This document shows positions 1 through 64,000 of a stretch of DNA of 64,000 bases, in pieces. The position numbers were made by a program, and so were the translations under genes. Numbering within the stretch: position 1 is the stretch's first letter; the number at the start of each line of letters is the position of its first letter. Origin of the DNA: Acidobacteriota bacterium (lineage in GTDB: Bacteria; Acidobacteriota; Terriglobia; Bryobacterales; Bryobacteraceae). A model generated the notes under the pieces. That model was not told where the DNA came from. It searched no databases and worked only from the letters and a program-made list of their open reading frames with translations. The stretch lies in contig JACQZR010000088.1 in the NCBI GenBank assembly GCA_016213775.1, positions 1 through 64,000 of the forward strand. Reading direction: 5' to 3'.

Positions 1-138
1 GCTAAAGCAACTTCAGTTTCTATTGCCATCAGATCTTGCGGCGCGATAAACCGCTGCGTTCAACCGCCGGATGCGGAAAACCGCACGTCCGGTGGTGTGG
101 GAGGGTGACGGGGCACAAACCCCGTCACTCGACCCGAT
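1..138 (+). mobile_element. 3' end of a group II intron (domains V and VI), 5' part outside window
   Basis: Positions 63-96 fold as a domain V hairpin: a long stem capped by an AAAA loop (77-80), interrupted on its 3' side by the two-base CG bulge (86-87) that marks the group II catalytic hairpin. Positions 103-130 form a second hairpin (GTGACGGGG against CCCCGTCAC) as expected for domain VI, and the sequence CCGAT at 134-138 is a typical intron 3' end. Any intron-encoded reverse transcriptase would lie to the left of the window; a short open frame ending in TAA at 47-49 could be its tail, but 15 codons are too few to say. The retrotransposition activity and the 5' boundary cannot be judged here. 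Confidence 0.7.
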
Positions 139-200
139 CATTTCAACTGTCCTCGAAGACATGTTGAGAGGTTTTGGGGTAAGCGGGCACTAGCTTCTTT

Positions 201-752
201 ATGTATTACCGGAGACGGCTGCCGCACTGGCATGAGGTAGGTGTTCCTCTGTTTGTTACCTTTCGGCTGTATGGTAGTCTGCCGGCAAGGCGTTTCTTTG
301 CTCCGGATGTGGTGGAGGCCGGCCGGGTGTTTGCCGCGATGGACGGGTTACTGGATGCCGGGGGTAGTGGGCCGTTGTATCTGGCAAGGGCGGACGTAGC
401 GGGTATTGTGGAGGGCGCGTTGTTGGACGGCGGGGGGCGGCTGCGGCGGTATGAGTTGCATGCGTTTGCAGTTATGCCTAATCATGTTCATCTGTTGGTG
501 ACGCCGGGGATTGAGGTGGTGCGGTGGCTGGGCCCGTTGAAAGGGTTTACCGCACGAGAGGCGAACCGGGTGCTGGGTTTGCAGGGTCCGTTTTGGCAGG
601 AGGAGAGCTATGACCGGTTGGTGCGGTCGGACGAGGAGTTTGCGAGTATTCGGCGGTATATTGAGCGGAATCCGGTGAAAGCGGGGTTGGTGGGGAGTGC
701 GGAGGATTTCCGGTGGTCCAGCGCCTGGGCTGGCCGGGGCGAGGCGGACTGA
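201..752 (+). CDS. REP-associated tyrosine transposase (RAYT, IS200/Y1 family)
   Basis: A 183-residue single-domain HUH endonuclease of the family that recognises and spreads REP palindromes. The metal-binding HUH motif is visible as PNHVHLL (His95 and His97), followed by the family pattern GPFWQEESYDR and RRYIERNPVKAGL near the C-terminus; Tyr153 in the latter is the likely nucleophile and Tyr137 the alternative. Length and domain order are normal for RAYTs. It stands alone between an intron end and a two-hairpin repeat that starts three bases after its stop codon, the usual placement of a RAYT beside its own substrate. No conventional IS ends or terminal repeats were found, also typical of this domesticated group. 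No clear ribosome binding site precedes ATG. Confidence 0.85.
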   Translation: MYYRRRLPHWHEVGVPLFVTFRLYGSLPARRFFAPDVVEAGRVFAAMDGLLDAGGSGPLYLARADVAGIVEGALLDGGGRLRRYELHAFAVMPNHVHLLVTPGIEVVRWLGPLKGFTAREANRVLGLQGPFWQEESYDRLVRSDEEFASIRRYIERNPVKAGLVGSAEDFRWSSAWAGRGEAD

Positions 753-754
753 AT

Positions 755-800
755 GGCTGGCCTGGAAAGGCCAGCCGTGGCCAGGATTGGCCGCCCCACA
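755..800. repeat. REP-like double palindrome, copy A
   Basis: Two adjacent hairpins: GGCTGGCC against GGCCAGCC with a short A-rich loop (755-776), then GTGGCCA against TGGCCGC around GGAT (777-794). The unit recurs at 5560-5604 with one indel and two substitutions. It lies directly after the RAYT stop codon and seven bases past the stop of the minus-strand response regulator. Read on the minus strand, the second hairpin is preceded by GTGG, a one-base variant of the GTAG tetranucleotide that RAYTs recognise. Confidence 0.8.
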
Positions 801-806
801 CGACGG

Positions 807-1439
807 CTACGCCTCGATCAACCCCTGCCGCACCGCATACCGCGCCAGCTCCGCCGTCGTATGAAGGCCAACCTTGCGCATGATGCTCCGCTTGTGAAAC
901 TCCACGGTCTTCAGCGAAATCGACAGGACATGTGCGACTTCCTTGCCCGCGCGCCCTTCCGCCACCAGTTGCAGCACCTGCCGCTCCCGGCTCGACAAGC
1001 CAACCGCGAACTTCTCCGCGTCTTTAGCCGTCCCGTTGCCCGAGACATCCCCCACCAGCGGCGTCACGTATACCTTACCGCTCAGCGCCTGTTGAATTGC
1101 GTGCGCCAGTTCCGATACCGCCGACCGTTTCAGTACGTAGGCCGAAGCGCCAATTCGTAGGGCCTCTTCGACATACTCACGGTCCGAGTGCATCGTCACG
1201 AAGATCAACTTCGCCTTCGGAACATCCTTGCGCACCTGCCGCGCCGCCTCAAATCCGTTCATCATCGGCATCGATATGTCGATCAGTACCGCATCCGGCT
1301 CGAGCTGTAGCGCCAGCTTCACCAGCGTCTGCCCGTCTTCTGCTATCCCAATCACCTCAAAGTGCTGCTCGAGGATCCTCTGATAGCCTTCCAGCACCAG
1401 CGTGTGGTCCTCTGCAATCAAGAGACGAGGTTTACTCAC
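807..1439 (-). CDS. NarL/FixJ-family response regulator (REC + LuxR HTH)
   Basis: A 210-residue DNA-binding regulator. The receiver domain fills residues 4-120: acidic pair Glu10/Asp11, phospho-acceptor Asp54 in VLIDISMP, and the conserved Lys in YVLKRSA. A LuxR-type helix-turn-helix occupies about 147-205 (LSSRERQVLQLVAEG, then SLKTVEFHKRSIMRKVG). It starts 11 bases after the stop of the large CheB/CheR/PAS kinase, so the two are almost certainly one transcription unit and a cognate kinase-regulator pair; the kinase's HisKA_3 type is the type that partners with NarL regulators. Target genes cannot be inferred. The REP-like copy A follows its stop. Confidence 0.92.
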   Translation of the reverse strand: MSKPRLLIAEDHTLVLEGYQRILEQHFEVIGIAEDGQTLVKLALQLEPDAVLIDISMPMMNGFEAARQVRKDVPKAKLIFVTMHSDREYVEEALRIGASAYVLKRSAVSELAHAIQQALSGKVYVTPLVGDVSGNGTAKDAEKFAVGLSSRERQVLQLVAEGRAGKEVAHVLSISLKTVEFHKRSIMRKVGLHTTAELARYAVRQGLIEA

Positions 1440-1450
1440 TGCATGCTCCT

Positions 1451-4400
1451 CTACTCCAACTGCGGTTCTTTCAGGGGCAGCGAAGCCGTCACCCGCGTTC
1501 CTCCTCCCGTACGCGCTTCAATGACGAGCGAGCCCCCAGCCAGGCGCACCCTTTCCTCGATACTCACTATCCCCAGGCCCGATCGTTTGCGAGCTTCTAT
1601 TCCGAAGCCTGGTCCAGAATCCTCGATGATTAGATGAATTATACTCTCCGAACCGCGCAATGTCATCCGCGCCGTCCGCTCCGAGGTGTGCTTCCGCACA
1701 TTACGCAAGCTCTCCTGGGCCACGCGGAATAGGCATAGGGACGCTTCCAACGGCATCTCTTCCGGAACGCCCTCGTCCCGGAACGCCACTTTCAGTTCCT
1801 CCTGCCGCCCGAAATCCGCGCACAGCGATTTCAACGCCGCCACCAGTCCCAGGTGATCGAGCATCGAAGGATGCAGGTCATATGCCGCCCTCCTCACCCC
1901 ATCCGATATCTGCTCAGCCTGCTTCCGCGCCTGTTCCAGCAACCCCCGTGCCTCTTTCGATGGCTTCGGAAGCAGTTCCTCCGCGGTCTGCACTACCATT
2001 ACCAGCGAAGCCAGCCGCTGGTTCAGATCGTCGTGCATCTCGTGCGAGATCCGCCGCCGCTCCTCGTCCTGTGACCGCAGCAGTCCTGACGTCAGCCGCC
2101 GCAGATGTTCGCGGCTCTCCAGTAGTGCAGCGCTTGTCTCCCGTATCGTCTTCTCCACTGCCTTCCGCTCGGTGACGTCGTCCACAAACGCCACCGCAAC
2201 CACGCCCTTCCTGGTTGACAAAGACGACAGCGAAACTTCGATCGGAAACTCCGTCCCGTCTTTCTTCAATCCCAGGATCTCCATGTTCGGCCCCATCCTC
2301 GCTGGCGGGCTTGAGAAGTATTTTGTCAGCAGTCCGGCGTGCCTCTCACGAGAACGCACCGGCATCAACTGGTCAATTCCCATCCCGATCAGCTCTGCGC
2401 TCTCCCAACCGAACATCGCCGTCGTTGCCCGGCTGGCGAATACGATATTTCCCTTGTCGCTCACTCCGAGAATTGCCCGCGTCGAAGTCTCGAACAAGGT
2501 CCGGAACAGAGCTTCGCTGTCCCTCCGCGCCTCTTCCGCCGTTTCACGCGACGTCACGTCGTTCAACGCCAGCAGGATCATCCGCGGCGATTCTGCCGGA
2601 CCCAGCACGGGCCGCACATTCAGCAAAATGATTCTATCCCCCGCCCGTTCGAAATGGTGCGTCCACTCCAGGTCCTCCTTTGCCTGCCGCGTGCTGAGAA
2701 CCTCCGAGAGGATCTCACGCAGACTGGTAACGTTCCATTCTCCGTCCCCCAACTCGAACAGAGGCCGTCCGATGACCGGCGTTATTTGAAACGTGTCGCA
2801 GAAAGCGGTGTTGGCGCTCATAATCCGCAGCGTCTCATCCAATACCAGCAGCGGCTCATGCGTCGTTTCCACCACGGCCGTGGCATAGTCCCTCGCCAGT
2901 TGCGTTTCTTCCAGGCTGCGCTTGAGGCGATCCACGTCCAATCCCGCAACCAACGCACCCTCAACCCGGTTGCCCACTTTGTATGGCTGAACGCGGAGGG
3001 AATGCCACAAGCCGGCGCGATCCTGCACCTCGCGCTCCACGGCAACCCCTGTATTCAGCACCGATGCAATCAAGCCCGTCAGATCCACTCCATCGAAGTT
3101 CGGTTGAATATCGCTGATTCGCCGCCCGGCATCCGTCGTCATGATGTTGAACAGGTTCTCCGCGACGGGAGCGCAATGCCGGATGCGGTAGTCCGCTCCC
3201 AGAATGATGATCGGAATGTGCACGTTCACCAACAGATTGTTCAAATCATTATTCAGTTCCGCCAATTCGGTATTCCGCGTTTGCAGTTCCTCATTCAGAG
3301 TCGTCAGCTCTTCATTACTGGATTGCAATTGCTCCTTGGCGGTCTCCAGCTCTTCATTTGTGCTTTGCAGTTCTTCGTTGTTTGACAGGACCTCTTCATT
3401 GGCCGCCCGCAGTTCCTCGTTCGTCAGATCCGCGTCCTCGATGGCCGATTGCAGAAACTCACGCGCGGCGGCCAACTCCTGGCGGAGCCTCTCCATCTCC
3501 GCTCGCTGTTCGCGTTTCGCCGCCGCTGTTCCCGTCACCGCGGGCTCGCGCCGCGGCGCAGGCTTGGTTTCCAGAAACACCACCAGGTAGTCGCTCTGTC
3601 CGGTATGCCTGCCCTTGACCGGAGTCACCTCCACCGTGGTCTCCCCCGTACCTCCGCCCAGTTGGAAACGCACTCCAGACTTACGTACGGTCGCATCTTC
3701 CTTCCTCGCGCGTTGCAGCAGCTCCCGCAGATCGAACGCGATTTCCTGTCGAACCATCTTTAGCAAGTGCAGCCCGGCTTCCCCCTGCGCCGGCTTGAGG
3801 TACGGGCTGGTATCTCCGTGGAATTGGAGTATCTGGAGGTCGGCATCCACCACAACTGCCGGAGGCATGTAGCGCCTCGCCAGCAATCGCTCGATGGCTT
3901 TCGTCAGGTCGAACACCGGACTTGCTCCTCCCATTGCACGGACGGTGGTCTGCTCCCGCGCCGCACCTCGCGCCGTCACTCCATGCGGAGGCGATTCCTT
4001 CCGGATATAGATCCGGTGTTTCCGGTCCTCCAGCGCAAACAGGATCGAGTTTGGTCCAGCCGATTCCGACTTGCCCAGCATCAGATACCCGCCGGGCTTC
4101 AGCGCATAGTGAAAAATCTCGATCATCCGCTTCTGCAAATCGGAGCCCATGTAGATCAGCACGTTGCGGCAACTGATGAAGTCGAGCCGCGAAAATGGCG
4201 GATCCTTCAGCAGGTCGCCCCGGGCGAATACGCAAATGTCCCGAATCCGCTTGCTGATCTGATAGCCTCGACCGGTCTTCACAAAGAACCGGGTCTTGCG
4301 TTCTTCAGACACTTCCTCGAGCGCGGATTCCCCATACAGGCCCGCCCGTGCCCGTTCGATCGCACGTTCGCTCAAGTCGGTTGCGAAAATCACTACCCCA

Positions 4401-5473
4401 GGATCCGCGACGTTGCCCAGGCTCTCCAGCAGCACGATGGCGATGGAATACACTTCCTCGCCGGTTGAGCACCCCGGCACCCAGACGCGTATAGGATCGT
4501 CCTGCCTCCCGCCAACCAGCGCCGGCACGACTCGCTCTTGCATCGCCTGAAACACATCTTCGTCACGGAAGAACTTTGTGACATGGATCAGAATATCTTC
4601 GTAGAGCGCTTTCCCCTCCACCCCATCCTTCTGCAGCCGCACCAGGTAAGCCTCCGGATTCTCAATATGGTGCAGCGCCATCCGCCGCCGGATCCGCCGG
4701 ATGATGGTGCTTTGCCGGTACCCCGAGAAGTCCACGCCAGTCGTTGTTCGCAGCGCCAGCACCATCTTCCCGAACAACTCCGAGCTGTCCAGTTCCTCCT
4801 CCGCGACTTCTTCCTTGATATACGGAAGACGGGCGATACGGCTCAACTCGACGGCAATCTCTTCCGGCGGCAACACAAAATCGACGCACCCCGAGGCGAT
4901 CGCGCTATGCGGCATTCCTGGATGCCTAGCCGAACTTTCGTCCTGCGCGAAGGTGATGCCCCCCTCCGCCCTGATTGCCTCCAAGCCGGCTGTTCCGTCG
5001 GAAGCTCCTCCCGACAGGACGACCCCAATCGCACGTCTGCCCAGATCTTTGGCCAGGGAACTGAAAAAAGCGTCGATGGGCATATGACGAGGCCCTTCGT
5101 GGCGGCCCACCAGTTCGAGCCGCCCGCGCGAAATCGTCATCTCCTGGTTAGGCGGAATTACATACAGATGGTTGGGCGCGGGCCGGACACCGTTCCGTGC
5201 CTCGCTCACATTCATCGGTGTGCTTCGCGAAAGCAGTTGCACCAGCATGCTCGCATGGTCCGGATCCAGGTGCTGCACCAGCACAAATGCCATCCCGGTG
5301 TCCGCCGGTAGAGCGCGCAGCAGCGTCGTGCACGCCTCCAGTCCGCCCGCGGATGCGCCTATCCCAACTATCAGGTGCCTCCCGCGCGGCACTACAGCCG
5401 CCGCGGAGCCGGATACTTTCTTTCCGCTTCCGCCAGCCTTGGATCGGCGTGTGACAGCTTTCTTTTGTGCCAA
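1451..5473 (-). CDS. CheB-CheR-PAS hybrid sensor histidine kinase
   Basis: A 1340-residue fusion. Residues 33-215 are a CheB methylesterase with its triad visible (Ser41 in GIGASAGG, His68 in LVQHLDPDH, Asp159 in SGGASDG). Residues 235-495 are a CheR methyltransferase with the SAM loop VPGCSTGEE and the SCRNVLIYM motif. A Glu/Asn-rich coiled coil follows (about 655-750), then PAS segments near 750-845, 865-975 and 985-1105. The end is a HisKA_3 dimerisation helix (His1147 in HEMHDDLNQ) and a HATPase_c domain (N box QESLRNVRKH, G box DSGPGFG). No transmembrane helix, so it is cytosolic. It is first in an operon with the NarL regulator. The CheB/CheR halves could be enzymatic or act only as signalling domains; no chemotaxis receptor is nearby. 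Confidence 0.93.
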   Translation of the reverse strand: MAQKKAVTRRSKAGGSGKKVSGSAAAVVPRGRHLIVGIGASAGGLEACTTLLRALPADTGMAFVLVQHLDPDHASMLVQLLSRSTPMNVSEARNGVRPAPNHLYVIPPNQEMTISRGRLELVGRHEGPRHMPIDAFFSSLAKDLGRRAIGVVLSGGASDGTAGLEAIRAEGGITFAQDESSARHPGMPHSAIASGCVDFVLPPEEIAVELSRIARLPYIKEEVAEEELDSSELFGKMVLALRTTTGVDFSGYRQSTIIRRIRRRMALHHIENPEAYLVRLQKDGVEGKALYEDILIHVTKFFRDEDVFQAMQERVVPALVGGRQDDPIRVWVPGCSTGEEVYSIAIVLLESLGNVADPGVVIFATDLSERAIERARAGLYGESALEEVSEERKTRFFVKTGRGYQISKRIRDICVFARGDLLKDPPFSRLDFISCRNVLIYMGSDLQKRMIEIFHYALKPGGYLMLGKSESAGPNSILFALEDRKHRIYIRKESPPHGVTARGAAREQTTVRAMGGASPVFDLTKAIERLLARRYMPPAVVVDADLQILQFHGDTSPYLKPAQGEAGLHLLKMVRQEIAFDLRELLQRARKEDATVRKSGVRFQLGGGTGETTVEVTPVKGRHTGQSDYLVVFLETKPAPRREPAVTGTAAAKREQRAEMERLRQELAAAREFLQSAIEDADLTNEELRAANEEVLSNNEELQSTNEELETAKEQLQSSNEELTTLNEELQTRNTELAELNNDLNNLLVNVHIPIIILGADYRIRHCAPVAENLFNIMTTDAGRRISDIQPNFDGVDLTGLIASVLNTGVAVEREVQDRAGLWHSLRVQPYKVGNRVEGALVAGLDVDRLKRSLEETQLARDYATAVVETTHEPLLVLDETLRIMSANTAFCDTFQITPVIGRPLFELGDGEWNVTSLREILSEVLSTRQAKEDLEWTHHFERAGDRIILLNVRPVLGPAESPRMILLALNDVTSRETAEEARRDSEALFRTLFETSTRAILGVSDKGNIVFASRATTAMFGWESAELIGMGIDQLMPVRSRERHAGLLTKYFSSPPARMGPNMEILGLKKDGTEFPIEVSLSSLSTRKGVVAVAFVDDVTERKAVEKTIRETSAALLESREHLRRLTSGLLRSQDEERRRISHEMHDDLNQRLASLVMVVQTAEELLPKPSKEARGLLEQARKQAEQISDGVRRAAYDLHPSMLDHLGLVAALKSLCADFGRQEELKVAFRDEGVPEEMPLEASLCLFRVAQESLRNVRKHTSERTARMTLRGSESIIHLIIEDSGPGFGIEARKRSGLGIVSIEERVRLAGGSLVIEARTGGGTRVTASLPLKEPQLE

Positions 5474-5492
5474 TGTCCCAACCTCGCAACAA

Positions 5493-5509
5493 TAGAATCT
5501 CAGATTCTA
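5493..5509. promoter_or_regulatory. 17-base palindrome upstream of the hybrid kinase
   Basis: TAGAATCTCAGATTCTA is a perfect inverted repeat of eight bases around one central C, 20 bases before the kinase start codon on the minus strand. Position and symmetry suit a dimeric repressor site overlapping the 5' leader or promoter. The regulator is unknown; a related half-site (GATTCTA) also occurs at 7677-7683 but without symmetry. Confidence 0.35.
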
Positions 5510-5559
5510 GCGAAGTTTGGGAATGACGTTGCGTCTTCTAACCTGTGACACCTAGGTTT

Positions 5560-5604
5560 GGCTGGCCTGAAAGGCCAGCCGCGGCCAGGATTGGCCGCCC
5601 TACA
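5560..5604. repeat. REP-like double palindrome, copy B
   Basis: Second copy of the element at 755-800: GGCTGGCCT/GGCCAGCC hairpin, then GCGGCCA GGAT TGGCCGC. On the minus strand the second hairpin is preceded by GTAG (complement at 5600-5603), exactly the tetranucleotide that typifies REP sequences used by RAYT transposases. It lies 87 bases upstream of the hybrid kinase, so copies A and B bracket the kinase-regulator operon. Confidence 0.8.
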
Positions 5605-5651
5605 AGACGCCCCGATGAGTCAGGGCGCAAAGCGCAAGACGGCGCGTCAGC

Positions 5652-5894
5652 TCAGCGTTGGAAAACCTTGAAGGAAGTACGCGGCCCTCTCCGCGCCGGA
5701 TCACCTGTGTCCAGCAGATCCTGTTCGAACACCGAATAGTGTTTTCCATCGTGGATCACATCCACCAGTCCCTCGATACTAACTCGTTCCGGGATGAGAC
5801 TTACCAGCGATCCCGCCGACAACGATTTCGCAATGCGTTTGCCGTCCTGAACAACAACCGCGCAAATAGCTCTAGGGAGTCGTAAGCGTTGCAT
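5652..5894 (-). CDS. Small conserved protein, paralogue of the gene at 7353-7589
   Basis: An 80-residue protein of no family I recognise. The start is set at the ATG giving MQRLRLP because the paralogue starts with MQRFRLP and similarity ends there; an earlier ATG gives 12 unmatched residues. The shared core runs from Met1 to about residue 61 (VVQDGKRIAKSLSAGSLV, then EGLVDVIHDG and YSVFEQDL), after which the tails differ completely. The core looks like a small beta-rich fold, perhaps regulatory, without signal peptide or membrane segment. It follows fumC with 36 bases between them and may be cotranscribed. Confidence 0.6.
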   Translation of the reverse strand: MQRLRLPRAICAVVVQDGKRIAKSLSAGSLVSLIPERVSIEGLVDVIHDGKHYSVFEQDLLDTGDPARRGPRTSFKVFQR

Positions 5895-5930
5895 GCATGC
5901 AATAATAACGATCCGCCGAACAATCATCAA

Positions 5931-7316
5931 CTAGCGAAAACCCGAGGTTTCTTCTTCGCCGCGCGCCAACTTCTCCACGTCTAATAACTTATCCAGTTTC
6001 TCCGGTGAAAGGCCGCTCTCGGCGCCGGCTATTTCCCGGATTGTCTTCCCGGTTTCGGAGGCCTTCCGCGCAATGTCCGCGGCTCGGGAGTGGCCAATCT
6101 CCGCCGTGAGCGCTGCCGCCAGCGCCTCCGACTGTCCCACCAGCGACGCCATACGCTCCTGATTCGCGCCTAACTGCGCCACGCATCGCCGCGCGAGGTT
6201 CTCCGATGCCGCGGCAAGAAGCGCGATCGAATCGAGTAAGTCGTATATCATCAATGGCATCATCGCATTCAATTCCAGTTGACCGTTCGCGCAGCACCAT
6301 GCGATCGCCGTATCGTGGCCCATTACTTCAGCACACACCATCAGCGTACTCTCAATGATGACGGGGTTTACTTTGCCCGGCATGATGCTCGATCCCGGTT
6401 GCACCGGCGGCAGACGAAGCTCACCGAATCCACAACGCGGCCCGCTTCCCATTAACCGCAGGTCGTTGCCGATCTTTGTCAACGCGATGGCGTAGTTCCT
6501 CAGCGATCCGCTCACGATGGCCGCGGCATCACGCGCCGATTGGGCCTCATAGCGATTCGTTGGTTCGCGGAACGGCAACCCGGTCCATTCGGCCAGGATC
6601 GCGATCGTGTACTTGCCGAACCCTGCCGGCGCGTTCAGTCCGGTCCCTATTGCCGTTCCTCCGAGCGCAAGTTCCCACAGTCCTTCCCGCGCCGCCCGTA
6701 TCCCTTCCGCCGCGCGCCGCACCTGGCGCGCATAGCCGCCCATCTCGTCCCCGAGATACATCGGAACCGCATCCTGCAAATGGGTCCGGCCCGTCTTTAT
6801 TACTGCGTCAAACTCCTTGGCTTTATCAAGGAGGGTTTCCTCAAGCAACGATATCGCCGGAATCAGCTTATGCTCGATTGTCTCCGCGGCTGCCAGATGC
6901 ATCGCCGCCGGAATGACATCGTTGCTCGATTGGCTCCGATTGACGTGGTCGTTTGGGTGAATGGGCCGGGCACCAGCCATCCCGGCAACCCGGGCAATTA
7001 CCTCGTTCGCATTCATGTTCGTCGATGTCCCGCTGCCTGTTTGAAACACATCCACGACGAAATGCGAATCGTGCTTTCCGCTGATCACCTCAGCCGCGGC
7101 CTCCGCCACTGCGTTGGCTGTTTCGGCGTCCAGAACGCCGAAATGCACATTGCTCATCGCCGCCGCTTTCTTGATCAGACCCAGGGCGCGGATGAAGTCG
7201 CGCCCAAAACGCCGGCCGCTGATGGGAAAATTCTCGATCGCTCTTTGCGTCTGGGCCCCGTACAGCGCCTCATCCGGCACATGCACTTCGCCCATTTCAT
7301 CCGATTCTGACCGCAT
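5931..7316 (-). CDS. fumC: Fumarate hydratase class II
   Basis: Catalyses reversible hydration of fumarate to malate in the citric acid cycle; cytosolic homotetramer, iron-independent. The 461 residues match the family length and show GSGTSTNMNANEVIA, the TGRTHLQDA segment with its catalytic His, and the signature GSSIMPGKVNP with the mobile-loop Ser. The start matches the family N-terminus (SDEMGEVHVP, then YGAQTQRA). An aspartase is the main alternative in this superfamily, but the residues and length favour fumarase. It is sandwiched between two copies of a small gene, and its last codons (CCTCGGGTTTTCGCTAGTTG including stop) recur upstream at 7621-7640, evidence of a local duplication. 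Confidence 0.93.
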   Translation of the reverse strand: MRSESDEMGEVHVPDEALYGAQTQRAIENFPISGRRFGRDFIRALGLIKKAAAMSNVHFGVLDAETANAVAEAAAEVISGKHDSHFVVDVFQTGSGTSTNMNANEVIARVAGMAGARPIHPNDHVNRSQSSNDVIPAAMHLAAAETIEHKLIPAISLLEETLLDKAKEFDAVIKTGRTHLQDAVPMYLGDEMGGYARQVRRAAEGIRAAREGLWELALGGTAIGTGLNAPAGFGKYTIAILAEWTGLPFREPTNRYEAQSARDAAAIVSGSLRNYAIALTKIGNDLRLMGSGPRCGFGELRLPPVQPGSSIMPGKVNPVIIESTLMVCAEVMGHDTAIAWCCANGQLELNAMMPLMIYDLLDSIALLAAASENLARRCVAQLGANQERMASLVGQSEALAAALTAEIGHSRAADIARKASETGKTIREIAGAESGLSPEKLDKLLDVEKLARGEEETSGFR

Positions 7317-7352
7317 CGAGTCCTCCGCCGAACTCGGTTTCGCATCCCGGTG

Positions 7353-7589
7353 TTAACAAGTCACTGTGACCGCCAGGGAGGAGTCTCTGCGCTGGATTGC
7401 CGTTTCCTTCAGGTCTTGTTCGAACACGGAATATCGTTCTCCGTCGTGGATTACGTCCACCAACCCTTCGACGGTAACTTGTTCCGGAACAAGATGTACC
7501 AGCGACCCTGCTGACAACGATTTCGCGATGCGTTTGCCGTCCTGAACAACAATCGCACCAATAGATTTGGGGAGTCTGAAACGTTGCAT
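7353..7589 (-). CDS. Small conserved protein, paralogue of the gene at 5652-5894
   Basis: A 78-residue protein of unknown function that shares a nearly identical core of about 60 residues with the gene downstream of fumC (IVVQDGKRIAKSLSAGSLV, EGLVDVIHDG, YSVFEQDL). The start ATG is chosen where the two paralogues begin to align. The tails (KETAIQRRDSSL here) are unrelated. It sits 36 bases upstream of fumC on the same strand. DNA similarity runs through the coding core and into about 20 bases of upstream sequence, so the pair arose by local duplication, not by convergence. Confidence 0.6.
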   Translation of the reverse strand: MQRFRLPKSIGAIVVQDGKRIAKSLSAGSLVHLVPEQVTVEGLVDVIHDGERYSVFEQDLKETAIQRRDSSLAVTVTC

Positions 7590-8036
7590 GCCCGCATGAT
7601 AGCGAGCCACCCCGCATCCGGCAACTAGCGAAAACCCGAGGCTGTTGGCGCGCCATGGTTATCGATGTCGATTCTAGATTCTACGTCACGCGACGGTTTC
7701 TAGGCGATAAACTAGGGTCTCTACTAGGTGATCGCCGCCGCGCAGTGGTGTATTCTTGTTTCAGGGTCGCTGGATCTTAAAAAGAGACAGACACTAGACG
7801 ATCGGAGGCATCGGAGGACAGCGTACGGGACCTAGCTGCCTCCAGGAACCTGTAACACCTCCTGGAGGCAGTAACCCCGGACGTCGATGCTTTCCGAACA
7901 TCAAGCCACACGTGACTTACTCCCACCTCATGGCTACTCATCGGATTGGCCCCGGGACATTACCGGGCCGCGACCGTGAGGGAACGGTCTTGCCACGCGC
8001 CGCGGTTGCTGTTCTATACCGGGCGGAGACCTGATT
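7590..8036. other. Gene-free interval with fumC scar and a strong hairpin
   Basis: No credible gene. It contains, on the minus strand, the 20-base copy of the fumC 3' end at 7621-7640 and, further left, fragments such as TGGCGCGC that also align with the fumC tail. At 7836-7871 lies a perfect 12-base stem (CTGCCTCCAGGA against TCCTGGAGGCAG) with a 12-base loop; it lacks a T-run, so it is not an obvious terminator and may instead be a leader structure of the GH57 gene 166 bases downstream. Confidence 0.55.
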
Positions 8037-10484
8037 ATGGAACGCTATATCTGCATTCACGGGCATTTCTACCAGCCCCCGCGTGAGAATCCCTGGCTGG
8101 AAGCCGTTGAGTTACAGGATTCCGCTTATCCCTACCATGATTGGAATGAGCGTATCACTGCCGAATGTTATGCCCCTAACAGCGCTTCCCGCATACTCGA
8201 TGCCGATTCGAAAATCATCGACATCGTCAACAACTATTCCAGAATCAGCTTCAACTTCGGCCCTACTTTGCTAGCCTGGCTCGAACAGACAACCCCTAAC
8301 GTCTATCAGGCCATCCTCGACGCCGACAAAGACAGCCGGCAGCGTCACGCCGGCCACGGCTCCGCCCTCGCCCAGGCGTACAACCACATGATCCTCCCGC
8401 TCGCCAACCGCCGTGACAAACGCACTCAAATCCTGTGGGGCATCCGCGACTTCCAACAACGCTTCGGCCGCGATCCGGAGGGAATGTGGCTTCCGGAAAC
8501 CGCCGTCGATATCCAAACCCTCGACATCCTTGCCGGCCTGGGCATCCGCTTCACTATCCTGAGCCCTAACCAAGCCAGTCACGTCCGTCCCATCGGCGGG
8601 AGGCACTGGCGCGACGTGCGGGACGGCCGCGTCGATCCGTCCACCGCCTACCGCTTGAAACTCCCCTCGCGGCGCACCATCACCATCTTCTTTTACGACG
8701 GTCCCATCTCTCGCGCCATCGCCTTCGAGGACCTCCTGTCCCGCGGTGAGAACCTCGCCGGCCGCCTCTGCGGGGCATTCAACGACGATCGCACCTGGCC
8801 CCAACTCGTGCACATCGCCACCGACGGCGAAACCTACGGCCACCACCGCCGCCACGCTGACATGGCCCTTGCCTACGCGCTCAATCAGCTCGAGTCCTGC
8901 CCGAATACCCGCCTCACCAACTTCGGCCAGTTCCTGGAAATGCATCCCCCCATCCACGAAGTCCGCATCATCGAGAACAGTTCCTGGAGTTGCATTCATG
9001 GCATTGGCCGCTGGTCCAACAACTGCGGCTGCAATTCCGGATCTCATGGTAATTGGAATCAGGAATGGCGTGCCCCCCTCCGCGAGGCTCTCGATTGGCT
9101 GTGCGATCAGCTCGCTCCCCTCTTCGAGTTCGCAGCCTCTAAGTTATTCATCGATCCCTGGCGCGCTCGAGACGACTATATCCGCATCATCCTCGACCGC
9201 TCGCAACACAACCTGGACTCCTTCTTTCAAGGTCACTGCAAACGCGAACTCTCACCGGCGGAGCGCACTCGAGGCATCATGCTCCTCGAGCTCCAGCGCC
9301 ACGCCATGTTGATGTACACCAGTTGCGGCTGGTTCTTTGATGAGCTCTCCGGCATCGAAACTGTCCAGGTGATCCAGTACGCCGGACGCGCACTACAGTT
9401 GGGAATCGAGCTCTTCGGAGACGGCCTCGAGGCCGGCTTTCTGGAACGCCTCGAGCGCGCGAAAAGCAACCTTCCCGAGCACCGCGACGGCAAGCGCATT
9501 TACGAAAAGTTCGTTCGCCCCGCTATGATCGACCTCGAAAAAGTCGGAGCACACTACGCCATCAGCTCTCTGTTTGAAGACTTTGGCGAAGAGGCCCGGA
9601 TCTACTGTAATTCCGTTCAGCGGCACGAGTTCCAGCTCCTTCACGAAGGCGCGGCACGCCTCGCCATCGGTAAGGCCACTGTGTCCTCGCTGATCACCGG
9701 CCAGTCCGTCGACGTCAGCTTCGGCGTCCTGCACCTCGGCGATCAGAACATCTGTGGCGGCGTCTCCAGCTTCCCCGGCGAGGAGAAACATCAAGCCCTC
9801 GCGGCGGAAGTCACAGCCGTCTTCCGCCGCGGCGACCTCACCGAAAGTCTGCGCGCCTTGGACCGCAGCTTCGGCGGCGGCGACTACTCCGTCCGCCTTC
9901 TATTCCGCGACCAGCAGCGCAAAATCGTCAACCTCATTCTCGAGGAAGCTCTCACTGAAGCCGCCTCCCTATACCGCAATTTCTACCTGCGCCACGGCAC
10001 GCTCCTGCGCTTTGTGGGTGATCTTGGCATCCCCCTGCCTACACGCTTCAACATGGCTGTCGACTTCACACTCAATGAAGAGCTGCGCGCCGCGCTCACA
10101 GCCAGTGATCCTGACCCGGCTCACATCCAGGAACTGCTCCAGCAGGTCCAGCGGGCCGGGGTGTCCCTCGATTCGGTGACCCTCGAATTCGCCGTCCGCC
10201 GCTCCACCGAGAGCGCCGCCTTGCGCTTTCATCAGAACCCCGATCTCGCGGAGATCAATGCCTTCGACAAGATCATCGCTATCTGCCGCTCGCTCCCATT
10301 CGAAGTGAATATTTGGGCGCCACAAAACGCCTACTTCGATGTCATGCGGAAGCATCTCGATCAGCGTGTACAGGCCGCCGAAAACGGTGACTCCCAAGCC
10401 GCCTCCTGGGTCGCCGCCGCCCGCTCCCTGGGCGACCAGCTCTCCGTGGCCACTCACTCCATTCCCGTGGCGGTTGGCGGATGA
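8037..10484 (+). CDS. GH57 glycoside hydrolase with C-terminal DUF3536
   Basis: An 815-residue cytosolic enzyme of the GH57 group that acts on alpha-glucans (annotated as alpha-amylase or alpha-mannosidase; exact substrate unknown). The N-terminal GH57 barrel begins with YICIHGHFYQPPRENPW. The nucleophile is expected at Glu154 in GMWLPETAVD, and the acid/base at Asp263 in IATDGETYGHH. The C-terminal half (from about residue 340) matches the DUF3536 extension. No signal peptide. GGAG lies 10 bases before ATG. It stands alone; a hairpin (10495-10512) follows the stop codon. A role in glycogen or trehalose turnover is a guess from the family only. Confidence 0.88.
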   Translation: MERYICIHGHFYQPPRENPWLEAVELQDSAYPYHDWNERITAECYAPNSASRILDADSKIIDIVNNYSRISFNFGPTLLAWLEQTTPNVYQAILDADKDSRQRHAGHGSALAQAYNHMILPLANRRDKRTQILWGIRDFQQRFGRDPEGMWLPETAVDIQTLDILAGLGIRFTILSPNQASHVRPIGGRHWRDVRDGRVDPSTAYRLKLPSRRTITIFFYDGPISRAIAFEDLLSRGENLAGRLCGAFNDDRTWPQLVHIATDGETYGHHRRHADMALAYALNQLESCPNTRLTNFGQFLEMHPPIHEVRIIENSSWSCIHGIGRWSNNCGCNSGSHGNWNQEWRAPLREALDWLCDQLAPLFEFAASKLFIDPWRARDDYIRIILDRSQHNLDSFFQGHCKRELSPAERTRGIMLLELQRHAMLMYTSCGWFFDELSGIETVQVIQYAGRALQLGIELFGDGLEAGFLERLERAKSNLPEHRDGKRIYEKFVRPAMIDLEKVGAHYAISSLFEDFGEEARIYCNSVQRHEFQLLHEGAARLAIGKATVSSLITGQSVDVSFGVLHLGDQNICGGVSSFPGEEKHQALAAEVTAVFRRGDLTESLRALDRSFGGGDYSVRLLFRDQQRKIVNLILEEALTEAASLYRNFYLRHGTLLRFVGDLGIPLPTRFNMAVDFTLNEELRAALTASDPDPAHIQELLQQVQRAGVSLDSVTLEFAVRRSTESAALRFHQNPDLAEINAFDKIIAICRSLPFEVNIWAPQNAYFDVMRKHLDQRVQAAENGDSQAASWVAAARSLGDQLSVATHSIPVAVGG

Positions 10485-10494
10485 CCTTCTGAGC

Positions 10495-10512
10495 GTCCTG
10501 AAACAACAGGAC
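10495..10512. other. Hairpin directly after the GH57 gene
   Basis: GTCCTG and CAGGAC flank a six-base AAACAA loop ten bases past the GH57 stop codon. No T-run follows, so termination is uncertain. The hairpin is also exactly where similarity of the minus-strand MazF fragment stops, so it could be the breakpoint of the deletion that removed the toxin's C-terminus. Confidence 0.35.
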
Positions 10513-10658
10513 GGTACCCCCCGAATCGTTGTAGTTACCGGCGCAACAGTCGCTGTGGAGAGATAGTCGAGGGCGCTGTCGCGAGTAAGAATGAGGACCG
10601 GACGTTCCTTGTCAGGTGGAGAAAACCGGTACATGCGTAACTGGAATTGGTAAGCCAC
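10509..10658 (-). pseudogene. MazF/PemK-type toxin fragment
   Basis: About 50 codons from a GTG read as a MazF/PemK N-terminal half: YRFSPPDKERPVLILTRDSA, then TVAPVTTTIRGVPS. Intact relatives continue for another 50-60 residues, but here the frame runs into the antisense of the GH57 3' end. The conserved SPPDKERPV and TRDSA segments leave little doubt about origin. The missing C-terminal half makes an active mRNA interferase unlikely. Upstream on the same strand lies a remnant of a ribbon-helix-helix antitoxin, separated by a 75-base element with inverted ends. Confidence 0.75.
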
Positions 10659-10714
10659 TGGTTCGACCAGTGAGACTCGAAAAGGTTTCTTCTAAAGGCA
10701 ACAGCAAGAATATC

Positions 10715-10789
10715 TCTCACGGAGGACACGGAGATCACGGAGCCAAACCAACCTGATCTGTCCCGTTGACCTCCGCGCGCTCCGTGAGA
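10715..10789. repeat. Small inverted-repeat element inside the broken MazEF locus
   Basis: TCTCACGGAG (10715-10724) and CTCCGTGAGA (10780-10789) form ten-base perfect terminal inverted repeats around 55 bases that include further CACGGAG copies. Size and ends resemble a miniature non-autonomous insertion. It lies between the antitoxin and toxin remnants. No target-site duplication is evident, so a palindromic repeat of other origin remains possible. Confidence 0.4.
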
Positions 10790-10882
10790 ACGAAAAACGC
10801 CCGGACAACGTGGAAATCCGAAGGAGGCAGGCGGTATCCACATTGGATTCGAACGGAAGCAGGTGTCGCCCGGACCAACGGC

Positions 10883-11005
10883 CCGGTCGCGCTGCTCGCG
10901 TGAGCGAATCTCCAACCGTTTGAGGCGTTCCCGCAGCGCTTCGCGAATCAGCGCTGATCGGTTGACCTTTTTCCGCAGCGCCGCTTGATCGGCGGCTCGC
11001 AACAA
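10883..11005 (-). pseudogene. Ribbon-helix-helix antitoxin fragment (partner of the MazF remnant)
   Basis: About 41 codons without a start codon: LLRAADQAALRKKVNRSALI followed by REALRERLKRLEIR. This is the helical part of RHH antitoxins that precede MazF-type toxins. The N-terminal beta strand and start are lost where the frame abuts the stop codon of the TonB receptor gene (11014), and downstream the frame becomes nonsense. Together with the truncated toxin it is a dead module. Confidence 0.6.
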
Positions 11006-11013
11006 TTCAGAGT

Positions 11014-14000
11014 TTAAAACACCACCCGCAGCCCGAACTGGATGATCCGCGGGTCGCGTGCCGAGGTGATCGTGCCAAACGTCGAACTCACATTCAATCC
11101 GTTCGGCCCCGGTGAGAAACCAACAGCCGGATTCCCGTAATTCGTGTGGTTCACAAAGTTGAACATCTCGGCCCGGAATTGCAATTTGACCCGTTCCCAC
11201 AGCCGCGTGTCCTTAATAATGGACAGATCGAAGTTCACCACTCCCGGACCCCGCACATCGGGCAGGACGCGCCCCAGGTTGCCATAAGTGAAGTTCGGCG
11301 GATTGACAAACTGCGTCGTATCGAACCACCGCTCCGGTGTCGGATTGTCGAGCTTCGCGCTCACACCCGTCGAATTGGGCCGGTTCGCCAAAAAATTGCT
11401 CGCTCCGCGGACCACCAGCGGTAGTCCCCCTTGCAGCGTGCCGATCAGGTTCAACTGCCACCCGCCGGCAATGGCGCGCGCCGCGGCATTCCCGTTGGCC
11501 CAGCGCTTCCCGCGGCCAAACGGCAGCTCGTAAATGCCGCTCACCACCAGCCGGTTGGATACGTCCGTCGGGTCAATGGACCGTTCCGCCCGACGGTTGT
11601 ACTTGCCGCTCTGATAGCCGTTGTCGCTGCCCACCTCCACCGATCCGAAATTCACCGGCACCACGGCGCTGTCACTGATCAGCTTGGCGAAGGTGTACGA
11701 CCCGAGAATCGCGAAGCCGGATGACAGCCGCTTCTCGACGCTCATCTGCAGCGAGTGATAGATGGAGCTGCCAATATGCGGCAGCCGCACGTTGACCGCG
11801 GAATAATACGGAAACGGCCGCAGCGATTGCGACCGGCTGATGGTGGCGCCACCAAGGGTTCCGGGAACACGGCCGCTATAGGGATTCGCCACCTGGTCCT
11901 GTAGAGCGAGCCCCAGTGAGTTGTACTGCGGATCCAACTGGTTGTAATCGAACCCGCCGGCGATCAGGTTGGCCCCGCGATTGGCGCTGTAAGCCGCGTC
12001 CAACAGCACACGGCCCGGCAACTGGCGTTGCACGGAAACCGTCCACTGCTGCGACATCGGGACCTTCTCATTTGCCTGATCCCAACTCACGGCCGAACTC
12101 AGCAGGAAACCTGGCCCGAGCTTCGAACCTAGAGGCTCAGTGGCCGCGAACGGCACGCCATCCTTGAACTGGAATGCCACCAGATTGCTATTGTTGTTCG
12201 GCGGATTGTAAGTAGTCACCGTATTCGCAAAACCCGCCGTCGCGCCAAAGCCATCGCGATAAAACGTCTGTGGGTAGAAGATGCTGTAGCCGCCGCGGAT
12301 CACCGTGACGCCTTTGCCGCCCAGGTCATACGCAAAGCCGAACCGTGGTCCGAAGTTGGTGTAGACAGGCTGAAGCGCCGAGTTGCCGTAGTCGATGCGG
12401 GCGTATTGGATGCGGCCCATCAGTCCGGTGTCCGGATTGGTCACGAATGGATTGAAATTCGACGTGCCGCCGTTGCGCTCAAACCCCCACTGCTGATAAT
12501 CCCAGCGCAGGCCAAGGTTGAACGTCAATCGCCGCGTGGCCTTCCAATCATCCTGCACAAAGAAGCTGTACGACTTGCCCGCCTCTGACTCGCCGGAATA
12601 CCGCGTAATGGTCGCACTGCTCACCGCTCCCATCAGGAACGTAGCGAGAGAGCTCCCCGTTCCCGTCTGATTCTGCGGATTGCCAGTCAATCCCCCTGCG
12701 AAGTTGAACTGTCCTGACGGCACCTCGCGTTGATAGTTGTTCGCCTGGTTGACGCGCACATCCGCGCCCGCCTTAAGCGTATGGCTGCCGTGGATCTTGG
12801 TCACCAGATCGAAGAACTGCCACGTGGTGGACCCGCGCAGTCCCACGGTAAACGCCCCAAACCCGGGGAGTCCGTTATCCACGCGCGGCAGCGTATCGCG
12901 CGGAACGCTTGCCGGCAGCCCCAGTTTCTCGGGCCAGCTCTGACCGAAGCTGTAAGCCTGGAACGGAAACGCCTGCCGCGCCACGCTGACGCGGAATTCA
13001 TTCAGCAGCGTGGGCGTGAACGTATGCGTGTCGCTCACCACGTAGTTGTAGTTGCGATAGTAGTCCAGGCGCGCGCGCACGTTGGGGTCGGGCAGGGAAC
13101 CGGCGAAGCCGTTATCGTTGAAATGCTTGTAATACTGAAACCGCCCGAAGAGCATGTTGCTGTCGCTCAGCTTCTGATCCACCTTGATGCTCTCCTGATT
13201 CATATCGCGGTTTTCGTTCACCTGGCCGATCCAGTTTTGGGCATTGGTGAACGCATTCGACGGCGCGCGGTTCGCCAGCGGGTAGAACTGCAGCATCTTC
13301 TGCGATACGGGGTCCAGCCGGCTGGCCGGAATCACGCTGCCCGCCAGTGGCTGCCGCACAAAGCCTGACCCGCTCGGGTTGGCGATCGTCGTCGCTGGAT
13401 CGTAGATCGGAATCTGCCGCCCCGTCGCGTCAAACAGCCGCGCGAAATTGCCGCTCCGCTGCTCTTCCGTCGGCACAGTTAGAATGTTCGACCGGTTGCG
13501 CTTGTTCCGCCACGCTTCATAGTTGAAGAAGAAGAACGTCTTGTTGCGGCCGTTGTACACTTTGGGGATCAGCACCGGTCCACCAATCGTCGCGCCGTAC
13601 TGGTGATAGCGGAACGGTTCCTTGGACGCTGTGTAAGCGCGCCGCGCATCGAACGCATCGTTGCGGGCAAAGTACGAGGCCGTTCCATGAAAATCGTTCG
13701 TCCCGCTCTTGGTTACGATGTTCACCACACCGCCGGCCGTGAAGCCGAACTCCGCCGACATCGTGCTCGACTGCACCTTGAACTCCTGCACCGCATCCAC
13801 AGTCGGATTCACGTTGAGGTCGGCCAGAAAGGCGCTGTTGTTGTTGGCGCCGTCGAGGACAAAGCTGTTCAGTGAGCTCGGGCCGCCGTTAATGCTGATG
13901 GCCGACAACGCAATCCCGCGATCGACGAAGTTGTTGTTCACCGCACCTGCTTGCGATTTGACCCCGGGCGCCAGCATTACCAGCGCCAGCGCATTGCGGC

Positions 14001-14436
14001 CGTTCAGCGGCAGCTCGGCAACGCGCCGGTTCTCGATCACCTTGCCCACTGTGGCGCTGCCGGTATCCACCAGCGCTGCCTCGCCTGTTACTTCAATTGA
14101 CTCCGCGGTAGCACCAATTTCCAGCCGCAGCGACAGTGCCACGCGCTGATCCACCTGCAGCGTGATCCCGGTGCGGTTCACTTTCTTGAACCCTTGCTTC
14201 TCCGCCGTGATGGTGTACATGCCCACCGCCAGCGACGGGGCGCTGAAGTAGCCCTCCTGATTGGTGGCGGTGTTAAAAGTAGCGTTGGTTTCGGTGTTGA
14301 TGATTTGCACCGTAGTGCCTGGTACCGCCGCGCCCGTGGCGTCGGTGACAGTTCCTGCAATCGACCCTCTGCCTTGCTGCGCATGCATGGGCAGGCAGAA
14401 AACGGCCAGTAAGGCCAAACAAATGAATCGCGACAT
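11014..14436 (-). CDS. TonB-dependent receptor, Oar-like, with carboxypeptidase regulatory-like domain
   Basis: An 1140-residue outer-membrane protein. Residues 1-19 are a signal peptide ending MHAQ; residues 24-105 are a carboxypeptidase-regulatory (CarboxypepD_reg) fold beginning GSIAGTVTDATGAAVPG; a plug domain follows with ELPLNGRNALALVMLAPGV and the beta barrel fills the rest, ending in an aromatic residue (GLRVVF) as outer-membrane barrels do. This architecture is greatly expanded in Acidobacteriota, where the transported substrate is usually unknown. The gene is 27 bases downstream of a Tat-exported protein and in line with a two-component system, so substrate uptake may be under that system's control. 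The broken MazEF module begins right after its stop. Confidence 0.92.
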   Translation of the reverse strand: MSRFICLALLAVFCLPMHAQQGRGSIAGTVTDATGAAVPGTTVQIINTETNATFNTATNQEGYFSAPSLAVGMYTITAEKQGFKKVNRTGITLQVDQRVALSLRLEIGATAESIEVTGEAALVDTGSATVGKVIENRRVAELPLNGRNALALVMLAPGVKSQAGAVNNNFVDRGIALSAISINGGPSSLNSFVLDGANNNSAFLADLNVNPTVDAVQEFKVQSSTMSAEFGFTAGGVVNIVTKSGTNDFHGTASYFARNDAFDARRAYTASKEPFRYHQYGATIGGPVLIPKVYNGRNKTFFFFNYEAWRNKRNRSNILTVPTEEQRSGNFARLFDATGRQIPIYDPATTIANPSGSGFVRQPLAGSVIPASRLDPVSQKMLQFYPLANRAPSNAFTNAQNWIGQVNENRDMNQESIKVDQKLSDSNMLFGRFQYYKHFNDNGFAGSLPDPNVRARLDYYRNYNYVVSDTHTFTPTLLNEFRVSVARQAFPFQAYSFGQSWPEKLGLPASVPRDTLPRVDNGLPGFGAFTVGLRGSTTWQFFDLVTKIHGSHTLKAGADVRVNQANNYQREVPSGQFNFAGGLTGNPQNQTGTGSSLATFLMGAVSSATITRYSGESEAGKSYSFFVQDDWKATRRLTFNLGLRWDYQQWGFERNGGTSNFNPFVTNPDTGLMGRIQYARIDYGNSALQPVYTNFGPRFGFAYDLGGKGVTVIRGGYSIFYPQTFYRDGFGATAGFANTVTTYNPPNNNSNLVAFQFKDGVPFAATEPLGSKLGPGFLLSSAVSWDQANEKVPMSQQWTVSVQRQLPGRVLLDAAYSANRGANLIAGGFDYNQLDPQYNSLGLALQDQVANPYSGRVPGTLGGATISRSQSLRPFPYYSAVNVRLPHIGSSIYHSLQMSVEKRLSSGFAILGSYTFAKLISDSAVVPVNFGSVEVGSDNGYQSGKYNRRAERSIDPTDVSNRLVVSGIYELPFGRGKRWANGNAAARAIAGGWQLNLIGTLQGGLPLVVRGASNFLANRPNSTGVSAKLDNPTPERWFDTTQFVNPPNFTYGNLGRVLPDVRGPGVVNFDLSIIKDTRLWERVKLQFRAEMFNFVNHTNYGNPAVGFSPGPNGLNVSSTFGTITSARDPRIIQFGLRVVF

Positions 14437-14463
14437 AGCAATCTCCCTTGAAGCACCCTCAGT

Positions 14464-15867
14464 CTACACGAAGAAGAACGTAGCAGTAGAACGGCAATCC
14501 ACTAGCGGCGTGAGCCGCACCCAATGTGCCGAAAACGCATCCGGGAACACATGTTTTGCATAGCCCTCGCTTGGAACCGCCAGCCGCTCGTAGCGGTGCC
14601 ACGTGCCGTTCCCCATGAAGTCGATCTCAATATCGAAGGAGCCCGCACGGTCCGTGTTCACATGCAGCATCTTACGCTCAAATCCGGTGAGCAGAAAGGG
14701 ATCCGACGGCTGGCCCTTTTTCACCTCCGCCTTCCACCACGGACCGCCCCAGCCTTGCGGCTTGCCCCAACTCCACAGATCGTCGGTTTTGCCCAACCAC
14801 AAACCCGATTGCGGCTGCCCCGAAAGCGCATTGTTATCGCGATTCGGAGTGGTCTGGTTGCCGCCAACCGCGAACAATCCGCGGAAAGCGCAGTAATCGG
14901 GAATGATGCGCAGATGCTGGCAGATCGGCTTCACGCCCCATATGCGGCCATCAAACGCCATCGGCTGCAGCTCATAGAACATCCCCTGAATGTCCATCAG
15001 ATAATGTTCGGTCTCCACTTCGCGAATGCGCATCCACTCGGTCTGCCACGCCTGGCTCATCGCGTGCGTCGCCTTCGGCAAACGGTACCGCTGCCACGTG
15101 CCGTTCACCAGCGCCCAGAACAAAACCGAAGCCTCGTCCCAGCCGGTGGCAAAGAGCACAGAGCCGAGATCCTGCCGAGCGGCCACATCCATGTGCGGCT
15201 TGCCCGATAGCTTGTTCCACCGCTTGCCGTCGTATTCAAACAATCCTGCCTGGTCCTCGCCGAACTGGTAGAACCCGTTATTGGCCACCACCACGCGGCC
15301 CTGCGCCGTGTAGCCGCCCTTGAAGTGCGGGCGCGAGGCGATCTTCATTTCCTTCACCAGATCGGTGATCACGCGCGGCTTCAGATCATTCACATCCATT
15401 TCCAGGAACTCGCCTTCCATGCACTGGTAATAGACGCGATTCGCCGCATCGGTGAGGTGGCGCATGGTGGAGGTGAGGCGGTATTTGTCCATCTCCGGAA
15501 TGTGCTTCCAATTCCCCTTCGCATCGATAACGTACGGTCCGATGAAGCACTGGTTCGACTCGCGATGAATCAACCGGTTGGCATGCGTGCCGTTGTGCAC
15601 GTGCACACGCTCGCTCTCCAGCGATTCGTTGATGCGGTAGAGGCCGAGCCCGTAACCTGTGCCGATCTTGTGGCTGTTGTACGTGACTGCCCACAGCGAA
15701 TCCGCCCAGGGCATCAGCGCGCCGATGCCACATTCCGAGCGCGCGGGCATCACGTCGGCTTTGAAGCCGATATTGGCTTGGGCGCCATTCTTCAATGTCT
15801 GTCCGGAAGCGGGCACGGCAAGCGATGCGCCAGCCAGCGATTTGAGGTATGAGCGTCGAGTGGACAA
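14464..15867 (-). CDS. Tat-exported protein of unknown function
   Basis: A 467-residue protein with a twin-arginine signal (STRRSYLKSLAGASLAVPAS) and a soluble, Trp/Tyr/Gly-rich mature part that suggests a beta-propeller or beta-sandwich fold. Repeated segments of the kind GLYRI, GLFEYDGKRW and GTWQRYRLP support a propeller. I do not recognise the family and see no catalytic motif. It is encoded just before the Oar-like TonB receptor (27-base gap) and after a response regulator, so a partner role in substrate binding or surface sensing is plausible. Export signal is clear; function is not. Confidence 0.7.
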   Translation of the reverse strand: MSTRRSYLKSLAGASLAVPASGQTLKNGAQANIGFKADVMPARSECGIGALMPWADSLWAVTYNSHKIGTGYGLGLYRINESLESERVHVHNGTHANRLIHRESNQCFIGPYVIDAKGNWKHIPEMDKYRLTSTMRHLTDAANRVYYQCMEGEFLEMDVNDLKPRVITDLVKEMKIASRPHFKGGYTAQGRVVVANNGFYQFGEDQAGLFEYDGKRWNKLSGKPHMDVAARQDLGSVLFATGWDEASVLFWALVNGTWQRYRLPKATHAMSQAWQTEWMRIREVETEHYLMDIQGMFYELQPMAFDGRIWGVKPICQHLRIIPDYCAFRGLFAVGGNQTTPNRDNNALSGQPQSGLWLGKTDDLWSWGKPQGWGGPWWKAEVKKGQPSDPFLLTGFERKMLHVNTDRAGSFDIEIDFMGNGTWHRYERLAVPSEGYAKHVFPDAFSAHWVRLTPLVDCRSTATFFFV

Positions 15868-15932
15868 CGTTGTCTCCTGAAGGTTCCTTCCCTTCTAGCA
15901 AAAGGCAACGCGCCGCACATCGGACAAATGTC

Positions 15933-16550
15933 CTATCCCAGATGCACCAGCCCGCGGCGGTTTGCCTCCAGAACCGCTTGCGTGCGATCGGCCACGCCGA
16001 GCTTCTGGAAGACGTGTGTCAGGTGCAGCCGCACCGTCTTTTCCGCGATCCCCAGCCGGTCGGCGATGTCGCGGTTGCTCATTCCGGACGCCAGCGCAGT
16101 GAGCACATCCAGTTCGCGCGCCGTCAGCTCATCGTCAGGGTGACGATGCTCCAGCAGATGCGACAACGCTTCAGGCAAGTACTGCCGTCCCTGGTGCACC
16201 GCGCGAATCGCGGCAATCAATTCATCGGCTCCGGCATCCTTTGTCAGATACGCGCTCGCCCCCGCGCGCAACGCCCGGTGGACATCCTCGCTCCCGCTGT
16301 AATTGGACAACACCACGAAGGCGGCATCGGCATCCTGATGGCGGATCTGCGCCATCACTTCCAGGCCGGACATGCCGGGCAATCGGAGGTCGACGATGCA
16401 CAGGTCCGGCCGGTGTTCCGCATACAGCCGCACCGCATCTTCGCCCGATGGTGTCTCCGCCACGATCTGCATTCCCTCGTGCCCGTCCACCACCGTGTGC
16501 AGGGCGATGCGGGCGAAGTATTGGTCCTCCACAAGCAGGATGCGAATCAC
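15933..16550 (-). CDS. NarL/FixJ-family response regulator
   Basis: A 205-residue regulator: receiver domain at residues 2-120 with Glu8/Asp9, phospho-acceptor Asp54 (CIVDLRLPG) and Lys104 (YLTKDAG), then a LuxR HTH at about 140-200 (LTARELDVLTALASGMSN, then EKTVRLHLTHVFQKLG). Its start codon overlaps the stop of the propeller kinase by four bases, so the two are translationally coupled partners. The next gene on the strand is the Tat-exported protein 65 bases on, followed by the TonB receptor; these are candidate targets or simply cotranscribed. Confidence 0.92.
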   Translation of the reverse strand: MIRILLVEDQYFARIALHTVVDGHEGMQIVAETPSGEDAVRLYAEHRPDLCIVDLRLPGMSGLEVMAQIRHQDADAAFVVLSNYSGSEDVHRALRAGASAYLTKDAGADELIAAIRAVHQGRQYLPEALSHLLEHRHPDDELTARELDVLTALASGMSNRDIADRLGIAEKTVRLHLTHVFQKLGVADRTQAVLEANRRGLVHLG

Positions 16551-19393
16551 GCGCGGCCTCCGGCGTAGCGGAAGTTAGCGCGGAGCGTGGTCCCACGGCC
16601 CTGCGCGGTCTCGATGGTGAGCTCGCCGCCGTGCCGTTTCACCCGGTCGCGCATGATGCTGATGCCGAAGTGTCCAGGCGCAACATGCTCCAAAAGGAAA
16701 CCGCAGCCGTCGTCTTCCACCTGCGCGACAATCTCGCCCGGCGCGAAGCGAAGCCGCACCAGGATCCGTGACGCCCGCGCATGTTGTAGCGCATTCGATG
16801 CCCCTTCCTGACACACACGCAGCAGGTTGTGGATCAGCGGCCCGGGCAATGCGGCGGGCTCTCCTTCCACTTCCAGTTGCGGCTGCACTTCGCGGCCGCG
16901 AGCCATCTCCCGCAATGCGCCACGCAGCACGTCCACTAGTCCCTGCCGCTGCAAATCGTCCGTTCCAATGGCGGGATGGCTCAGATCCCAGATCACGCGC
17001 CGGGCCTCCGTGCGATAGTGCCGCAGCATGGTCTGCGCCAGTTCGATTGCGCCCTGCGCCGAACCCGGTCGCGACGACAACCGGTCGCGCGCCGCATCCA
17101 GTTGCCACCCGATGGCCGCCAGTCCCGCAAGCAGGGTATCGTGCCACTCTTCGGCGATTCGGCCGCGCTCGGCCAGCACCGCGCGGTACCGTGAGCGCAG
17201 CAGCAGCATGCGCCATTGATAGCCCAGCCAGAGCAGAGCGGCCACAGCGGCAATCGCCCCACCGCGAAACCACCACGTCTCGTGCATGCGCGGCGGTTGC
17301 TCAAAAGCGGCCGCTACGGTATCGCTCCACTCTCCGCCGTTCATTCGCGCGCCGATCTCAATCGTGTGCTGCCCGGCGGGAAGCCCATTAAAGCGCAGCG
17401 TCCGCTCCTTACTCGTGCTGCTCCACACCTCATCGCCGTCAAGCCGGTAGCGAAACTCCAACCGGTCCGGCGCACTCAAAGCTGCTGCCGTAAAGTGGAC
17501 CGTGTGCGTGCCCGCATCTGTGACAATCTCTTCGATGACCGGCTTCGGCGTCACCGGTGTCCTCCGCTTCGATGGCCGGATGCGCACCATGCCGCGTACG
17601 GTCGAAATCCAGATGTCGCCCGACGCATCTCGCCACGCGCCGGGTTGTCCGACATTCTGGCATTCGATTGTCCGCATGCCGTCGTCCGAGCCGTAGATCA
17701 CGGGGCTCAACCGCGGCAGCCGCCCCTCAAGTACAGCCTGCATCTGGGCCAGGCTCACCTGCAGCGCGCCGGCCGGAGAGGAGAGCCATAGACTTCCCGC
17801 CCCGTCATCCACCATGGCGTAAATATGATCGGCGGGCAGCCCGTGCCGCTGATCGAGCCGCCGGATGTGGCCACCGCTGACCAAAACAATTCCGTTGCCC
17901 CTTGTTGCGGCCCACACGCGGCCCTGCGAATCCTCGGACAGGGACGTGACCGGTAGATTCGCATCAATGAGGCTCGCAATGCCGGCTTGCACGCGCCACA
18001 ATCCACGGCCGGCGCCGGCCCACACCTCCCCGTCGCGTGCGCACAAAACCGCGTCCATCCGCCCTTCCACAATGGTCACCGCCCCAGCCCGCCGCAGGCC
18101 GTCCGGGTACATGTACAAACCCGTGGTGGTGGCCAGCCACAATGCTCCGCTGCGGTCGAAAGCAATCTCGTTCACCTGCCCCTGTGGCGCCCCGTCGCGT
18201 TGCGAAAAGCGAGTCCACTTCCCGTCGCGGTACGAGAGCAGACTCTGCCAGTCGCTCAGCCAAAGGGTGCCGTCTCGCGAAACCGCCGAGGCGCGGATCA
18301 ATGTCTGTGCCGCCGGTGTTGGCAACGCCACCTGCTGTAGCTGGCCTTTCTCAAATAGCGTGAGCCCGCTGCGCCACGATCCAAACCAGACACGGCCCCG
18401 CGCATCCCCCGCAACAGTGGAATAGAACTGTCCAGGGAGGCCTTCCGGCGGGCCATACGGCTGCACGACGCCGCTGCTCCAGCGGCTCAATCCAGCCCTG
18501 CTGCCGATCCACAGATTGCCGTCGCGGTCTTCAAACACGTTGTGGACGAATTCATCCAACACGCCGTCCGTGCACTTCACCGCCTCATGCGCGCCACGCA
18601 ACAGACGGTACAGCCCGCTGCCCCACGTCGCCGCCCAGACGTTACCATCCCGATCCTCCGTCACGGAAACGACAGGCCCCGGTACTCCCGCCACGTTCGC
18701 CGTGGACGCGGAATGTCGCAGGCCGTTTGATAACCCCATCCAATAACCGCCGCGCGCCGCCGCGCCCAGCGCGTGAACAGGCTCCTCCACACCGGCCACC
18801 GGCGTCATCACGCCGTCGCGATACCGGCGCAGCCCCACGCTCGTAGCCACGAGTAAGGAGCCATCGGTCACCGGCAGGAGCCCAAGCCAACTCGGGTCGG
18901 GATTGGGATGGCCGCCGGTGAGTTCTCTCAAGCCACCCTCGGTTACCTCAACCAGAGCCCCCACGCTCAGGCCCAGCACGCTACCCGCTGCATCGGTAGT
19001 CAGGTAACTCATCTGCGCACCCGACACATGCGTCGTGCGGCCATTCCGATAGCGAAAGAGTCCGGCGTCCCGAGACCCGATCCAGATGGCGCCATCCGCG
19101 CCCACCGCAACTCCGTTGATCCACTCGCGCGTCACCCCGGTCTTGGGATCGAGCACCAGCGGCCGAAACCGCACTCCATCAAACCGCGCCACACCGCCCG
19201 CCGTGCCCACCAGCAGTTCGCCATCCGGAGTCTGCGCCAGCGACGTGACGTAACCCTGTGGCAGTCCCTGTTCCACCTGCCAGTGCCGTTTGGCGTATTG
19301 CGAAATGGCGAACTCCGGGTCGAGCGCGCCCAGCGGCACGCCACCGCAAACCACCACACTCAGTAACCGCGCGAGATTCATTGCCGGAAGCAA
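16547..19393 (-). CDS. Two-component sensor kinase with periplasmic beta-propeller (Reg_prop/Y_Y_Y)
   Basis: A membrane sensor of 948 residues (944 if the second ATG, at 19381, is used). After a signal-like N-terminus, residues 30-610 hold about a dozen propeller strands of the two-component-regulator type (DRDGNLWIGSRAGLSRW and similar). A Y_Y_Y-type sandwich follows (615-700), one transmembrane helix (about 709-727), a HisKA_3 helix with His751 (EEWHDTLLAGL) and a HATPase_c domain (ASNALQHA, DDGCGF, GISIMRDRV). This is the layout of polysaccharide- or ligand-sensing kinases that control TonB loci; the ligand is unknown. It overlaps the start of its response regulator. Confidence 0.92.
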   Translation of the reverse strand: MLPAMNLARLLSVVVCGGVPLGALDPEFAISQYAKRHWQVEQGLPQGYVTSLAQTPDGELLVGTAGGVARFDGVRFRPLVLDPKTGVTREWINGVAVGADGAIWIGSRDAGLFRYRNGRTTHVSGAQMSYLTTDAAGSVLGLSVGALVEVTEGGLRELTGGHPNPDPSWLGLLPVTDGSLLVATSVGLRRYRDGVMTPVAGVEEPVHALGAAARGGYWMGLSNGLRHSASTANVAGVPGPVVSVTEDRDGNVWAATWGSGLYRLLRGAHEAVKCTDGVLDEFVHNVFEDRDGNLWIGSRAGLSRWSSGVVQPYGPPEGLPGQFYSTVAGDARGRVWFGSWRSGLTLFEKGQLQQVALPTPAAQTLIRASAVSRDGTLWLSDWQSLLSYRDGKWTRFSQRDGAPQGQVNEIAFDRSGALWLATTTGLYMYPDGLRRAGAVTIVEGRMDAVLCARDGEVWAGAGRGLWRVQAGIASLIDANLPVTSLSEDSQGRVWAATRGNGIVLVSGGHIRRLDQRHGLPADHIYAMVDDGAGSLWLSSPAGALQVSLAQMQAVLEGRLPRLSPVIYGSDDGMRTIECQNVGQPGAWRDASGDIWISTVRGMVRIRPSKRRTPVTPKPVIEEIVTDAGTHTVHFTAAALSAPDRLEFRYRLDGDEVWSSTSKERTLRFNGLPAGQHTIEIGARMNGGEWSDTVAAAFEQPPRMHETWWFRGGAIAAVAALLWLGYQWRMLLLRSRYRAVLAERGRIAEEWHDTLLAGLAAIGWQLDAARDRLSSRPGSAQGAIELAQTMLRHYRTEARRVIWDLSHPAIGTDDLQRQGLVDVLRGALREMARGREVQPQLEVEGEPAALPGPLIHNLLRVCQEGASNALQHARASRILVRLRFAPGEIVAQVEDDGCGFLLEHVAPGHFGISIMRDRVKRHGGELTIETAQGRGTTLRANFRYAGGRA

Positions 19394-19442
19394 GCATCAT
19401 AACGCGCCGCGCTCCCGCCCTACCCGGGAGGCGCTAGAGTAT

Positions 19443-20504
19443 ATGAGGTACATTCTCTTGGAACGTGAAGTCCTGGCAACCACGCAAAAGGGCGACGAGA
19501 TCGTCCGCTACACCCTCCGCAACGACAACGGCATCGAGGCCGCCGTCCTCAACTACGGCGGCATCCTCCAATCGCTGCGGGTTCCCGACCGCGACGGCAA
19601 AGCCGCCGACATTGTCCTCGGCTTCGATGAGCTGGAGCCTTACCTCGGCGAGCATCCCTACTTCGGCGCCATCATCGGCCGCGTTGGCAATCGCATCGCC
19701 CACGGCAAGCTCACGTTGAACGGACGGCCCGTTCAACTCACCGTCAACAGCAAAACGTGTCACCTGCACGGCGGCAAACGCGGCTTTGACAAGGTGTTGT
19801 GGAAGGCCGCCGCCAAGCTCACCAATGATGGCCAGTCCGTGGAACTGCATTACGTCAGTCCAGCCGGCAGCGACGGCTACCCGGGGCGTCTCTCCGTCAC
19901 CGTGAACTACGTGCTCACTCCCGCCAATGAGCTGCGCATTCAGTACGCCGCGCAATCCGACGCCGACACAATAGTGAACCTCACCAACCATTCGTACTTC
20001 AATCTGGCCGGCGCGGGAACCGGTGATGTGCTCAAACACGAAATGCAGATCTTCGCGGATCAGTATACGCCCGTGGACGGCACGCTCATTCCAACGGGCG
20101 AACTGCGCGATGTTGCGGGAACACCATTCGATTTCCGCGAGCCCACATCCATCGGCGCCTGGATCGACGCCGAGGATGAGCAGATCCGCTTCGGCAGCGG
20201 CTACGACCACAACTATGTCTTGCGTCCGCAAACCGGCGAACCCCGCCCTGCCGCCCGCGTGCGCGAACTTCGCTACGGCGTCGTGATGGAAGTGCTCACC
20301 ACCGAACCCGGCCTGCAATTCTACTCCGGCAACTTCCTCGATGTCGAGGGCAAGGGCGGGCGTCGCTACGGCAAACACGCCGGCTTCTGCCTGGAGACGC
20401 AGCATTTCCCCGATGCGCCTAACCATCCGCATTTCCCGAGCATCGTGCTGAAGGCTCGCGACTGGTATCGCTCAACGACAATCTACCGCTTCCCGCCGCT
20501 GTGA
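19443..20504 (+). CDS. galM: Aldose 1-epimerase (galactose mutarotase)
   Basis: Interconverts alpha and beta anomers of aldohexoses. The 353-residue protein has the family hallmarks: NYGGILQSLRVPDRDG near the N-terminus, GRVGNRIAHG, CHLHGG (catalytic-site His), NLTNHSYFNLAG, GYDHNYVL and the C-terminal EPGLQFYSGN with the catalytic Glu. The ATG at 19443 is chosen because everything upstream in frame overlaps the divergent kinase gene and matches nothing in the family; GGGAGG lies 11 bases before it. No signal peptide, so cytosolic. A link with the galactonate genes 6 kb away is possible but not shown. Confidence 0.92.
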   Translation: MRYILLEREVLATTQKGDEIVRYTLRNDNGIEAAVLNYGGILQSLRVPDRDGKAADIVLGFDELEPYLGEHPYFGAIIGRVGNRIAHGKLTLNGRPVQLTVNSKTCHLHGGKRGFDKVLWKAAAKLTNDGQSVELHYVSPAGSDGYPGRLSVTVNYVLTPANELRIQYAAQSDADTIVNLTNHSYFNLAGAGTGDVLKHEMQIFADQYTPVDGTLIPTGELRDVAGTPFDFREPTSIGAWIDAEDEQIRFGSGYDHNYVLRPQTGEPRPAARVRELRYGVVMEVLTTEPGLQFYSGNFLDVEGKGGRRYGKHAGFCLETQHFPDAPNHPHFPSIVLKARDWYRSTTIYRFPPL

Positions 20505-20526
20505 AACCGCCCGCGGCCCATGCCCT

Positions 20527-20845
20527 CTATTTCTCGACGGGCCCGCCGGCACGCGAAGTGCTTATCGTAGCGTCACGCATGACCATGAGCAGGCCCGGCC
20601 ATTCCCCGCCTTTCAGTCGCCCAAGTGCGCACGATGAGAATGCCATGGTGCGCCGCGCCGCGGTGTTCAGTGAAGCCCTTGTCCGTTGTGATTAGCAGGC
20701 GGCCTTCCGTCATCGCCACGATCCACAGGCCGGGGTCGCCTAACCCCTGGTCAGCGGTCCCGCGGATGTCCTTCACGTCATGGCCGAGTTCGCGCAGCCG
20801 ATTTACGGTCATGCGCGGGATGTTCTCGTCGACAAGGATCTTCAT
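20527..20845 (-). pseudogene. DUF5615 PIN-like toxin with a frameshifting deletion
   Basis: The N-terminal 75 codons are a good DUF5615 protein (MKILVDENIPRMTVNRL, LLITTDKGF, HHGILIVR), the toxin type paired with DUF433 antitoxins. After GILIVRT the open frame continues only as unrelated codons to a stop at 20573. In another frame, from about 20616 to 20527, the expected family C-terminus appears (RLKGGEWPGLLMVMRDAT and onward to TAG). So roughly 20-25 codons were deleted with a frame change. A shortened 90-residue product may still be made, but the C-terminal strand is lost. The gene starts three bases after the antitoxin stop. Confidence 0.75.
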
Positions 20846-20848
20846 CCG

Positions 20849-21082
20849 TCAGAGGCTTGCGGCCTGGATCGGCGTGACTTGCTCCTCGGCCAACTCGGCT
20901 GCATAGTCGAGGCAAGCCATGATGTCTTCGCAGGACAGAGAAGGGTACTCAGCCAGCAGTTCGTCGACGGTGTCGCCGTTCGCGAGCATGCGGACGATCT
21001 GGTGGACCGGAATCCGCGTGCCCTTTACGCACGCCTGCCCGTGGCATATGTTGGCATTGATAGAAATCCGGTCAAAAGGCAT
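20849..21082 (-). CDS. DUF433 antitoxin
   Basis: A 77-residue helix-turn-helix protein of the DUF433 family, the usual partner of DUF5615 PIN-like toxins. Recognisable by ACVKGTRIPVHQIVRMLANG and the following ELLAEYPSLSCEDIMACLDYA. The ATG at 21082 is preferred because GGAGG stands eight bases upstream; two earlier in-frame starts overlap that site. Its stop is three bases from the toxin start. Since the toxin looks crippled, this antitoxin may be an orphan kept by chance or as a trans-acting antidote. Confidence 0.85.
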   Translation of the reverse strand: MPFDRISINANICHGQACVKGTRIPVHQIVRMLANGDTVDELLAEYPSLSCEDIMACLDYAAELAEEQVTPIQAASL

Positions 21083-21104
21083 TTTCATTGCCTCCACAAC
21101 CAGT

Positions 21105-21523
21105 TTACTTCACAGTGACGCTTACTCCAGCATCCACCGACCTTGGCTGTTGCGCGCCACGGTTAGAGGTCCTTTGCGATCGGGGCCGCCCTCGGCTGAG
21201 ACCCGGTCTACCTCCGCGTTCAGCACGATCGAAACGAGCGCCCGTAGTGCCCCGTCGGAGTAAACACGCGCGTCGAGGTGAGGTCGTCACCATCACTTCG
21301 TCGGGGAGTTGCTCGAAAACGCGAGTAACCGGGGTGCGGCCCGGCGGACCGCCCATGATGGTGGCCTTGCCTGAGTCGGCGCCACCATCCACTGACGCTT
21401 GCCGTGGGCTTCTTTGGCCACACGGTGGTAGCGCGTACGGCAGAAATCGCAGACCGCCTGGGATTCGTAGTCGCTGTCGACGCAGCGCATCAATTGAAGG
21501 CCATCGTGAAGTGGCCTTCGCAA
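21105..21523 (-). pseudogene. Degraded reading frame of unknown origin
   Basis: Between the DUF433 gene and the next large gene (456 bases) no intact gene exists, but minus-strand frames look protein-like in relay. An upstream frame contains MRCVDSDYESQAVCDFC, reminiscent of a zinc-ribbon start. A second has RTPVTRVFEQLPDEVMVTT. A third, after a shift near 21275, reads RVYSDGALRALVSIVLNAEV and ends GRWMLE before TAA at 21121-21123. The relay suggests a gene broken by indels; I cannot name its family. It may also be noncoding with chance open frames. Confidence 0.3.
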
Positions 21524-21553
21524 TACGAACGTGCCCGCTTCGACTAACGCAGA

Positions 21554-24500
21554 CTACGGCGCAAAGTACCCGTTCACGTCGAGAATGAAATGCGTGGTGT
21601 CCGTTGCAATGACAAACACGCTCGGTATCGGCCCGCCCGAGGTGCTCAATGAGAACGTTGCCGCGTTCGAGACCACTGACCCATCCACCGAGCTCAGATA
21701 CGTCACGGTGTTCGAATACGCCGGATTTAGGTCGAGGTGTCCCAACGACGTAAGCGGCACCGCAGTGAGATTCCCGGAGATCTGACCGGCCGAGGGGCTA
21801 ATCCCGCAGATCCCGACCATCGGAAACGCTCGCGATTGGCCCGCGGTCAGCGCAGGACCTCCGTTTGGCCCCGGGCTGTTTCGCGTATCCACCGCACGGC
21901 ACGGCGTCACCGGATAGTAGGAATAGCCGGAACTGTATTGTCCCGGGGGCGCGAAGTAGCCAGTGATGTCCAGCACAAGGTGAGTAGTGTTGGTGGCGAA
22001 AGCGTCAATGGCTCCGTTGATCCCCGCCGGTACGATTGCCTGGTTGGTCACGATAGTCCCCTTTGGCGAGTTGAGTGTCGATACCAGCGGCTGCGGCGAA
22101 CCGGTGGGCCACAAAGTCAGATAGGCCAAAGGTCCGGATGGAATCGCGGTGACATTCAGCACATAAGCCCGTGCAACCGCCGCGTTTGAGGAGCAGTTGT
22201 TCGTCGTGTAAGCAATGGTCCGCGGCTGGTTCGGCTGCATCGGCGAGACCGGAGTAGAGTACGGATACGAAGTCCCGCGCGAGTCGTATAGCCGGCAATT
22301 GGCGCCGTAGAACACCAGTGTTTCCGAGGTTGTCGCAGTTGTGAAGTAACCGTTCACATCGAGCACGAGATCGGTTTCCTCGGTGGCATAAATGCTCACC
22401 GCTCCACCCGCACCCGCTGGGACGATGGCCGCATTGGCTTTCACCCGCCCGTCAAAAGAGTTCAACGTGGAGACCAGCGGCTGTGGCTGCCCCGCGGGCC
22501 ATATCGTGAGAAATGCCAGTTGTCCCTTCGGAACGACGGTCACGTTCAACGAGTAGGCGGACGCGCTCGTGGGAAGGCCGCAACGGCCGGAAGGCAGCAC
22601 AAAATCTCGCGCCGCTTTATTAGGCAACGACGGCGCGCCGAATTGCCCCGTGAATCCGCTATTCGTCCTCGTATCCACCAGCCGGCACGGCGATACCGCC
22701 ACAAACCGGCTCCCGCCGGCCGCCGCAACTCCCGCCTGCGTGATCGACACGACCTGTGTGCCTACATATAACGTTGTGCTCCGCGCTGTCCCTGGGTTCG
22801 CGGTCACAGTGAAGCAAACTGTGTTCGACCCCGTGTAAACAACCGTCGACGAAGGGCCGCGAACCCAGTCCGCGTTCGATGCCACGTTCCATCGCATAGT
22901 TGCCGGTGCCGTCACAGAGAACTGCCCATTGCCTCCCGAAGCGGAGAAGGAGAGTTGCGGTTGGGACACTGTCAAACCATCGATGGGCGGTTGCGTGATA
23001 GTCACCGTCTGCCCGGCCACCACGATTTTCGCCGTCCTGGCCGCGCCTGTTGTATTAGCGGTCAGCGTCACTGTTGCCAGGCCCGGTCCAGTCACCGTCG
23101 CGGTTGGAATGGTCACCCACGATGTGGGGGAGTTGCTGTCGAATTGCCGGACGTCCCAGATGCAGCCCGGCCCCGTCGACACGCTCACCGAGACTGGCCC
23201 GCCCGCTCCGGACGCATTCACCGTCAACGAAGAAAGCGAAGTGTTGCACCCCGATACGACATCTCCCGAGAATACTTCGATCGCGTATGGGCCTGTCACG
23301 CCGGACGGGTAGGATGCGCCGGATTGCGTGATCCCGATCAGCAGTGTCCCCGCCGCGTTCCAAAATAGATAGCGGCCCGCCGCCGGAGAAGAGGTAAGTC
23401 CATCATTGAAACGCGTAAGAGCAACACGTCCAGTAAGCGCCAGGTCACTATCGGCATACATCAGCAATTCATCGCCAGAACCCGTTGAAGCAAGGACCGC
23501 CGTTGACCGGCGCGATATCGAGTTTGCCAGCCACTTCACATTTTGGGAATACGGCGACCCCACGGCCCCAGGCAGCTTCCCGTACGGTTGTCCATCTTCC
23601 GCTGCGGAATCGGATGACCGGTAGCCATTGCCGCAAGCGTCGAAGATGCGTGCTCCGTCCTCCGTAATCCAGATGCTATCGCCGTAGCACGAGGAGGTGA
23701 AGGATCTCGCCCCCGGTACCAGTTTCGCCGCCCCTTGGGTGATGTCGAACTTCGCCCCATTCAGCGAATAAATCGAGTTCCCGCTCGGATGCAGTAAAGA
23801 CGAAGACCCCAAACCATTGCCGGCAATTGGTGTCACAGCTCCTGTGGCCAGGTTCACCGAAGAGGAGGAAATGTAGGCATATCCGTTCCCCCCCAGCACC
23901 AGTTCTCCGTTCCCCGCGCTGGATGTGTTCACGATGCTCAAAGTACTCAAATCCGCGCGCACAAATCCGGACACATGCGAAATGCCGGCGTACAATCCGT
24001 CCGGGCTCAAAGAGAGTTTTGTTGGAATGAAGTTCAACGCCACGTACCGGTCCGACACCGTGAGTGGATCGTAGACGTGGAGTTCGTTTGGAGACGAGCT
24101 CACGAATACTAACCGGTCGAGCGATTTGCTGTAGCGCGCCGAAATGATTTTGTAAGGGGTCCGCTGAAACGCCGGGGCCGCCGGCGGCACGCCGTCCTGA
24201 TACACCGTCAGCGTCTGATTGCCCGCGGTGATTCCAGCGCTGCGCGCGGCTCCGGAGTTGGGCCGGACCAGGAACGTTACCGTCCCATTGCCGTTACCGA
24301 ATCCGCCGGAAACAATCTCGATCCACGGCACCGCCACGGTTGCCTGGTAGGTGCACGGGGAATCCGAACTGATGGTCACTGTTCCAACTGCCCCCGATGC
24401 AGGGTATGCCACGGTGTTTGGCGAGAACGTGAGCCCGCAGGACGATGATCCCGATAGGGGGAACGACGCCGTCGCGAAGTCATTCAGCAGACTGGCGGCG

Positions 24501-25459
24501 TTTTCCGACTGCATCACCGTGTGTATCATCGTTCCCTGGCTGTTGAAAAACGCCCACTTCGCAAGGTACCCATATGTCCGTCCCGCATTCACAAACGTCG
24601 GCATCAGCATGCTTCCTGCCTGCTGCAGCGTTGCCGTGTCATAGAACCGGACTTCGGAAGAGGTGGTCGATGTTCCACTATTCATCGTCACGGTGACGGG
24701 CGTCCCCACACCCGCCAACAGCTTCGCGGAGGCAGACTCGTCAAAGGAAAGGAACTGCGCCTGGCCGCTGTTTTTGGTGCCCGCGAGGGATCCCGCCGAG
24801 ACGGGATCGACCAGCGCATTCGGGCCAACGACGCGAACGTTGCCGCACCCGTCGTATAGCCGTGAGCCATCCAACGAGAATTGCATAGGCGGGCAAACTT
24901 CGTAGAAACCAGTATAGGGTGCGGGTTGCAGGATACCATTCGAGATGTCGAACTTCCGCAAGCCGTACGCCTGTGCGTAAATCACCTTTCCCCCCGGATG
25001 CAGTGCGCTCCGTGTCCTGCCGTACTCCGAAGTCGAGGTCGAAGTCACCGTGCCCGTCGAAAGCTGCACGCCAAAATACGGCGGCTGGTACACATAATCA
25101 GCCGTCAGCACAATGTCCTGCAGCGTTGCCAGACTGGGAACCACATAAGTCCGCACGACAGTCGCCGTGGAAAGATTCACCAGCGTAATCAGCGCGTCAT
25201 GACTCACCGCCGCCATCAACCCGCCCGGCGCTACGGATAACCCATTCGGAGCCTTTGACAGCGCAACTGTGCTGTCCGTATTCGTTACTGGATTGTAGAT
25301 ATGTAGTAGGTTCGGCCCGGCCGAGACCATGATGATCCGGTCCAGCGGGGTGCTGTATTTGGCCTCGATCGGCCTGAAGTTGAGAGTGTTCTGTCCGTAT
25401 ATTGGCGAAACTGCCAACAGTGCAAAACAGATTAGTAAATAAGAGAAAGATTTTCGCAT
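21554..25459 (-). CDS. Large secreted protein: two beta-propellers, BACON domains, triple C-terminal repeat
   Basis: A 1301-residue exported protein. The start at 25459 gives a clean signal peptide (MRKSFSYLLICFALLAVSPI, then YGQ); the frame remains open upstream but that part overlaps the divergent enolase gene. Two homologous propeller halves (FRPIEAKYSTPLDRIIMVS and TPYKIISARYSKSLDRLVFVS) are each followed by BACON-like Ig domains (VPWIEIVSGG; NADWVRGPS). The last 390 residues are three copies of a domain with PCRLVDTR or PCRAVDTR at the start, LNVTAIPSG in the middle and LDVNGYFAP at the end. Probable cell-surface adhesion or carbohydrate-binding role, inferred from BACON domains only. 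Confidence 0.8.
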   Translation of the reverse strand: MRKSFSYLLICFALLAVSPIYGQNTLNFRPIEAKYSTPLDRIIMVSAGPNLLHIYNPVTNTDSTVALSKAPNGLSVAPGGLMAAVSHDALITLVNLSTATVVRTYVVPSLATLQDIVLTADYVYQPPYFGVQLSTGTVTSTSTSEYGRTRSALHPGGKVIYAQAYGLRKFDISNGILQPAPYTGFYEVCPPMQFSLDGSRLYDGCGNVRVVGPNALVDPVSAGSLAGTKNSGQAQFLSFDESASAKLLAGVGTPVTVTMNSGTSTTSSEVRFYDTATLQQAGSMLMPTFVNAGRTYGYLAKWAFFNSQGTMIHTVMQSENAASLLNDFATASFPLSGSSSCGLTFSPNTVAYPASGAVGTVTISSDSPCTYQATVAVPWIEIVSGGFGNGNGTVTFLVRPNSGAARSAGITAGNQTLTVYQDGVPPAAPAFQRTPYKIISARYSKSLDRLVFVSSSPNELHVYDPLTVSDRYVALNFIPTKLSLSPDGLYAGISHVSGFVRADLSTLSIVNTSSAGNGELVLGGNGYAYISSSSVNLATGAVTPIAGNGLGSSSLLHPSGNSIYSLNGAKFDITQGAAKLVPGARSFTSSCYGDSIWITEDGARIFDACGNGYRSSDSAAEDGQPYGKLPGAVGSPYSQNVKWLANSISRRSTAVLASTGSGDELLMYADSDLALTGRVALTRFNDGLTSSPAAGRYLFWNAAGTLLIGITQSGASYPSGVTGPYAIEVFSGDVVSGCNTSLSSLTVNASGAGGPVSVSVSTGPGCIWDVRQFDSNSPTSWVTIPTATVTGPGLATVTLTANTTGAARTAKIVVAGQTVTITQPPIDGLTVSQPQLSFSASGGNGQFSVTAPATMRWNVASNADWVRGPSSTVVYTGSNTVCFTVTANPGTARSTTLYVGTQVVSITQAGVAAAGGSRFVAVSPCRLVDTRTNSGFTGQFGAPSLPNKAARDFVLPSGRCGLPTSASAYSLNVTVVPKGQLAFLTIWPAGQPQPLVSTLNSFDGRVKANAAIVPAGAGGAVSIYATEETDLVLDVNGYFTTATTSETLVFYGANCRLYDSRGTSYPYSTPVSPMQPNQPRTIAYTTNNCSSNAAVARAYVLNVTAIPSGPLAYLTLWPTGSPQPLVSTLNSPKGTIVTNQAIVPAGINGAIDAFATNTTHLVLDITGYFAPPGQYSSGYSYYPVTPCRAVDTRNSPGPNGGPALTAGQSRAFPMVGICGISPSAGQISGNLTAVPLTSLGHLDLNPAYSNTVTYLSSVDGSVVSNAATFSLSTSGGPIPSVFVIATDTTHFILDVNGYFAP

Positions 25460-25571
25460 AACGAATGCCGCCGTATAGCGTAGCACGCGGCAATACCTCA
25501 CCGATAGCAGGCTTGCGCGTCCCCAACGCAACGCGATACAGTCGGTCTTTCCCAGTAGAGGAGTCTCCACC

Positions 25572-26804
25572 ATGAATCGCCGCAACATCATTCAATCCGT
25601 CATGGCCGCGGTTGGCATGACCATGTCCGCTGAAGCCGCGGCCCAGCAAGGCGCACCCGGACGCAACCCCAAGGATGCCCCCATCCAACCGAAGGACAAA
25701 CTGCGTATCACCAGGCTCGAGATGATGCTCATCAAACCGCGCTGGCTCTTCCTCAAAGTGCACACCAACGCGGGCATCACGGGACTCGGCGAACCGATCA
25801 CCGAAGGCCGCGCCATCACCTGCCGCGAAGCTGTCAAAGAGATCGAGCCCTACCTCATCGGCAAAGACCCGCGCGCCGTCGCCCACCACTGGCAGGCCAT
25901 TTACCGTCACGCTTTCTACCGCGGCGGCCCAATCCTCACCAGCGCGCTCAGCGGGATCGACCAGGCGCTGTGGGACATCAAAGGCAAGGCGCTCGGCGTG
26001 CCTGTCTACGAACTCCTCGGCGGGCCTACGCGCAACCGTGTCCGCGTTTACTCGCATGCCCGCACTCCCGAAGCCATCAAGGCCGACAAGCAGCGCGGCT
26101 TCACGGCCTTCAAAACGGGACCCGCCAAGCGCCGCCCGGCCCGTTATGTGGAAAGCCCGGCCGAAGTCGCCTACGCCGCCGAGAAATTCAAGGAGTTGAA
26201 AGCCGCCGCGGGCGAGGATTGCGACATCGGCATCGACTTTCACGGCGCGATTTCGCCCGCTCACGCCAAAATGCTCATCAAAGCGTACGAACCGCTGAAC
26301 CCTTACTTCATTGAAGAGCCCTGCCAGGCGCAAAACCACGACATTATGGCCGAAATCGCCCGTGGCACCCACCTGCCCATCGCCACCGGCGAACGTGTGT
26401 TCACCAAGTGGGGCTTCCGTGAAGTGCTCGAAAAGAAGGCCGCCACTATCCTGCAACCCGACCTCTGCCACGCGGGCGGCATCACGGAAGTGCGTATCAT
26501 CGCGGGCATGGCCGAGGCCTACTACGCCACCGTCGCGCCGCACAATCCGCTCGGCCCTATCTCGCTCGCCGCCGGCGTACAGATTGCAGCCGCGATCCCG
26601 AACTTTCTCATCCAGGAACAGGTCAGCCTCGGCGAAGGCTACATCAAACAGCCATTCACCGTAAAAGATGGATACCTCGATCTGCCCACCGCGCCCGGAC
26701 TCGGCATCGAGCTGGATGAGAACAAGCTGGCCGACAAGATCGGTCACGACTGGCGCAACCCACAGACCTATGACGCCGACGACGGCAGTGTGGTGGACTG
26801 GTAG
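25572..26804 (+). CDS. Enolase-superfamily dehydratase, D-galactonate dehydratase-like, with Tat-like signal
   Basis: A 410-residue member of the mandelate racemase group most like D-galactonate dehydratase (D-galactonate to 2-keto-3-deoxygalactonate). Metal ligands expected at Asp222 (with His224 in GIDFHG), Glu248 (FIEEP) and Glu274 (ATGER); the second catalytic His lies in PHNPLGP. The aldolase for its product is encoded 15 bases downstream, which supports the assignment. Unusual: residues 1-25 (MNRRNIIQSVMAAVGMTMSA) resemble a twin-arginine export signal, although the next enzyme has none. Either the dehydratase works in the periplasm or the extension is not cleaved. Specificity within the superfamily is not certain. 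Confidence 0.85.
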   Translation: MNRRNIIQSVMAAVGMTMSAEAAAQQGAPGRNPKDAPIQPKDKLRITRLEMMLIKPRWLFLKVHTNAGITGLGEPITEGRAITCREAVKEIEPYLIGKDPRAVAHHWQAIYRHAFYRGGPILTSALSGIDQALWDIKGKALGVPVYELLGGPTRNRVRVYSHARTPEAIKADKQRGFTAFKTGPAKRRPARYVESPAEVAYAAEKFKELKAAAGEDCDIGIDFHGAISPAHAKMLIKAYEPLNPYFIEEPCQAQNHDIMAEIARGTHLPIATGERVFTKWGFREVLEKKAATILQPDLCHAGGITEVRIIAGMAEAYYATVAPHNPLGPISLAAGVQIAAAIPNFLIQEQVSLGEGYIKQPFTVKDGYLDLPTAPGLGIELDENKLADKIGHDWRNPQTYDADDGSVVDW

Positions 26805-26819
26805 TTTAGGACTCCTTTC

Positions 26820-27476
26820 ATGAATAAGACAACGATTCTGAAGAACATTCTCGACATCGGGATAGTGCCCATCGTCCGTGCCTCATCATCAGAAGCCGCG
26901 CTCGCTGCTGTCGACGCCGTCTACGAAGGCGGCATCCGCGCCGTCGAGATCACCATGACCGTCCCCGGAGCCATCCACGCCCTGGAAACGGTGGCCGACA
27001 AGCTGGGCGACAAGATCACGCTCGGCGCGGGCACGGTGCTCGATCCCGAGACCTGCCGCGCCTGCTTCCTTGCCGGAGCGCAGTTCATCGTCACCCCGGC
27101 GTTGAAACTGGCTACGGTGGAGATGGCGCGCCGCTATTCCAAACCCATCATGCCCGGCGCACTCACGCCCACTGAGATCCTCACAGCCTGGGAGGCCGGC
27201 GCCGATTTCGTCAAAGTGTTCCCTTGCGGCAACATGGGTGGACCCAAGTACATCAAGGCTCTCAAAGGCCCGTTGCCGCATGTCGAGATGATTCCTACTG
27301 GTGGGGTGAACCTCGATACCGCCGGCGATTTCCTCAAGGCAGGCGCAGCCGCGGTTGCCGTGGGCGGCGAACTGGTGGATGCCAAATCCCTGAAGGACAA
27401 AACTTACGACGTGATTGTCGAGCGGGCGAAGCTTTATCTCACGGCCATTGCAAAAGCCCGCTCCGAAATGGCATGA
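26820..27476 (+). CDS. eda: 2-keto-3-deoxy-6-phosphogluconate/galactonate aldolase
   Basis: A 218-residue class I aldolase that splits 2-keto-3-deoxy-6-phospho-sugar acids to pyruvate and glyceraldehyde 3-phosphate. The Schiff-base Lys is Lys132 in GADFVKVFPCG; Glu43 (AVEITM) and Arg20 (PIVR) complete the active site, and GAGTV and PTGGV phosphate-binding loops are present. Cytosolic. It is 15 bases after the galactonate dehydratase gene and so likely acts on its phosphorylated product, which would require a KDGal kinase not present next to it. Its stop codon overlaps the start of the next gene (ATGA). Confidence 0.92.
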   Translation: MNKTTILKNILDIGIVPIVRASSSEAALAAVDAVYEGGIRAVEITMTVPGAIHALETVADKLGDKITLGAGTVLDPETCRACFLAGAQFIVTPALKLATVEMARRYSKPIMPGALTPTEILTAWEAGADFVKVFPCGNMGGPKYIKALKGPLPHVEMIPTGGVNLDTAGDFLKAGAAAVAVGGELVDAKSLKDKTYDVIVERAKLYLTAIAKARSEMA

Positions 27477-27814
27477 CCGGCCACGAGCGCATCGACCAGC
27501 GCAGCATCGCGATGCATCGCGCCATCGCGGAGAAGCTGCTTGCCAACCCCGGGCTGCTAAACGTGGCGAAGGAGAACCTGGAGCGCTGGATGCCCACATC
27601 CGGACGCTCTCGTCCCTACATGGACGCGTGGCGGGAGATTCTTTCCATGCCCTTGGAGGATATCGCACGGATGATCCAGGAGGACACGGAGCGGATGCGT
27701 GCATTGCGGCAATGCTCGCCTTTTGCCGGATCTCTGACCCCTCGTGAGCGAGGTGACATCTATGACGCGTTCGCAGTTAGAGCACATCATTCGAGCAGCG
27801 GGAGTGATCGCTGA
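27473..27814 (+). CDS. Conserved protein, upstream partner of a DUF6036-type nucleotidyltransferase
   Basis: A 113-residue protein starting at the ATG that overlaps the aldolase stop (ATGA). It is mostly helical (HERIDQRSIAMHRAIAEKLL, WREILSMPLEDIARMIQEDT) with no enzyme motif. Its 3' end overlaps the following nucleotidyltransferase gene by about 50 bases in another frame. Tight overlap with a small nucleotidyltransferase is the arrangement of toxin-antitoxin or abortive-infection pairs, where such a helical protein would be the partner. Family name not recognised with certainty. Confidence 0.6.
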   Translation: MTGHERIDQRSIAMHRAIAEKLLANPGLLNVAKENLERWMPTSGRSRPYMDAWREILSMPLEDIARMIQEDTERMRALRQCSPFAGSLTPRERGDIYDAFAVRAHHSSSGSDR

Positions 27815-28292
27815 CGACAACGATGTCATCATCATTGGGAGTCAGGCGGTGCTCGGGCAGTTCCCTGAAGCGCCACCGGAATTACTCGCCTCAATCGAAG
27901 CGGACATCTACCCCCGCACGTTCCCGCAGCGTTCTGAAATGATCGATGTCGCTATCGGCGAGGGTTCGAAGTTTGAAGTCACGTTTGGCTACTACGCCCA
28001 CGGCATTGGTCCGGAAACCGCCATCCTCCCTGAAGGCTGGGAGTCCCGCCTCATCCCCATTGACAACGAGAACACCCGCCACATCCGCGGCTGGTGCCTG
28101 GAGGTTCACGACCTCGCCATTTCCAAGCACGTCGCCGGTCGCGAGAAGGACCTCCACTTCAACGCCGCCCTCGTCCGCCACGGCATGGTCCAACGCGGCA
28201 TGTTGCTCCATCGCCTTGCAGCCACCACGATCGCCCCCGAACTCCGCGCCATAGTCACCACTCGTATCGAAGCTATGTATGCTAGTACCTGA
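27762..28292 (+). CDS. DUF6036-type nucleotidyltransferase-like protein
   Basis: A 176-residue protein resembling DUF6036/AbiEii-like nucleotidyltransferases: LEHIIRAAGVIADDNDVIII, GSQAVLG, an acidic SIEADIYP strand in place of the usual DxD metal site, and VHDLAISKHVAGREKD at the C-terminal side. The ATG at 27762 is preferred over 27744 because AGGTG lies eight bases before it and the family starts with MxRxxLEHII. It overlaps its 5' partner and ends two bases before the sulfatase gene. A toxin-like role paired with the upstream gene is inferred from context only. Confidence 0.65.
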   Translation: MTRSQLEHIIRAAGVIADDNDVIIIGSQAVLGQFPEAPPELLASIEADIYPRTFPQRSEMIDVAIGEGSKFEVTFGYYAHGIGPETAILPEGWESRLIPIDNENTRHIRGWCLEVHDLAISKHVAGREKDLHFNAALVRHGMVQRGMLLHRLAATTIAPELRAIVTTRIEAMYAST

Positions 28293-28294
28293 TC

Positions 28295-30127
28295 ATGCGT
28301 AGACGTCAATTCCTCGGCGGCCTTGCAGCCGCATCCACCGTCACCGCCCAGCCGGCCCGCCCCAACATTCTGTGGATCACCTGCGAAGACATGAGCCCTA
28401 ACCTGGGCTGCTATGGCGACAGCTACGCCAATACGCCGAACATCGATGAATTCGCCAAACGCAGTCTTCGTTATCTGCACGCCTGGTCCAACGCACCCGT
28501 TTGCGCGCCGGCCCGCACCACCATCATCTCCGGCATGTACCCGCCCTCCACTGGCGCCGAGCATATGCGTTCCAATACGCATCTGGCACCGTCGCAGAAG
28601 ATGTATCCGGTCTACCTCCGCGAAGCCGGCTACTACTGCACCAACAACGTCAAGGAGGACTACAACCTCGCACACACCGGCAAGGTGTGGGACGAATCGA
28701 GCAACAAGGCCCACTGGCGCAATCGCAAACCGGGCCAGCCCTTCTTCGCCATCTTCAACAACGTCATTACCCACGAAAGCCAGATCCGGCGCCGCCCGCA
28801 CACCCTCACCCACGACCCCGCAAAAGCGCGCATCCCCGCCTATCACCCCGACACTCCCGAAACGCGCCACGATTGGGCCCAATACTACGACAACATCACC
28901 ACCATGGACAAATGGGCCGGCGGTCTTCTCGCCGATCTGAAGAAGGACGGCCTCGAGCAGGACACCATCATCTTCTTTTACGGCGACCACGGTTCCGGCA
29001 TGCCGCGCGGCAAGCGCTGGCCCTTCAACAGCGGCCTCCAGGTTCCCCTGCTGATTCACGTCCCCGAGAAGTGGCGCTCGCTCGCACCCAAGGATTACGC
29101 TCCCGGCGGCACCACCGGCCGCCTCGTATCATTCGTCGATCTCGGCGCCACCCTGCTCAGCCTCGCCGGAATCGCCAAGCCCTCTTACTATCAGGGCCAC
29201 GCGTTCCTCGGTGCGCATGCTGCTCCCGAACAGCCTTACGTCTACGGCTTCCGCGGACGCATGGATGAGCGCTACGACATGGTCCGGTCCGTTCGGGACA
29301 AGCGCTACGTCTACATCCGCAATTTCATGCCGCACCGCATCTACGGCCAGTACATCGACTACATGTTCCAGACGCCAACCACCGCGAAATGGCGTCAGTT
29401 ATACGACCAGGGCAAGCTCAACGACGCGCAGCGCAAGTTCTGGGAGCGCAAGCCCGCTGAGGAGTTATACGATCTCACCACCGATCGCGACGAAGTGAAG
29501 AACCTCGCCGAATTGCCCGAGCACAAGAAGACCGTCGAGCGCATGCGCAAAGCCCAGCAGGATCTCGCCGTGCAAATCCGCGACGTCGGCTTCCTGCCTG
29601 AGGACGAGATTCATCGCCGCGCCGGCTCCGATGCGCCTTACACGATGGGCCACGACATTGCCCGTTTTGATGCGCGCAAAATCATCGCCGCCGCCGACGC
29701 CGCCACTCGCTCACCGAAAGCCGCGAACCTTTTGAAGCTGATTGCCGACCCCGATAACGGAGTCCGTTACTGGGGCGCAACCGGGTTCCTTGTCGCCGGA
29801 GAACCCGCCGCCAAACCCAACCTCGCCGCCGTGGAAAAGCTGCTTGGCGATGACTGCGCTTCCGTGAGGATCGTGGCCGCCGAAGTGGTTGCCACTTTCG
29901 GAGAAGAGCCGCAGCGCCGCAAGGCAATGGAGGTCCTGCTCACCTACGCCGACGTTCAGAAGAACGGTTACTTTCTCGCCACGCAGGCCATGAACGCCGT
30001 CGACAACCTCGGCCCCAAAGTGGCCACCTACAAGGACCGTGTCGCCAAGCTCCCGCGCGATGCCGCATCCGTCGATCAGCGCGTCAAGGCCAACCTCGGC
30101 AACCTCATCGATCACTTCTCGAAATAG
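28295..30127 (+). CDS. Tat-exported sulfatase with C-terminal HEAT-like region
   Basis: A 610-residue type I sulfatase. A twin-arginine signal (MRRRQFLGGLAAASTVTA) precedes the catalytic fold. Cys70 in CAPART is the residue converted to formylglycine; metal site residues appear in WITCEDMSPN and FFYGDHGSG. Residues about 490-600 add helical repeats (LLKLIADPDNGVRYWGATG, VRIVAAEVVATFG) of HEAT type, seen in sulfatases of Planctomycetes and Acidobacteriota. It hydrolyses sulfate esters, probably of polysaccharides, outside the cytoplasm. A formylglycine-generating enzyme or anaerobic maturase is not in the window. It ends back to back with a convergent Uma2 gene with no base between the stops. 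Confidence 0.92.
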   Translation: MRRRQFLGGLAAASTVTAQPARPNILWITCEDMSPNLGCYGDSYANTPNIDEFAKRSLRYLHAWSNAPVCAPARTTIISGMYPPSTGAEHMRSNTHLAPSQKMYPVYLREAGYYCTNNVKEDYNLAHTGKVWDESSNKAHWRNRKPGQPFFAIFNNVITHESQIRRRPHTLTHDPAKARIPAYHPDTPETRHDWAQYYDNITTMDKWAGGLLADLKKDGLEQDTIIFFYGDHGSGMPRGKRWPFNSGLQVPLLIHVPEKWRSLAPKDYAPGGTTGRLVSFVDLGATLLSLAGIAKPSYYQGHAFLGAHAAPEQPYVYGFRGRMDERYDMVRSVRDKRYVYIRNFMPHRIYGQYIDYMFQTPTTAKWRQLYDQGKLNDAQRKFWERKPAEELYDLTTDRDEVKNLAELPEHKKTVERMRKAQQDLAVQIRDVGFLPEDEIHRRAGSDAPYTMGHDIARFDARKIIAAADAATRSPKAANLLKLIADPDNGVRYWGATGFLVAGEPAAKPNLAAVEKLLGDDCASVRIVAAEVVATFGEEPQRRKAMEVLLTYADVQKNGYFLATQAMNAVDNLGPKVATYKDRVAKLPRDAASVDQRVKANLGNLIDHFSK

Positions 30128-30721
30128 CTACAACAGTTTGTCAATTCGAATCAACTCATCGGGCGCAGCCAGCGGTGAGACTGGCTCGTTCTCCGCATAC
30201 GCCAGCACTGAGGTGTATTTCCCGTCGGCCGGTTCACGGTGAACGATCATCCGACGGCTCTGCACATCCAGCACCCAATATTCAGGAATCAACGCCCGCG
30301 CATACAGTCCCGCTTTCCGGCGCAGAGCGAACCCGAGAGTGGAATCGGCTACTTCAACGAGCAGGCGTATGTCAGCCGGAACGATGCCTTCTCGTTGTCC
30401 CTCCACAGAGAACGTGAGGACCACCGCATCGGGCTGAGGCTCATTCGTAGGATTGTCCTCCGGAGAGACGTCGATCGCCGTCTCTTGCATCACGAACTCG
30501 TGACCGAACACGCGACCCAACCGCAGTACCAACCGCCGAAGAACGCTATCGTGGCGGTAATGCTTCGTCATACCAATTAACTCCCCCTCGATCAGTTCAT
30601 AACGCTCGATGTCTACAACACCGGCGTCCAGGAGGGAATGGCACTCCTCGCGCGTCCACCTCTTCCGGCGAGGCGGTTCCGTGAATTCACTCTGCAACGG
30701 TTCAATCATTGTGACCGGCAT
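30128..30721 (-). CDS. Uma2-family (DUF820) putative nuclease, copy 1
   Basis: A 197-residue PD-(D/E)XK-fold protein of the Uma2 family. Characteristic stretches: YELIEGELI (catalytic Glu), PQPDAVVLT (catalytic Asp), RLLVEVADSTL (the ExV segment) and KAGLYARALIPEYWVLD. ATG at 30721 or 30709 both fit. The biochemical role of Uma2 proteins is unproven; they are very numerous in cyanobacteria and Acidobacteriota. Its stop abuts the sulfatase stop directly (TAG on each strand). A paralogue with the same layout lies at 31323-31913. Confidence 0.88.
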   Translation of the reverse strand: MPVTMIEPLQSEFTEPPRRKRWTREECHSLLDAGVVDIERYELIEGELIGMTKHYRHDSVLRRLVLRLGRVFGHEFVMQETAIDVSPEDNPTNEPQPDAVVLTFSVEGQREGIVPADIRLLVEVADSTLGFALRRKAGLYARALIPEYWVLDVQSRRMIVHREPADGKYTSVLAYAENEPVSPLAAPDELIRIDKLL

Positions 30722-30806
30722 AGTCCTATTATTTTACATCCACCCCTCTAAAATTTGTTCGCTTTTTGTTCGCTCATGAGTTATCCTGAAAACTCAAGGA
30801 GACACC

Positions 30807-31319
30807 ATGTCCATCAGCGCATCTTTACTCCCGGAGTTCGACCAGGAAATGGCGAACACCCGCAAGACTCTCGAACGCGTCCCCACCGACAAGTTCACCT
30901 ACAAACCGCACCCCAAATCCGGCGAGATGATCTGGCTCGCCGGTCACGTCGCCAACCTTCTGAGTTGGGCGACCATGACCATGACCACCACGGAGCTGGA
31001 TCTCTCTCCCGACGGCAAGCCGTATACACCACCTCCCTCACCCGCCACCGCCGAAGAGCTGCTCGCGCTGTTCGACACCAATCGTGACAAAGCCCGCGCC
31101 GCCATTGCCGCTGCTGCCGACGACGATTACATGATCGGCTGGTCCCTGTTAATGACCGGTAAGACGCTCTTCACAATGCCGCGCATCGCCGTCCTGCGCT
31201 CCTTCGTGATCAACCATATGATCCATCACCGCGCGCAGCTCACCATGTATCTCCGGCTCAACGATATCGCGGTGCCGGCGCTGTACGGCCCGTCCGCCGA
31301 TGAAGGGCAGATGGGCTAA
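30807..31319 (+). CDS. DinB-family protein
   Basis: A 170-residue four-helix-bundle protein of the DinB/YfiT type with the three metal-binding His residues visible: one in WLAGHVANL and two in VINHMIHHRAQL. Members include thiol-dependent transferases and many uncharacterised stress proteins, so substrate is unknown. AAGGAGA lies eight bases before ATG. It stands between two convergent/divergent Uma2 genes and ends three bases before the stop of the second. Confidence 0.88.
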   Translation: MSISASLLPEFDQEMANTRKTLERVPTDKFTYKPHPKSGEMIWLAGHVANLLSWATMTMTTTELDLSPDGKPYTPPPSPATAEELLALFDTNRDKARAAIAAAADDDYMIGWSLLMTGKTLFTMPRIAVLRSFVINHMIHHRAQLTMYLRLNDIAVPALYGPSADEGQMG

Positions 31320-31322
31320 ACG

Positions 31323-31913
31323 CTACAGCAGATCCGCAACCGGGAGCGAAGCCTCCGGAGCCGCCAGCGGCGAAACCGCCTCGTGCTCCAGGTAGGCTTC
31401 CACCAATCCGTACTGGCCGTTCGACGGGGAGCGGTGCACAATCATGCGCCGCCCCTGCGGGTCCAGAACCCAGTAGTCCGCAATGCCGGCCCGCGCGTAC
31501 AACCCCGCCTTCGTGTTCAGGTACAACTCCAGAAACTCTTCCGCCACTTCCACTAGCAGGCGCACATGCGAAGGATTCAAATGCTCCTCGTCCTTCATCT
31601 CGAAGATCGACCGCGTCAACACTACGACATCCGGATCCGGCCAATTGGCGACGCTATCCTCAGGCGCAACATCCATCGACATGTACTGCATCACAAAATC
31701 ACGCCCGAAGACATCGCCCAGCCGCTCGACGAGGATTTGTATCCGCCGCACGAATTTCATCGGTTTCGGAGTGCGTATGATGTCGCCGTCGATCAGCTCA
31801 TACGGCTTCAGATCGGCGATCCCTTTGTCGACGATGATTTCGCATTCGGCGCGGGTCCATTTCTTCGCGTGGGGATGGCGCATGGATTCTCCCATTCCCT
31901 TATTCTCCGTCAA
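31323..31913 (-). CDS. Uma2-family (DUF820) putative nuclease, copy 2
   Basis: A 196-residue paralogue of the gene at 30128-30721 with the same landmarks (YELIDGDII, PDPDVVVLTRS, RLLVEVAEEFLELYLNTKAG, IADYWVLD) and the same C-terminal SPLAAPEASLPVADLL pattern. It overlaps the 3' end of the uracil-DNA glycosylase gene if the first ATG is used; the ATG at 31883 would avoid this. It is the last gene of a minus-strand run from the beta-oxidation genes. Function is unproven. Confidence 0.87.
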   Translation of the reverse strand: MTENKGMGESMRHPHAKKWTRAECEIIVDKGIADLKPYELIDGDIIRTPKPMKFVRRIQILVERLGDVFGRDFVMQYMSMDVAPEDSVANWPDPDVVVLTRSIFEMKDEEHLNPSHVRLLVEVAEEFLELYLNTKAGLYARAGIADYWVLDPQGRRMIVHRSPSNGQYGLVEAYLEHEAVSPLAAPEASLPVADLL

Positions 31914-32595
31914 TCAGCCGCCGCGCTCGCAGAAACACCTCCAGCAGCATCGGCCGCGTCAGCCGTCCCGTGCTCGTGTTCTGCTGGCTCGGATGATAAC
32001 TCCCGATCAGCACCGGCAGCCCGTCGCCCAGCGCATGCGCCACATTATGCCCGAACGCAAACCCTCCTTTCCGTTCGATCCGCCCCTGGTCCGCCAGCAC
32101 GGACAGAAACGTATCAAAACCGATCCGTCCAAGCGCCACAACCACCCGAACATTCTTCAGCAGCCGCAGCTCGCGCTCCGCAAACGGACGGCAGTTGCGC
32201 AACTCTTCCGGCGTTGGCTTGTTGTCCGGCGGAGCGCAATGCGCCGACGCCAGTATATACGCGTCGTGCAGCGTGAGCCCGTCCTCACGCGACACACTCG
32301 ACGGCTGCGAAGCAAACCCCGCCTCGTGCATCACGTCATAAAGAAGATCGCCGGAGGAATCACCTGTGAACATCCTCCCCGTCCGATTCGCCCCATGCGC
32401 GCCCGGCGCCAGCCCCACCAGTAGCAACCGCGCCTGCGGATCGCCGAACGAAGGTACGGGCTTGCCCCAATACTGCTGATCCCGATACGCCCGCCGCTTC
32501 ACCTGCGCCACCATCCGGCAATGCGCAATCAATCGCGGGCAGCGCTCGCACGCCACAATGTCGCGCTGCAGGATAGGCAGCGAATCCCGGTTCAC
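31900..32595 (-). CDS. Uracil-DNA glycosylase, family 5 (UdgB type)
   Basis: A 231-residue Fe-S glycosylase that removes uracil and other deaminated bases from DNA. Cluster ligands Cys16, Cys19, Cys120 and Cys135 are visible. The motif GLAPGAHGANRTGRMFTGD matches family 5, where the water-activating Asp/Asn of other families is replaced by Ala/His; the second motif GSYHPSQQNTSTGRLT is also typical. Encoded between a CehA-type hydrolase (stop overlaps its start by one base) and a Uma2 gene, so it is cotranscribed with both. Confidence 0.92.
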   Translation of the reverse strand: MNRDSLPILQRDIVACERCPRLIAHCRMVAQVKRRAYRDQQYWGKPVPSFGDPQARLLLVGLAPGAHGANRTGRMFTGDSSGDLLYDVMHEAGFASQPSSVSREDGLTLHDAYILASAHCAPPDNKPTPEELRNCRPFAERELRLLKNVRVVVALGRIGFDTFLSVLADQGRIERKGGFAFGHNVAHALGDGLPVLIGSYHPSQQNTSTGRLTRPMLLEVFLRARRLIDGE

Positions 32596-34190
32596 TACTC
32601 CCCCGACGCCTTCCGCTTAGCCAGCACAGCCCGCGCCTCCGCAAGCTGCCGCCCCAGCGACTGCCTGTGCCGCTGCGCCATTTCGTCCATCCGCCGTTGC
32701 GTGTTCTCCAAGTCCTTCTCCACCTCCGCCAGCGACGCCTCGCACTCGGCAATTCTCTGCGCGAACGTCTTCGGATTGCTCCATCCTCCGCCGTCCACCG
32801 ACACGTACACGGGTGTCGTGTGCGCCGTCACTGATTTCCCTCCGGATGCCTTCGCCGCAATCCAGATCCCACGTTCTACCGGAAGTTCAAAGTCGATCTC
32901 CAGTTCCTTTGCATCCGTTCCAGACTGCTTCCGCAGCACTTCGCCATGCCCGACGATTTCCAATTCGCGCAGCGGCACCTGGCCCGGTTGCCCCCACGCC
33001 TTCGCTTTCACTCGTAGCCGGCTCCCCTTCGCTACGCGTACTTCCGATCCGGGCGGCTCGCCATTCACCGTGAACTCCACCATGGGGCCGCTCGTCGCAA
33101 ACGTACGGCCTGCTTTCACCGCCGCCATCCACGCCCCAAAGTCAAACTGCTTGCCCACCAGCGTATAGAACCGTACATCGCCGATCCGCGACGCCCCCTT
33201 CCCGCACCATGGAAAATCCGACCCCGCCAGCGCCGTCAGCTTGTAGCCCAGATCCAAAAAACGGTAATAGTGGTCCGTTACGATCCCTTCGCCCGACACG
33301 CAGAACTGGACTAACTCCAGAAAGTCCACCTTGCCCCGCAACACATTCAGAGCCATCCCGCGATATCCGTGGAACGACACCGCCTGGTGCGCAAAGCCGC
33401 TCACGCCACCCAACTGATGCACGCGGTCAAAAAGCCGGTCGTAGGAATAGTAGTCCGGCTGAAACCGCACCAACTGCTCCGCGCCGAGTGAGATCGTATG
33501 CCCTATCTCCGGCGTGCGCGGCTCCTCCTGTCCCGGCGATAGCAGATGCCCGCCTTCCTGATACCGCCCCTCCTTCCCAAACGCATACTGCGCGAAATAG
33601 GTGGTCCAGAAATCCCCCATCTGTAGAAGGTTGCCGACGTGCAGATCCTCCGCCGCCACCCACCGTACCAACTGCGGATTCTCCCGCGGCGAACGCCGCA
33701 CGTGAATATGATCATCCGCCGAATACCAGCCGCGCGCCGGCATGTCGATCCACCGCTGCAGCCGGGCCGTCTTTGCCACCTTTCGCCCCGCGCCCGCCTC
33801 CACCGTCTCGTTCCATTGCAGGTACTCAGGGCCCTTTGTAATCGTGATCGAATACTTCCCGGGAGGCACCGTCAGGCGAAACGATCCGTCAATATAGAAC
33901 GACCCATCCGGTTGCAGCAGGTATCCCTCCGCCGCGTCGTTCCGTCCGTACTGCACGGCAATCGCCTCGCTCGGAATCCCGAACGGAGAATCCGGAGCAA
34001 TCTTGCCACCCACGCTTTTGGGCGGACGTGATTGGCTGTCCACCAGACGCACCCGCGCCGGTGTCGGTTTGCCATTGCTATCTCGAATCTCAACGGAGAG
34101 AATTGCCTCTCGCGTCGCCATCGCCGAGCCGTAGATGCCGGCGGCAAAGAGAACAACCAGGATCGCTCGCACGCCACAATCGTAACGCAA
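32595..34190 (-). CDS. CehA/McbA-family metallohydrolase, exported
   Basis: A 531-residue protein with a hydrophobic signal segment (residues 8-25), an N-terminal beta domain (35-145) and a PHP-like hydrolase with the metal motif YSADDHIHV, later His and Asp ligands in SGFAHQAVSF and ALAGSDFPW. The last 60 residues form a charged coiled coil (AECEASLAEVEKDLENTQRR). CehA/McbA enzymes include carbaryl hydrolases, but most are uncharacterised, so the substrate is open. It starts 13 bases after the thiolase stop and overlaps the uracil-DNA glycosylase start by one base. Confidence 0.85.
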   Translation of the reverse strand: MRYDCGVRAILVVLFAAGIYGSAMATREAILSVEIRDSNGKPTPARVRLVDSQSRPPKSVGGKIAPDSPFGIPSEAIAVQYGRNDAAEGYLLQPDGSFYIDGSFRLTVPPGKYSITITKGPEYLQWNETVEAGAGRKVAKTARLQRWIDMPARGWYSADDHIHVRRSPRENPQLVRWVAAEDLHVGNLLQMGDFWTTYFAQYAFGKEGRYQEGGHLLSPGQEEPRTPEIGHTISLGAEQLVRFQPDYYSYDRLFDRVHQLGGVSGFAHQAVSFHGYRGMALNVLRGKVDFLELVQFCVSGEGIVTDHYYRFLDLGYKLTALAGSDFPWCGKGASRIGDVRFYTLVGKQFDFGAWMAAVKAGRTFATSGPMVEFTVNGEPPGSEVRVAKGSRLRVKAKAWGQPGQVPLRELEIVGHGEVLRKQSGTDAKELEIDFELPVERGIWIAAKASGGKSVTAHTTPVYVSVDGGGWSNPKTFAQRIAECEASLAEVEKDLENTQRRMDEMAQRHRQSLGRQLAEARAVLAKRKASGE

Positions 34191-34203
34191 ACCCGCGGAG
34201 CGG

Positions 34204-35391
34204 CTAATTCACCGCTTCAAACAACCCCGCCGCACCCTGACCGCCGCCAATGCACATAGTCACCACTCCATAGCGCGACTTGCGCCGCTGCATCTCATTG
34301 GCGATCGTTCCCACGAGCCGCGACCCTGTCATCCCGAACGGATGTCCGATTGCGATCGACCCGCCGTTCACGTTCAGCTTCTCCGGATCGAGCCCCAGCC
34401 GGTCGCGGCAATACACCACTTGAACCGCAAACGCCTCGTTCAGCTCCCACAGATCGATGTCCTCGATCTTCAGCCCCTGCCGCTTGAGCAGTTTGGGAAT
34501 CGCATACACCGGTCCGATGCCCATCTCGTCCGGCTCCAGGCCGGTCACCGCAAAGCCGCGATAGATCAACTTGTACTTCACGCCCAGTTCCTCCGCGCGC
34601 TGGCGCGACATCAGCAGCGTGGCCGACGCGCCATCGGAAAGCTGTGACGAATTGCCCGCCGTCACACTGCCCGCACCGCTATCCGGATCAAAATGCGGCG
34701 GCAGCTTCATCAATCCTTCCAGGGTCGTATCCGGCCGGTTGCACTCGTCGTTCTCCACCAACGACTCTTCCTCGCGCAGCGCCTCGCCGGTCTTCTTGTC
34801 CAACACCGCGCGCGTCACACGCATCGGAACAATCTCGCCCTTGAAAAATCCTTCGGCCTGCGCGCGGCCGGTCCGTTGCTGGCTCAACAGCGCATACTCA
34901 TCCTGCAACTGCCGGCTCACTCCATAGCGCTTGGCCACCACCTCAGCAGTCACACCCATCACCATGTAGATGCCCGGCTTCTGTTCCTTCACCACCGGAT
35001 GCGGCTGGGAATCGCGAGGCGACATCGTGATCGACTCCACGCCTCCGCCAATCGCCACATCGGCGCCTTCGTTGATAATCTGATGCGCGGCCATCGCCAC
35101 CGATTGCAGCCCCGAAGAGCAGAACCGGTTCACCGTAGTCGCAGCCGTAGTCACCGGAAGCCCCGCGCGCACCACAGCCACTCGAGCGACGTTCATGCCT
35201 TGCGGTCCATGGGGCTGCCCGCAGCCGATGATCACGTCTTCCACTTCCGCCGGATCCACCTGCGGATGACGCCGCAACACCTCGCGGATGCAATGCGCCG
35301 TCAGATCGACCGGATGCGTCCGGTTAAACGAGCCGCGGAACGACTTGGCCAGCGGCGTCCGTACACTGTCCACTATCACTGCTTCTCTCAT
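34204..35391 (-). CDS. fadA: Acetyl-CoA acyltransferase (thiolase)
   Basis: A 395-residue thiolase that cleaves 3-ketoacyl-CoA in the last step of beta-oxidation (or condenses acetyl-CoA). Catalytic Cys91 in NRFCSSGLQ, His350 in [14 protein letters not shown] and Cys380 in CIGGGQGAA are all present. It lies 18 bases after the gene for the bifunctional hydratase/dehydrogenase, the normal fadBA arrangement. Cytosolic. Chain-length preference cannot be read from sequence. Confidence 0.93.
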
Positions 35392-35409
35392 GATGATTCC
35401 TCGTTGATT

Positions 35410-37536
35410 TCAAGCCCCGGCCGCGGCCGCGCGATCGAACTGCGCAAACGTCTTGCCCTCGCCGGCGAGCCGCTCCAGCAGCGGCGCCGGCTTCCACAGC
35501 GGACCGTGCTGCGCGTGAAACTCCCGCACTCTTGCCAGCACTTTGTCCAACCCCACCGTATCGGCGTAGAACATCGGCCCACCGCGATGCGCGGGGAATC
35601 CATAGCCGTTCAGATAGATAATGTCGATGTCCACTGACCGCAGCGCCATCCCCTCTTCCAGAATGCGCGCGCCTTCATTGGCCAGCGCGTATAGCAACCG
35701 GTCCGTTACCTCGGCCTCATCCACCGCACGCGGCGTGATCCCTGCCGCGGCCCGTACCTGTCCAATCAGATCCTCCACCACAGGATCCAGGTTCGGCCGC
35801 CGGTTCTCGTCGTACTTGTACCACCCCGCGCCCGTCTTCTGACCGTAGCGGCCCATCTCGCACAGCCGGTCTTCCAGCAGCGGCTTACGCACGCCCGCGG
35901 CCTCGAGATGCTGGAACTCCTTGCGAATCCGCCACCCCACATCGAGACCCGCGAGATCGCCCACCTGCAGCGGTCCCATCGCCATTCCGAAGTCGTACAT
36001 CGCCTTATCGACAGCCTCAATCGCCGCGCCCTCTTCCACCAGGAACTGCGCCTCTCTGCGATACGGTCCAAACATCCGGTTCCCCACGAATCCGCGACAG
36101 TTGCCCACCAGCACGCCGATCTTGCCGAGCGCCTTCGCCAACCCCATCGACGTGGCGATCACTTCCTTGCTGGTCTCTCTGCCGCGCACGATCTCGAGCA
36201 GCCGCATCACATTCGCCGGGCTGAAAAAATGATGCCCGATCACCATCTGTGGCCGCTTGGTGGCCGACGCAATCTCATCAATCGACAACGTCGACGTGTT
36301 CGACGCCAGAATGCAATCGGACTTCGCAATCCCATCCAGGGCCGCGAAGATCTCCTTCTTCAGCGCCATGCCTTCAAACACGGCCTCGACGATGATATCG
36401 GCCTCATCGAACCCATCGTAAGTAAGCTGCGGCGTGATGCGCGCCATGCGTTCATCCATCGCCTGTTGGGTGAACCGCCTCTTCGCCACCGACCCCGCGT
36501 AGTTTCTGGAGATCGTCTTCATGCCGCGATCGAGCGCCTCCTGCGAGGTCTCTTTCAGCAGCACGGGAATCCCTGCATTGGCGTAGTTCATCGCGATGCC
36601 GCCGCCCATGGTCCCGGCGCCGATCACCGCCGCGCGTTTGATCGGATACGTCACGGTCTCCTTGGGCACATTGGGGATCTTCGCAACCGTGCGCTCCCCA
36701 AAGAACACATGAATCATGGCCTTCGATTGCGTGGAGAACAGACACTCGGCAAACAGCCGCGCTTCCTCCTTCACCCCCTCGGCGAACGGCATCGTGGTGG
36801 CCGCTTCCACCGCAGCGATGGCCGCTAGCGGAGCCATCAACTGCCGCTGCCGCTTCTTCGCCGCCTCGCGCGCCGCCGAAAAGATCGGGGCATTCTCTTC
36901 CGCAGTGCCCAGCTTCTCATTGCGCTCCCGAACCTTCATCACCGGTGCCGCCGCCACCTCGCGTGCGTACGCCAGCGCGCCTTCCAGCAGATCGCGCTCA
37001 ATCACCCGGTCAATCAGACCGAGTTTCGCCGCCACGGGCACTTTCACCGGATCGCCGAACTGGCACATCTCCACGGCTTTCGCCACACCCACCAGACGCG
37101 GCAGTCGCTGCGTGCCCGCCGCCCCTGGAATGATCCCCAACTTCACTTCCGGCTGTCCCACATTCGCCGCCGCAACCGCCACGCGATAGGCGCACGCCAT
37201 CGCCACTTCCAGCCCGCCACCGAACGCCTGCCCGTGAATCGCCGCGACGACCGGCTTGACCGAATCCTCGAGCGCGTACAACAGCGGATGCAACCCACCC
37301 TCGCGTTTCTTCTCGCCCGAGGTGACCTTGCCGAACTCTTTGATATCCGCGCCCGCGATGAACGACCGCCCGCCGCCGATCAGCACGACAGCCTTCACCG
37401 TCTCGTCCGCCGCGGCCTTCGCCAGCCCCTCTGCAATGCCTTCCGGCACCCCCGGACTGAGAGCATTCACTGGCGGATTATTCACGGTAATAACGGCAAC
37501 ATCCTGCTGCGTGCTGTAAAGAACGAGATCGCTCAT
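35410..37536 (-). CDS. fadB: Bifunctional enoyl-CoA hydratase / 3-hydroxyacyl-CoA dehydrogenase
   Basis: A 708-residue beta-oxidation enzyme. The crotonase domain (residues 1-190) has the oxyanion-hole segment RSFIAGADIKEF and the two Glu positions in GGGLEVAMA and GQPEVKLGI. The dehydrogenase begins near 290 with the Rossmann motif AAVIGAGTMGGGIAMNYA and includes the catalytic His in VIGHHFFSPA. The ATG at 37536 (MSDLVLYS) fits the family; the frame is open 27 codons further but without similarity. It heads a minus-strand run fadB, fadA, CehA-type hydrolase, uracil-DNA glycosylase, Uma2. FadJ is an equally fair name. Confidence 0.92.
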   Translation of the reverse strand: MSDLVLYSTQQDVAVITVNNPPVNALSPGVPEGIAEGLAKAAADETVKAVVLIGGGRSFIAGADIKEFGKVTSGEKKREGGLHPLLYALEDSVKPVVAAIHGQAFGGGLEVAMACAYRVAVAAANVGQPEVKLGIIPGAAGTQRLPRLVGVAKAVEMCQFGDPVKVPVAAKLGLIDRVIERDLLEGALAYAREVAAAPVMKVRERNEKLGTAEENAPIFSAAREAAKKRQRQLMAPLAAIAAVEAATTMPFAEGVKEEARLFAECLFSTQSKAMIHVFFGERTVAKIPNVPKETVTYPIKRAAVIGAGTMGGGIAMNYANAGIPVLLKETSQEALDRGMKTISRNYAGSVAKRRFTQQAMDERMARITPQLTYDGFDEADIIVEAVFEGMALKKEIFAALDGIAKSDCILASNTSTLSIDEIASATKRPQMVIGHHFFSPANVMRLLEIVRGRETSKEVIATSMGLAKALGKIGVLVGNCRGFVGNRMFGPYRREAQFLVEEGAAIEAVDKAMYDFGMAMGPLQVGDLAGLDVGWRIRKEFQHLEAAGVRKPLLEDRLCEMGRYGQKTGAGWYKYDENRRPNLDPVVEDLIGQVRAAAGITPRAVDEAEVTDRLLYALANEGARILEEGMALRSVDIDIIYLNGYGFPAHRGGPMFYADTVGLDKVLARVREFHAQHGPLWKPAPLLERLAGEGKTFAQFDRAAAAGA

Positions 37537-37786
37537 TGGCGGTGTCCAGTGCTCCTGTACAAAGTATCTAGTGGGGAACCCGTAAGAGCGTAGCACAGCC
37601 GGATTTGTGAGAAGCAAGAAGCGGACGGCAGTGTGAGCGGAAGCCCTAACCGGAGGCGTCGGGTGTTGTCGTGGGAACGCCGGAACTCGGTGACCACTCG
37701 ACTGACGGGATGGATGCCGCCATCATCGTTGAGTTTTTGGGTAATTTGGGTAATGCGCGGTGGGAACCCTGGCATACTTATTTGTT

Positions 37787-38032
37787 TTAGGTCAGGCGTT
37801 GGCCTTTGGGTGCCTGACCTGGCAGTAGGAAGGTCTTTACTAACTCGCCTTCACCGCAGGCCGTCATTGCAGGGAATCGTCTGTACCACATGCCTTCGGG
37901 CACCTCTGGCTCCTCGTCCAGCCACTTCGCCAACAGTTCCAATTGCGACGCGGGAATCTTCCTGCTCTGGATGCGGTCGAGAAGGTGTTGAAATAAGGCG
38001 GGCGGAACATTCTGGCGGCGTACTCTTGGCAC
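37787..38032 (-). CDS. Small conserved protein, downstream partner of an RHH protein
   Basis: An 81-residue protein with a helical N-terminal half (PPALFQHLLDRIQSRKIPAS, QLELLAKWLDEEPEVPEG) and a beta-rich C-terminal half (WYRRF, ACGEGELVKTFLLPGQ). I have no family name for it. It lies 21 bases after a ribbon-helix-helix gene, so the pair has the look of a toxin-antitoxin module, with this as the candidate toxin. No catalytic motif of known RNases is evident. A hairpin (37789-37820) overlaps the end of the gene. Confidence 0.55.
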   Translation of the reverse strand: MPRVRRQNVPPALFQHLLDRIQSRKIPASQLELLAKWLDEEPEVPEGMWYRRFPAMTACGEGELVKTFLLPGQAPKGQRLT

Positions 38033-38053
38033 AAGTGAACCCTGATTCGATTC

Positions 38054-38395
38054 TTAGATCCCATAGAAGCCGCGCGTGATACGCTCCTTGAGGTGTGCCG
38101 CTTCTACCGGGCTCGATGCTGTCGCGAGCCGCTTGGCCAGAGTCCCCAATTCCTCGGCGCTGAGGCGAGCAGCCTTTCCCTCAAGGACCGCAAGTTCCGC
38201 AGTCTCCAGAGTGACCTCCTCCCCAGTGGGCCTACGTGCCACGACGCGACCACCGGTGATCGCCTGTCGCACGAACCAATGATAGACTGTGAGCGCACTT
38301 TTGATGACTTCTGTGCGCTTTGAGCCAGTCAACTCCGCCATCTGGTCTACCAGGGTGATTTCCGTCGGGGTCAGGACGGGTTGAATTCGTGCCAC
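38054..38395 (-). CDS. Ribbon-helix-helix protein, putative antitoxin
   Basis: A 113-residue protein with an N-terminal RHH fold (RIQPVLTPTEITLVDQMAEL, then SKRTEVIKSALTVYHWFV), a small central beta segment (GRVVARRPTGEEVTLETAEL) and a helical C-terminus (SAEELGTLAKRL). This is the size and order of RHH antitoxins that carry a toxin-neutralising tail. It is the first gene of a two-gene unit with the 81-residue protein at 37787-38032. Confidence 0.65.
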   Translation of the reverse strand: MARIQPVLTPTEITLVDQMAELTGSKRTEVIKSALTVYHWFVRQAITGGRVVARRPTGEEVTLETAELAVLEGKAARLSAEELGTLAKRLATASSPVEAAHLKERITRGFYGI

Positions 38396-38604
38396 TCAGT
38401 CTCTCCTCACTTTCTGTGCTCATTCTACTCTAGCACGAGCTCACCAGCAGGGACATATCGCGACTTCTGAGCTGGTGGACGACGGCATCGCGTTACCAGG
38501 GACCGGCTTTTCCGGTCGGGCAATATCGGGCAAGGGGTCTCCGCCATTGATGCGACAAGCACCTATCTGCGCATCCGCATCCCTGAGTCGAGGAATTCGA
38601 CGCG

Positions 38605-39030
38605 TTAAGCCGATCTGACCGCCAGCGGGATGATTGTTCCATTCGGCCGCCGCCATGTCGTCCGGAATTCGCGATCATAGGTCCAAACCTTTGCATTGCG
38701 GAGCCGCTCGCTGAGAACCGCGAGACAGCCATCCGCCCAATCAGGCTGTTGGTCTGCGTACTTGGTAAGCCATTCGAACACATCCAGCCAAAAAGTGCGT
38801 TCGTACGCAATGGCAACCGGCTGCACCCGCAGATCATCTATCAAAGCATGAAGCCGCTGCCGCTGGCTCTTTTCAGCCAGATGAAAACACGCTTCCGTCA
38901 GCACCGCTTCGCAGACAGCAAATTCGTTAGGGATCAGTGAGTCGAGATGTTTCACTGCCACGCGATGCTTCTCGTCCCGGGCGTCACATAGAGCCACAAG
39001 GGGAGTTGTATCAATTAGTATCATGAGCAT
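38605..39030 (-). CDS. PIN-domain toxin, VapC-like
   Basis: About 141 residues with the PIN nuclease acidic set: Asp in ILIDTTPLVAL, Glu in AVLTEACFHLA, Asp in DWADGCLAVL and a late Asp in TYDREFRT. VapC toxins are RNases that cut specific tRNAs or rRNA when not held by VapB. The start is uncertain: GTG at 39033, ATG at 39030 and ATG at 39024 are all in frame; the coordinates use 39030, which overlaps the antitoxin stop as TGATG. The module appears intact. Confidence 0.85.
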   Translation of the reverse strand: MLMILIDTTPLVALCDARDEKHRVAVKHLDSLIPNEFAVCEAVLTEACFHLAEKSQRQRLHALIDDLRVQPVAIAYERTFWLDVFEWLTKYADQQPDWADGCLAVLSERLRNAKVWTYDREFRTTWRRPNGTIIPLAVRSA

Positions 39031-39311
39031 CACCTGGCAGGGCGAATCTTGCGGAGTATCGCGCGACGCGCCGCGTGCCGGTCATGCACATCATAGTCAC
39101 GGGGAGGCACATCAGCGGGATCCGGATAGAGCTCGAATATCCTCCCGATCAGTGTCTTCCCATCGGTGGAGGGTTCGGGACGAAGTCCAAGGTATCGCTC
39201 GTCAATGGCCTCACGTACTACGTCGGACAACTTGAGACCATGCTCACGGAGCGTCCGTGCCTTGCGGAGACGCTCGGAATCGAGCCGTACGTTGATCAGG
39301 TGAGAACTCAT
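39030..39311 (-). CDS. Antitoxin of the PIN-domain toxin, VapB-like
   Basis: A 93-residue protein with an N-terminal ribbon-helix-helix (SSHLINVRLDSERLRKARTL, KLSDVVREAIDERY) and a C-terminal tail of the toxin-binding kind ending RRAILRKIRPAR. The ATG at 39311 is taken because the family begins close to the beta strand; an ATG five codons earlier is possible. Its stop overlaps the toxin start, which couples their translation. Confidence 0.8.
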   Translation of the reverse strand: MSSHLINVRLDSERLRKARTLREHGLKLSDVVREAIDERYLGLRPEPSTDGKTLIGRIFELYPDPADVPPRDYDVHDRHAARRAILRKIRPAR

Positions 39312-39554
39312 GGTTGGCAATTCCACTGTAAAGATAGCATGTCTTTACGCTCAAAGAAAGGTAACTCGCTCCCCTTATCTCGAATCGGAGAAGGGTATGA
39401 GGTCGGAGCAGCGGAGGAGACCCCAGTCTGCAGTGATTCTTGGCGTGCAATGGGCGATGGGATTTCTGGGAATGGTGGTCTCTCGACATATTATCCCGTA
39501 ACCTTCCTCAACCCGCGCCTCTGGTAGTGAGGCCATTAGTTTAGGAAAGAAAAC

Positions 39555-40736
39555 CTACAAAAACTCCGGCACCCGCAATCGCTCGCCGCGTTTCAACGCC
39601 GATTCGTGCCCCACGAGCCCCGGCACCGTGATCGCCAGCCCTTCCTTCATCCCCACCATCGGCTCGCGATTTTCCAGAAGAGAATTGATGAACTCCGCGC
39701 TCAGGAAGACGTGGCTCCCGCCATGGCCGGAAGGGTGCCGCATGGCGGGCGGAATCATGGGGTCCTGCAAATAGTCGGGGTATTTCACCGGCTGCGGCTT
39801 CTTTTCGCGCGCGTGATACAGATCCGGGTGCAGACCCGAATTGGCCATGTAGAGCGTGCCTTTGTCGCTGTACCACTGGGCGCGCTCGCCATCTTCCCCC
39901 ACCAGCCAAAACACATTGCATCGCGCCATGTGGCCCTTATCAGTCTCCATCAGCGCGGACTCGTTCCAAAAGGGGTTCTTGTACACGTTGTCGTGGAGGA
40001 AGGGATGGTGGCTGCCCCAGCCGAGTGCGGAAACCGAAGTGATTCGCTCGCCCGTCACGCCGGTGAGGAAGCCCAGTGAGTGCGTGGGGTAGCCGAGCGG
40101 TGGGAACCCCCAGCGCCAACTGCGCGAGCCGCCGGGTTCGTAGAATCGGGACTTCTTGTCGTCCACCAGCCTCTGCAGATCGCCGCGGTCGTGGTAATAG
40201 GCAAGCTCGCTGTAGTAGACTTCGCCGAGCACGCCGGATTGGAACAACTGCCGGGCGTAGATGCAGCCGGGGCGGAAGTAGCTGGTCTCGCCGAGCATGT
40301 ACCCAAGTCCGGTCCTCTTCTTCAGTGCGGCTAGCGATTCAGCTTCCTCCAACGTGTGGCAGGCAGGAACCGCGCAGTAGACGTTTAAGCCGCGATTCAT
40401 GGAGAGCGACACATGTTTGTGGTGAAGGGTGGCGGGAGTGAACAGAGCCACCGCGTCCAATCGTTTTTCTTTATCGAGCAACTGCTCGAGGGAATCGTAC
40501 ATATTGTCACAGCGGTACTGATCACGCAGCGCTCGCCGGCGCTCCGCGCGTAAATCGCTAACGGCGGCCACCACGCAGTTGGGGTGCTCATGAAAGCTGA
40601 ACTGCGCCCCGAAACCACCACCAATGACCGCCAGGCGGAGCTTCCTGTCAGTAGCGGGTGCGGGCCGTCCAACCTGGGCATTCGCCTGCAGGGCGAGACC
40701 TGCCGAGGCATAGAGGAAATCGCGGCGGGAGGGCAT
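39555..40736 (-). CDS. Gfo/Idh/MocA-family oxidoreductase, Tat-exported
   Basis: A 393-residue NAD(P)-dependent oxidoreductase. Residues 1-21 are a twin-arginine signal (SRRDFLYASAGLALQANA). The Rossmann fold follows (LRLAVIGGGFGAQFSFHEH), then the sugar-binding domain with RSWRWGFPPLGYPTHSLGF, where the conserved Lys of the family motif EKP is replaced (YCAVPACHT). Missing that Lys suggests altered or lost dehydrogenase chemistry; some family members are glycosidases. Exported relatives are frequent in Acidobacteriota and Planctomycetes. No operon partner. Confidence 0.85.
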   Translation of the reverse strand: MPSRRDFLYASAGLALQANAQVGRPAPATDRKLRLAVIGGGFGAQFSFHEHPNCVVAAVSDLRAERRRALRDQYRCDNMYDSLEQLLDKEKRLDAVALFTPATLHHKHVSLSMNRGLNVYCAVPACHTLEEAESLAALKKRTGLGYMLGETSYFRPGCIYARQLFQSGVLGEVYYSELAYYHDRGDLQRLVDDKKSRFYEPGGSRSWRWGFPPLGYPTHSLGFLTGVTGERITSVSALGWGSHHPFLHDNVYKNPFWNESALMETDKGHMARCNVFWLVGEDGERAQWYSDKGTLYMANSGLHPDLYHAREKKPQPVKYPDYLQDPMIPPAMRHPSGHGGSHVFLSAEFINSLLENREPMVGMKEGLAITVPGLVGHESALKRGERLRVPEFL

Positions 40737-40770
40737 GATTCCGCTACGATATCACGGTTCAAGGCTTGCC

Positions 40771-40800
40771 AGCCCTAGCCTTGGCGAAGGCTGGGGCAGT
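40771..40800. repeat. Isolated hairpin upstream of the oxidoreductase gene
   Basis: AGCCTT GGCG AAGGCT (40777-40792) with an outer GCCC/GGGC pairing forms a strong stem about 40 bases upstream of the minus-strand oxidoreductase start. It has no T-run and differs in sequence from the REP-like elements. No second copy was found in the window. Confidence 0.3.
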
Positions 40801-40941
40801 GGCATTCCACTTGCTGAAATTACCGCGAGCATGACCACAACCTTGCGGCGAGTAAGGTGTTGGATCATGTATCCTGGAAGTTTGTAAAGCAGTGTAAAGG
40901 GTCGTCTCCGACATCGGGGACCAGAAGGAGCGAAGATCAAC

Positions 40942-42288
40942 TTGCACCAGCTTGTGCGCAGTGTAGCCTACAATCCGGCACCCCCGCCTCCGCCTCGTCC
41001 ATCCCCTGAACCGATTCTCGTTGAACCGCAACCGGAAGGTCATGGAAGAAACTGGATCTTGCTTATCGTTTTGGGTCTTATCGCAGCAGGGGTGTGGAGC
41101 TTGACGCAGAGGGGTGGGGAAAAGGCGGTTGCGTGGAGCCCCAAGCGCACAGGTGTAGTACGTTCCGGTCGCATCGAGCGTACTTTGCGCGTCACGGGTT
41201 CGACACAGCCGCTCAAGTTCTCCTACCTGGTTGCCCCGCGGCTGCAAGGATCCCGGCACTCGCATGGAAACGATTTTGGCCTCCTGCTGGAGAAGATAAG
41301 CCCAGCGGGGCAGAAGGTGAAGAAGGGTGAACTTGTCGCCCGCTTCGACCGCCACTTGATGGCGCTCCGGCTGGAGGACTACCGCGCGAATGTCGTCCAG
41401 CATCAACTGAATCTCGATCGGTTGCGGGCGAACCTGTCGGTCCGGCGCGCCTACTACGAACAGCGTATTCGTGCGGTGAAGGGCTCCATGGACAAGGCTG
41501 CGCTGAATCTCAAAACGGCGCCGGTGCGGTCGGCCATGCAGGTGGCTCGTATGACGATGGATCTGGAGGAAGCCAAAGCCCGCTATGAGCAGGTACTCAA
41601 GGAAATGCCGCTCGTCATCGAAAGCGAACAGGCTTCCAATCGCCGCTACGAGATCGAAGTCGTCCAGGCCGAGCGCGAGTTGGAGAAGGCAGAGAAGAAC
41701 CTCGAGCAGATGACCTTCGAGGCATCCATGGACGGGGTATTAGTTCTCCAGAAAACCTACCGCGGAAGCCAGTTTGTCGAGATTTCCGAAGGGGATCAGA
41801 TTGGTCCCGGTTCCGCTTTCGCCGAGATCGTCGATAATTCCAAACTGGTGGTGGACGCGTCTCTCAGCCAGGTGGATGGCGAGCAGGTGAAGACCGGCCA
41901 GACGGCCCGCGTCCACCTGGACGCCTATCCGGAAGTGGAGTTGTCCGCGAAAGTCGTTTCGATTGGGGCGATGACGAAATCGGGCTACCGGCCAAGCTAC
42001 CGGCGCGACATTCCTATCCGGCTGATGCTGGATAAGACCAGCGAGAAGGTGATTCCAAACCTGTCCGCTCATGCCGACATACTGCTGGAAGCTGAGGACG
42101 ATACGCTTGTGATGCCGCGCGAGTGCGTGTTTCGCAGCGGCGACAAACCGTACGCCCTGGTGGAGACGGCTGGCGGCTGGGAAAAGCGGCCGGTGGAGTT
42201 GGGTCTTGCCAGCAATACAGAGGTGTCGGTGCAATCGGGCCTAAGAGCGGGCGAGAAACTCGCGGCCGAGCTTCCGGAACAGCGTTAA
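40942..42288 (+). CDS. HlyD-family periplasmic adaptor (efflux/secretion)
   Basis: A 448-residue membrane-fusion protein. A cytosolic Pro-rich N-terminus (residues 10-35) precedes one transmembrane helix (NWILLIVLGLIAAGVWSL); a biotinyl-lipoyl-like domain contains KISPAGQKVKKGELVARFD, a long alpha-helical hairpin spans about 150-260, and the second lipoyl half and beta barrel follow (EISEGDQIGPG, VKTGQTARVHLDAYP). Start is TTG at 40942, preceded by AGAAGGAG eleven bases upstream. It would bridge an inner-membrane pump to an outer-membrane channel, but neither partner is adjacent. A secreted protein gene begins five bases after its stop. Confidence 0.88.
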   Translation: MHQLVRSVAYNPAPPPPPRPSPEPILVEPQPEGHGRNWILLIVLGLIAAGVWSLTQRGGEKAVAWSPKRTGVVRSGRIERTLRVTGSTQPLKFSYLVAPRLQGSRHSHGNDFGLLLEKISPAGQKVKKGELVARFDRHLMALRLEDYRANVVQHQLNLDRLRANLSVRRAYYEQRIRAVKGSMDKAALNLKTAPVRSAMQVARMTMDLEEAKARYEQVLKEMPLVIESEQASNRRYEIEVVQAERELEKAEKNLEQMTFEASMDGVLVLQKTYRGSQFVEISEGDQIGPGSAFAEIVDNSKLVVDASLSQVDGEQVKTGQTARVHLDAYPEVELSAKVVSIGAMTKSGYRPSYRRDIPIRLMLDKTSEKVIPNLSAHADILLEAEDDTLVMPRECVFRSGDKPYALVETAGGWEKRPVELGLASNTEVSVQSGLRAGEKLAAELPEQR

Positions 42289-42292
42289 TCCA

Positions 42293-43621
42293 ATGGCAAA
42301 GGCCTGCACGGCCGTCCTGCTCCTGCCGCTCGCGTTGCTGGCGCAAACGCTGCTGGCGCAAACGCTGTTGGCGCAAACGCTCAGCTCCATCGACAATGGG
42401 ACGGTGAAGATCGGCGTCGATCTCGATCTGGGCGGGTCGATTACATGGGTGTCGCGCAGCGACGGTCCTAACATGATCAACTCCGCGGACCTGGGGCGTC
42501 AGATCCAGCAGTCCTATTATTCCGGCCCTGCACCCTATCGCACGGCGCATCCCGCCTGGCCCAACTGGCCATGGAATCCCATCAGCACTGGCGACGTTTA
42601 CAAGAACCCCTCGCGTGTTCTGCGGCATCGTAACGACGGCACGTCGCTGTATGTGCGCAGCGTCCCTTTGCAATGGGCACTGAACAACGTTCCGTGCGAA
42701 TGCACATTCGAGACGTGGATCACCCTGAAGGGAAGTGTGATCGCAGTGAAGGCGCGGCTCAACAACCTGCGCCCGGACCGCACACAATATCGCGCCTACG
42801 ATCAGGAGCTTCCCGCTGTGTATACGAATGGCCCGTGGCACCGCTTGTTCACTTACGACGGCGAGCGCCCGTTCACTGGCGCGCCGTTGCGGCAGGTGGT
42901 GCAAAATCCCAGTCCGCCTTGGGCGTCCTGGCAGGCTACGGAGAATTGGGCGGCTCTGGTGGATGAGCAGGGTTTCGGGCTCGGCGTCTTCCATGCCGGC
43001 GTGATGCGTTTCCTCGGTGGATTCCACGGTCGTCCAGGCAGCGGTGGAGCCAAGGACGACGCGACGGGTTACATTGCGCCGGTGCAGCGCGAGATCCTCG
43101 ATCACAACATCCGCTACGCGTATGAGTACAAACTGATCGTCGGGTCACTGGCGGAGATTCGGGAATACGTGTATGCCCACCGGCCTCCGAGGACGCCCGA
43201 TTTCGTCTTTCACCGCGACCGCCAGCACTTTTCCTACACCAACGCCACCGATACCGGGATGCCCGTGCGCGGACATCTGCGGATTGCGGTGGATTCGACC
43301 GATCCTTATGTGGTAAGCCCGCCGTTGCACTTCAATGCCGCCGATGTTCCGAAGTTGTACATACGGGCCGCGTATCACACCAGTAGGGCACAGGCGCAGT
43401 TGTTCTGGTCGACGCCCTCGCGCGGGTTCAGCGAGGCGCAAAGTGTTCGCATTGGGGCCACCAACGATGGGGTGATGAGGACTTACGAGGTGGATCTGTC
43501 CGCGAATCCCTCGTGGAGCGGAATCATCACGGGGCTGCGGTTCGACCCGGTGGACAACGGCGTTCCCGGCGATTTCGTGGATCTGCGGTTCATCAGCTCG
43601 AACGCCCGCAGTACCCGCTAG
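42293..43621 (+). CDS. Secreted protein of unknown function with repetitive signal peptide
   Basis: A 442-residue protein with a signal peptide that contains three tandem copies of LLAQT, encoded by perfect or near-perfect 15-base repeats (42338-42382). The mature part is Trp-rich (HPAWPNWPWNP, SPPWASWQATENW) and likely all-beta, with two regions: residues 30-290 and a C-terminal sandwich (about 300-440) that resembles a carbohydrate-binding or fibronectin-like fold. The family is not recognised. It starts five bases after the HlyD-type adaptor gene and is probably cotranscribed, perhaps as its cargo. Confidence 0.7.
   Translation: MAKACTAVLLLPLALLAQTLLAQTLLAQTLSSIDNGTVKIGVDLDLGGSITWVSRSDGPNMINSADLGRQIQQSYYSGPAPYRTAHPAWPNWPWNPISTGDVYKNPSRVLRHRNDGTSLYVRSVPLQWALNNVPCECTFETWITLKGSVIAVKARLNNLRPDRTQYRAYDQELPAVYTNGPWHRLFTYDGERPFTGAPLRQVVQNPSPPWASWQATENWAALVDEQGFGLGVFHAGVMRFLGGFHGRPGSGGAKDDATGYIAPVQREILDHNIRYAYEYKLIVGSLAEIREYVYAHRPPRTPDFVFHRDRQHFSYTNATDTGMPVRGHLRIAVDSTDPYVVSPPLHFNAADVPKLYIRAAYHTSRAQAQLFWSTPSRGFSEAQSVRIGATNDGVMRTYEVDLSANPSWSGIITGLRFDPVDNGVPGDFVDLRFISSNARSTR
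42338..42382 (+). repeat. Three tandem 15-base repeats in a signal-peptide coding region
   Basis: CTGGCGCAAACGCTG occurs twice exactly (42338-42352, 42353-42367) and once with two end changes (42368-42382). Each copy adds five residues (LAQTL) to the hydrophobic core region of the signal peptide. In-frame unit length means slippage would lengthen or shorten the signal without breaking the gene. Confidence 0.85.
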
Positions 43622-43624
43622 AGC

Positions 43625-43753
43625 TTACTTGCGCATTCCGCGTTTCGGGTTCTTCACCCGCTGCGCATGCGTTTTGCGCTTGTTGCGCTTGGGCTTGCTG
43701 ATGATGAAAGTGCCGCTGCCAACGTATTCGGCTTGATAGAGCTTATCTTCGGC
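43625..43753 (-). CDS. Small basic protein of unknown function
   Basis: A 42-residue frame from TTG at 43753: an ordinary start (AEDKLYQAEYVGSGTFII) followed by a strongly basic tail (SKPKRNKRKTHAQRVKNPKR, then GMRK). GAGAGGG stands eight bases before TTG. An upstream ATG would extend it to 67 codons, without a ribosome site. The tail suggests nucleic-acid binding, perhaps ribosome-associated. Family not recognised; the coding nature rests on the start context and composition. Confidence 0.45.
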   Translation of the reverse strand, partial: AEDKLYQAEYVGSGTFIISKPKRNKRKTHAQRVKNPKRGMRK

Positions 43754-43931
43754 CAATTGAGAACCCTCTCTTCGGAAAGAATCAAAACTCCTATGATAGC
43801 ACCCCGGCATCAGCGGAAAGCTGCGCACTACAATTCGCGCACCCTCGCTTGCTGACGCGCGCAGCTCCCTGGATTGGCCCGTGTACCGGGAGCGAACGAC
43901 GATTCCACGCTCCCGCCCTCCTGTCTCTCTT

Positions 43932-45878
43932 TTACCGCAGCGTGAAGTGCTCCGACTCGGAAGCCAGCAATCCCATCACCGCCCAGCTCGACGCCGAGAT
44001 CGCCATCCACTGATCGCGGCCGTGCGGGAAGTTGGTGTCCACCAACGGCTGCAACGCAAACGCGCGAGTCGCCGCGTACCAGCTTCCATCCGCCAGCCTC
44101 GACTTCCGCAGATACATCGCAGCCTTCCGCATCGACGCCGCATCCGCCTTCGCACCGAGAGCCGTCCGCACCGCGTAAACCGCCTTGCCCGTCGCGTACG
44201 GATCGCTCCCCAGACCGGCCAACTGCGCCCAACCGCCATCGGTGCGCTGCATCGAGAGCAACTGGCTAGCCGCCGCCGTCACGTCTTTCGCCTCCGCGCC
44301 GGCCCACTTCAAACCGAGCAGCCGCATCATATGATCCTCGGTGGTCACCGGCGTGGCGCTCTTCAACCACCGCGCAGCCATTGCAACGCGGCGGTTGATC
44401 TCCTGCATCCGGCCTGCGAGCGGGTAAGCTCGCAGCGCACGGATGGCGTAGGCGGTTGCCTGAATGTCTCCGCTCATCACCGGCGGGCGCGGAATCGAGG
44501 CGATCCACCGGCCGTCGGCTGTCTGCTGCTGCATCGTCATGTGAACAACCGCTGCCGTCAGCTTGTCCGCCGGATAGTTGTTCGCGGCAAAGGCATCCAG
44601 CAGATACCCCGATGTCACTCCCATCTCGGGCAGCACATTGCTCGACTCCAGCAACACGGGGATCGCGGGCTTCACAAACGCGAGGATGTAGCTCGCCATG
44701 CGTTCGCGGCCTTTCTCGTTGACGTCGATGCCGCGCGCCGCGGCAAGCCCCGCGGCCTGCAACGGCAGCATGTGATTGTGGCACGACGCGCATCCCGTCT
44801 TCTTCATTCCGGCATCGCTGGCGGCCGTGAACAGATCGAACGTCTTCGACAGCGAAAGACCCGCCGCCGCCGGTTCCATGGCTGGATGCGCGGCCACCTT
44901 GCGGCTGGGGCTCCCGGCCCCGCGCAGCAACCGAACCGTGTGCGTTTCACCGCGCTGCAGCGCCCAATCCAACGCCGATTCGCCCATCTTGTTCACTGCC
45001 TTCGCATCCGCTCCCGATTGCAGCAGAAAGTCGACGATGGAGTAGCGGTCAAAATCCGAATACGCGGCCCACATCAGCGGCGTGTTGTCGCGTGCATCGC
45101 GAGCGTTCACCGCCGCGCCCGCCTTCACCAGCATCCGCACGATTGCTTCCTCGCCGCGCACCGCGGCCATCGTCAACAGCGGCATCTTGTTCATCGCCAC
45201 CGATACGTTCACTGAAGCCTTGTTGTCCAGCAGGAATCGCACGATGTCCTTCCGCCCGCTCACCGCCGCCTCCGACAGCGGCGTCGCGTTGTGGCTGTCG
45301 GTCGCGTTCACATCCGCCCCGGCCCCGATAAGCAGCTTCACACTCGCCAGATCACCCACGCGGCAAGCGTCCAGCAGAGGCGTCCCTTTCCCGCCGCCAA
45401 CCCACACCGCCGGAATCGAATCGAGCCTGTCCTTCACGTCCACCTTCGCTCCCGCATCCAGCAGCATCTTCACGATCGGCGCTCCACCAGCAGCAGCCGC
45501 AGCCACATGCAGCGGCGTGCGCCCCGTACCCGACGCCGCGTTCACATCGGCCCCGGCGGCAATCAACAGCCGGGCCTTCTCCACATCGCCCGCGCCCCAC
45601 AGCAACGCGGTCGCACCCATTCCGTTAGCGGCCTTCACTTTCGCTCCACGATCAATCAGCGCCTTCACCATTGCCGCGTTGCCGTACACTACAGCATTCA
45701 TAATGGCCGGAGTTCCCGCCTCATCCACGGCCGACGCGTCCGCGCCCTCGTCGAGCATCTTCTGGACTGCGGCGTTGTCTCCGCGGACGATAGCGTTGTG
45801 CAAAGCGTCGCCGGAACCGGCGGACAGGCCGGTCGCGATTCCCAGGCAAAGAAAGATCAATTGGAGTCTCTTCGACAT
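43932..45878 (-). CDS. Ankyrin-repeat protein with CxxCH heme motif and toroid-like domain, exported
   Basis: A 648-residue protein. Residues 1-20 are a signal peptide; about nine ankyrin repeats follow (24-320, e.g. GRTPLHVAAAAAGGAPIVKM). Then a single c-type heme motif CASCH (Cys363, Cys366, His367) and a C-terminal helical region (375-640) with QQTADGRWIASIPRPP and RTDGGWAQLAGLGSDPYATG, the pattern of prenyltransferase/squalene-cyclase-like toroids. The start at 45878 is fixed by AGAGGAG eleven bases upstream. Export and CxxCH suggest a periplasmic cytochrome-like protein; Met in the sequence following (CHNHMLP) could be an axial ligand. Function unknown. It is divergent from the kinase gene. 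Confidence 0.85.
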   Translation of the reverse strand: MSKRLQLIFLCLGIATGLSAGSGDALHNAIVRGDNAAVQKMLDEGADASAVDEAGTPAIMNAVVYGNAAMVKALIDRGAKVKAANGMGATALLWGAGDVEKARLLIAAGADVNAASGTGRTPLHVAAAAAGGAPIVKMLLDAGAKVDVKDRLDSIPAVWVGGGKGTPLLDACRVGDLASVKLLIGAGADVNATDSHNATPLSEAAVSGRKDIVRFLLDNKASVNVSVAMNKMPLLTMAAVRGEEAIVRMLVKAGAAVNARDARDNTPLMWAAYSDFDRYSIVDFLLQSGADAKAVNKMGESALDWALQRGETHTVRLLRGAGSPSRKVAAHPAMEPAAAGLSLSKTFDLFTAASDAGMKKTGCASCHNHMLPLQAAGLAAARGIDVNEKGRERMASYILAFVKPAIPVLLESSNVLPEMGVTSGYLLDAFAANNYPADKLTAAVVHMTMQQQTADGRWIASIPRPPVMSGDIQATAYAIRALRAYPLAGRMQEINRRVAMAARWLKSATPVTTEDHMMRLLGLKWAGAEAKDVTAAASQLLSMQRTDGGWAQLAGLGSDPYATGKAVYAVRTALGAKADAASMRKAAMYLRKSRLADGSWYAATRAFALQPLVDTNFPHGRDQWMAISASSWAVMGLLASESEHFTLR

Positions 45879-45983
45879 TATTTTTGTTTCTCCTCTGCAA
45901 TCCATACGCGAAAGCGCCGTACGTTTTGGATAATGGAACGTGGAGAAATTGATAGCCTCAGGAGAATCACACTGGCTTCCGAC

Positions 45984-48782
45984 ATGACAGCGCAGCAGTG
46001 GGCAAGGGTTTCGGAGCTGTTCCACACCGCTCTCGACCTCCCGCAAAACGAGCGCGCCGCGTTCCTGCAACAGTCCTGCGCCGGCGATGCCGCGCTGCGC
46101 CGCCAGGTGGAGGCGCTGCTGAACGCTCACGACGAAGCCGACACCGACCCCGGACGCTGGACCCTCAACCCCGAACCCACTTCTCAGGCCAGGGACGGCA
46201 GCCGTATCGGCCCCTACCTCATCGTCAATCGCATCGGCGCGGGGGGAATGGGCGAGGTCTACCGCGTCAAGGATGAACGCCTCGGCCGCGAGGTCGCCCT
46301 CAAAATCCTCCTCCCTGAATTCGCCGGCGACAAAGAATATGTCGAGCGATTCCGCCGCGAAGCCCGCGCCGCCTCCGCTCTCGAACATCCCAACATCTGC
46401 CGCCTCTACGACATTGGCGAATGGGAGAGCCGTCCCTACCTCACCATGGAGTTGCTTGATGGCGAAACCCTTCGCCAGAAGCTGGCCAACGGTCCTTTCT
46501 CTACCAAGGACGTCATCTGCGCCGGCATACAAACCGCGGAAGCACTCGCCATGGCCCACTCCCGCGGATTCCTCCATCGCGACGTCAAACCCTCCAATTT
46601 ATTTTGGACCTCCGACTGCCAAGTGAAAGTGCTCGACTTCGGCTTGGCCAAACGTGTTGCCAGCGCCGGCGACGCTCCGCACGAGATCACCCTCACCAAA
46701 CGCCATAACGCGCCCGGCACCCCGGCCTACATGTCCCCCGAACAGATCCTCGGTGATGAGCCTGATGGCCGCAGCGACACCTTTTCCCTCGGCATCGTCC
46801 TCTACGAACTAGCCACCGGTGTATCCCCCTTCAGCGGACCCACCCCAACACAAACCTTCCAGAATGTTTTGGCCGGAACTCCCCAGCCGCCCTCGCAACT
46901 GCGCCCCACGCTGCCAAAAGAACTGGACCGCATTATCTGCCGCGCCATTGAAAAGGACCGCGACCTACGCTATCAGTCCGCCCTCGATCTGAAGGCGGAG
47001 TTGCGCCTGCTCCAGCGTTCCAGTGAGAACACGCAGACCGCCGAAGCCCCTCCCGCCTCTTGGTGGCAGGCGCCGGCTTCGGGAAAGCCTGGACTTCAGG
47101 CTTGGCCATGGTTGGCCGCGGGCGTCTTGTTAATGGCCCTCGCCGGAGTCCTCTGGAAGCTCTGGCCTTCGTCGGAACCCTACGTTCGCGTCGTCCCTGT
47201 CGAAGCCTCCGACCGCCTAAAGGAAAGCGCCGTCATCTCTCCCATGGGCGACCGCGTCGCCTTCAGCGCCCCCGCCGCCGGAGAAACCCGGCCATCTATT
47301 TTCGTCAAGCTCGTCGATTCCGGCTCCGCCCTCCGCGTCAGCCGCGGCGTCGGCGAAGAGGGGAACCCCGTCTGGTCCCCCGACGGCAAATATCTCGCCT
47401 TCCTCCGCTCCGACAGCGAGGAGTCCGGTTACTTCATGATTCCCGCCCTCGGAGGCGCCGAACAGAAAATCGCCGACCATTTCGCCAAGCCTCTACAGGC
47501 TGGCGGCCGCAACCTCGATTGGAGCCCGGACGGCAACTTCATCGTCATCGCCGACCGCTTCGCACCAAACGAACCCATCTGCATCTACACCGTCGACCTC
47601 CGCACCCGCGAGCGAAAGAAATGGCTCACCACCGGTCCCTTCCTCGCCAACCCCGCTTTCTCTCGCGACGGCAGATTTATCGCCTACGCAAAAGGTTTGA
47701 GCTTCCTCTCCCAGGACATCTACATTCGCCCCGTGCAGGGCGGCGACGAGCGCCGTGTGACCCGCGACAGCCGCTGGCTTGCCGGCTTCACCTGGAAGGC
47801 CGATGGCAAAGGTTTCGTCTTCTCCTCCAACCGCGGCGGACTCTTCGCTTTGTGGCAGGCCGGTCTGAGTGGCGATCAACCGCGCATGGTCCAGGCCGCC
47901 GGACCCGACGTCGATTCCCCCTCCCTTTCGCGCGATGGCAAGCGCATGACCTACGTCCTCTCGCGCCAGAACATGAACATCTGGCGCGTCGGCGTTGACC
48001 GCGACTCCGAACCAGAGAAGCTCATCCGCTCTACGCGCCTCTCCGCACAACCGATGTATTCGCCCGATGGCAAGCGCATCGTCTTTACCTCCGATCGCAA
48101 CGGAAGCTGGCAGATCTGGGTCTGCGACGCCGATGGCGCCAACGCCTCGCGTCTTACCAGCATGCCCGGACAGACCGGCTCCCCGCGCTGGTCCCCGGAC
48201 GGCAAATGGATCGCCTTCGACTCGCGCCCCGGAGGCAACGCCGATGTCTACGTCATCGCCGCTGATGGCGGTTCGCTCCGCCGCATGACCACCGCCGATG
48301 CCGATGATTACCGCCCCTCCTGGACCCGCGACGGCAAGTGGATTTACTACGTCTCAAACCGCACAGCCTTGACCCAATTGTGGAAGGTGCCGTTTCAGGG
48401 TGGTCCTGAAGTCCAGGTCACTCAGGATGGTGGCGCCTTCAGCATGGAATCCCATGACGGAGAGTGGATCTTCTATACCCGCGGCGGCGTGCTCTGGAAA
48501 CGCAACCTCGCCGATGGCACCAAAATTCCCATCGCCGACGACGCGCAGCCCGCCGACTTCACCCTCGCCGGCCCCGATATTTTCTTCACTGTCCGGGGCA
48601 ATATGCCCTTCCCCGCCATTGATCGCATTCGCCTCTCCGACGGGAAACGCTTCCGCGTCCGGGAAGCCCTTGGCCCTCGCGCCCGCATCTTCGGTCCCAT
48701 CGACGTCTCCCCCGACAACAAGTGGCTCCTCTTTGAACGCTCCGATCAGCGCGACAGCGAAATCCACATGATCGAACAATGA
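45984..48782 (+). CDS. Serine/threonine protein kinase with C-terminal PD40 propeller
   Basis: A 932-residue membrane kinase. Kinase domain at about 76-340: Gly loop IGAGGMGEVY, Lys107 (VALKIL), HRDVKPSN with Asp200, DFG at 218-220 and PAYMSPEQI. A transmembrane helix follows (WPWLAAGVLLMALAGVLW, about 375) and then an extracytoplasmic WD40-like (PD40/TolB) propeller with repeats such as NPVWSPDGKYLAFL and SPRWSPDGKWIAFDS. The start is uncertain; the ATG giving MTAQQWARVSELFHTAL matches the N-terminal helix common to this family, and an ATG at 45933 is an alternative. Substrates unknown. Confidence 0.88.
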   Translation: MTAQQWARVSELFHTALDLPQNERAAFLQQSCAGDAALRRQVEALLNAHDEADTDPGRWTLNPEPTSQARDGSRIGPYLIVNRIGAGGMGEVYRVKDERLGREVALKILLPEFAGDKEYVERFRREARAASALEHPNICRLYDIGEWESRPYLTMELLDGETLRQKLANGPFSTKDVICAGIQTAEALAMAHSRGFLHRDVKPSNLFWTSDCQVKVLDFGLAKRVASAGDAPHEITLTKRHNAPGTPAYMSPEQILGDEPDGRSDTFSLGIVLYELATGVSPFSGPTPTQTFQNVLAGTPQPPSQLRPTLPKELDRIICRAIEKDRDLRYQSALDLKAELRLLQRSSENTQTAEAPPASWWQAPASGKPGLQAWPWLAAGVLLMALAGVLWKLWPSSEPYVRVVPVEASDRLKESAVISPMGDRVAFSAPAAGETRPSIFVKLVDSGSALRVSRGVGEEGNPVWSPDGKYLAFLRSDSEESGYFMIPALGGAEQKIADHFAKPLQAGGRNLDWSPDGNFIVIADRFAPNEPICIYTVDLRTRERKKWLTTGPFLANPAFSRDGRFIAYAKGLSFLSQDIYIRPVQGGDERRVTRDSRWLAGFTWKADGKGFVFSSNRGGLFALWQAGLSGDQPRMVQAAGPDVDSPSLSRDGKRMTYVLSRQNMNIWRVGVDRDSEPEKLIRSTRLSAQPMYSPDGKRIVFTSDRNGSWQIWVCDADGANASRLTSMPGQTGSPRWSPDGKWIAFDSRPGGNADVYVIAADGGSLRRMTTADADDYRPSWTRDGKWIYYVSNRTALTQLWKVPFQGGPEVQVTQDGGAFSMESHDGEWIFYTRGGVLWKRNLADGTKIPIADDAQPADFTLAGPDIFFTVRGNMPFPAIDRIRLSDGKRFRVREALGPRARIFGPIDVSPDNKWLLFERSDQRDSEIHMIEQ

Positions 48783-48791
48783 GCAAAGAAC

Positions 48792-48821
48792 TTGACGCCG
48801 TACGGATATTTGCCGTACGAT
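48792..48821 (+). promoter_or_regulatory. Promoter and operator of the TacAT-like module
   Basis: TTGACG (48792-48797) and TACGAT (48816-48821) are 18 bases apart, a fair sigma-70 promoter. Two copies of GCCGTACG (48797-48804 and 48812-48819), each with a palindromic CGTACG centre, are 15 bases apart and cover the spacer and -10 box. This is the usual layout for autorepression by an RHH antitoxin. Confidence 0.6.
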
Positions 48822-48834
48822 AGATCAAGAGCCA

Positions 48835-49149
48835 ATGATGCGACAGGACGCACAAACAGGCCGAAGGCCGGCTAAACCGGTCCCGGCGGCGAAAACATAC
48901 CGATTCGATGCCCGCCTGAATGAAGAGCAAAAGCTCCTAATTCAGCGTGCGGCTGATTTGGAAGGGCGCACGATGACCGATTTTGTCCTCCATAGCGCGG
49001 AAACCGCCGCCGAACGGACGATTGAAAGGCGCGCCATGTTGATCCTGACGGCTCGGGAGACAGAGGCATTTGCAAATGCCATCCTGAACCCGCCTCGCCC
49101 CGGTCCTGTTCTGCGACACGCCGTTCGCGAGTACCGCGCCAGGCGCTAG
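48835..49149 (+). CDS. DUF1778 antitoxin (TacA-like)
   Basis: A 104-residue ribbon-helix-helix antitoxin of the DUF1778 family: KTYRFDARLNEEQKLLIQRA, DLEGRTMTDFVLHSAE and the C-terminal toxin-wrapping tail with ILTARETEAFANAILNPP. It binds its own promoter and neutralises the GNAT toxin encoded three bases downstream. Either of two adjacent ATGs (48835, 48838) may be used. Confidence 0.9.
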   Translation: MMRQDAQTGRRPAKPVPAAKTYRFDARLNEEQKLLIQRAADLEGRTMTDFVLHSAETAAERTIERRAMLILTARETEAFANAILNPPRPGPVLRHAVREYRARR

Positions 49150-49152
49150 CAC

Positions 49153-49671
49153 GTGCCGCCTGTTTCTGAGTATCGGATCGAGCCGCTAGGGCCCTCTCAT
49201 GATCGCACTGCTTTTCACTCTGGCGTCGCTGAACTCGACGATTACCTGCATCATCAAGCTGGTCAGGATTCGAAACGGAAGGTCGCCGCACCGTTCGTCA
49301 TGGTCGATGCCGGCGGTTCCATTCTCGGCTACTACACTCTGTCGGCCTATGGCATCCGCCTATCTGCCCTCCCGGAAGGGATCAGCAAAAGGCTCCCTCG
49401 CTATCCGCTAATTCCGGCGACCCTCCTTGGCCGGTTAGCCGTTAGCAGTGCGCACCAGGGCCAGAAACTTGGGCGTTTCCTTTTGACGGATGCCCTGCAC
49501 CGGAGCTGGCGCAACACAACAGAAGTAGCGTCTGTGGGGGTCGTCGTCGATGCTCTGGATGAGAGAGCGCGCGCTTTCTACCTACATCACGAATTCATAC
49601 CGTTGTTGGATCACCCAAACCGGCTGTTCCTGGCGATGGCTACGGTTGGGAGAGCATTCAAGGCGAGGTGA
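49153..49671 (+). CDS. GNAT-family toxin (TacT-like)
   Basis: A 172-residue acetyltransferase of the type that acetylates aminoacyl-tRNA and blocks translation. The start is GTG three bases after the antitoxin stop. Recognisable by ELDDYLHHQAGQDSKRKVA, the acetyl-CoA loop region LGRLAVSSAHQGQKLGRFLL and the C-terminal ARAFYLHHEFIPL with the catalytic Tyr. The module appears complete, in contrast to several eroded ones in the window. Confidence 0.9.
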   Translation: MPPVSEYRIEPLGPSHDRTAFHSGVAELDDYLHHQAGQDSKRKVAAPFVMVDAGGSILGYYTLSAYGIRLSALPEGISKRLPRYPLIPATLLGRLAVSSAHQGQKLGRFLLTDALHRSWRNTTEVASVGVVVDALDERARAFYLHHEFIPLLDHPNRLFLAMATVGRAFKAR

Positions 49672-49716
49672 ATCTCCCGCCACACGATACTCGTGCTCGT
49701 GCGCGGACCAGAGCAG

Positions 49717-49746
49717 TTGCATTCCCGCCCCACCTGCGCGTATAAT
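49717..49746 (+). promoter_or_regulatory. Promoter of the DAHP synthase leader
   Basis: A perfect -10 box TATAAT at 49741-49746 and TTGCAT at 49717-49722 with an 18-base spacer. The stretch after the -10 box is pyrimidine-rich until A49756, the first base of the leader-peptide ATG, so transcription may start at or only a few bases before that codon. Confidence 0.7.
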
Positions 49747-49755
49747 TGCTTCTTC

Positions 49756-49800
49756 ATGCTTTACTCCGCCTACAGCTTTAGCTTTCGATTCTGGTGCTGA
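49756..49800 (+). CDS. Aromatic-rich leader peptide of the DAHP synthase gene
   Basis: A 14-codon frame, MLYSAYSFSFRFWC, with TGA at 49798-49800. Six residues are aromatic (Tyr3, Tyr6, Phe8, Phe10, Phe12, Trp13), the end products of the pathway the next gene begins. It starts ten bases after a consensus -10 box, with no space for a ribosome site, and is followed by alternative hairpins ending in an intrinsic terminator. All this fits a ribosome-stalling leader peptide. It was not expected to be found by length-limited gene callers. Confidence 0.75.
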   Translation: MLYSAYSFSFRFWC

Positions 49801-49879
49801 ACCGGGATCCCGTGGGCGGCGTTTTCAAGCGTTAAGATTTCCGGTATTCGAACCAAGCCCACTCGCAAAGAGTGGGCTT
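49766..49879 (+). promoter_or_regulatory. Attenuator: protector, antiterminator and terminator pairings
   Basis: Region 1 (CCGCCTAC, 49766-49773, inside the leader peptide codons 4-6) can pair with region 2 (GTGGGCGG, 49812-49819). Region 2 (GTGGGC) can instead pair with region 3 (GCCCAC, 49857-49862). Region 3 is also the left arm of the terminator (49855-49864 with 49870-49879). These are mutually exclusive. A ribosome held at the Phe/Trp codons would cover region 1, free region 2 to capture region 3 and allow read-through. Confidence 0.65.
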
Positions 49880-49887
49880 TCTCTTTT
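49855..49887 (+). terminator. Intrinsic terminator upstream of DAHP synthase
   Basis: AAGCCCACTC (49855-49864) and GAGTGGGCTT (49870-49879) form a ten-base perfect stem with a GCAAA loop, followed by TCTCTTTT. It lies between promoter and gene (27 bases before the start codon), so it can only serve as a conditional terminator. A second GCCCAC (49893-49898) just before the ribosome site could also pair with its right arm. Confidence 0.85.
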
Positions 49888-49913
49888 ATCGGGCCCACAG
49901 GAAGGAACTTGTC

Positions 49914-50954
49914 ATGATCGTCTCCATGAAGCGCTACGCCACTAAGGCGGAAATCCAGTCTGTCTGCGACCGTATCCTCGACTTCGGCTACAAAATCCAC
50001 GCCATCGAAGGCGAAGAGCGTGTCGTCATTGGCGCCGTCGGCGTTGGCGACGTCACCGCCTGCCTGGAATCCCTCGAAGCCTTGCCATGCGTCGAGAAAG
50101 CCGTCCGCATCTCCGCCCCTTACAAATTCGTCAGCAAGGAGTTCCGTACCTCCAAAACCGTCATTCGCATCAACGGCGGCGGCATCGAAATCGGCGGCGA
50201 TGACTTCATCGTCATGGCCGGCCCCTGCTCGGTCGAAAGCGAAAAGCAGATCATGGAATCCGCCCACGCCGTCGTCAAAGCAGGCGCGAAAGTCCTCCGC
50301 GGCGGTGCCTTCAAACCCCGCACATCCCCCTACGATTTCCAGGGCCTTGAAGAGGAAGGTCTCAAACTCCTTCGCAAAGCCAAACAAGCCACCGGTCTCG
50401 CCATCATCACCGAAATTATGTCCGACCGCGACGTCGACCTCGTCGCCGAATACGCCGACATCATGCAGGTGGGTGCGCGCAACATGCAGAACTTCGCGCT
50501 CCTCAAAACCCTCGGCAGATGCCAGCGCCCCGTCATGCTCAAGCGCGGTATGAGCTCCACCATCCGCGAGCTCCTCATGTCCGCCGAATACGTCGTCGCC
50601 CACGGCAACTCCCAGGTCATCCTTTGCGAGCGCGGGATCCGCACCTTCGAAACCGCAACCCGCAACACGTGCGACATCGTCGCCGTCCCGGTGCTCCAGG
50701 AGATGACTCACCTCCCCGTCGTCCTCGACCCGAGCCATGCCACCGGCAAACGGAGCCTCGTCCCCGCGCTCTCCCGCGCCGCTGTCGCCATCGGCGCCGA
50801 CGGCCTCATCCTCGAAGTCCATCCCTGCCCCGAAAAGGCCGTCAGTGATGGCGCGCAGTCACTCCACATTGATGAGTTCGAGCGCATGATGGCCAGCCTC
50901 AAGGGCTACGTCAAACTCTGGAAAGAGTCCCGCCCCGCTCCCGCCACGGTATAG
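49914..50954 (+). CDS. aroF: 3-deoxy-7-phosphoheptulonate synthase (DAHP synthase, type I-beta) with N-terminal regulatory domain
   Basis: First enzyme of the shikimate pathway: condenses phosphoenolpyruvate and erythrose 4-phosphate. The 346-residue protein has a ferredoxin-like regulatory domain at residues 1-70 ([20 protein letters not shown]), as in the Thermotoga-type enzyme, and a catalytic barrel with [34 protein letters not shown] and [10 protein letters not shown]. The regulatory domain suggests feedback inhibition by Tyr or Phe. ATG at 49914 has AGGAAGGAA eight bases upstream. Expression appears to be attenuated by an aromatic-rich leader peptide. The next gene starts one base after the stop. 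Confidence 0.93.
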
Positions 50955-50955
50955 C

Positions 50956-51879
50956 ATGAAGGACCCGCGCCCACCATGGCATTTCGCGGCCATCTTCGCC
51001 GCGCTCCTCGTTGTCTGCGCCGGAGTCTTCATCATCGTCAGCCGCCGGCCTGTCCCGGCGGCCCGGCTCGTCCAGTATCTTCCCTTCGGTGACCGCGTCC
51101 TCATCTCAATCGACGGCCTCGCCCTTCGCAAAGCCGGCCTGATCAAAGCCGTCCCCAGCGTCGCCGAAGAGGCCGATTACAGAGACTTCGTCCAGTCAAC
51201 CGGCTTCAACTACCAGCGCCATCTCGATCACCTCTACCTCTCCGTCGGCAACAACGAAACCCACGCCTGGGTCGTCGGCCGCTTCGATTGGAAGCGCCTT
51301 CAAGCCTACGCAAAGTCGCACGGCGGCGACTGCCGCTCCGTAGTCTGCCGGCTCGATTCCCCCACGCCCGGCCGCAAAATCAGTTTCCGCCGCAACGGCT
51401 CCGGCATCCTCGCCCTCGCCAGCAGCGCCAACCCCGACGCCGTCCAGCGCCTGTTCACCAAACCCGCCACCGCACCGCCCCCCGAGCCGCCCCCGCAACC
51501 GGTCTGGTTCCTGCTCCCGCACGCCACTCTGCAAACCGCCGCCTCCATGCCCGACGGCTCGCGGATGTTCCTCAGCGCCATCTCCACTGCCTCGCACGCC
51601 TTCATCGCCATCGGCGCGAAAGAGAACGGTTTCCAAGCCACCCTCGACGCCCTCGCCCCCAACGATCAGGAAGCACAACAAGCGGTGCGCGAGCTCCAGG
51701 CCGCAACCACCGTGCTCAACCGCATGCTCGCTCGCGAAAAACAGACGCCCAATCCGCGCGATCTCAGCGGCGTCCTCACCCGCGGGGAATTCTCCCAACA
51801 AGGCGTCCACATCAAAGGCGCCTGGCCCATCGAGCGCTCCTTCCTCGAATCCATCAACCTCGCCGGATCGGATAAATGA
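50956..51879 (+). CDS. Membrane-anchored protein of unknown function
   Basis: A 307-residue protein with a short cytosolic N-terminus, one transmembrane helix (HFAAIFAALLVVCAGVFIIV) and a soluble periplasmic domain with no recognised motif. A Pro-rich linker (TAPPPEPPPQP, about residue 172) separates two halves, each probably alpha/beta. The second half includes a long helix (QEAQQAVRELQAATTVLNRM). It lies between the DAHP synthase and a PfkB-type kinase, overlapping the latter's start by four bases, so it is part of that operon. Its link to either function is unknown. Confidence 0.7.
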   Translation: MKDPRPPWHFAAIFAALLVVCAGVFIIVSRRPVPAARLVQYLPFGDRVLISIDGLALRKAGLIKAVPSVAEEADYRDFVQSTGFNYQRHLDHLYLSVGNNETHAWVVGRFDWKRLQAYAKSHGGDCRSVVCRLDSPTPGRKISFRRNGSGILALASSANPDAVQRLFTKPATAPPPEPPPQPVWFLLPHATLQTAASMPDGSRMFLSAISTASHAFIAIGAKENGFQATLDALAPNDQEAQQAVRELQAATTVLNRMLAREKQTPNPRDLSGVLTRGEFSQQGVHIKGAWPIERSFLESINLAGSDK

Positions 51880-52796
51880 ACGGCGTCCTCGTCACCGGGA
51901 ATATCGTCCTCGACATCCTCACCCGGCCCGTCGAGGACATCACCTGGGGCGGCACTCGTTGGGTCGATTCCATCACGCAATCTCTCGGCGGCAACGGTGC
52001 AAACACCTCCTCAGCTATCGCCATGCTTGGCGTCCCCGCACGCTTGATCGGCGCAGTCGGCAACGATCCCTTCGGCGATGCAGCCATCGCCCGCCTTCAC
52101 GAATGTGGTGTGGACACCTCACTCGTCGAGCGCCTCTCTTCCGGCACCGCCACCACCGTCGCCCTCGTCCGCTCCGATGGTGCCCGCGCCTTCCTCCATC
52201 GCCCCGGTGTCAGCCGCGACGTCTTCTCCGGCGATTTCCAACCCACCTCCGCCATGGCCGCCGACTGCACCCGCCTCCACATCGGCAATCCATTCGCGTT
52301 GAAGAACATCCGCGGCAAAGCGCCCTCTATCCTGCGTCAGGCCCGCGAGCTTGGCCTCGCCACGTCGCTCGACACCGCGTGGGACGCCCTCGACGAATGG
52401 ATGACCGTCCTCGGTCCCAGCCTGCCCCACACACAAATCCTTTTTTGCAACGAAGACGAAGCCCACAAACTCACCGGCTCCTCTGACCCCACAACGGTGG
52501 CCGCTCGCCTCCGCGATCGTGGTGCCTCCATCATCGTCCTCAAACTCGGACCCAACGGCTGCGCCATCTGCACCAGCGAGGGCGAACAGCATATCCCCGC
52601 GTTCCCCGTCCAAGCCATCGACACCACCGGTGCGGGCGACTGCTTCGCGGGAGCCTTCCTCGCCGCCCTCCAACGCAACTGCCCCCTCCCCCAGGCCGCC
52701 CGCATCGCCAACGCCGTCGGCGCTCTCAACGTCCAATCCATCGGCGGCACCAGCGGGCTCCGCTCCTGGGAAGCGACCCTCGCCTGGATCGGTTGA
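51876..52796 (+). CDS. PfkB-family carbohydrate kinase
   Basis: A 306-residue ribokinase-fold sugar kinase. The N-terminal sugar-binding signature is GGNGANTSSAIAMLG (about 38-52) and the C-terminal signature DTTGAGDCFAGAFLA has the catalytic Asp255. FCNEDEAHKLTG is the family's conserved NExE-like segment. The substrate is not predictable; members phosphorylate ribose, fructose, 2-keto-3-deoxygluconate or adenosine. Start overlaps the preceding gene (ATGA). It could be the missing kinase for the keto-deoxy-galactonate route, but that is a guess. Confidence 0.88.
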   Translation: MNGVLVTGNIVLDILTRPVEDITWGGTRWVDSITQSLGGNGANTSSAIAMLGVPARLIGAVGNDPFGDAAIARLHECGVDTSLVERLSSGTATTVALVRSDGARAFLHRPGVSRDVFSGDFQPTSAMAADCTRLHIGNPFALKNIRGKAPSILRQARELGLATSLDTAWDALDEWMTVLGPSLPHTQILFCNEDEAHKLTGSSDPTTVAARLRDRGASIIVLKLGPNGCAICTSEGEQHIPAFPVQAIDTTGAGDCFAGAFLAALQRNCPLPQAARIANAVGALNVQSIGGTSGLRSWEATLAWIG

Positions 52797-52885
52797 AAAA
52801 ACTTCGCGTCCTTGTCGATTTCTCCGTCGTCCAATTGAGGTATAGGTAGAGCCCGAAAGAAACTCACATAGAGGAAACGACACCA

Positions 52886-53146
52886 ATGCGATCCATGCTT
52901 ATCTTGAAAGCGAGCCCCGAAAGCGAAGCCGCCGTCATGCTCGCCGGCGAAGAACTCCAGGCAAGCTCCAAAGGCGCCAAAGTCAAATTCGGACCTACAC
53001 GGAAACCCACTGTCGTCGACGGCCCCTTCGCCGAAACCAAAGAGCTCATCGCCGGCTTACGGCTAGAGTCCGCTGACTTCGGCCCTGAAGTGGCTGCCCG
53101 GGAAGATGCCCTCCGCGCCGAGATCGAGAAAAGGAAAACTCGTTAA
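52886..53146 (+). CDS. YCII-related protein with two internal in-frame deletions
   Basis: An 86-residue product whose parts align with 140-residue YCII (DGPF) proteins: start MRSMLILKASPESEA, middle VMLAGEELQASSKGAKVKFG and VVDGPFAETKELIAG, end SADFGPEV...REDALRAEIEKR. Compared with the usual layout, some 20-25 residues are missing after the first block and some 30 after ELIAG, including the EALEW and EIRQVFE strands. Both losses keep the frame. The ferredoxin-like fold can hardly form, so the product is probably inactive, though it remains an open frame with a fair ribosome site. A DoxX-type gene follows three bases later. Confidence 0.7.
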   Translation: MRSMLILKASPESEAAVMLAGEELQASSKGAKVKFGPTRKPTVVDGPFAETKELIAGLRLESADFGPEVAAREDALRAEIEKRKTR

Positions 53147-53149
53147 CCC

Positions 53150-53524
53150 ATGTCAAAAGCGACCATCTGGACCGGACGCGTTCTCACCGCCCTCACCGGT
53201 CTCATGCTCCTCTTCGCCGGCATCAACGCCCTGTTTCTACAAACGCCCGAAATGAAAGTCGGCTTCGAGAAATTCGGTTATCCGCCGCAAAGCCTCGTGC
53301 CCATCGGCATCGCTGCATTCCTCGGCGGACTGCTCTACCTCATCCCGAGAACATCGATGCTCGGCGCAATCCTGCTCACCGCCTACCTCGGCGGCGCAAC
53401 CGCAACACACGTGCGCGCTTCCGACGGGCTCTTCCCTATCCCGATCACCGTCGGGTGTCTCATCTGGCTCGGTCTCTACCTGCGCGAGGAGCGCATCCGG
53501 GCCCTCGTGCCTCTCCGCAAATAA
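53150..53524 (+). CDS. DoxX-like small integral membrane protein
   Basis: A 124-residue protein with four predicted transmembrane helices (from about 9-29, 45-64, 70-86 and 96-112), including GLMLLFAGINALF and LIPRTSMLGAILLTAYLGGA. It matches the DoxX-like family often found beside YCII genes and extracytoplasmic sigma factors. Role uncertain; some DoxX proteins take part in oxidative stress defence. It follows the shortened YCII gene by three bases. Confidence 0.85.
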   Translation: MSKATIWTGRVLTALTGLMLLFAGINALFLQTPEMKVGFEKFGYPPQSLVPIGIAAFLGGLLYLIPRTSMLGAILLTAYLGGATATHVRASDGLFPIPITVGCLIWLGLYLREERIRALVPLRK

Positions 53525-53533
53525 CCGCTCCTT

Positions 53534-53590
53534 GCACGGCCCACCGTGGCGAGGTAAGCTGCGGCACCGCAGGACGCTCTACCATTTGAG
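53534..53590. other. Two hairpins and a tRNA-like 5' fragment between convergent genes
   Basis: CACGG CCCA CCGTG (53535-53548) and CTGCG GCAC CGCAG-type stem (53559-53572) may act as a two-way terminator for the DoxX-like and YoeB-like genes. On the minus strand, positions 53573-53589 read CTCAAATGGTAGAGC, a near-consensus tRNA D-arm, followed by a hairpin in the anticodon-arm position, but no T-arm or acceptor partner is present. Confidence 0.35.
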
Positions 53591-53797
53591 TCAATAGTGG
53601 AATCGGCAGGAGACTATTCGGATTCTGTCCGGCATGACTTCATAAACAATCCGGTGTTCCTGGTTCAGCCTTCTCGACCAGCAGCCGGTCAATTCGTGCT
53701 TCAAAGGCTCAGGCTTGCCGATTCCCTGGAATGGATCCCGCTGAATCTCCCGAATGATCCGAATCGCTATTAGCGCGAATCCCCTCTTTCCGAGCAA
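53591..53797 (-). pseudogene. YoeB-family toxin lacking its N-terminus
   Basis: The frame retains the YoeB C-terminal two thirds: IIREIQRDPFQGIGKPEPLK, then WSRRLNQEHRIVYEV and the end CRFHY. The catalytic Glu, Arg and terminal His-Tyr pair are there, but the first 30 residues (the family start with the Trp-rich helix) are missing and replaced by antitoxin codons in another frame. No proper start or ribosome site is seen. It is therefore a deletion remnant of a YefM-YoeB module. Confidence 0.75.
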
Positions 53798-53951
53798 GCG
53801 CGGACAACAACCGCTCTTTCATGGCCGGTGACTTCAGCAAATGCGCCGTCTCTCTTTCGGAAGAGATCTCGCGCCACAACTCGATAGGGACAATCACAGC
53901 AGTCGGCTCTCCTGCTTCATTGGATACAATTTGGATCTCCGGCTCCGCCAT
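53709..53951 (-). pseudogene. Phd/YefM-type antitoxin, C-terminus replaced after a deletion
   Basis: The N-terminal 55 residues are normal for an antitoxin of the Phd/YefM group (IQIVSNEAGEPTAVIVPIEL, WREISSERETAHLLKSPAMK). After ARKEGI the frame enters sequence that codes in another frame for the YoeB-like toxin (ANSDSDHSGDS), so the toxin-binding tail is lost. One deletion removed the antitoxin 3' end and the toxin 5' end together. Confidence 0.72.
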
Positions 53952-54070
53952 GGTCCTAGTCTAGCGCAAGCGCATCAGCCTGACTTGAGGCTCACGAATT
54001 TTGATCCCGCCCCTGCAAACACGCTATACTAAGTTCTTTGTGCCTGCCTTACCGGGCCAGGGAGAGTTGT

Positions 54071-54589
54071 GTGTTCTTTTCTGTCAGAGACCTGGAATTA
54101 CGGAAAGTCGAGTTCGATACGAGTTTTCCGCCCGGTAAGATTGATTTCCTTGATCCGAACCTGCACCAGCAGGGGGACTTGAGGACGCGGGGCAGCGTGG
54201 AGTTGTTGAGCCATACGCTGGGCGAACTCCGGGTGAAGGGTCATTTGGCCGTCTCCATGACTGCGCCGTGTGACCGTTGTCTGGAAGCGGCGGTGTCCCA
54301 CATCGACTCCGATTTCGACTTGTTCTACGAGCCTGCGTCGATCGCGGTGGAACAGGAAGAAGTCGAGCTCGGTGAAGGGGAGACCGAAATCGGCTACTAC
54401 GAGGGCGACGGAATCGAACTCGGAGAAGTGCTCCGTGAGTTTGTCATTCTCGCCATGCCGATGCAGAAGCTGTGCCAGGCGGAATGCAAAGGGATTTGTC
54501 CGGTTTGCGGACAGAATAGAAATTTGACTGCCTGCCACTGCGAGGTGAAGCCCGCGGACGACCGGTGGGCCGTGTTGAAGAATTTGTAG
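54071..54589 (+). CDS. yceD: YceD (DUF177) family protein
   Basis: A 172-residue protein of the DUF177 family, implicated in 23S rRNA/large-subunit biogenesis and nearly always placed before rpmF. GTG at 54071 is chosen: AGGGAGAG lies seven bases upstream and the family starts near VRDLELRK. Conserved Cys pairs are visible (APCDRCLEA; CQAECKGICPVCGQNRN), suggesting a zinc site. It precedes rpmF by 13 bases, with plsX after that. Confidence 0.88.
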   Translation: MFFSVRDLELRKVEFDTSFPPGKIDFLDPNLHQQGDLRTRGSVELLSHTLGELRVKGHLAVSMTAPCDRCLEAAVSHIDSDFDLFYEPASIAVEQEEVELGEGETEIGYYEGDGIELGEVLREFVILAMPMQKLCQAECKGICPVCGQNRNLTACHCEVKPADDRWAVLKNL

Positions 54590-54602
54590 CAAGGAATCGA
54601 AA

Positions 54603-54785
54603 ATGCCGAATCCAAAACGACGTCACTCCAAGCGCCGCACCAGCCAGCGCCGCGCCCACGATCACATTGCCGCTCCCGCGATGGCCGAATGCCCCAAGTG
54701 CGGTGAGAAGAAAGCGCCGCACCGTGTTTGCCCGCACTGCGGCGTCTACAAGGGCCGCGAAGTCATCGAGGTCGCCGAACAGTAA
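54603..54785 (+). CDS. rpmF: 50S ribosomal protein L32
   Basis: A 60-residue basic ribosomal protein, full length for the family: MPNPKRRHSKRRTSQRRAH and a zinc ribbon CPKCGEKKAPHRVCPHCG with all four Cys. It sits between yceD and plsX, the widespread yceD-rpmF-plsX arrangement that links ribosome and phospholipid synthesis. Confidence 0.97.
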   Translation: MPNPKRRHSKRRTSQRRAHDHIAAPAMAECPKCGEKKAPHRVCPHCGVYKGREVIEVAEQ

Positions 54786-54831
54786 GCTTGCCCGGCGTGC
54801 TCACGACACGCCCTAAGGACCCCCATTCCAT

Positions 54832-55863
54832 ATGGTCACCATTGCGGTAGACGCCATGGGCGGAGATCATGCGCCCAAGGCGGAAGTCGAAGGGGCAATA
54901 CGCGCGGTTAAGAGCCTCCCGGTCGAAGTGGTTCTGGTCGGCAAAGAGGACGTCATCCGCCAGGAGTTGGACGCCCACGATTCCGATTGGAAAGCGCTGC
55001 CAGTGCGCATTCAACATGCCAGCGAAGTTATCACGATGGATGACAGCGCTGCCAAGGCAATGCGGACGAAGAAGGATAGCTCGATTCGCGTAGCCTCGCG
55101 AATGGTCCGCGATGGCCATGCGCAAGGCGTGGTATCGGCCGGCAACACCGGCGCTGCGATGGCGACCGCCAAACTGGTGCAGGGGATGCTGCCTGGCGTG
55201 GAACGTCCGGCTCTCGCTTCCATCTTCCCGACGCTCAAGGGAGCACCTGCCGTCATGGTGGATGTCGGAGCCAATGTCGATTCGACACCTCGCATGCTGG
55301 CGCAGTTCGCAATCATGGGCGAGATTTACTACCGCGTGATTTTCCGGACCGCGCGGCCCAAGGTCGGAATCCTCTCCATCGGCGAAGAGGAGCATAAGGG
55401 CAACGACCTGACACGCACGGCAACGCACCTGCTGAAGGGGCTGCCGTTGAACTTCATCGGCAATGTGGAAGGCCGCGACCTTTTCACGGGGAACGTGGAT
55501 GTCATCGTCTGCGATGGCTTCATCGGCAACGTTGCGTTGAAGGTGAGTGAAGGCCTGGTGGATGTGATCAAGCATATGCTGCAGGAGTCGCTGCGCTCCA
55601 CCATCACTCGTCAGATTGGGTATGTGCTGTCGCGAGCGGCGTACGCCGATTTCAAGAAGCGCCTGGATTATTCGGAATACGGCGGCGTGCCACTGCTCGG
55701 AGTGAAGGGCGTCTGCATCATTTCGCACGGACGGTCGAATGCGAACGCCATCAAGAATGCGATTCGCGTGGCCGCGGAATTTACGAGTTCCGGCATCAAC
55801 GCGCGCATCGAGGAAGAGCTTCGGCATTCTTCTTTTGGCGGTGCCGCCGCTGCCGGGGAATAG
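54832..55863 (+). CDS. plsX: Phosphate acyltransferase PlsX
   Basis: A 343-residue enzyme that makes acyl-phosphate from acyl-ACP for phosphatidic acid synthesis. Diagnostic segments: [19 protein letters not shown] at the N-terminus, [13 protein letters not shown], and [15 protein letters not shown]; normal length. Peripheral membrane enzyme. It follows rpmF by 46 bases, with the usual gene order; fabH, often next, is absent here and DsbD follows instead. Confidence 0.96.
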
Positions 55864-55911
55864 CCGCGCCCGCTCAAGTCATACAATGAAGGGAGGCTCC
55901 CCCTTTCGTCT

Positions 55912-57858
55912 ATGAAATTACGTTTGCTCTCACGATCGCTTCCGGCACTACTCCTCTGCCTCCCTCTGTCCGCTCAAACAAAACGCATCAGTCCCGTTTC
56001 GTGGACGTTGGAGATGTTGCAGGCCGACGCGCGTCCCGGCGGGGTCGCGGTGGGCAAGCTCACTGCGACCATTCAGGAACCGTGGCACCTGTATTCGCCC
56101 ACTACGCCGCCCGGGGGGCCGATCATTACTTCGATGGGGGTGGCCGACAATCCGGCTATCGCCAAGGTGGAAGTGCTGCGTCCGCAGCCGGTGCGGAAAC
56201 TGGATCCCAACTTCGGCATCGACACCGAGACCTACGATAAGCAGGCGGTGTTCTATCTGAGGCTGACGCTGGCGCCGGGGGCTGCCGAGTCGCCGGTGGA
56301 AGTGACGGCTAACGTGCGCTATCAGGCATGCACGGATACGCAGTGTCTGCCTCCGGTGCGGAAGTCGGCTGCGGCGACTCTGCAGGTGAAGGCCTCGGCG
56401 AGCGAGCTGAAGTGGGAGATGCCCGCTGGCTACGCGGTGGTGCCGGAATCGAAGGTCCCGGAATCGAAGGGGAAGCCCGCCGCAACGCCTGCTGCCGGGA
56501 AGGCGTCGCCACCGTCCGCCCCCGCCAAGCCGCAAGGCGCGGGCGAACTCATCCAGTTCGCCATTGTCGCCTTTGGGCTGGGGCTGGCCTCCATCTTTAC
56601 ACCGTGCGTGTTTCCGATGATCCCGTTCACCGTGACCTATTTTCTCAATCAGAAGTCGGGCGGACGTGCGGACAGTATTATTCAGGCCGCGGTGTTCTCC
56701 GGCGGCATTGTATTGTTGTTCACTTCGTTGGGCCTGCTGGCGACAGCGATCATGGGGCCGTTCGGAGTGGTGCAACTGGGGGCGAACTTGTGGGTGAACC
56801 TGTTCATCTTTGCAGTGTTCACCGCTTTTTCCTTCAGCCTGCTGGGCGCATTTGAGATCACGCTGCCATCGGGGCTGCTGACGAAGATGAACAGCATGTC
56901 GGAACGCGGCGGATACCTTGGGTCGCTGCTGATGGGACTGACGTTTTCGTTGACCTCCTTTGCCTGCGTGGGTCCGTTTGTGGGGAGCCTGCTGGCCGCG
57001 TCCGTACAGGGCGACAAGCTACAGCCCACCATCGGCATGCTGGGATTCTCTTCGGGGTTGGCCTCTCCATTCTTTCTGCTGGCACTCTTTCCTTCCACCA
57101 TGTCGCGGATGCCGCGCAGCGGAGGCTGGCTGCCCCGCGTCAAAACTGTATTTGGGTTCATCCTGCTGGCTATCTCGCTGAAGTATCTGAGTAACATCGA
57201 CCAGGTATTACAGTGGGGGTTCCTGACACGCGAGCGTTTTCTGGCGGCTTGGGTAGTGCTTTTCGCGTTACCGGGGCTGTATCTGTTCGGCTTCATCCGG
57301 ATGGAGGGAATAAAACCGGATCAGCAACTGGGTGTATCCCGTGCGCTAATCGCAGCATTATTCCTGATCTTTGCCATCAGCCTATTGCCCGGAATGTTCG
57401 GCGGCAAGCTCGGTGAACTGGACGCGTATGTGCCGCTGGCCCAGGAAGGCTCGTATTCCAACAGCGCCACTGGAGAGAGGCTGACATGGATGAAGGATCA
57501 GTATCCGGAGGCTCTAGCCAAGGCCAAGCAGGAGAACAAGCTGCTGTTTGTGAACTTCACCGGGCACACCTGCACCAACTGTAAGTGGATGAAATCGAAC
57601 ATGTTTCCGAAGCCGGAAGTGATGGCGGAGCTGAAGAAGTTCGTGCTTGTGGAACTGTACAACGACGGTGCCGACGCGACCGCGGAGAAGATACAGGACC
57701 TGCAGCAGAGCAAGTTCAACACGATCGCGGTGCCGTTCTACGCTCTGATGGATGGAGACGAGAAAGTGATTGCGACGTTTCCGCGGCTCACCCGCGACGC
57801 CAAGGAGTTCGTGTCGTTTCTGCAAACCGGGCAAGGGGAAAAGGCACCCTCCTTATAA
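55912..57858 (+). CDS. dsbD: Thiol:disulfide interchange protein DsbD
   Basis: A 648-residue protein moving electrons from cytosolic thioredoxin to the periplasm. Signal peptide (1-23), N-terminal DsbD-alpha domain (30-170, with the Cys pair in YQACTDTQCLPP), a Pro/Ala linker, eight transmembrane helices (about 215-515, with Cys in FTPCVFPMIPF and FACVGPF) and a C-terminal thioredoxin-like domain with CTNC in TGHTCTNCKWMKSN. All three redox Cys pairs are present. No cytochrome c maturation genes are adjacent. Confidence 0.93.
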   Translation: MKLRLLSRSLPALLLCLPLSAQTKRISPVSWTLEMLQADARPGGVAVGKLTATIQEPWHLYSPTTPPGGPIITSMGVADNPAIAKVEVLRPQPVRKLDPNFGIDTETYDKQAVFYLRLTLAPGAAESPVEVTANVRYQACTDTQCLPPVRKSAAATLQVKASASELKWEMPAGYAVVPESKVPESKGKPAATPAAGKASPPSAPAKPQGAGELIQFAIVAFGLGLASIFTPCVFPMIPFTVTYFLNQKSGGRADSIIQAAVFSGGIVLLFTSLGLLATAIMGPFGVVQLGANLWVNLFIFAVFTAFSFSLLGAFEITLPSGLLTKMNSMSERGGYLGSLLMGLTFSLTSFACVGPFVGSLLAASVQGDKLQPTIGMLGFSSGLASPFFLLALFPSTMSRMPRSGGWLPRVKTVFGFILLAISLKYLSNIDQVLQWGFLTRERFLAAWVVLFALPGLYLFGFIRMEGIKPDQQLGVSRALIAALFLIFAISLLPGMFGGKLGELDAYVPLAQEGSYSNSATGERLTWMKDQYPEALAKAKQENKLLFVNFTGHTCTNCKWMKSNMFPKPEVMAELKKFVLVELYNDGADATAEKIQDLQQSKFNTIAVPFYALMDGDEKVIATFPRLTRDAKEFVSFLQTGQGEKAPSL

Positions 57859-58033
57859 CCCGTCCGGCACTATCCCACCGTTTCGTTTTCGTTCTACTCC
57901 TTACTTTCCACTACATTTTTCAGTACTAAAACGTGATGTGCCTGCTACTGTTCCGCTGACACAATAAGTGTGTCGGAAGCGTAGTTATTCAAGACCGCTC
58001 CGGCGACCAACAGAACAGCACGAGGTATACAGC

Positions 58034-58684
58034 GTGACTAAGCATCTGCGCATCATGTTTCTGGGCATTGCGGCGGCGACGGCGGCTATCGCGAGCCCGA
58101 TCAACTTCTTCTCACAAGGAACGGCAACGGATCCCAACGAATCGAACACAATGGGGAACACCGTGATCGTCATGAAGGACCCAGGCTGGGCCGCGGCACT
58201 GGCCGGATCGGAATGGGTGAGCTATGGACAGACGGGCAACCAGTACATGCCCGGGTATTTCATGCCTGCCAACGGAACGGTGGTGTCTTTCTTTGAACTA
58301 CTGACGCTGCCTTGGATTCCGTCCGCTGCGATGGTGACATACATGGCGGATGATTCGGCGGCCCTCTACATCAACGGAGTGCTGGTGCAACCGGAGGCTC
58401 CAGTGGACAACAACAGCTACCGGATCTGCTCCGACTATACCCCTGGATGCCGGACTTCCACATCGGTGACGTTGAACATCGCACCGTTCCTGCAGGCCGG
58501 CGACAACACACTGCGCTTCGATGTGGCGCAGCGCGGCAGCTACAGCTATGGCTTGAACTACGCGGGTTTTGCCGACGGTAATGTATTGCCGCCACCGCCG
58601 GATGTGACGACGCCGGAGCCCACGACTCTGGTTTTCACCGGTTGCGTGCTCATTGGATTAGGTCTTTTGCGGAGAAAACGGTAG
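58034..58684 (+). CDS. PEP-CTERM sorted secreted protein
   Basis: A 216-residue exported protein. GTG at 58034 has GAGGT seven bases upstream and yields a signal peptide (LRIMFLGIAAATAAIAS). The C-terminus is a PEP-CTERM sorting tag: TPEPTT, a hydrophobic helix (LVFTGCVLIGLGLL) and RRKR. The body looks like a beta-sandwich with ALYINGVLV and DNTLRFDVAQRGS, similar to lectin-like domains. Members are processed by exosortase and linked to extracellular polysaccharide. No exosortase gene is in the window. Confidence 0.85.
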   Translation: MTKHLRIMFLGIAAATAAIASPINFFSQGTATDPNESNTMGNTVIVMKDPGWAAALAGSEWVSYGQTGNQYMPGYFMPANGTVVSFFELLTLPWIPSAAMVTYMADDSAALYINGVLVQPEAPVDNNSYRICSDYTPGCRTSTSVTLNIAPFLQAGDNTLRFDVAQRGSYSYGLNYAGFADGNVLPPPPDVTTPEPTTLVFTGCVLIGLGLLRRKR

Positions 58685-58713
58685 CTCTTGTTTTTCGCGG
58701 CGCATTGACCGCG

Positions 58714-58753
58714 ACTTCCGGCGCATCTGCCCAGGGGGCGCCGGAAGTTTTTT
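58714..58753 (+). terminator. Intrinsic terminator after the PEP-CTERM gene
   Basis: ACTTCCGGCGC (58714-58724) and GCGCCGGAAGT (58738-58748) form an eleven-base perfect stem with a 13-base loop, followed by TTTTT. It ends the PEP-CTERM transcript 30 bases past the stop codon. Confidence 0.88.
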
Positions 58754-58802
58754 CACTGGGCGCTATTTGAATTCCCTGCCCCTGCCCGTATACGATCGGT
58801 TC

Positions 58803-59780
58803 ATGGTTCGTTCACTGGCCTGCTTTTGTACCCTCACTCTGGCACTCTCCGCCGCTCCTCCGGTTCCCCTGATTTTCGATACCGACATGGGCAACGACAT
58901 CGACGATGCGCTTGCCCTGGCTGTGATTCACGCCCTGGAATCGCGCGGGGAAGCGAAACTGCTCGCCGTCACGATTACGAAGGATAACCGCTGGTCGGGG
59001 CCGTTTGTCGATCTGGTAAACCACTTCTACGGCCGCGGCAACATCCCCATCGGCATGGTGAAGAACGGCAAGACGCCGCAGGACGCGCCTTATACAAAGG
59101 TGCCGAGCGAACGGAAGGCAGCGGATGGGAAGCTGTTGTATCCGCGGCGAATGATGGATGGCGCCGAAGCACCCGAGGCTGCCGCTTTGATTCAACAGAT
59201 CCTCGCCAACCAGGCGGACCGCAGCGTGGCCGTGGTGCAGGTCGGGTTCTCGACAAACCTCGAACGGCTGCTCGACCGTCCCGGAGCGCGCGAGCTCATC
59301 CGGCGCAAGGTGAAAGTGCTCAGCATCATGGCGGGCGAGTTTCCCAGCGGCAAGCCGGAATACAACGTCCGCATCGACATCCCGGCGGCGAAGAAGCTCT
59401 ACTCCCAGTGGCCGACTGAGTTTGTGTTTTCGGGCTTTGAGATCGGGCTGAACATTCTCTATCCGGCCCGGAGCATTCAAGAGGATTACGGATACGTGAC
59501 CAATCATCCCATCGCGGATGCGTATCGCAATTACATGAAGATGCCGTATGACCGGCCGACTTGGGATCTCACTTCGGTGCTCTACGCCGTACGTCCCGAG
59601 CGCGGCTATTTTTCGATGTCGGCGCGCGGCACGGTGGAGTTGGACGAAGAGGGCCGCACGACGCTGATTCCGAGCGCGGTGGGCAAGCATCGGTATCTGT
59701 TGACGAGCGATGTACAGCGAGCGAAGGTGCTGGAAGCGCTGATCCAATTGGCCAGCCAGCCGCCCGGAGGGAAGCAATGA
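58803..59780 (+). CDS. Nucleoside hydrolase-like protein, exported
   Basis: A 325-residue member of the inosine/uridine-preferring nucleoside hydrolase family, with the metal-binding N-terminal Asp cluster in IFDTDMGNDIDDALALAV (normally DTDPGxDDxxA). A signal peptide (residues 1-18, ending LSAA) is obtained from the ATG at 58803, so it acts outside the cytoplasm, perhaps in nucleoside salvage. The insertion of Asn between Gly and Asp (GNDIDD) is seen in exported homologues. The following methyltransferase start overlaps its stop. Confidence 0.85.
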   Translation: MVRSLACFCTLTLALSAAPPVPLIFDTDMGNDIDDALALAVIHALESRGEAKLLAVTITKDNRWSGPFVDLVNHFYGRGNIPIGMVKNGKTPQDAPYTKVPSERKAADGKLLYPRRMMDGAEAPEAAALIQQILANQADRSVAVVQVGFSTNLERLLDRPGARELIRRKVKVLSIMAGEFPSGKPEYNVRIDIPAAKKLYSQWPTEFVFSGFEIGLNILYPARSIQEDYGYVTNHPIADAYRNYMKMPYDRPTWDLTSVLYAVRPERGYFSMSARGTVELDEEGRTTLIPSAVGKHRYLLTSDVQRAKVLEALIQLASQPPGGKQ

Positions 59781-60478
59781 CGGACGCGCGCATCTGGCAA
59801 TCGGCAGAGGTGTCGCGAGGGTTTCTGGAAGGCACGCGGGCGGCGATTCCGCTGGCCCAGCAGCAGATCGACGTGATGCTGCGGCTGCTGCGCGCGGGGA
59901 GGCCGGTAGAGCGTTTTCTGGATTTGGGATGTGGTGATGGCGTGCTGGCGGCTGCCGTGCTGTCACAGTATCCGCAGGCGCAGGCGGTGTGTCTCGATTT
60001 CTCACCGGAAATGGTGGCTGCCGCGCGGCGGCGGTTGCCTCAGGCGGAAGTGCAGAGCGTCGATTACGGCCCGACTAGTTGGACGCAAGCGGTCGCGCCT
60101 CATGCGCCGTTCGACGCCATCGTCTCCGGCTTCTCGATTCATCATCAGCCGGATGAGCGCAAGCGATCGTTGTATGGCGAATTGCTCGAACTGCTTGCGC
60201 CCGGCGGTTGGCTTCTTAATCTCGAGCATGTGTCTTCCGCGTCGGCCCACGTGGAGGCCCTTCACGACGAACTCTTCATCGACTGTCTGCACGCGGCGCG
60301 GCCATCGGAAGCACGAGACGCCATTGCCACGGCGTATCACAACCGTGCGGACAAGGCGGCGAATATCCTCGCGCCGCTGGAGACGCAGTTGGCGTGGCTG
60401 CGCGAGCTGGGCTTCGCCGATGTCGACTGCTACTTCAAGATCTTCGAGCTGGCGTTATTCGGAGGACGCAAGAGATGA
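59777..60478 (+). CDS. Class I SAM-dependent methyltransferase
   Basis: A 233-residue methyltransferase: motif I FLDLGCGDGVLAAAVL, acidic motif II residue in VCLDFSPEMVAAA, and FDAIVSGFSIHHQPDERK as motif IV. ATG at 59777 overlaps the nucleoside hydrolase stop (ATGA), and its own stop overlaps the start of the reductase gene in the same manner, so three genes form a translationally coupled operon. Substrate unknown. Confidence 0.88.
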   Translation: MTDARIWQSAEVSRGFLEGTRAAIPLAQQQIDVMLRLLRAGRPVERFLDLGCGDGVLAAAVLSQYPQAQAVCLDFSPEMVAAARRRLPQAEVQSVDYGPTSWTQAVAPHAPFDAIVSGFSIHHQPDERKRSLYGELLELLAPGGWLLNLEHVSSASAHVEALHDELFIDCLHAARPSEARDAIATAYHNRADKAANILAPLETQLAWLRELGFADVDCYFKIFELALFGGRKR

Positions 60479-61479
60479 ACAAACAGATTCTGCTGGCCTC
60501 GCGGCCCACTGGTTTCCCTGAGGAATCGAACTTCCAGTTGGTGGAAAAGCCGCTTCCCCGGCCCGGCGAGGGAGAGTTCCTGGTAGGCGCGAGCTACCTC
60601 TCCGTCGATCCATATATGCGCGGGCGGATGAACGCCGCACGAAGCTACGCCGATCCGGTGAAGATCGGCGACGTGATGACGGGCGGTGTTGTTGGCAAGG
60701 TGCTGGAGTCCCGGCATGCAAGTTACGCGGCGGGCGAGTATGTGGTAGGACAATTCGGCTGGCAGCAATATGCCGTATCGAATGGCGCCGGCGTGCGCAA
60801 GGTGGACCCGTCCGTTGCGCCGATTTCGACGTCGCTCGGCGTGCTCGGTATGCCTGGGCTGACGGCCTATTTTGGGCTCCTGGAAGTGTGCACACCAAAA
60901 GCGGGAGAGACCGTGGTGGTGTCGGGCGCGGCGGGCGCGGTGGGGTCATACGTTGGGCAGATCGCGAAGATCAAAGGTTGCCGCGCGGTGGGGATCGCCG
61001 GCGACGACGAGAAGGTGCAGTGGATCAAGAACGAACTGGGCTATGACGCGGCATTCAATTACAAGACCGAGACGGACTACCGGGCGGCACTGAAGGCGCG
61101 GTGCCCCAATGGAATCGACGTGTATTTTGACAACGTCGGCGGCCCGATCACCGACGCGGTGTTTTCCTTGATCAACTCGCGCGCCCGCATTGGAATCTGC
61201 GGGCAGATTGCGCTCTACAATCTGGAAAAACCCGACATGGGTCCACGCCTGCTCCAGCAGATTCTGGTGAAACAGGCAAAGGTGGAGGGATTCCTGGTGT
61301 TCCAGTTCGCCAGCCTCATCGGAATGGGGTTGCGCGACCTCACCGAGTGGGTGAAAAGCGGCCAGTTGAAGTACCGCGAGGATATCGCCGAGGGCATCGA
61401 GAACGCCCCGCGGGCCTTCTTTTCCATGCTGCGCGGGGGCAACAGGGGCAAGCAATTGGTACGAATCTCGGAGCTGTAA
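60475..61479 (+). CDS. NADP-dependent oxidoreductase of the MDR family (CurA/YncB-like)
   Basis: A 334-residue zinc-independent medium-chain reductase related to alkenal/prostaglandin reductases. It has LSVDPYMRGRM at the N-terminal domain, the nucleotide fold VVVSGAAGAVGSYVGQIAK with AAGAVG, and YFDNVGGPITDAV typical of the leukotriene B4 12-hydroxydehydrogenase group. Likely reduces the double bond of reactive enals or enones with NADPH. Its start overlaps the preceding methyltransferase stop. The convergent permease gene begins one base after its stop. Confidence 0.9.
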   Translation: MNKQILLASRPTGFPEESNFQLVEKPLPRPGEGEFLVGASYLSVDPYMRGRMNAARSYADPVKIGDVMTGGVVGKVLESRHASYAAGEYVVGQFGWQQYAVSNGAGVRKVDPSVAPISTSLGVLGMPGLTAYFGLLEVCTPKAGETVVVSGAAGAVGSYVGQIAKIKGCRAVGIAGDDEKVQWIKNELGYDAAFNYKTETDYRAALKARCPNGIDVYFDNVGGPITDAVFSLINSRARIGICGQIALYNLEKPDMGPRLLQQILVKQAKVEGFLVFQFASLIGMGLRDLTEWVKSGQLKYREDIAEGIENAPRAFFSMLRGGNRGKQLVRISEL

Positions 61480-61480
61480 G

Positions 61481-64000
61481 TTATTCCGCCCGCAGCGTCT
61501 GCGCGGGATCCAGCCGGACAGCACGAATCACGGGCGGCAGCGCCGCCAGCAGTGCGGCTCCGAAGATGGTGATCACTGGTACCAGAAGCATTGACGGGTC
61601 CGTGACGCGAACAGCAAAGAGCAGCGACTCCACATATTGTTCCGAAGCCACCCCCGCAACGAGGCCGGTGGCTGCGCCAATCAGTAGCATTGCGAAGATC
61701 TCACGGGTCACGCTGCGGACCACGTCCCCCGCGGGTGCGCCCAGCGCCATCCGGATCCCGATTTCGCGCCGGCGCTGGAGAACGGAATACGTCAACACGC
61801 CATACAATCCGACGGCGGCAAGCACCAACGCAGTGGAGGAGAAGAACAGACTCAGCAGCGCCAGCAACCGCTCGCGAATGGTATGGCGTGCGACGAGTTC
61901 CACCTGGGTGTTCACGTTGGTCACACGGAACTCCGGCCGGGCACGCGCGACTTCCTTGCGCAGCAGAGGCGCCAGAACCAGAGGATTTCCGCCCGCCGAG
62001 CGGACCATCAGGGTGCCCCAATCCTTCGGATCGCTCGCCCGAAATGGCACGTACACTGTGGGACGGATGGGATCGCGCATATTGCGATAGCGAGCGTCAG
62101 CGGCGACGCCAATGATTTCCACCGGCACCCGCTTCCGCCGCACGTCGGTCTGGAAGCTCTTTCCCACCGGGTTTTCACCGCCGAAGAACCGTTTGGCAAA
62201 CGCCTCGTTCACCACCGCTACGCCATAGGTGTCTTCGGGACGGAAATCGCGGCCCGCTCGAAGGGGAATGCGCATCGTGTCGAGCCAGCCTGGACTAACA
62301 TTCAAAAAATAGGGCTCGGGCTCATCGGCAATCTGGCCGTTGATCCAAACTGTGCTAGTCCAGCCGTTACCGCTCATCAAAGCCCAACTGCAAAGTGCAA
62401 CCGATTCCACGCCAGGCAACTGGCGCAGATGCGCCGCCACCTGGTCCCATCGCTCTGCCGGCTGGCCATTCTTGCCGACGGTTTCGAGCGCCAGCAACCG
62501 TTCGGAGGTGAAACCGGTGGGTTGATGCGACAGGCGGTCGAAAGTGGCGACAAACAAGCCTGCGACGAAATGGACGAGGAAGCAAAAGGCGACTTGAGCG
62601 GCGATCAACCCATGGATAAGCCGCCGCCTGGAATGCGGGTCCTCGCCGCCGCGCAGAGTGGCCATCGGCTTGACACCGGATGCCCGAAGAGCCGGCGCCA
62701 GCCCGAAAAGGAACGTGACTGCGCAGGCAAGCGCCACTGAGAAGCCGAGCACGCGCCAATCCGCCGGAAGCGCCAGCCGCGCCGGATTATCCGGAGGGTT
62801 GATCATGCCCACCACAAGAGGCGCCGCGCGCCACGCAAACAACCCGCCGAGCACGGTCGCGAACAAGGCAACCAGAGCGCCCTCCACCAGCACCAGTTGC
62901 ACCAGCCGCGAGCGCCCGGCGCCAATGGATACGCGCAACGCCATTTCGCGGGCACGGGAGGCAGTCTGGGCGGCCATCAGATTCGCCACGTTCGCGCAGG
63001 CAATCAGCAGCACCAGGGCGGCGATCACACCAAGTATCAACAGCGCACGGCGATAGCCCCGTTGCATGCCCGAAACACCGGCCGCCGCGGTCTCCATTTG
63101 CAGCGGAGTGTTGATGTATTCCTCCCCGCGCCGCTGTTTGAAAATCTCGGCGCTCCACGATTTCGCTCTCTCTCGCCGGTGGGCGGAAAACGCCGCCTGC
63201 ATCTTCTGCAACGCCACCTGCTCGCTTGCTCCCGGCTTCATTCTCACCCACGTGCGAAACCAGGCCCAACCCGAGTTGTCGATGGCACGGGCATTCATCA
63301 TGGTCGGAACAAAGAGGTCCGTCATGGTTCCGGTTTCTGTGCCAGTGAATCCGGGTTCGCAAACCCCAACAATCTCGTACACAGTGTCGCCGATGTGCAA
63401 TGAGCGGCCAACCACTTTGGGGTCCTGCCCGAAGCGCCTCGTCCAATAGTCATGGGACAGCACTGCATAGGCGTGCCCACCAGGCTTCACATCATCGGAG
63501 GGCATCAGCAGACGGCCCAGCGCGGGCTTTAATCCGAACGATGGGAATATCCATCCGGAAACATATTGCCGGTAGGCCTTCTCCATTTCCTGATCGGAAC
63601 CGTAGGTAATGTCGATGTTGCTGGCGCCCGAGATGGCGATGACTTCCGCATCCTCCCGCACGGCGGTTCGCAGCAGACGGAAGAACGGATAGTCGTAGTG
63701 TTCCCCGGTGCCGGGCTTGCCCTTCTCGTCCTGGTACGTATAGGTAAGCAATCGCAGTTGATCAGGATCGGACACCGGAAGCGGACGCAGAAGCACCGCA
63801 TCAATCAGGCGGAATGCCGACGTACACGACCCGATGGCGAGAGCCAGAGATACGATCGCCGCTCCGGAAGCAGCCTTGTTCTTCAATAGCTGCCGCCAGC
63901 CGAAGATCGTATCCGACCGCAATGAGTCGAGCCAGGCATACAGTGTCGCATCGCGGCTCTCTTCGCGGTGATGGAGGGCGGAGCCAAACGCCTTGCGCGC
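61481..64000 (-). CDS. ABC transporter permease of the ADOP/MacB type, 5' end outside window
   Basis: At least 839 residues of a FtsX-fold permease; the frame is open to the window edge, so the N-terminus is missing. The visible upstream codons (ARKAFGSALHHREESRD) match the ADOP N-terminal region, so the internal TTG at 63922 is not the true start. There are two FtsX units: helix near FGWRQLLKNKAASGAAIV, MacB periplasmic domain, three helices around 63000-62700, a second set near the end and the typical C-terminus AALPPVIRAVRLDPAQTLRAE. Such permeases are highly expanded in Acidobacteriota; cargo is unknown and no ATPase gene is in view. Confidence 0.92.
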   Translation of the reverse strand, partial: ARKAFGSALHHREESRDATLYAWLDSLRSDTIFGWRQLLKNKAASGAAIVSLALAIGSCTSAFRLIDAVLLRPLPVSDPDQLRLLTYTYQDEKGKPGTGEHYDYPFFRLLRTAVREDAEVIAISGASNIDITYGSDQEMEKAYRQYVSGWIFPSFGLKPALGRLLMPSDDVKPGGHAYAVLSHDYWTRRFGQDPKVVGRSLHIGDTVYEIVGVCEPGFTGTETGTMTDLFVPTMMNARAIDNSGWAWFRTWVRMKPGASEQVALQKMQAAFSAHRRERAKSWSAEIFKQRRGEEYINTPLQMETAAAGVSGMQRGYRRALLILGVIAALVLLIACANVANLMAAQTASRAREMALRVSIGAGRSRLVQLVLVEGALVALFATVLGGLFAWRAAPLVVGMINPPDNPARLALPADWRVLGFSVALACAVTFLFGLAPALRASGVKPMATLRGGEDPHSRRRLIHGLIAAQVAFCFLVHFVAGLFVATFDRLSHQPTGFTSERLLALETVGKNGQPAERWDQVAAHLRQLPGVESVALCSWALMSGNGWTSTVWINGQIADEPEPYFLNVSPGWLDTMRIPLRAGRDFRPEDTYGVAVVNEAFAKRFFGGENPVGKSFQTDVRRKRVPVEIIGVAADARYRNMRDPIRPTVYVPFRASDPKDWGTLMVRSAGGNPLVLAPLLRKEVARARPEFRVTNVNTQVELVARHTIRERLLALLSLFFSSTALVLAAVGLYGVLTYSVLQRRREIGIRMALGAPAGDVVRSVTREIFAMLLIGAATGLVAGVASEQYVESLLFAVRVTDPSMLLVPVITIFGAALLAALPPVIRAVRLDPAQTLRAE

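Follow-up and report, generated by a model that had tools for sequence, protein, structure and literature searches.

The DNA analysed, hereafter the window, is a stretch of 64,000 nucleotides from a member of the Bryobacteraceae (Acidobacteriota), and the element described here lies on its forward strand in front of aroF (49914–50954). The product of this gene was recognized as a DAHP synthase (3-deoxy-7-phosphoheptulonate synthase) with a ferredoxin-like N-terminal domain, scoring 275.8 bits against PF00793, 64.9 bits against PF18152 and 490.7 bits against NF006421; we take it to be of type I-beta. One nucleotide past the aroF stop codon begins a 307-codon ORF (50956–51879) without a match in Pfam or PHROGs, after which comes, with a 4-nt overlap, a pfkB-family kinase gene. 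Directly 5' of the element, the genes for a TacA1-type antitoxin (PF08681) and a GNAT acetyltransferase (48835–49671) make up a TacAT-like toxin–antitoxin module. A group II intron match (Rfam RF00029, 44.9 bits) is found at the very start of the window (62–138).

The sequence in front of aroF begins with a −35-like element, TTGCAT (49717–49722), which matches TTGACA at three of six positions and lies 18 nt 5' of a −10 box, TATAAT (49741–49746). They precede a 14-codon leader ORF, MLYSAYSFSFRFWC* (49756–49800), which is devoid of a Shine–Dalgarno sequence, is probably leaderless and has six aromatic codons (Tyr3, Tyr6, Phe8, Phe10, Phe12 and Trp13). Both the −10 box, read directly from the sequence, and the leader frame are kept in relatives. 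Within the ORF, region 1 (CCGCCTAC, 49766–49773) is the lower 5' arm of a protector hairpin, 1:2, whose lower stem comprises eight pairs, including one G-U, with region 2 (GTGGGCGG, 49812–49819). The upper stem of that hairpin has a 5' arm containing the Phe12 and Trp13 codons (49787–49795), identified by folding and compensatory changes, and a 3' arm (49801–49809), identified by folding and by the preference for cognate partners described below. Region 2 can pair alternatively, through GTGGGC (49812–49817), with region 3, GCCCAC (49857–49862), and region 3 in turn can pair with region 4 in an intrinsic terminator of ten pairs with a GCAAA loop (AAGCCCACTC-GCAAA-GAGTGGGCTT, 49855–49879), which is borne out in the alignment called A1 below. 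A T-rich tail, TTTCTCTTTTATC (49878–49890), and the Shine–Dalgarno sequence of aroF, AGGAAGG (49899–49905), were likewise read from the sequence. An initial, sequence-only reading had proposed an attenuator here, made up of the TATAAT box, the 14-codon aromatic frame, the 1:2 and 2:3 pairings and the ten-pair terminator with its T-rich run, and had named the gene behind it a DAHP synthase; we recovered every one of these parts at the position proposed, and the profile matches agree on the gene. The upper stem, the TTGCAT element and the lack of a Shine–Dalgarno sequence before the leader are additions to that description.

No known Rfam element reached its gathering threshold at the leader. 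Scores at the leader were 12.5 bits for Trp_leader (RF00513; gathering threshold 41), 17.0 bits for Phe_leader (RF01859; 55) and 21.4 bits for Leu_leader (RF00512; 50), and none of the three families has a match at gathering level anywhere in the window. Rfam searches for T-boxes yielded none at gathering level in the window and none up to an E-value of 10 in 49650–49960.

Two sets of orthologous loci were assembled. One was obtained from 61 genomes, 60 of which had a match, the best 30 places being taken as loci; the other came from a scan of named genomes, with 80 of 397 confirmed stretches kept. Together they make 110 loci with 92 distinct upstream regions, mostly from Bryobacterales. A short ORF with at least four aromatics per ten residues was initially picked in 75 of the 92 regions; six of these were dropped for an unfit ORF or hairpin (L027, L049, L074, L080, L084 and L097), leaving 69 leaders in which the ORF, region 2 and region 3 are all present. 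A covariance model, R1, which models the terminator pairs only, was built from 59 leaders. Full-length matches to it identified leaders in six more regions (L018, L046, L059, L088 and, re-entering in this way, L084 and L097), so that the leader is present in 75 of the 92 regions. Three others, two of which sit at the end of a contig, gave partial matches (L074, L090 and L108); in the remaining 14 the ORF scan, hairpin search and covariance model revealed no recognizable leader. R1 also matched two genomes outside the model set, with E-values of 1.1e-24 and 4.1e-24. Sampling at the genus level found the leader in 12 of 12 genomes, our own included, and among 18 further DAHP synthase upstream regions from related genomes, some of a paralogous type, six have a leader with at least five aromatics in ten residues. 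The relatives carrying the leader include two presumably cultured strains, KBS 96 (L107) and F-183 (L047), so the proposal should be directly testable. Contigs labelled Singulisphaera sp. (L041, with a typical leader) and Patescibacteria (L080) encode DAHP synthases close to those of Bryobacterales and possibly stem from misassigned bins.

The leader frame has a clear coding signal. Phe, Tyr and Trp account for 36.4% of the 1,211 in-frame codons of the 69 leaders, as against 10.9% and 6.3% in the other two frames. Phe is present in all 69 leaders, Tyr in 64 and Trp in 64, and the three residues interchange at several conserved positions. The peptides differ greatly in length, in their ends and, beyond the aromatic block, in sequence. 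We assessed how often such a frame arises by chance by counting ATG frames of 8–40 codons with at least five aromatics in ten residues, a measure on which the window's own leader scores five in ten. They occur in 62 of 90 sense upstream regions but in only 2 of 90 antisense ones and in 56 of 5,667 random 320-nt windows from the same loci, control windows with the conserved terminator motif having been excluded.

Promoter-like elements are conserved directly in front of the leader. In the counts that follow, which cover 67 of the 69 leaders (the other two have <50 nt of upstream sequence), a −10 box with at least four of six matches precedes 65 leaders, compared with 32% of shuffled sequences, and in 53 of those 65 it lies 8–9 nt 5' of the leader ATG. 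Of the 67 leaders, 49 have the motif TTGC 16–19 nt 5' of the −10 box, against 2.2% of shuffles; a consensus promoter scan listed no promoter at the leader of the window. A Shine–Dalgarno match of at least 4 nt is absent in front of 65 of the 67 leader ORFs (present in two), and 56 of the 67 DAHP synthase starts have one. With the promoter 8–9 nt from most leader ATGs and no Shine–Dalgarno sequence, the leader is probably translated from a leaderless RNA end, at the predicted transcription start.

The minimum free energy fold of 49756–49886 combines hairpin 1:2 with the terminator 3:4, at −52.2 kcal/mol, whereas shuffled versions average −35.2 kcal/mol (sd 3.5; z −4.8), none of 200 being as low. 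The segment from behind a ribosome stalled at Trp13 to just before region 4 folds as 2:3. This alternative helix, of six pairs, is rather weak in the window: of 200 shuffles of its 60-nt segment, 42 fold to as low an energy (z −0.8), so that the segment is barely more stable than they are, and its duplex energy of −13.0 kcal/mol compares with a mean of −17.3 kcal/mol in the relatives. The lower-stem 1:2 duplex is stronger than the mean (−17.5 vs −13.4 kcal/mol). Across the 69 leaders, the 5' segment including region 2 is more stable than shuffles, with a mean z of −2.3.

Alignment A1 comprises 59 of the 69 leaders, the ten left out being mostly near-duplicates. In A1, 98.3% of the 531 cells of helix 3:4 are paired, with three pairs changed on both sides, and 88.4% of the possible pairs of 2:3 form. 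For both helices, the share of pairs, the number of cells changed on both sides and the covariation score all exceed those of 500 of 500 shuffles, and sliding the structures by 1–3 columns yields a far smaller share of pairs. The two measures based on numbers of pairs and of pair types are unremarkable: for 2:3 they are matched by 27 and 37 of 500 shuffles, and for 3:4 by 153 and 156, the lower figure in each case being for pairs with changes on both sides. Hairpin 1:2 gives a weaker signal on A1: 72.8% of its cells are paired, a share that 15 of 500 shuffles attain, and 114 of 500 attain its covariation score. Indels that put its arms out of register may be the cause. RNAalifold run on A1 returned the terminator only; the other helices were tested through named structures and through swapped-partner energies.

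The latter test is alignment-free: each arm is paired with its own partner and with the partners of other leaders. Of the 69 leaders, three with a short arm or a gap in the peptide alignment were set aside, and the other 66 were thinned to 44 for this test; the mean duplex energies given above rest on the same 66. All four helices prefer their cognate partners, with z-scores of −8.2 for the upper stem of 1:2, −6.2 for 2:3, −8.1 for 3:4 and −3.7 for the lower stem of 1:2, and none of 5,000 permutations was as low in any of the four. Four control pairings displayed no such preference (z −1.1, −0.7, −0.1 and +1.4); the permutation leaves some relatedness, which thinning and controls address only in part. 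Compensatory sets in helix 2:3 include GAGCGG/CCGCTC (L050) and GGGTGG/CCACCC (L092 and L094). The sequence-only reading had suggested folding the leader region and looking in relatives for covariation in the stems, and had taken the absence from relatives of the leader frame or of the stem complementarity as evidence against it. The fold bears it out, and both frame and stems are kept in relatives, with compensatory changes.

In the relatives as a set, the aromatic codons are placed as ribosome stalling would demand. In the 69 leaders, 424 of 441 of them begin at least 16 nt 5' of region 2, which is the spacing that a ribosome footprint would need, the edge of the ribosome lying some 12–15 nt from its A site. 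With a ribosome modelled at the last usable aromatic codon, the mean score for 2:3 is 0.84, compared with 0.19 for shuffles, and exceeds 0.5 in 64 of 69 leaders; it falls below 0.4 in four (L071, L078, L087 and L091). Stop codons start between −19 and +20 relative to region 2 (median −8), and with a ribosome modelled at the stop the mean 2:3 score is 0.33, 23 of the 69 leaders, including that of the window, being above 0.5. In the window, the stop codon is 14–16 nt 5' of region 2 (the median for the 69 leaders being 8), and the modelled 2:3 scores of 0.84 at the stop and 0.60 in the stalled state are the reverse of what simple masking needs. Because its stop codon is so far from region 2, a ribosome parked there would, with its edge taken as 13 nt, not cover region 2, and termination must then rest on the re-forming of hairpin 1:2. 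The strong 1:2 stem of the window may replace masking of region 2 by the ribosome. The geometry at the stop is the weakest point of the attenuator case for the window copy.

We put at about 0.9 the probability that the element controls the DAHP synthase gene by ribosome-mediated transcription attenuation. Codons for the end products of the pathway abound in a short leader ORF (36.4% of codons; 56 of 5,667 control windows hold such a frame), and the element has mutually exclusive 1:2, 2:3 and 3:4 pairings and an intrinsic terminator before the gene. The parts, their conservation and their covariation are seen in the sequence itself, as is the spacing for the relatives as a set. Transcription would start at the leader ATG or a few bases 5' of it, and a ribosome would begin on the nearly leaderless RNA end. 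A shortage of Phe-, Tyr- or Trp-tRNA would make the ribosome stall at one of the six aromatic codons and open hairpin 1:2; region 2, remaining free, would pair with region 3, the terminator would be blocked and aroF would be transcribed. When all three tRNAs are charged, the ribosome would reach the UGA, where it would either cover region 2 or, more likely in the window copy, depart and let 1:2 re-form. Region 3 would then pair with region 4, and transcription would end 5' of aroF. Judging from its codon content, the element would respond to each of Phe, Tyr and Trp.

Other explanations have to be weighed against this one. It is quite possible, at odds somewhat short of even, that the attenuator answers to only one or two amino acids, here through the Phe12 and Trp13 codons, the others being bystanders. 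The [FY]-R-[FY]-W block, which is near region 2, has the most conserved aromatic positions of the leader (93, 99 and 80% aromatic), and the passage on aroR in a review describes a Phe-Tyr-Phe leader of Corynebacterium aroF that reacts to Phe limitation and not to Tyr (PMC11802643). However, all three residues are present in 60 of the 69 leaders, with Tyr and Trp each in 64, and aromatic codons are frequent over the whole stretch 16–42 nt 5' of region 2, where any stall should free region 2. The arginine of the same block might instead point to arrest by the nascent peptide, with the leader sensing a free aromatic metabolite in a TnaC-like manner rather than tRNA charging; it would then belong to the arrest motif, and it is retained in 62 of 68 leaders through different codons (CGA in 50, CGG in 7, CGC in 4 and AGA in 1). 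Yet F, Y and W interchange at several positions, and the Arg codon is part of the upper stem, on its 5' side, and varies in step with the opposite arm, so that RNA pairing can explain its conservation. A biosynthetic gene would also be better served by read-through at shortage than at excess. We therefore consider peptide arrest very unlikely.

A terminator serving the upstream TacA–TacT-like pair, with the leader ORF there by chance, would account for a hairpin that starts 184 nt past the end of the GNAT gene and that would stop GNAT transcripts too. We give hardly any credence to this explanation, since relatives keep promoter-like elements directly 5' of the leader as well as the aromatic frame and regions 1 and 2. 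In addition, the upstream ORFs, picked mechanically, fall into 45 clusters in 60 loci and are often on the opposite strand (26 cases); as they differ among relatives while the leader stays, the leader unit belongs to aroF. The combination of a chance ORF with a stray terminator was rejected on the basis of the random-window controls, the coding signal, the swapped-partner energies and the variable upstream ORFs. Finally, in addition to attenuation and compatibly with it, the leader peptide might have a function of its own, or the terminated RNA might act in trans as a small RNA, in the manner of peTrpL and rnTrpL. The layout is shared with Sinorhizobium as far as the passages on that system describe it, with 14 codons, a leaderless start and a small attenuator RNA (PMC10117765), but the peptide is very variable in length, ends and sequence outside the aromatic block. 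We consider such a second role unlikely.

Searching the own genome (G000) with R1 identified the window as its only strong match (E-value 3.9e-28). The next match, with an E-value of 0.219, is the antisense of the window terminator, and the rest range from 1.58 to 9.86; inspection of those at 1.58 and 2.41 revealed no aromatic leader. No aromatic ORF was found upstream of the DAHP synthase paralogue at C215, and the match at C271 starts inside the query, so that the stretch inspected there may not be the true upstream region. The stretch scanned at the trpE-like gene of this genome contains no separate leader, and pheA lies 3 nt behind another open frame.

In the phylum, R1 gave matches with E-values of at most 0.01 in 48 of 297 genomes, most of them to the terminator only and not counted as leaders. 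Of the ten matches that span the whole model, eight were examined (all but those of G180 and G334); among these eight, L145 is no leader and L130 is a Cys leader. At L130 (1501–1674; G254:C56:32465–32638), a leader ORF with five Cys codons, MTTISNTFSFRCCCCCNVTGVRG, and a terminator lie directly before a gene that we named peroxiredoxin-like by eye from its translation; its layout resembles that of an attenuator sensing cysteine, here in a different family of the class. Outside the Bryobacterales group the aroF leader is seldom seen: 3 of 29 other loci of a phylum sample have at least five aromatics in ten residues (L181, L192 and L193); L129 (G247) has CIFWYFF before a DAHP synthase gene. Aromatic-rich ORFs by the same measure occur at 8 of 30 trpE loci, such as PYYTYYWWFKRVGL (L206) and NYYFWWYYLSGW (L215), and the one at L219 may be due to chance. 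L131 and L139 have such ORFs before trpE too, and those observed in other Acidobacteriota families are at L119 (the same gene as L225), L131, L139, L204, L206, L212, L215, L217 and L223. Six genomes (G120, G070, G061, G098, G124 and G065) have a DAHP synthase match approximately 6–8 kb 3' of such a leader-bearing trpE on the same contig and strand. We tentatively propose, with somewhat less than even confidence, that one leader combines the three aromatic amino acids in an OR gate, and that an all-aromatic attenuator type is spread over Acidobacteriota with a changed target, the leader being that of trpE in several families and that of a separate DAHP synthase gene in Bryobacterales. The terminated RNA of such an OR-gate leader could additionally act in trans.

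Mutually exclusive 1:2, 2:3 and 3:4 pairings are also found in trpL and pheL of Escherichia coli, where region 1 likewise contains the sensor codons and a terminator precedes the first gene. The E. coli leaders differ in having Shine–Dalgarno sequences, other target genes and one amino acid each. The reading of several end products of a branched pathway by one leader is familiar from the ilv and thr leaders, which belong to the branched-chain and threonine pathways, whereas the pathway here is the aromatic one. An aroR leader of aroF was reportedly described in Corynebacterium glutamicum by Neshat et al. in 2014.

The sequence-only reading had presented the element as a control system that it did not know to be described in Acidobacteriota. 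In the open-access literature searched, we likewise found no description of an aroF attenuator in Acidobacteriota, nor of a leader sensing all three aromatic amino acids. Attenuation at a DAHP synthase gene as such is already known from aroR of C. glutamicum (PMC4046766, PMC11802643). In the passages that deal with it, aroR resembles our element in having an aromatic-codon leader peptide before the DAHP synthase gene and in that ribosome stalling raises transcription; unlike aroR, which is from another phylum and for which those passages name no Trp, the leader described here has six aromatic codons of three kinds. The likeness is drawn at the level of function and target gene. The rnTrpL/trpL leader of Sinorhizobium meliloti, according to the passages describing it (PMC10117765), is likewise a 14-codon leader that starts right at the 5' end of its RNA and forms an attenuator of an aromatic pathway gene, but it precedes trpE and senses Trp, whereas here the target is aroF and the transcript start is a predicted one. 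The relevant passages of a 2010 survey (PMC2965389) state that leader-peptide systems were known only in Proteobacteria and Actinobacteria, to which the survey added Firmicutes, and that almost none of the attenuators predicted in Acidobacteriota had associated functions; the present element would provide a concrete function in that phylum. It suggests that these soil Acidobacteriota would read the charging state of the tRNAs for all three products at once and set the flow into the shikimate pathway accordingly. Compared with these systems, the aroF leader thus appears to represent the same mechanism in a new lineage, with a probable sensor of three amino acids.
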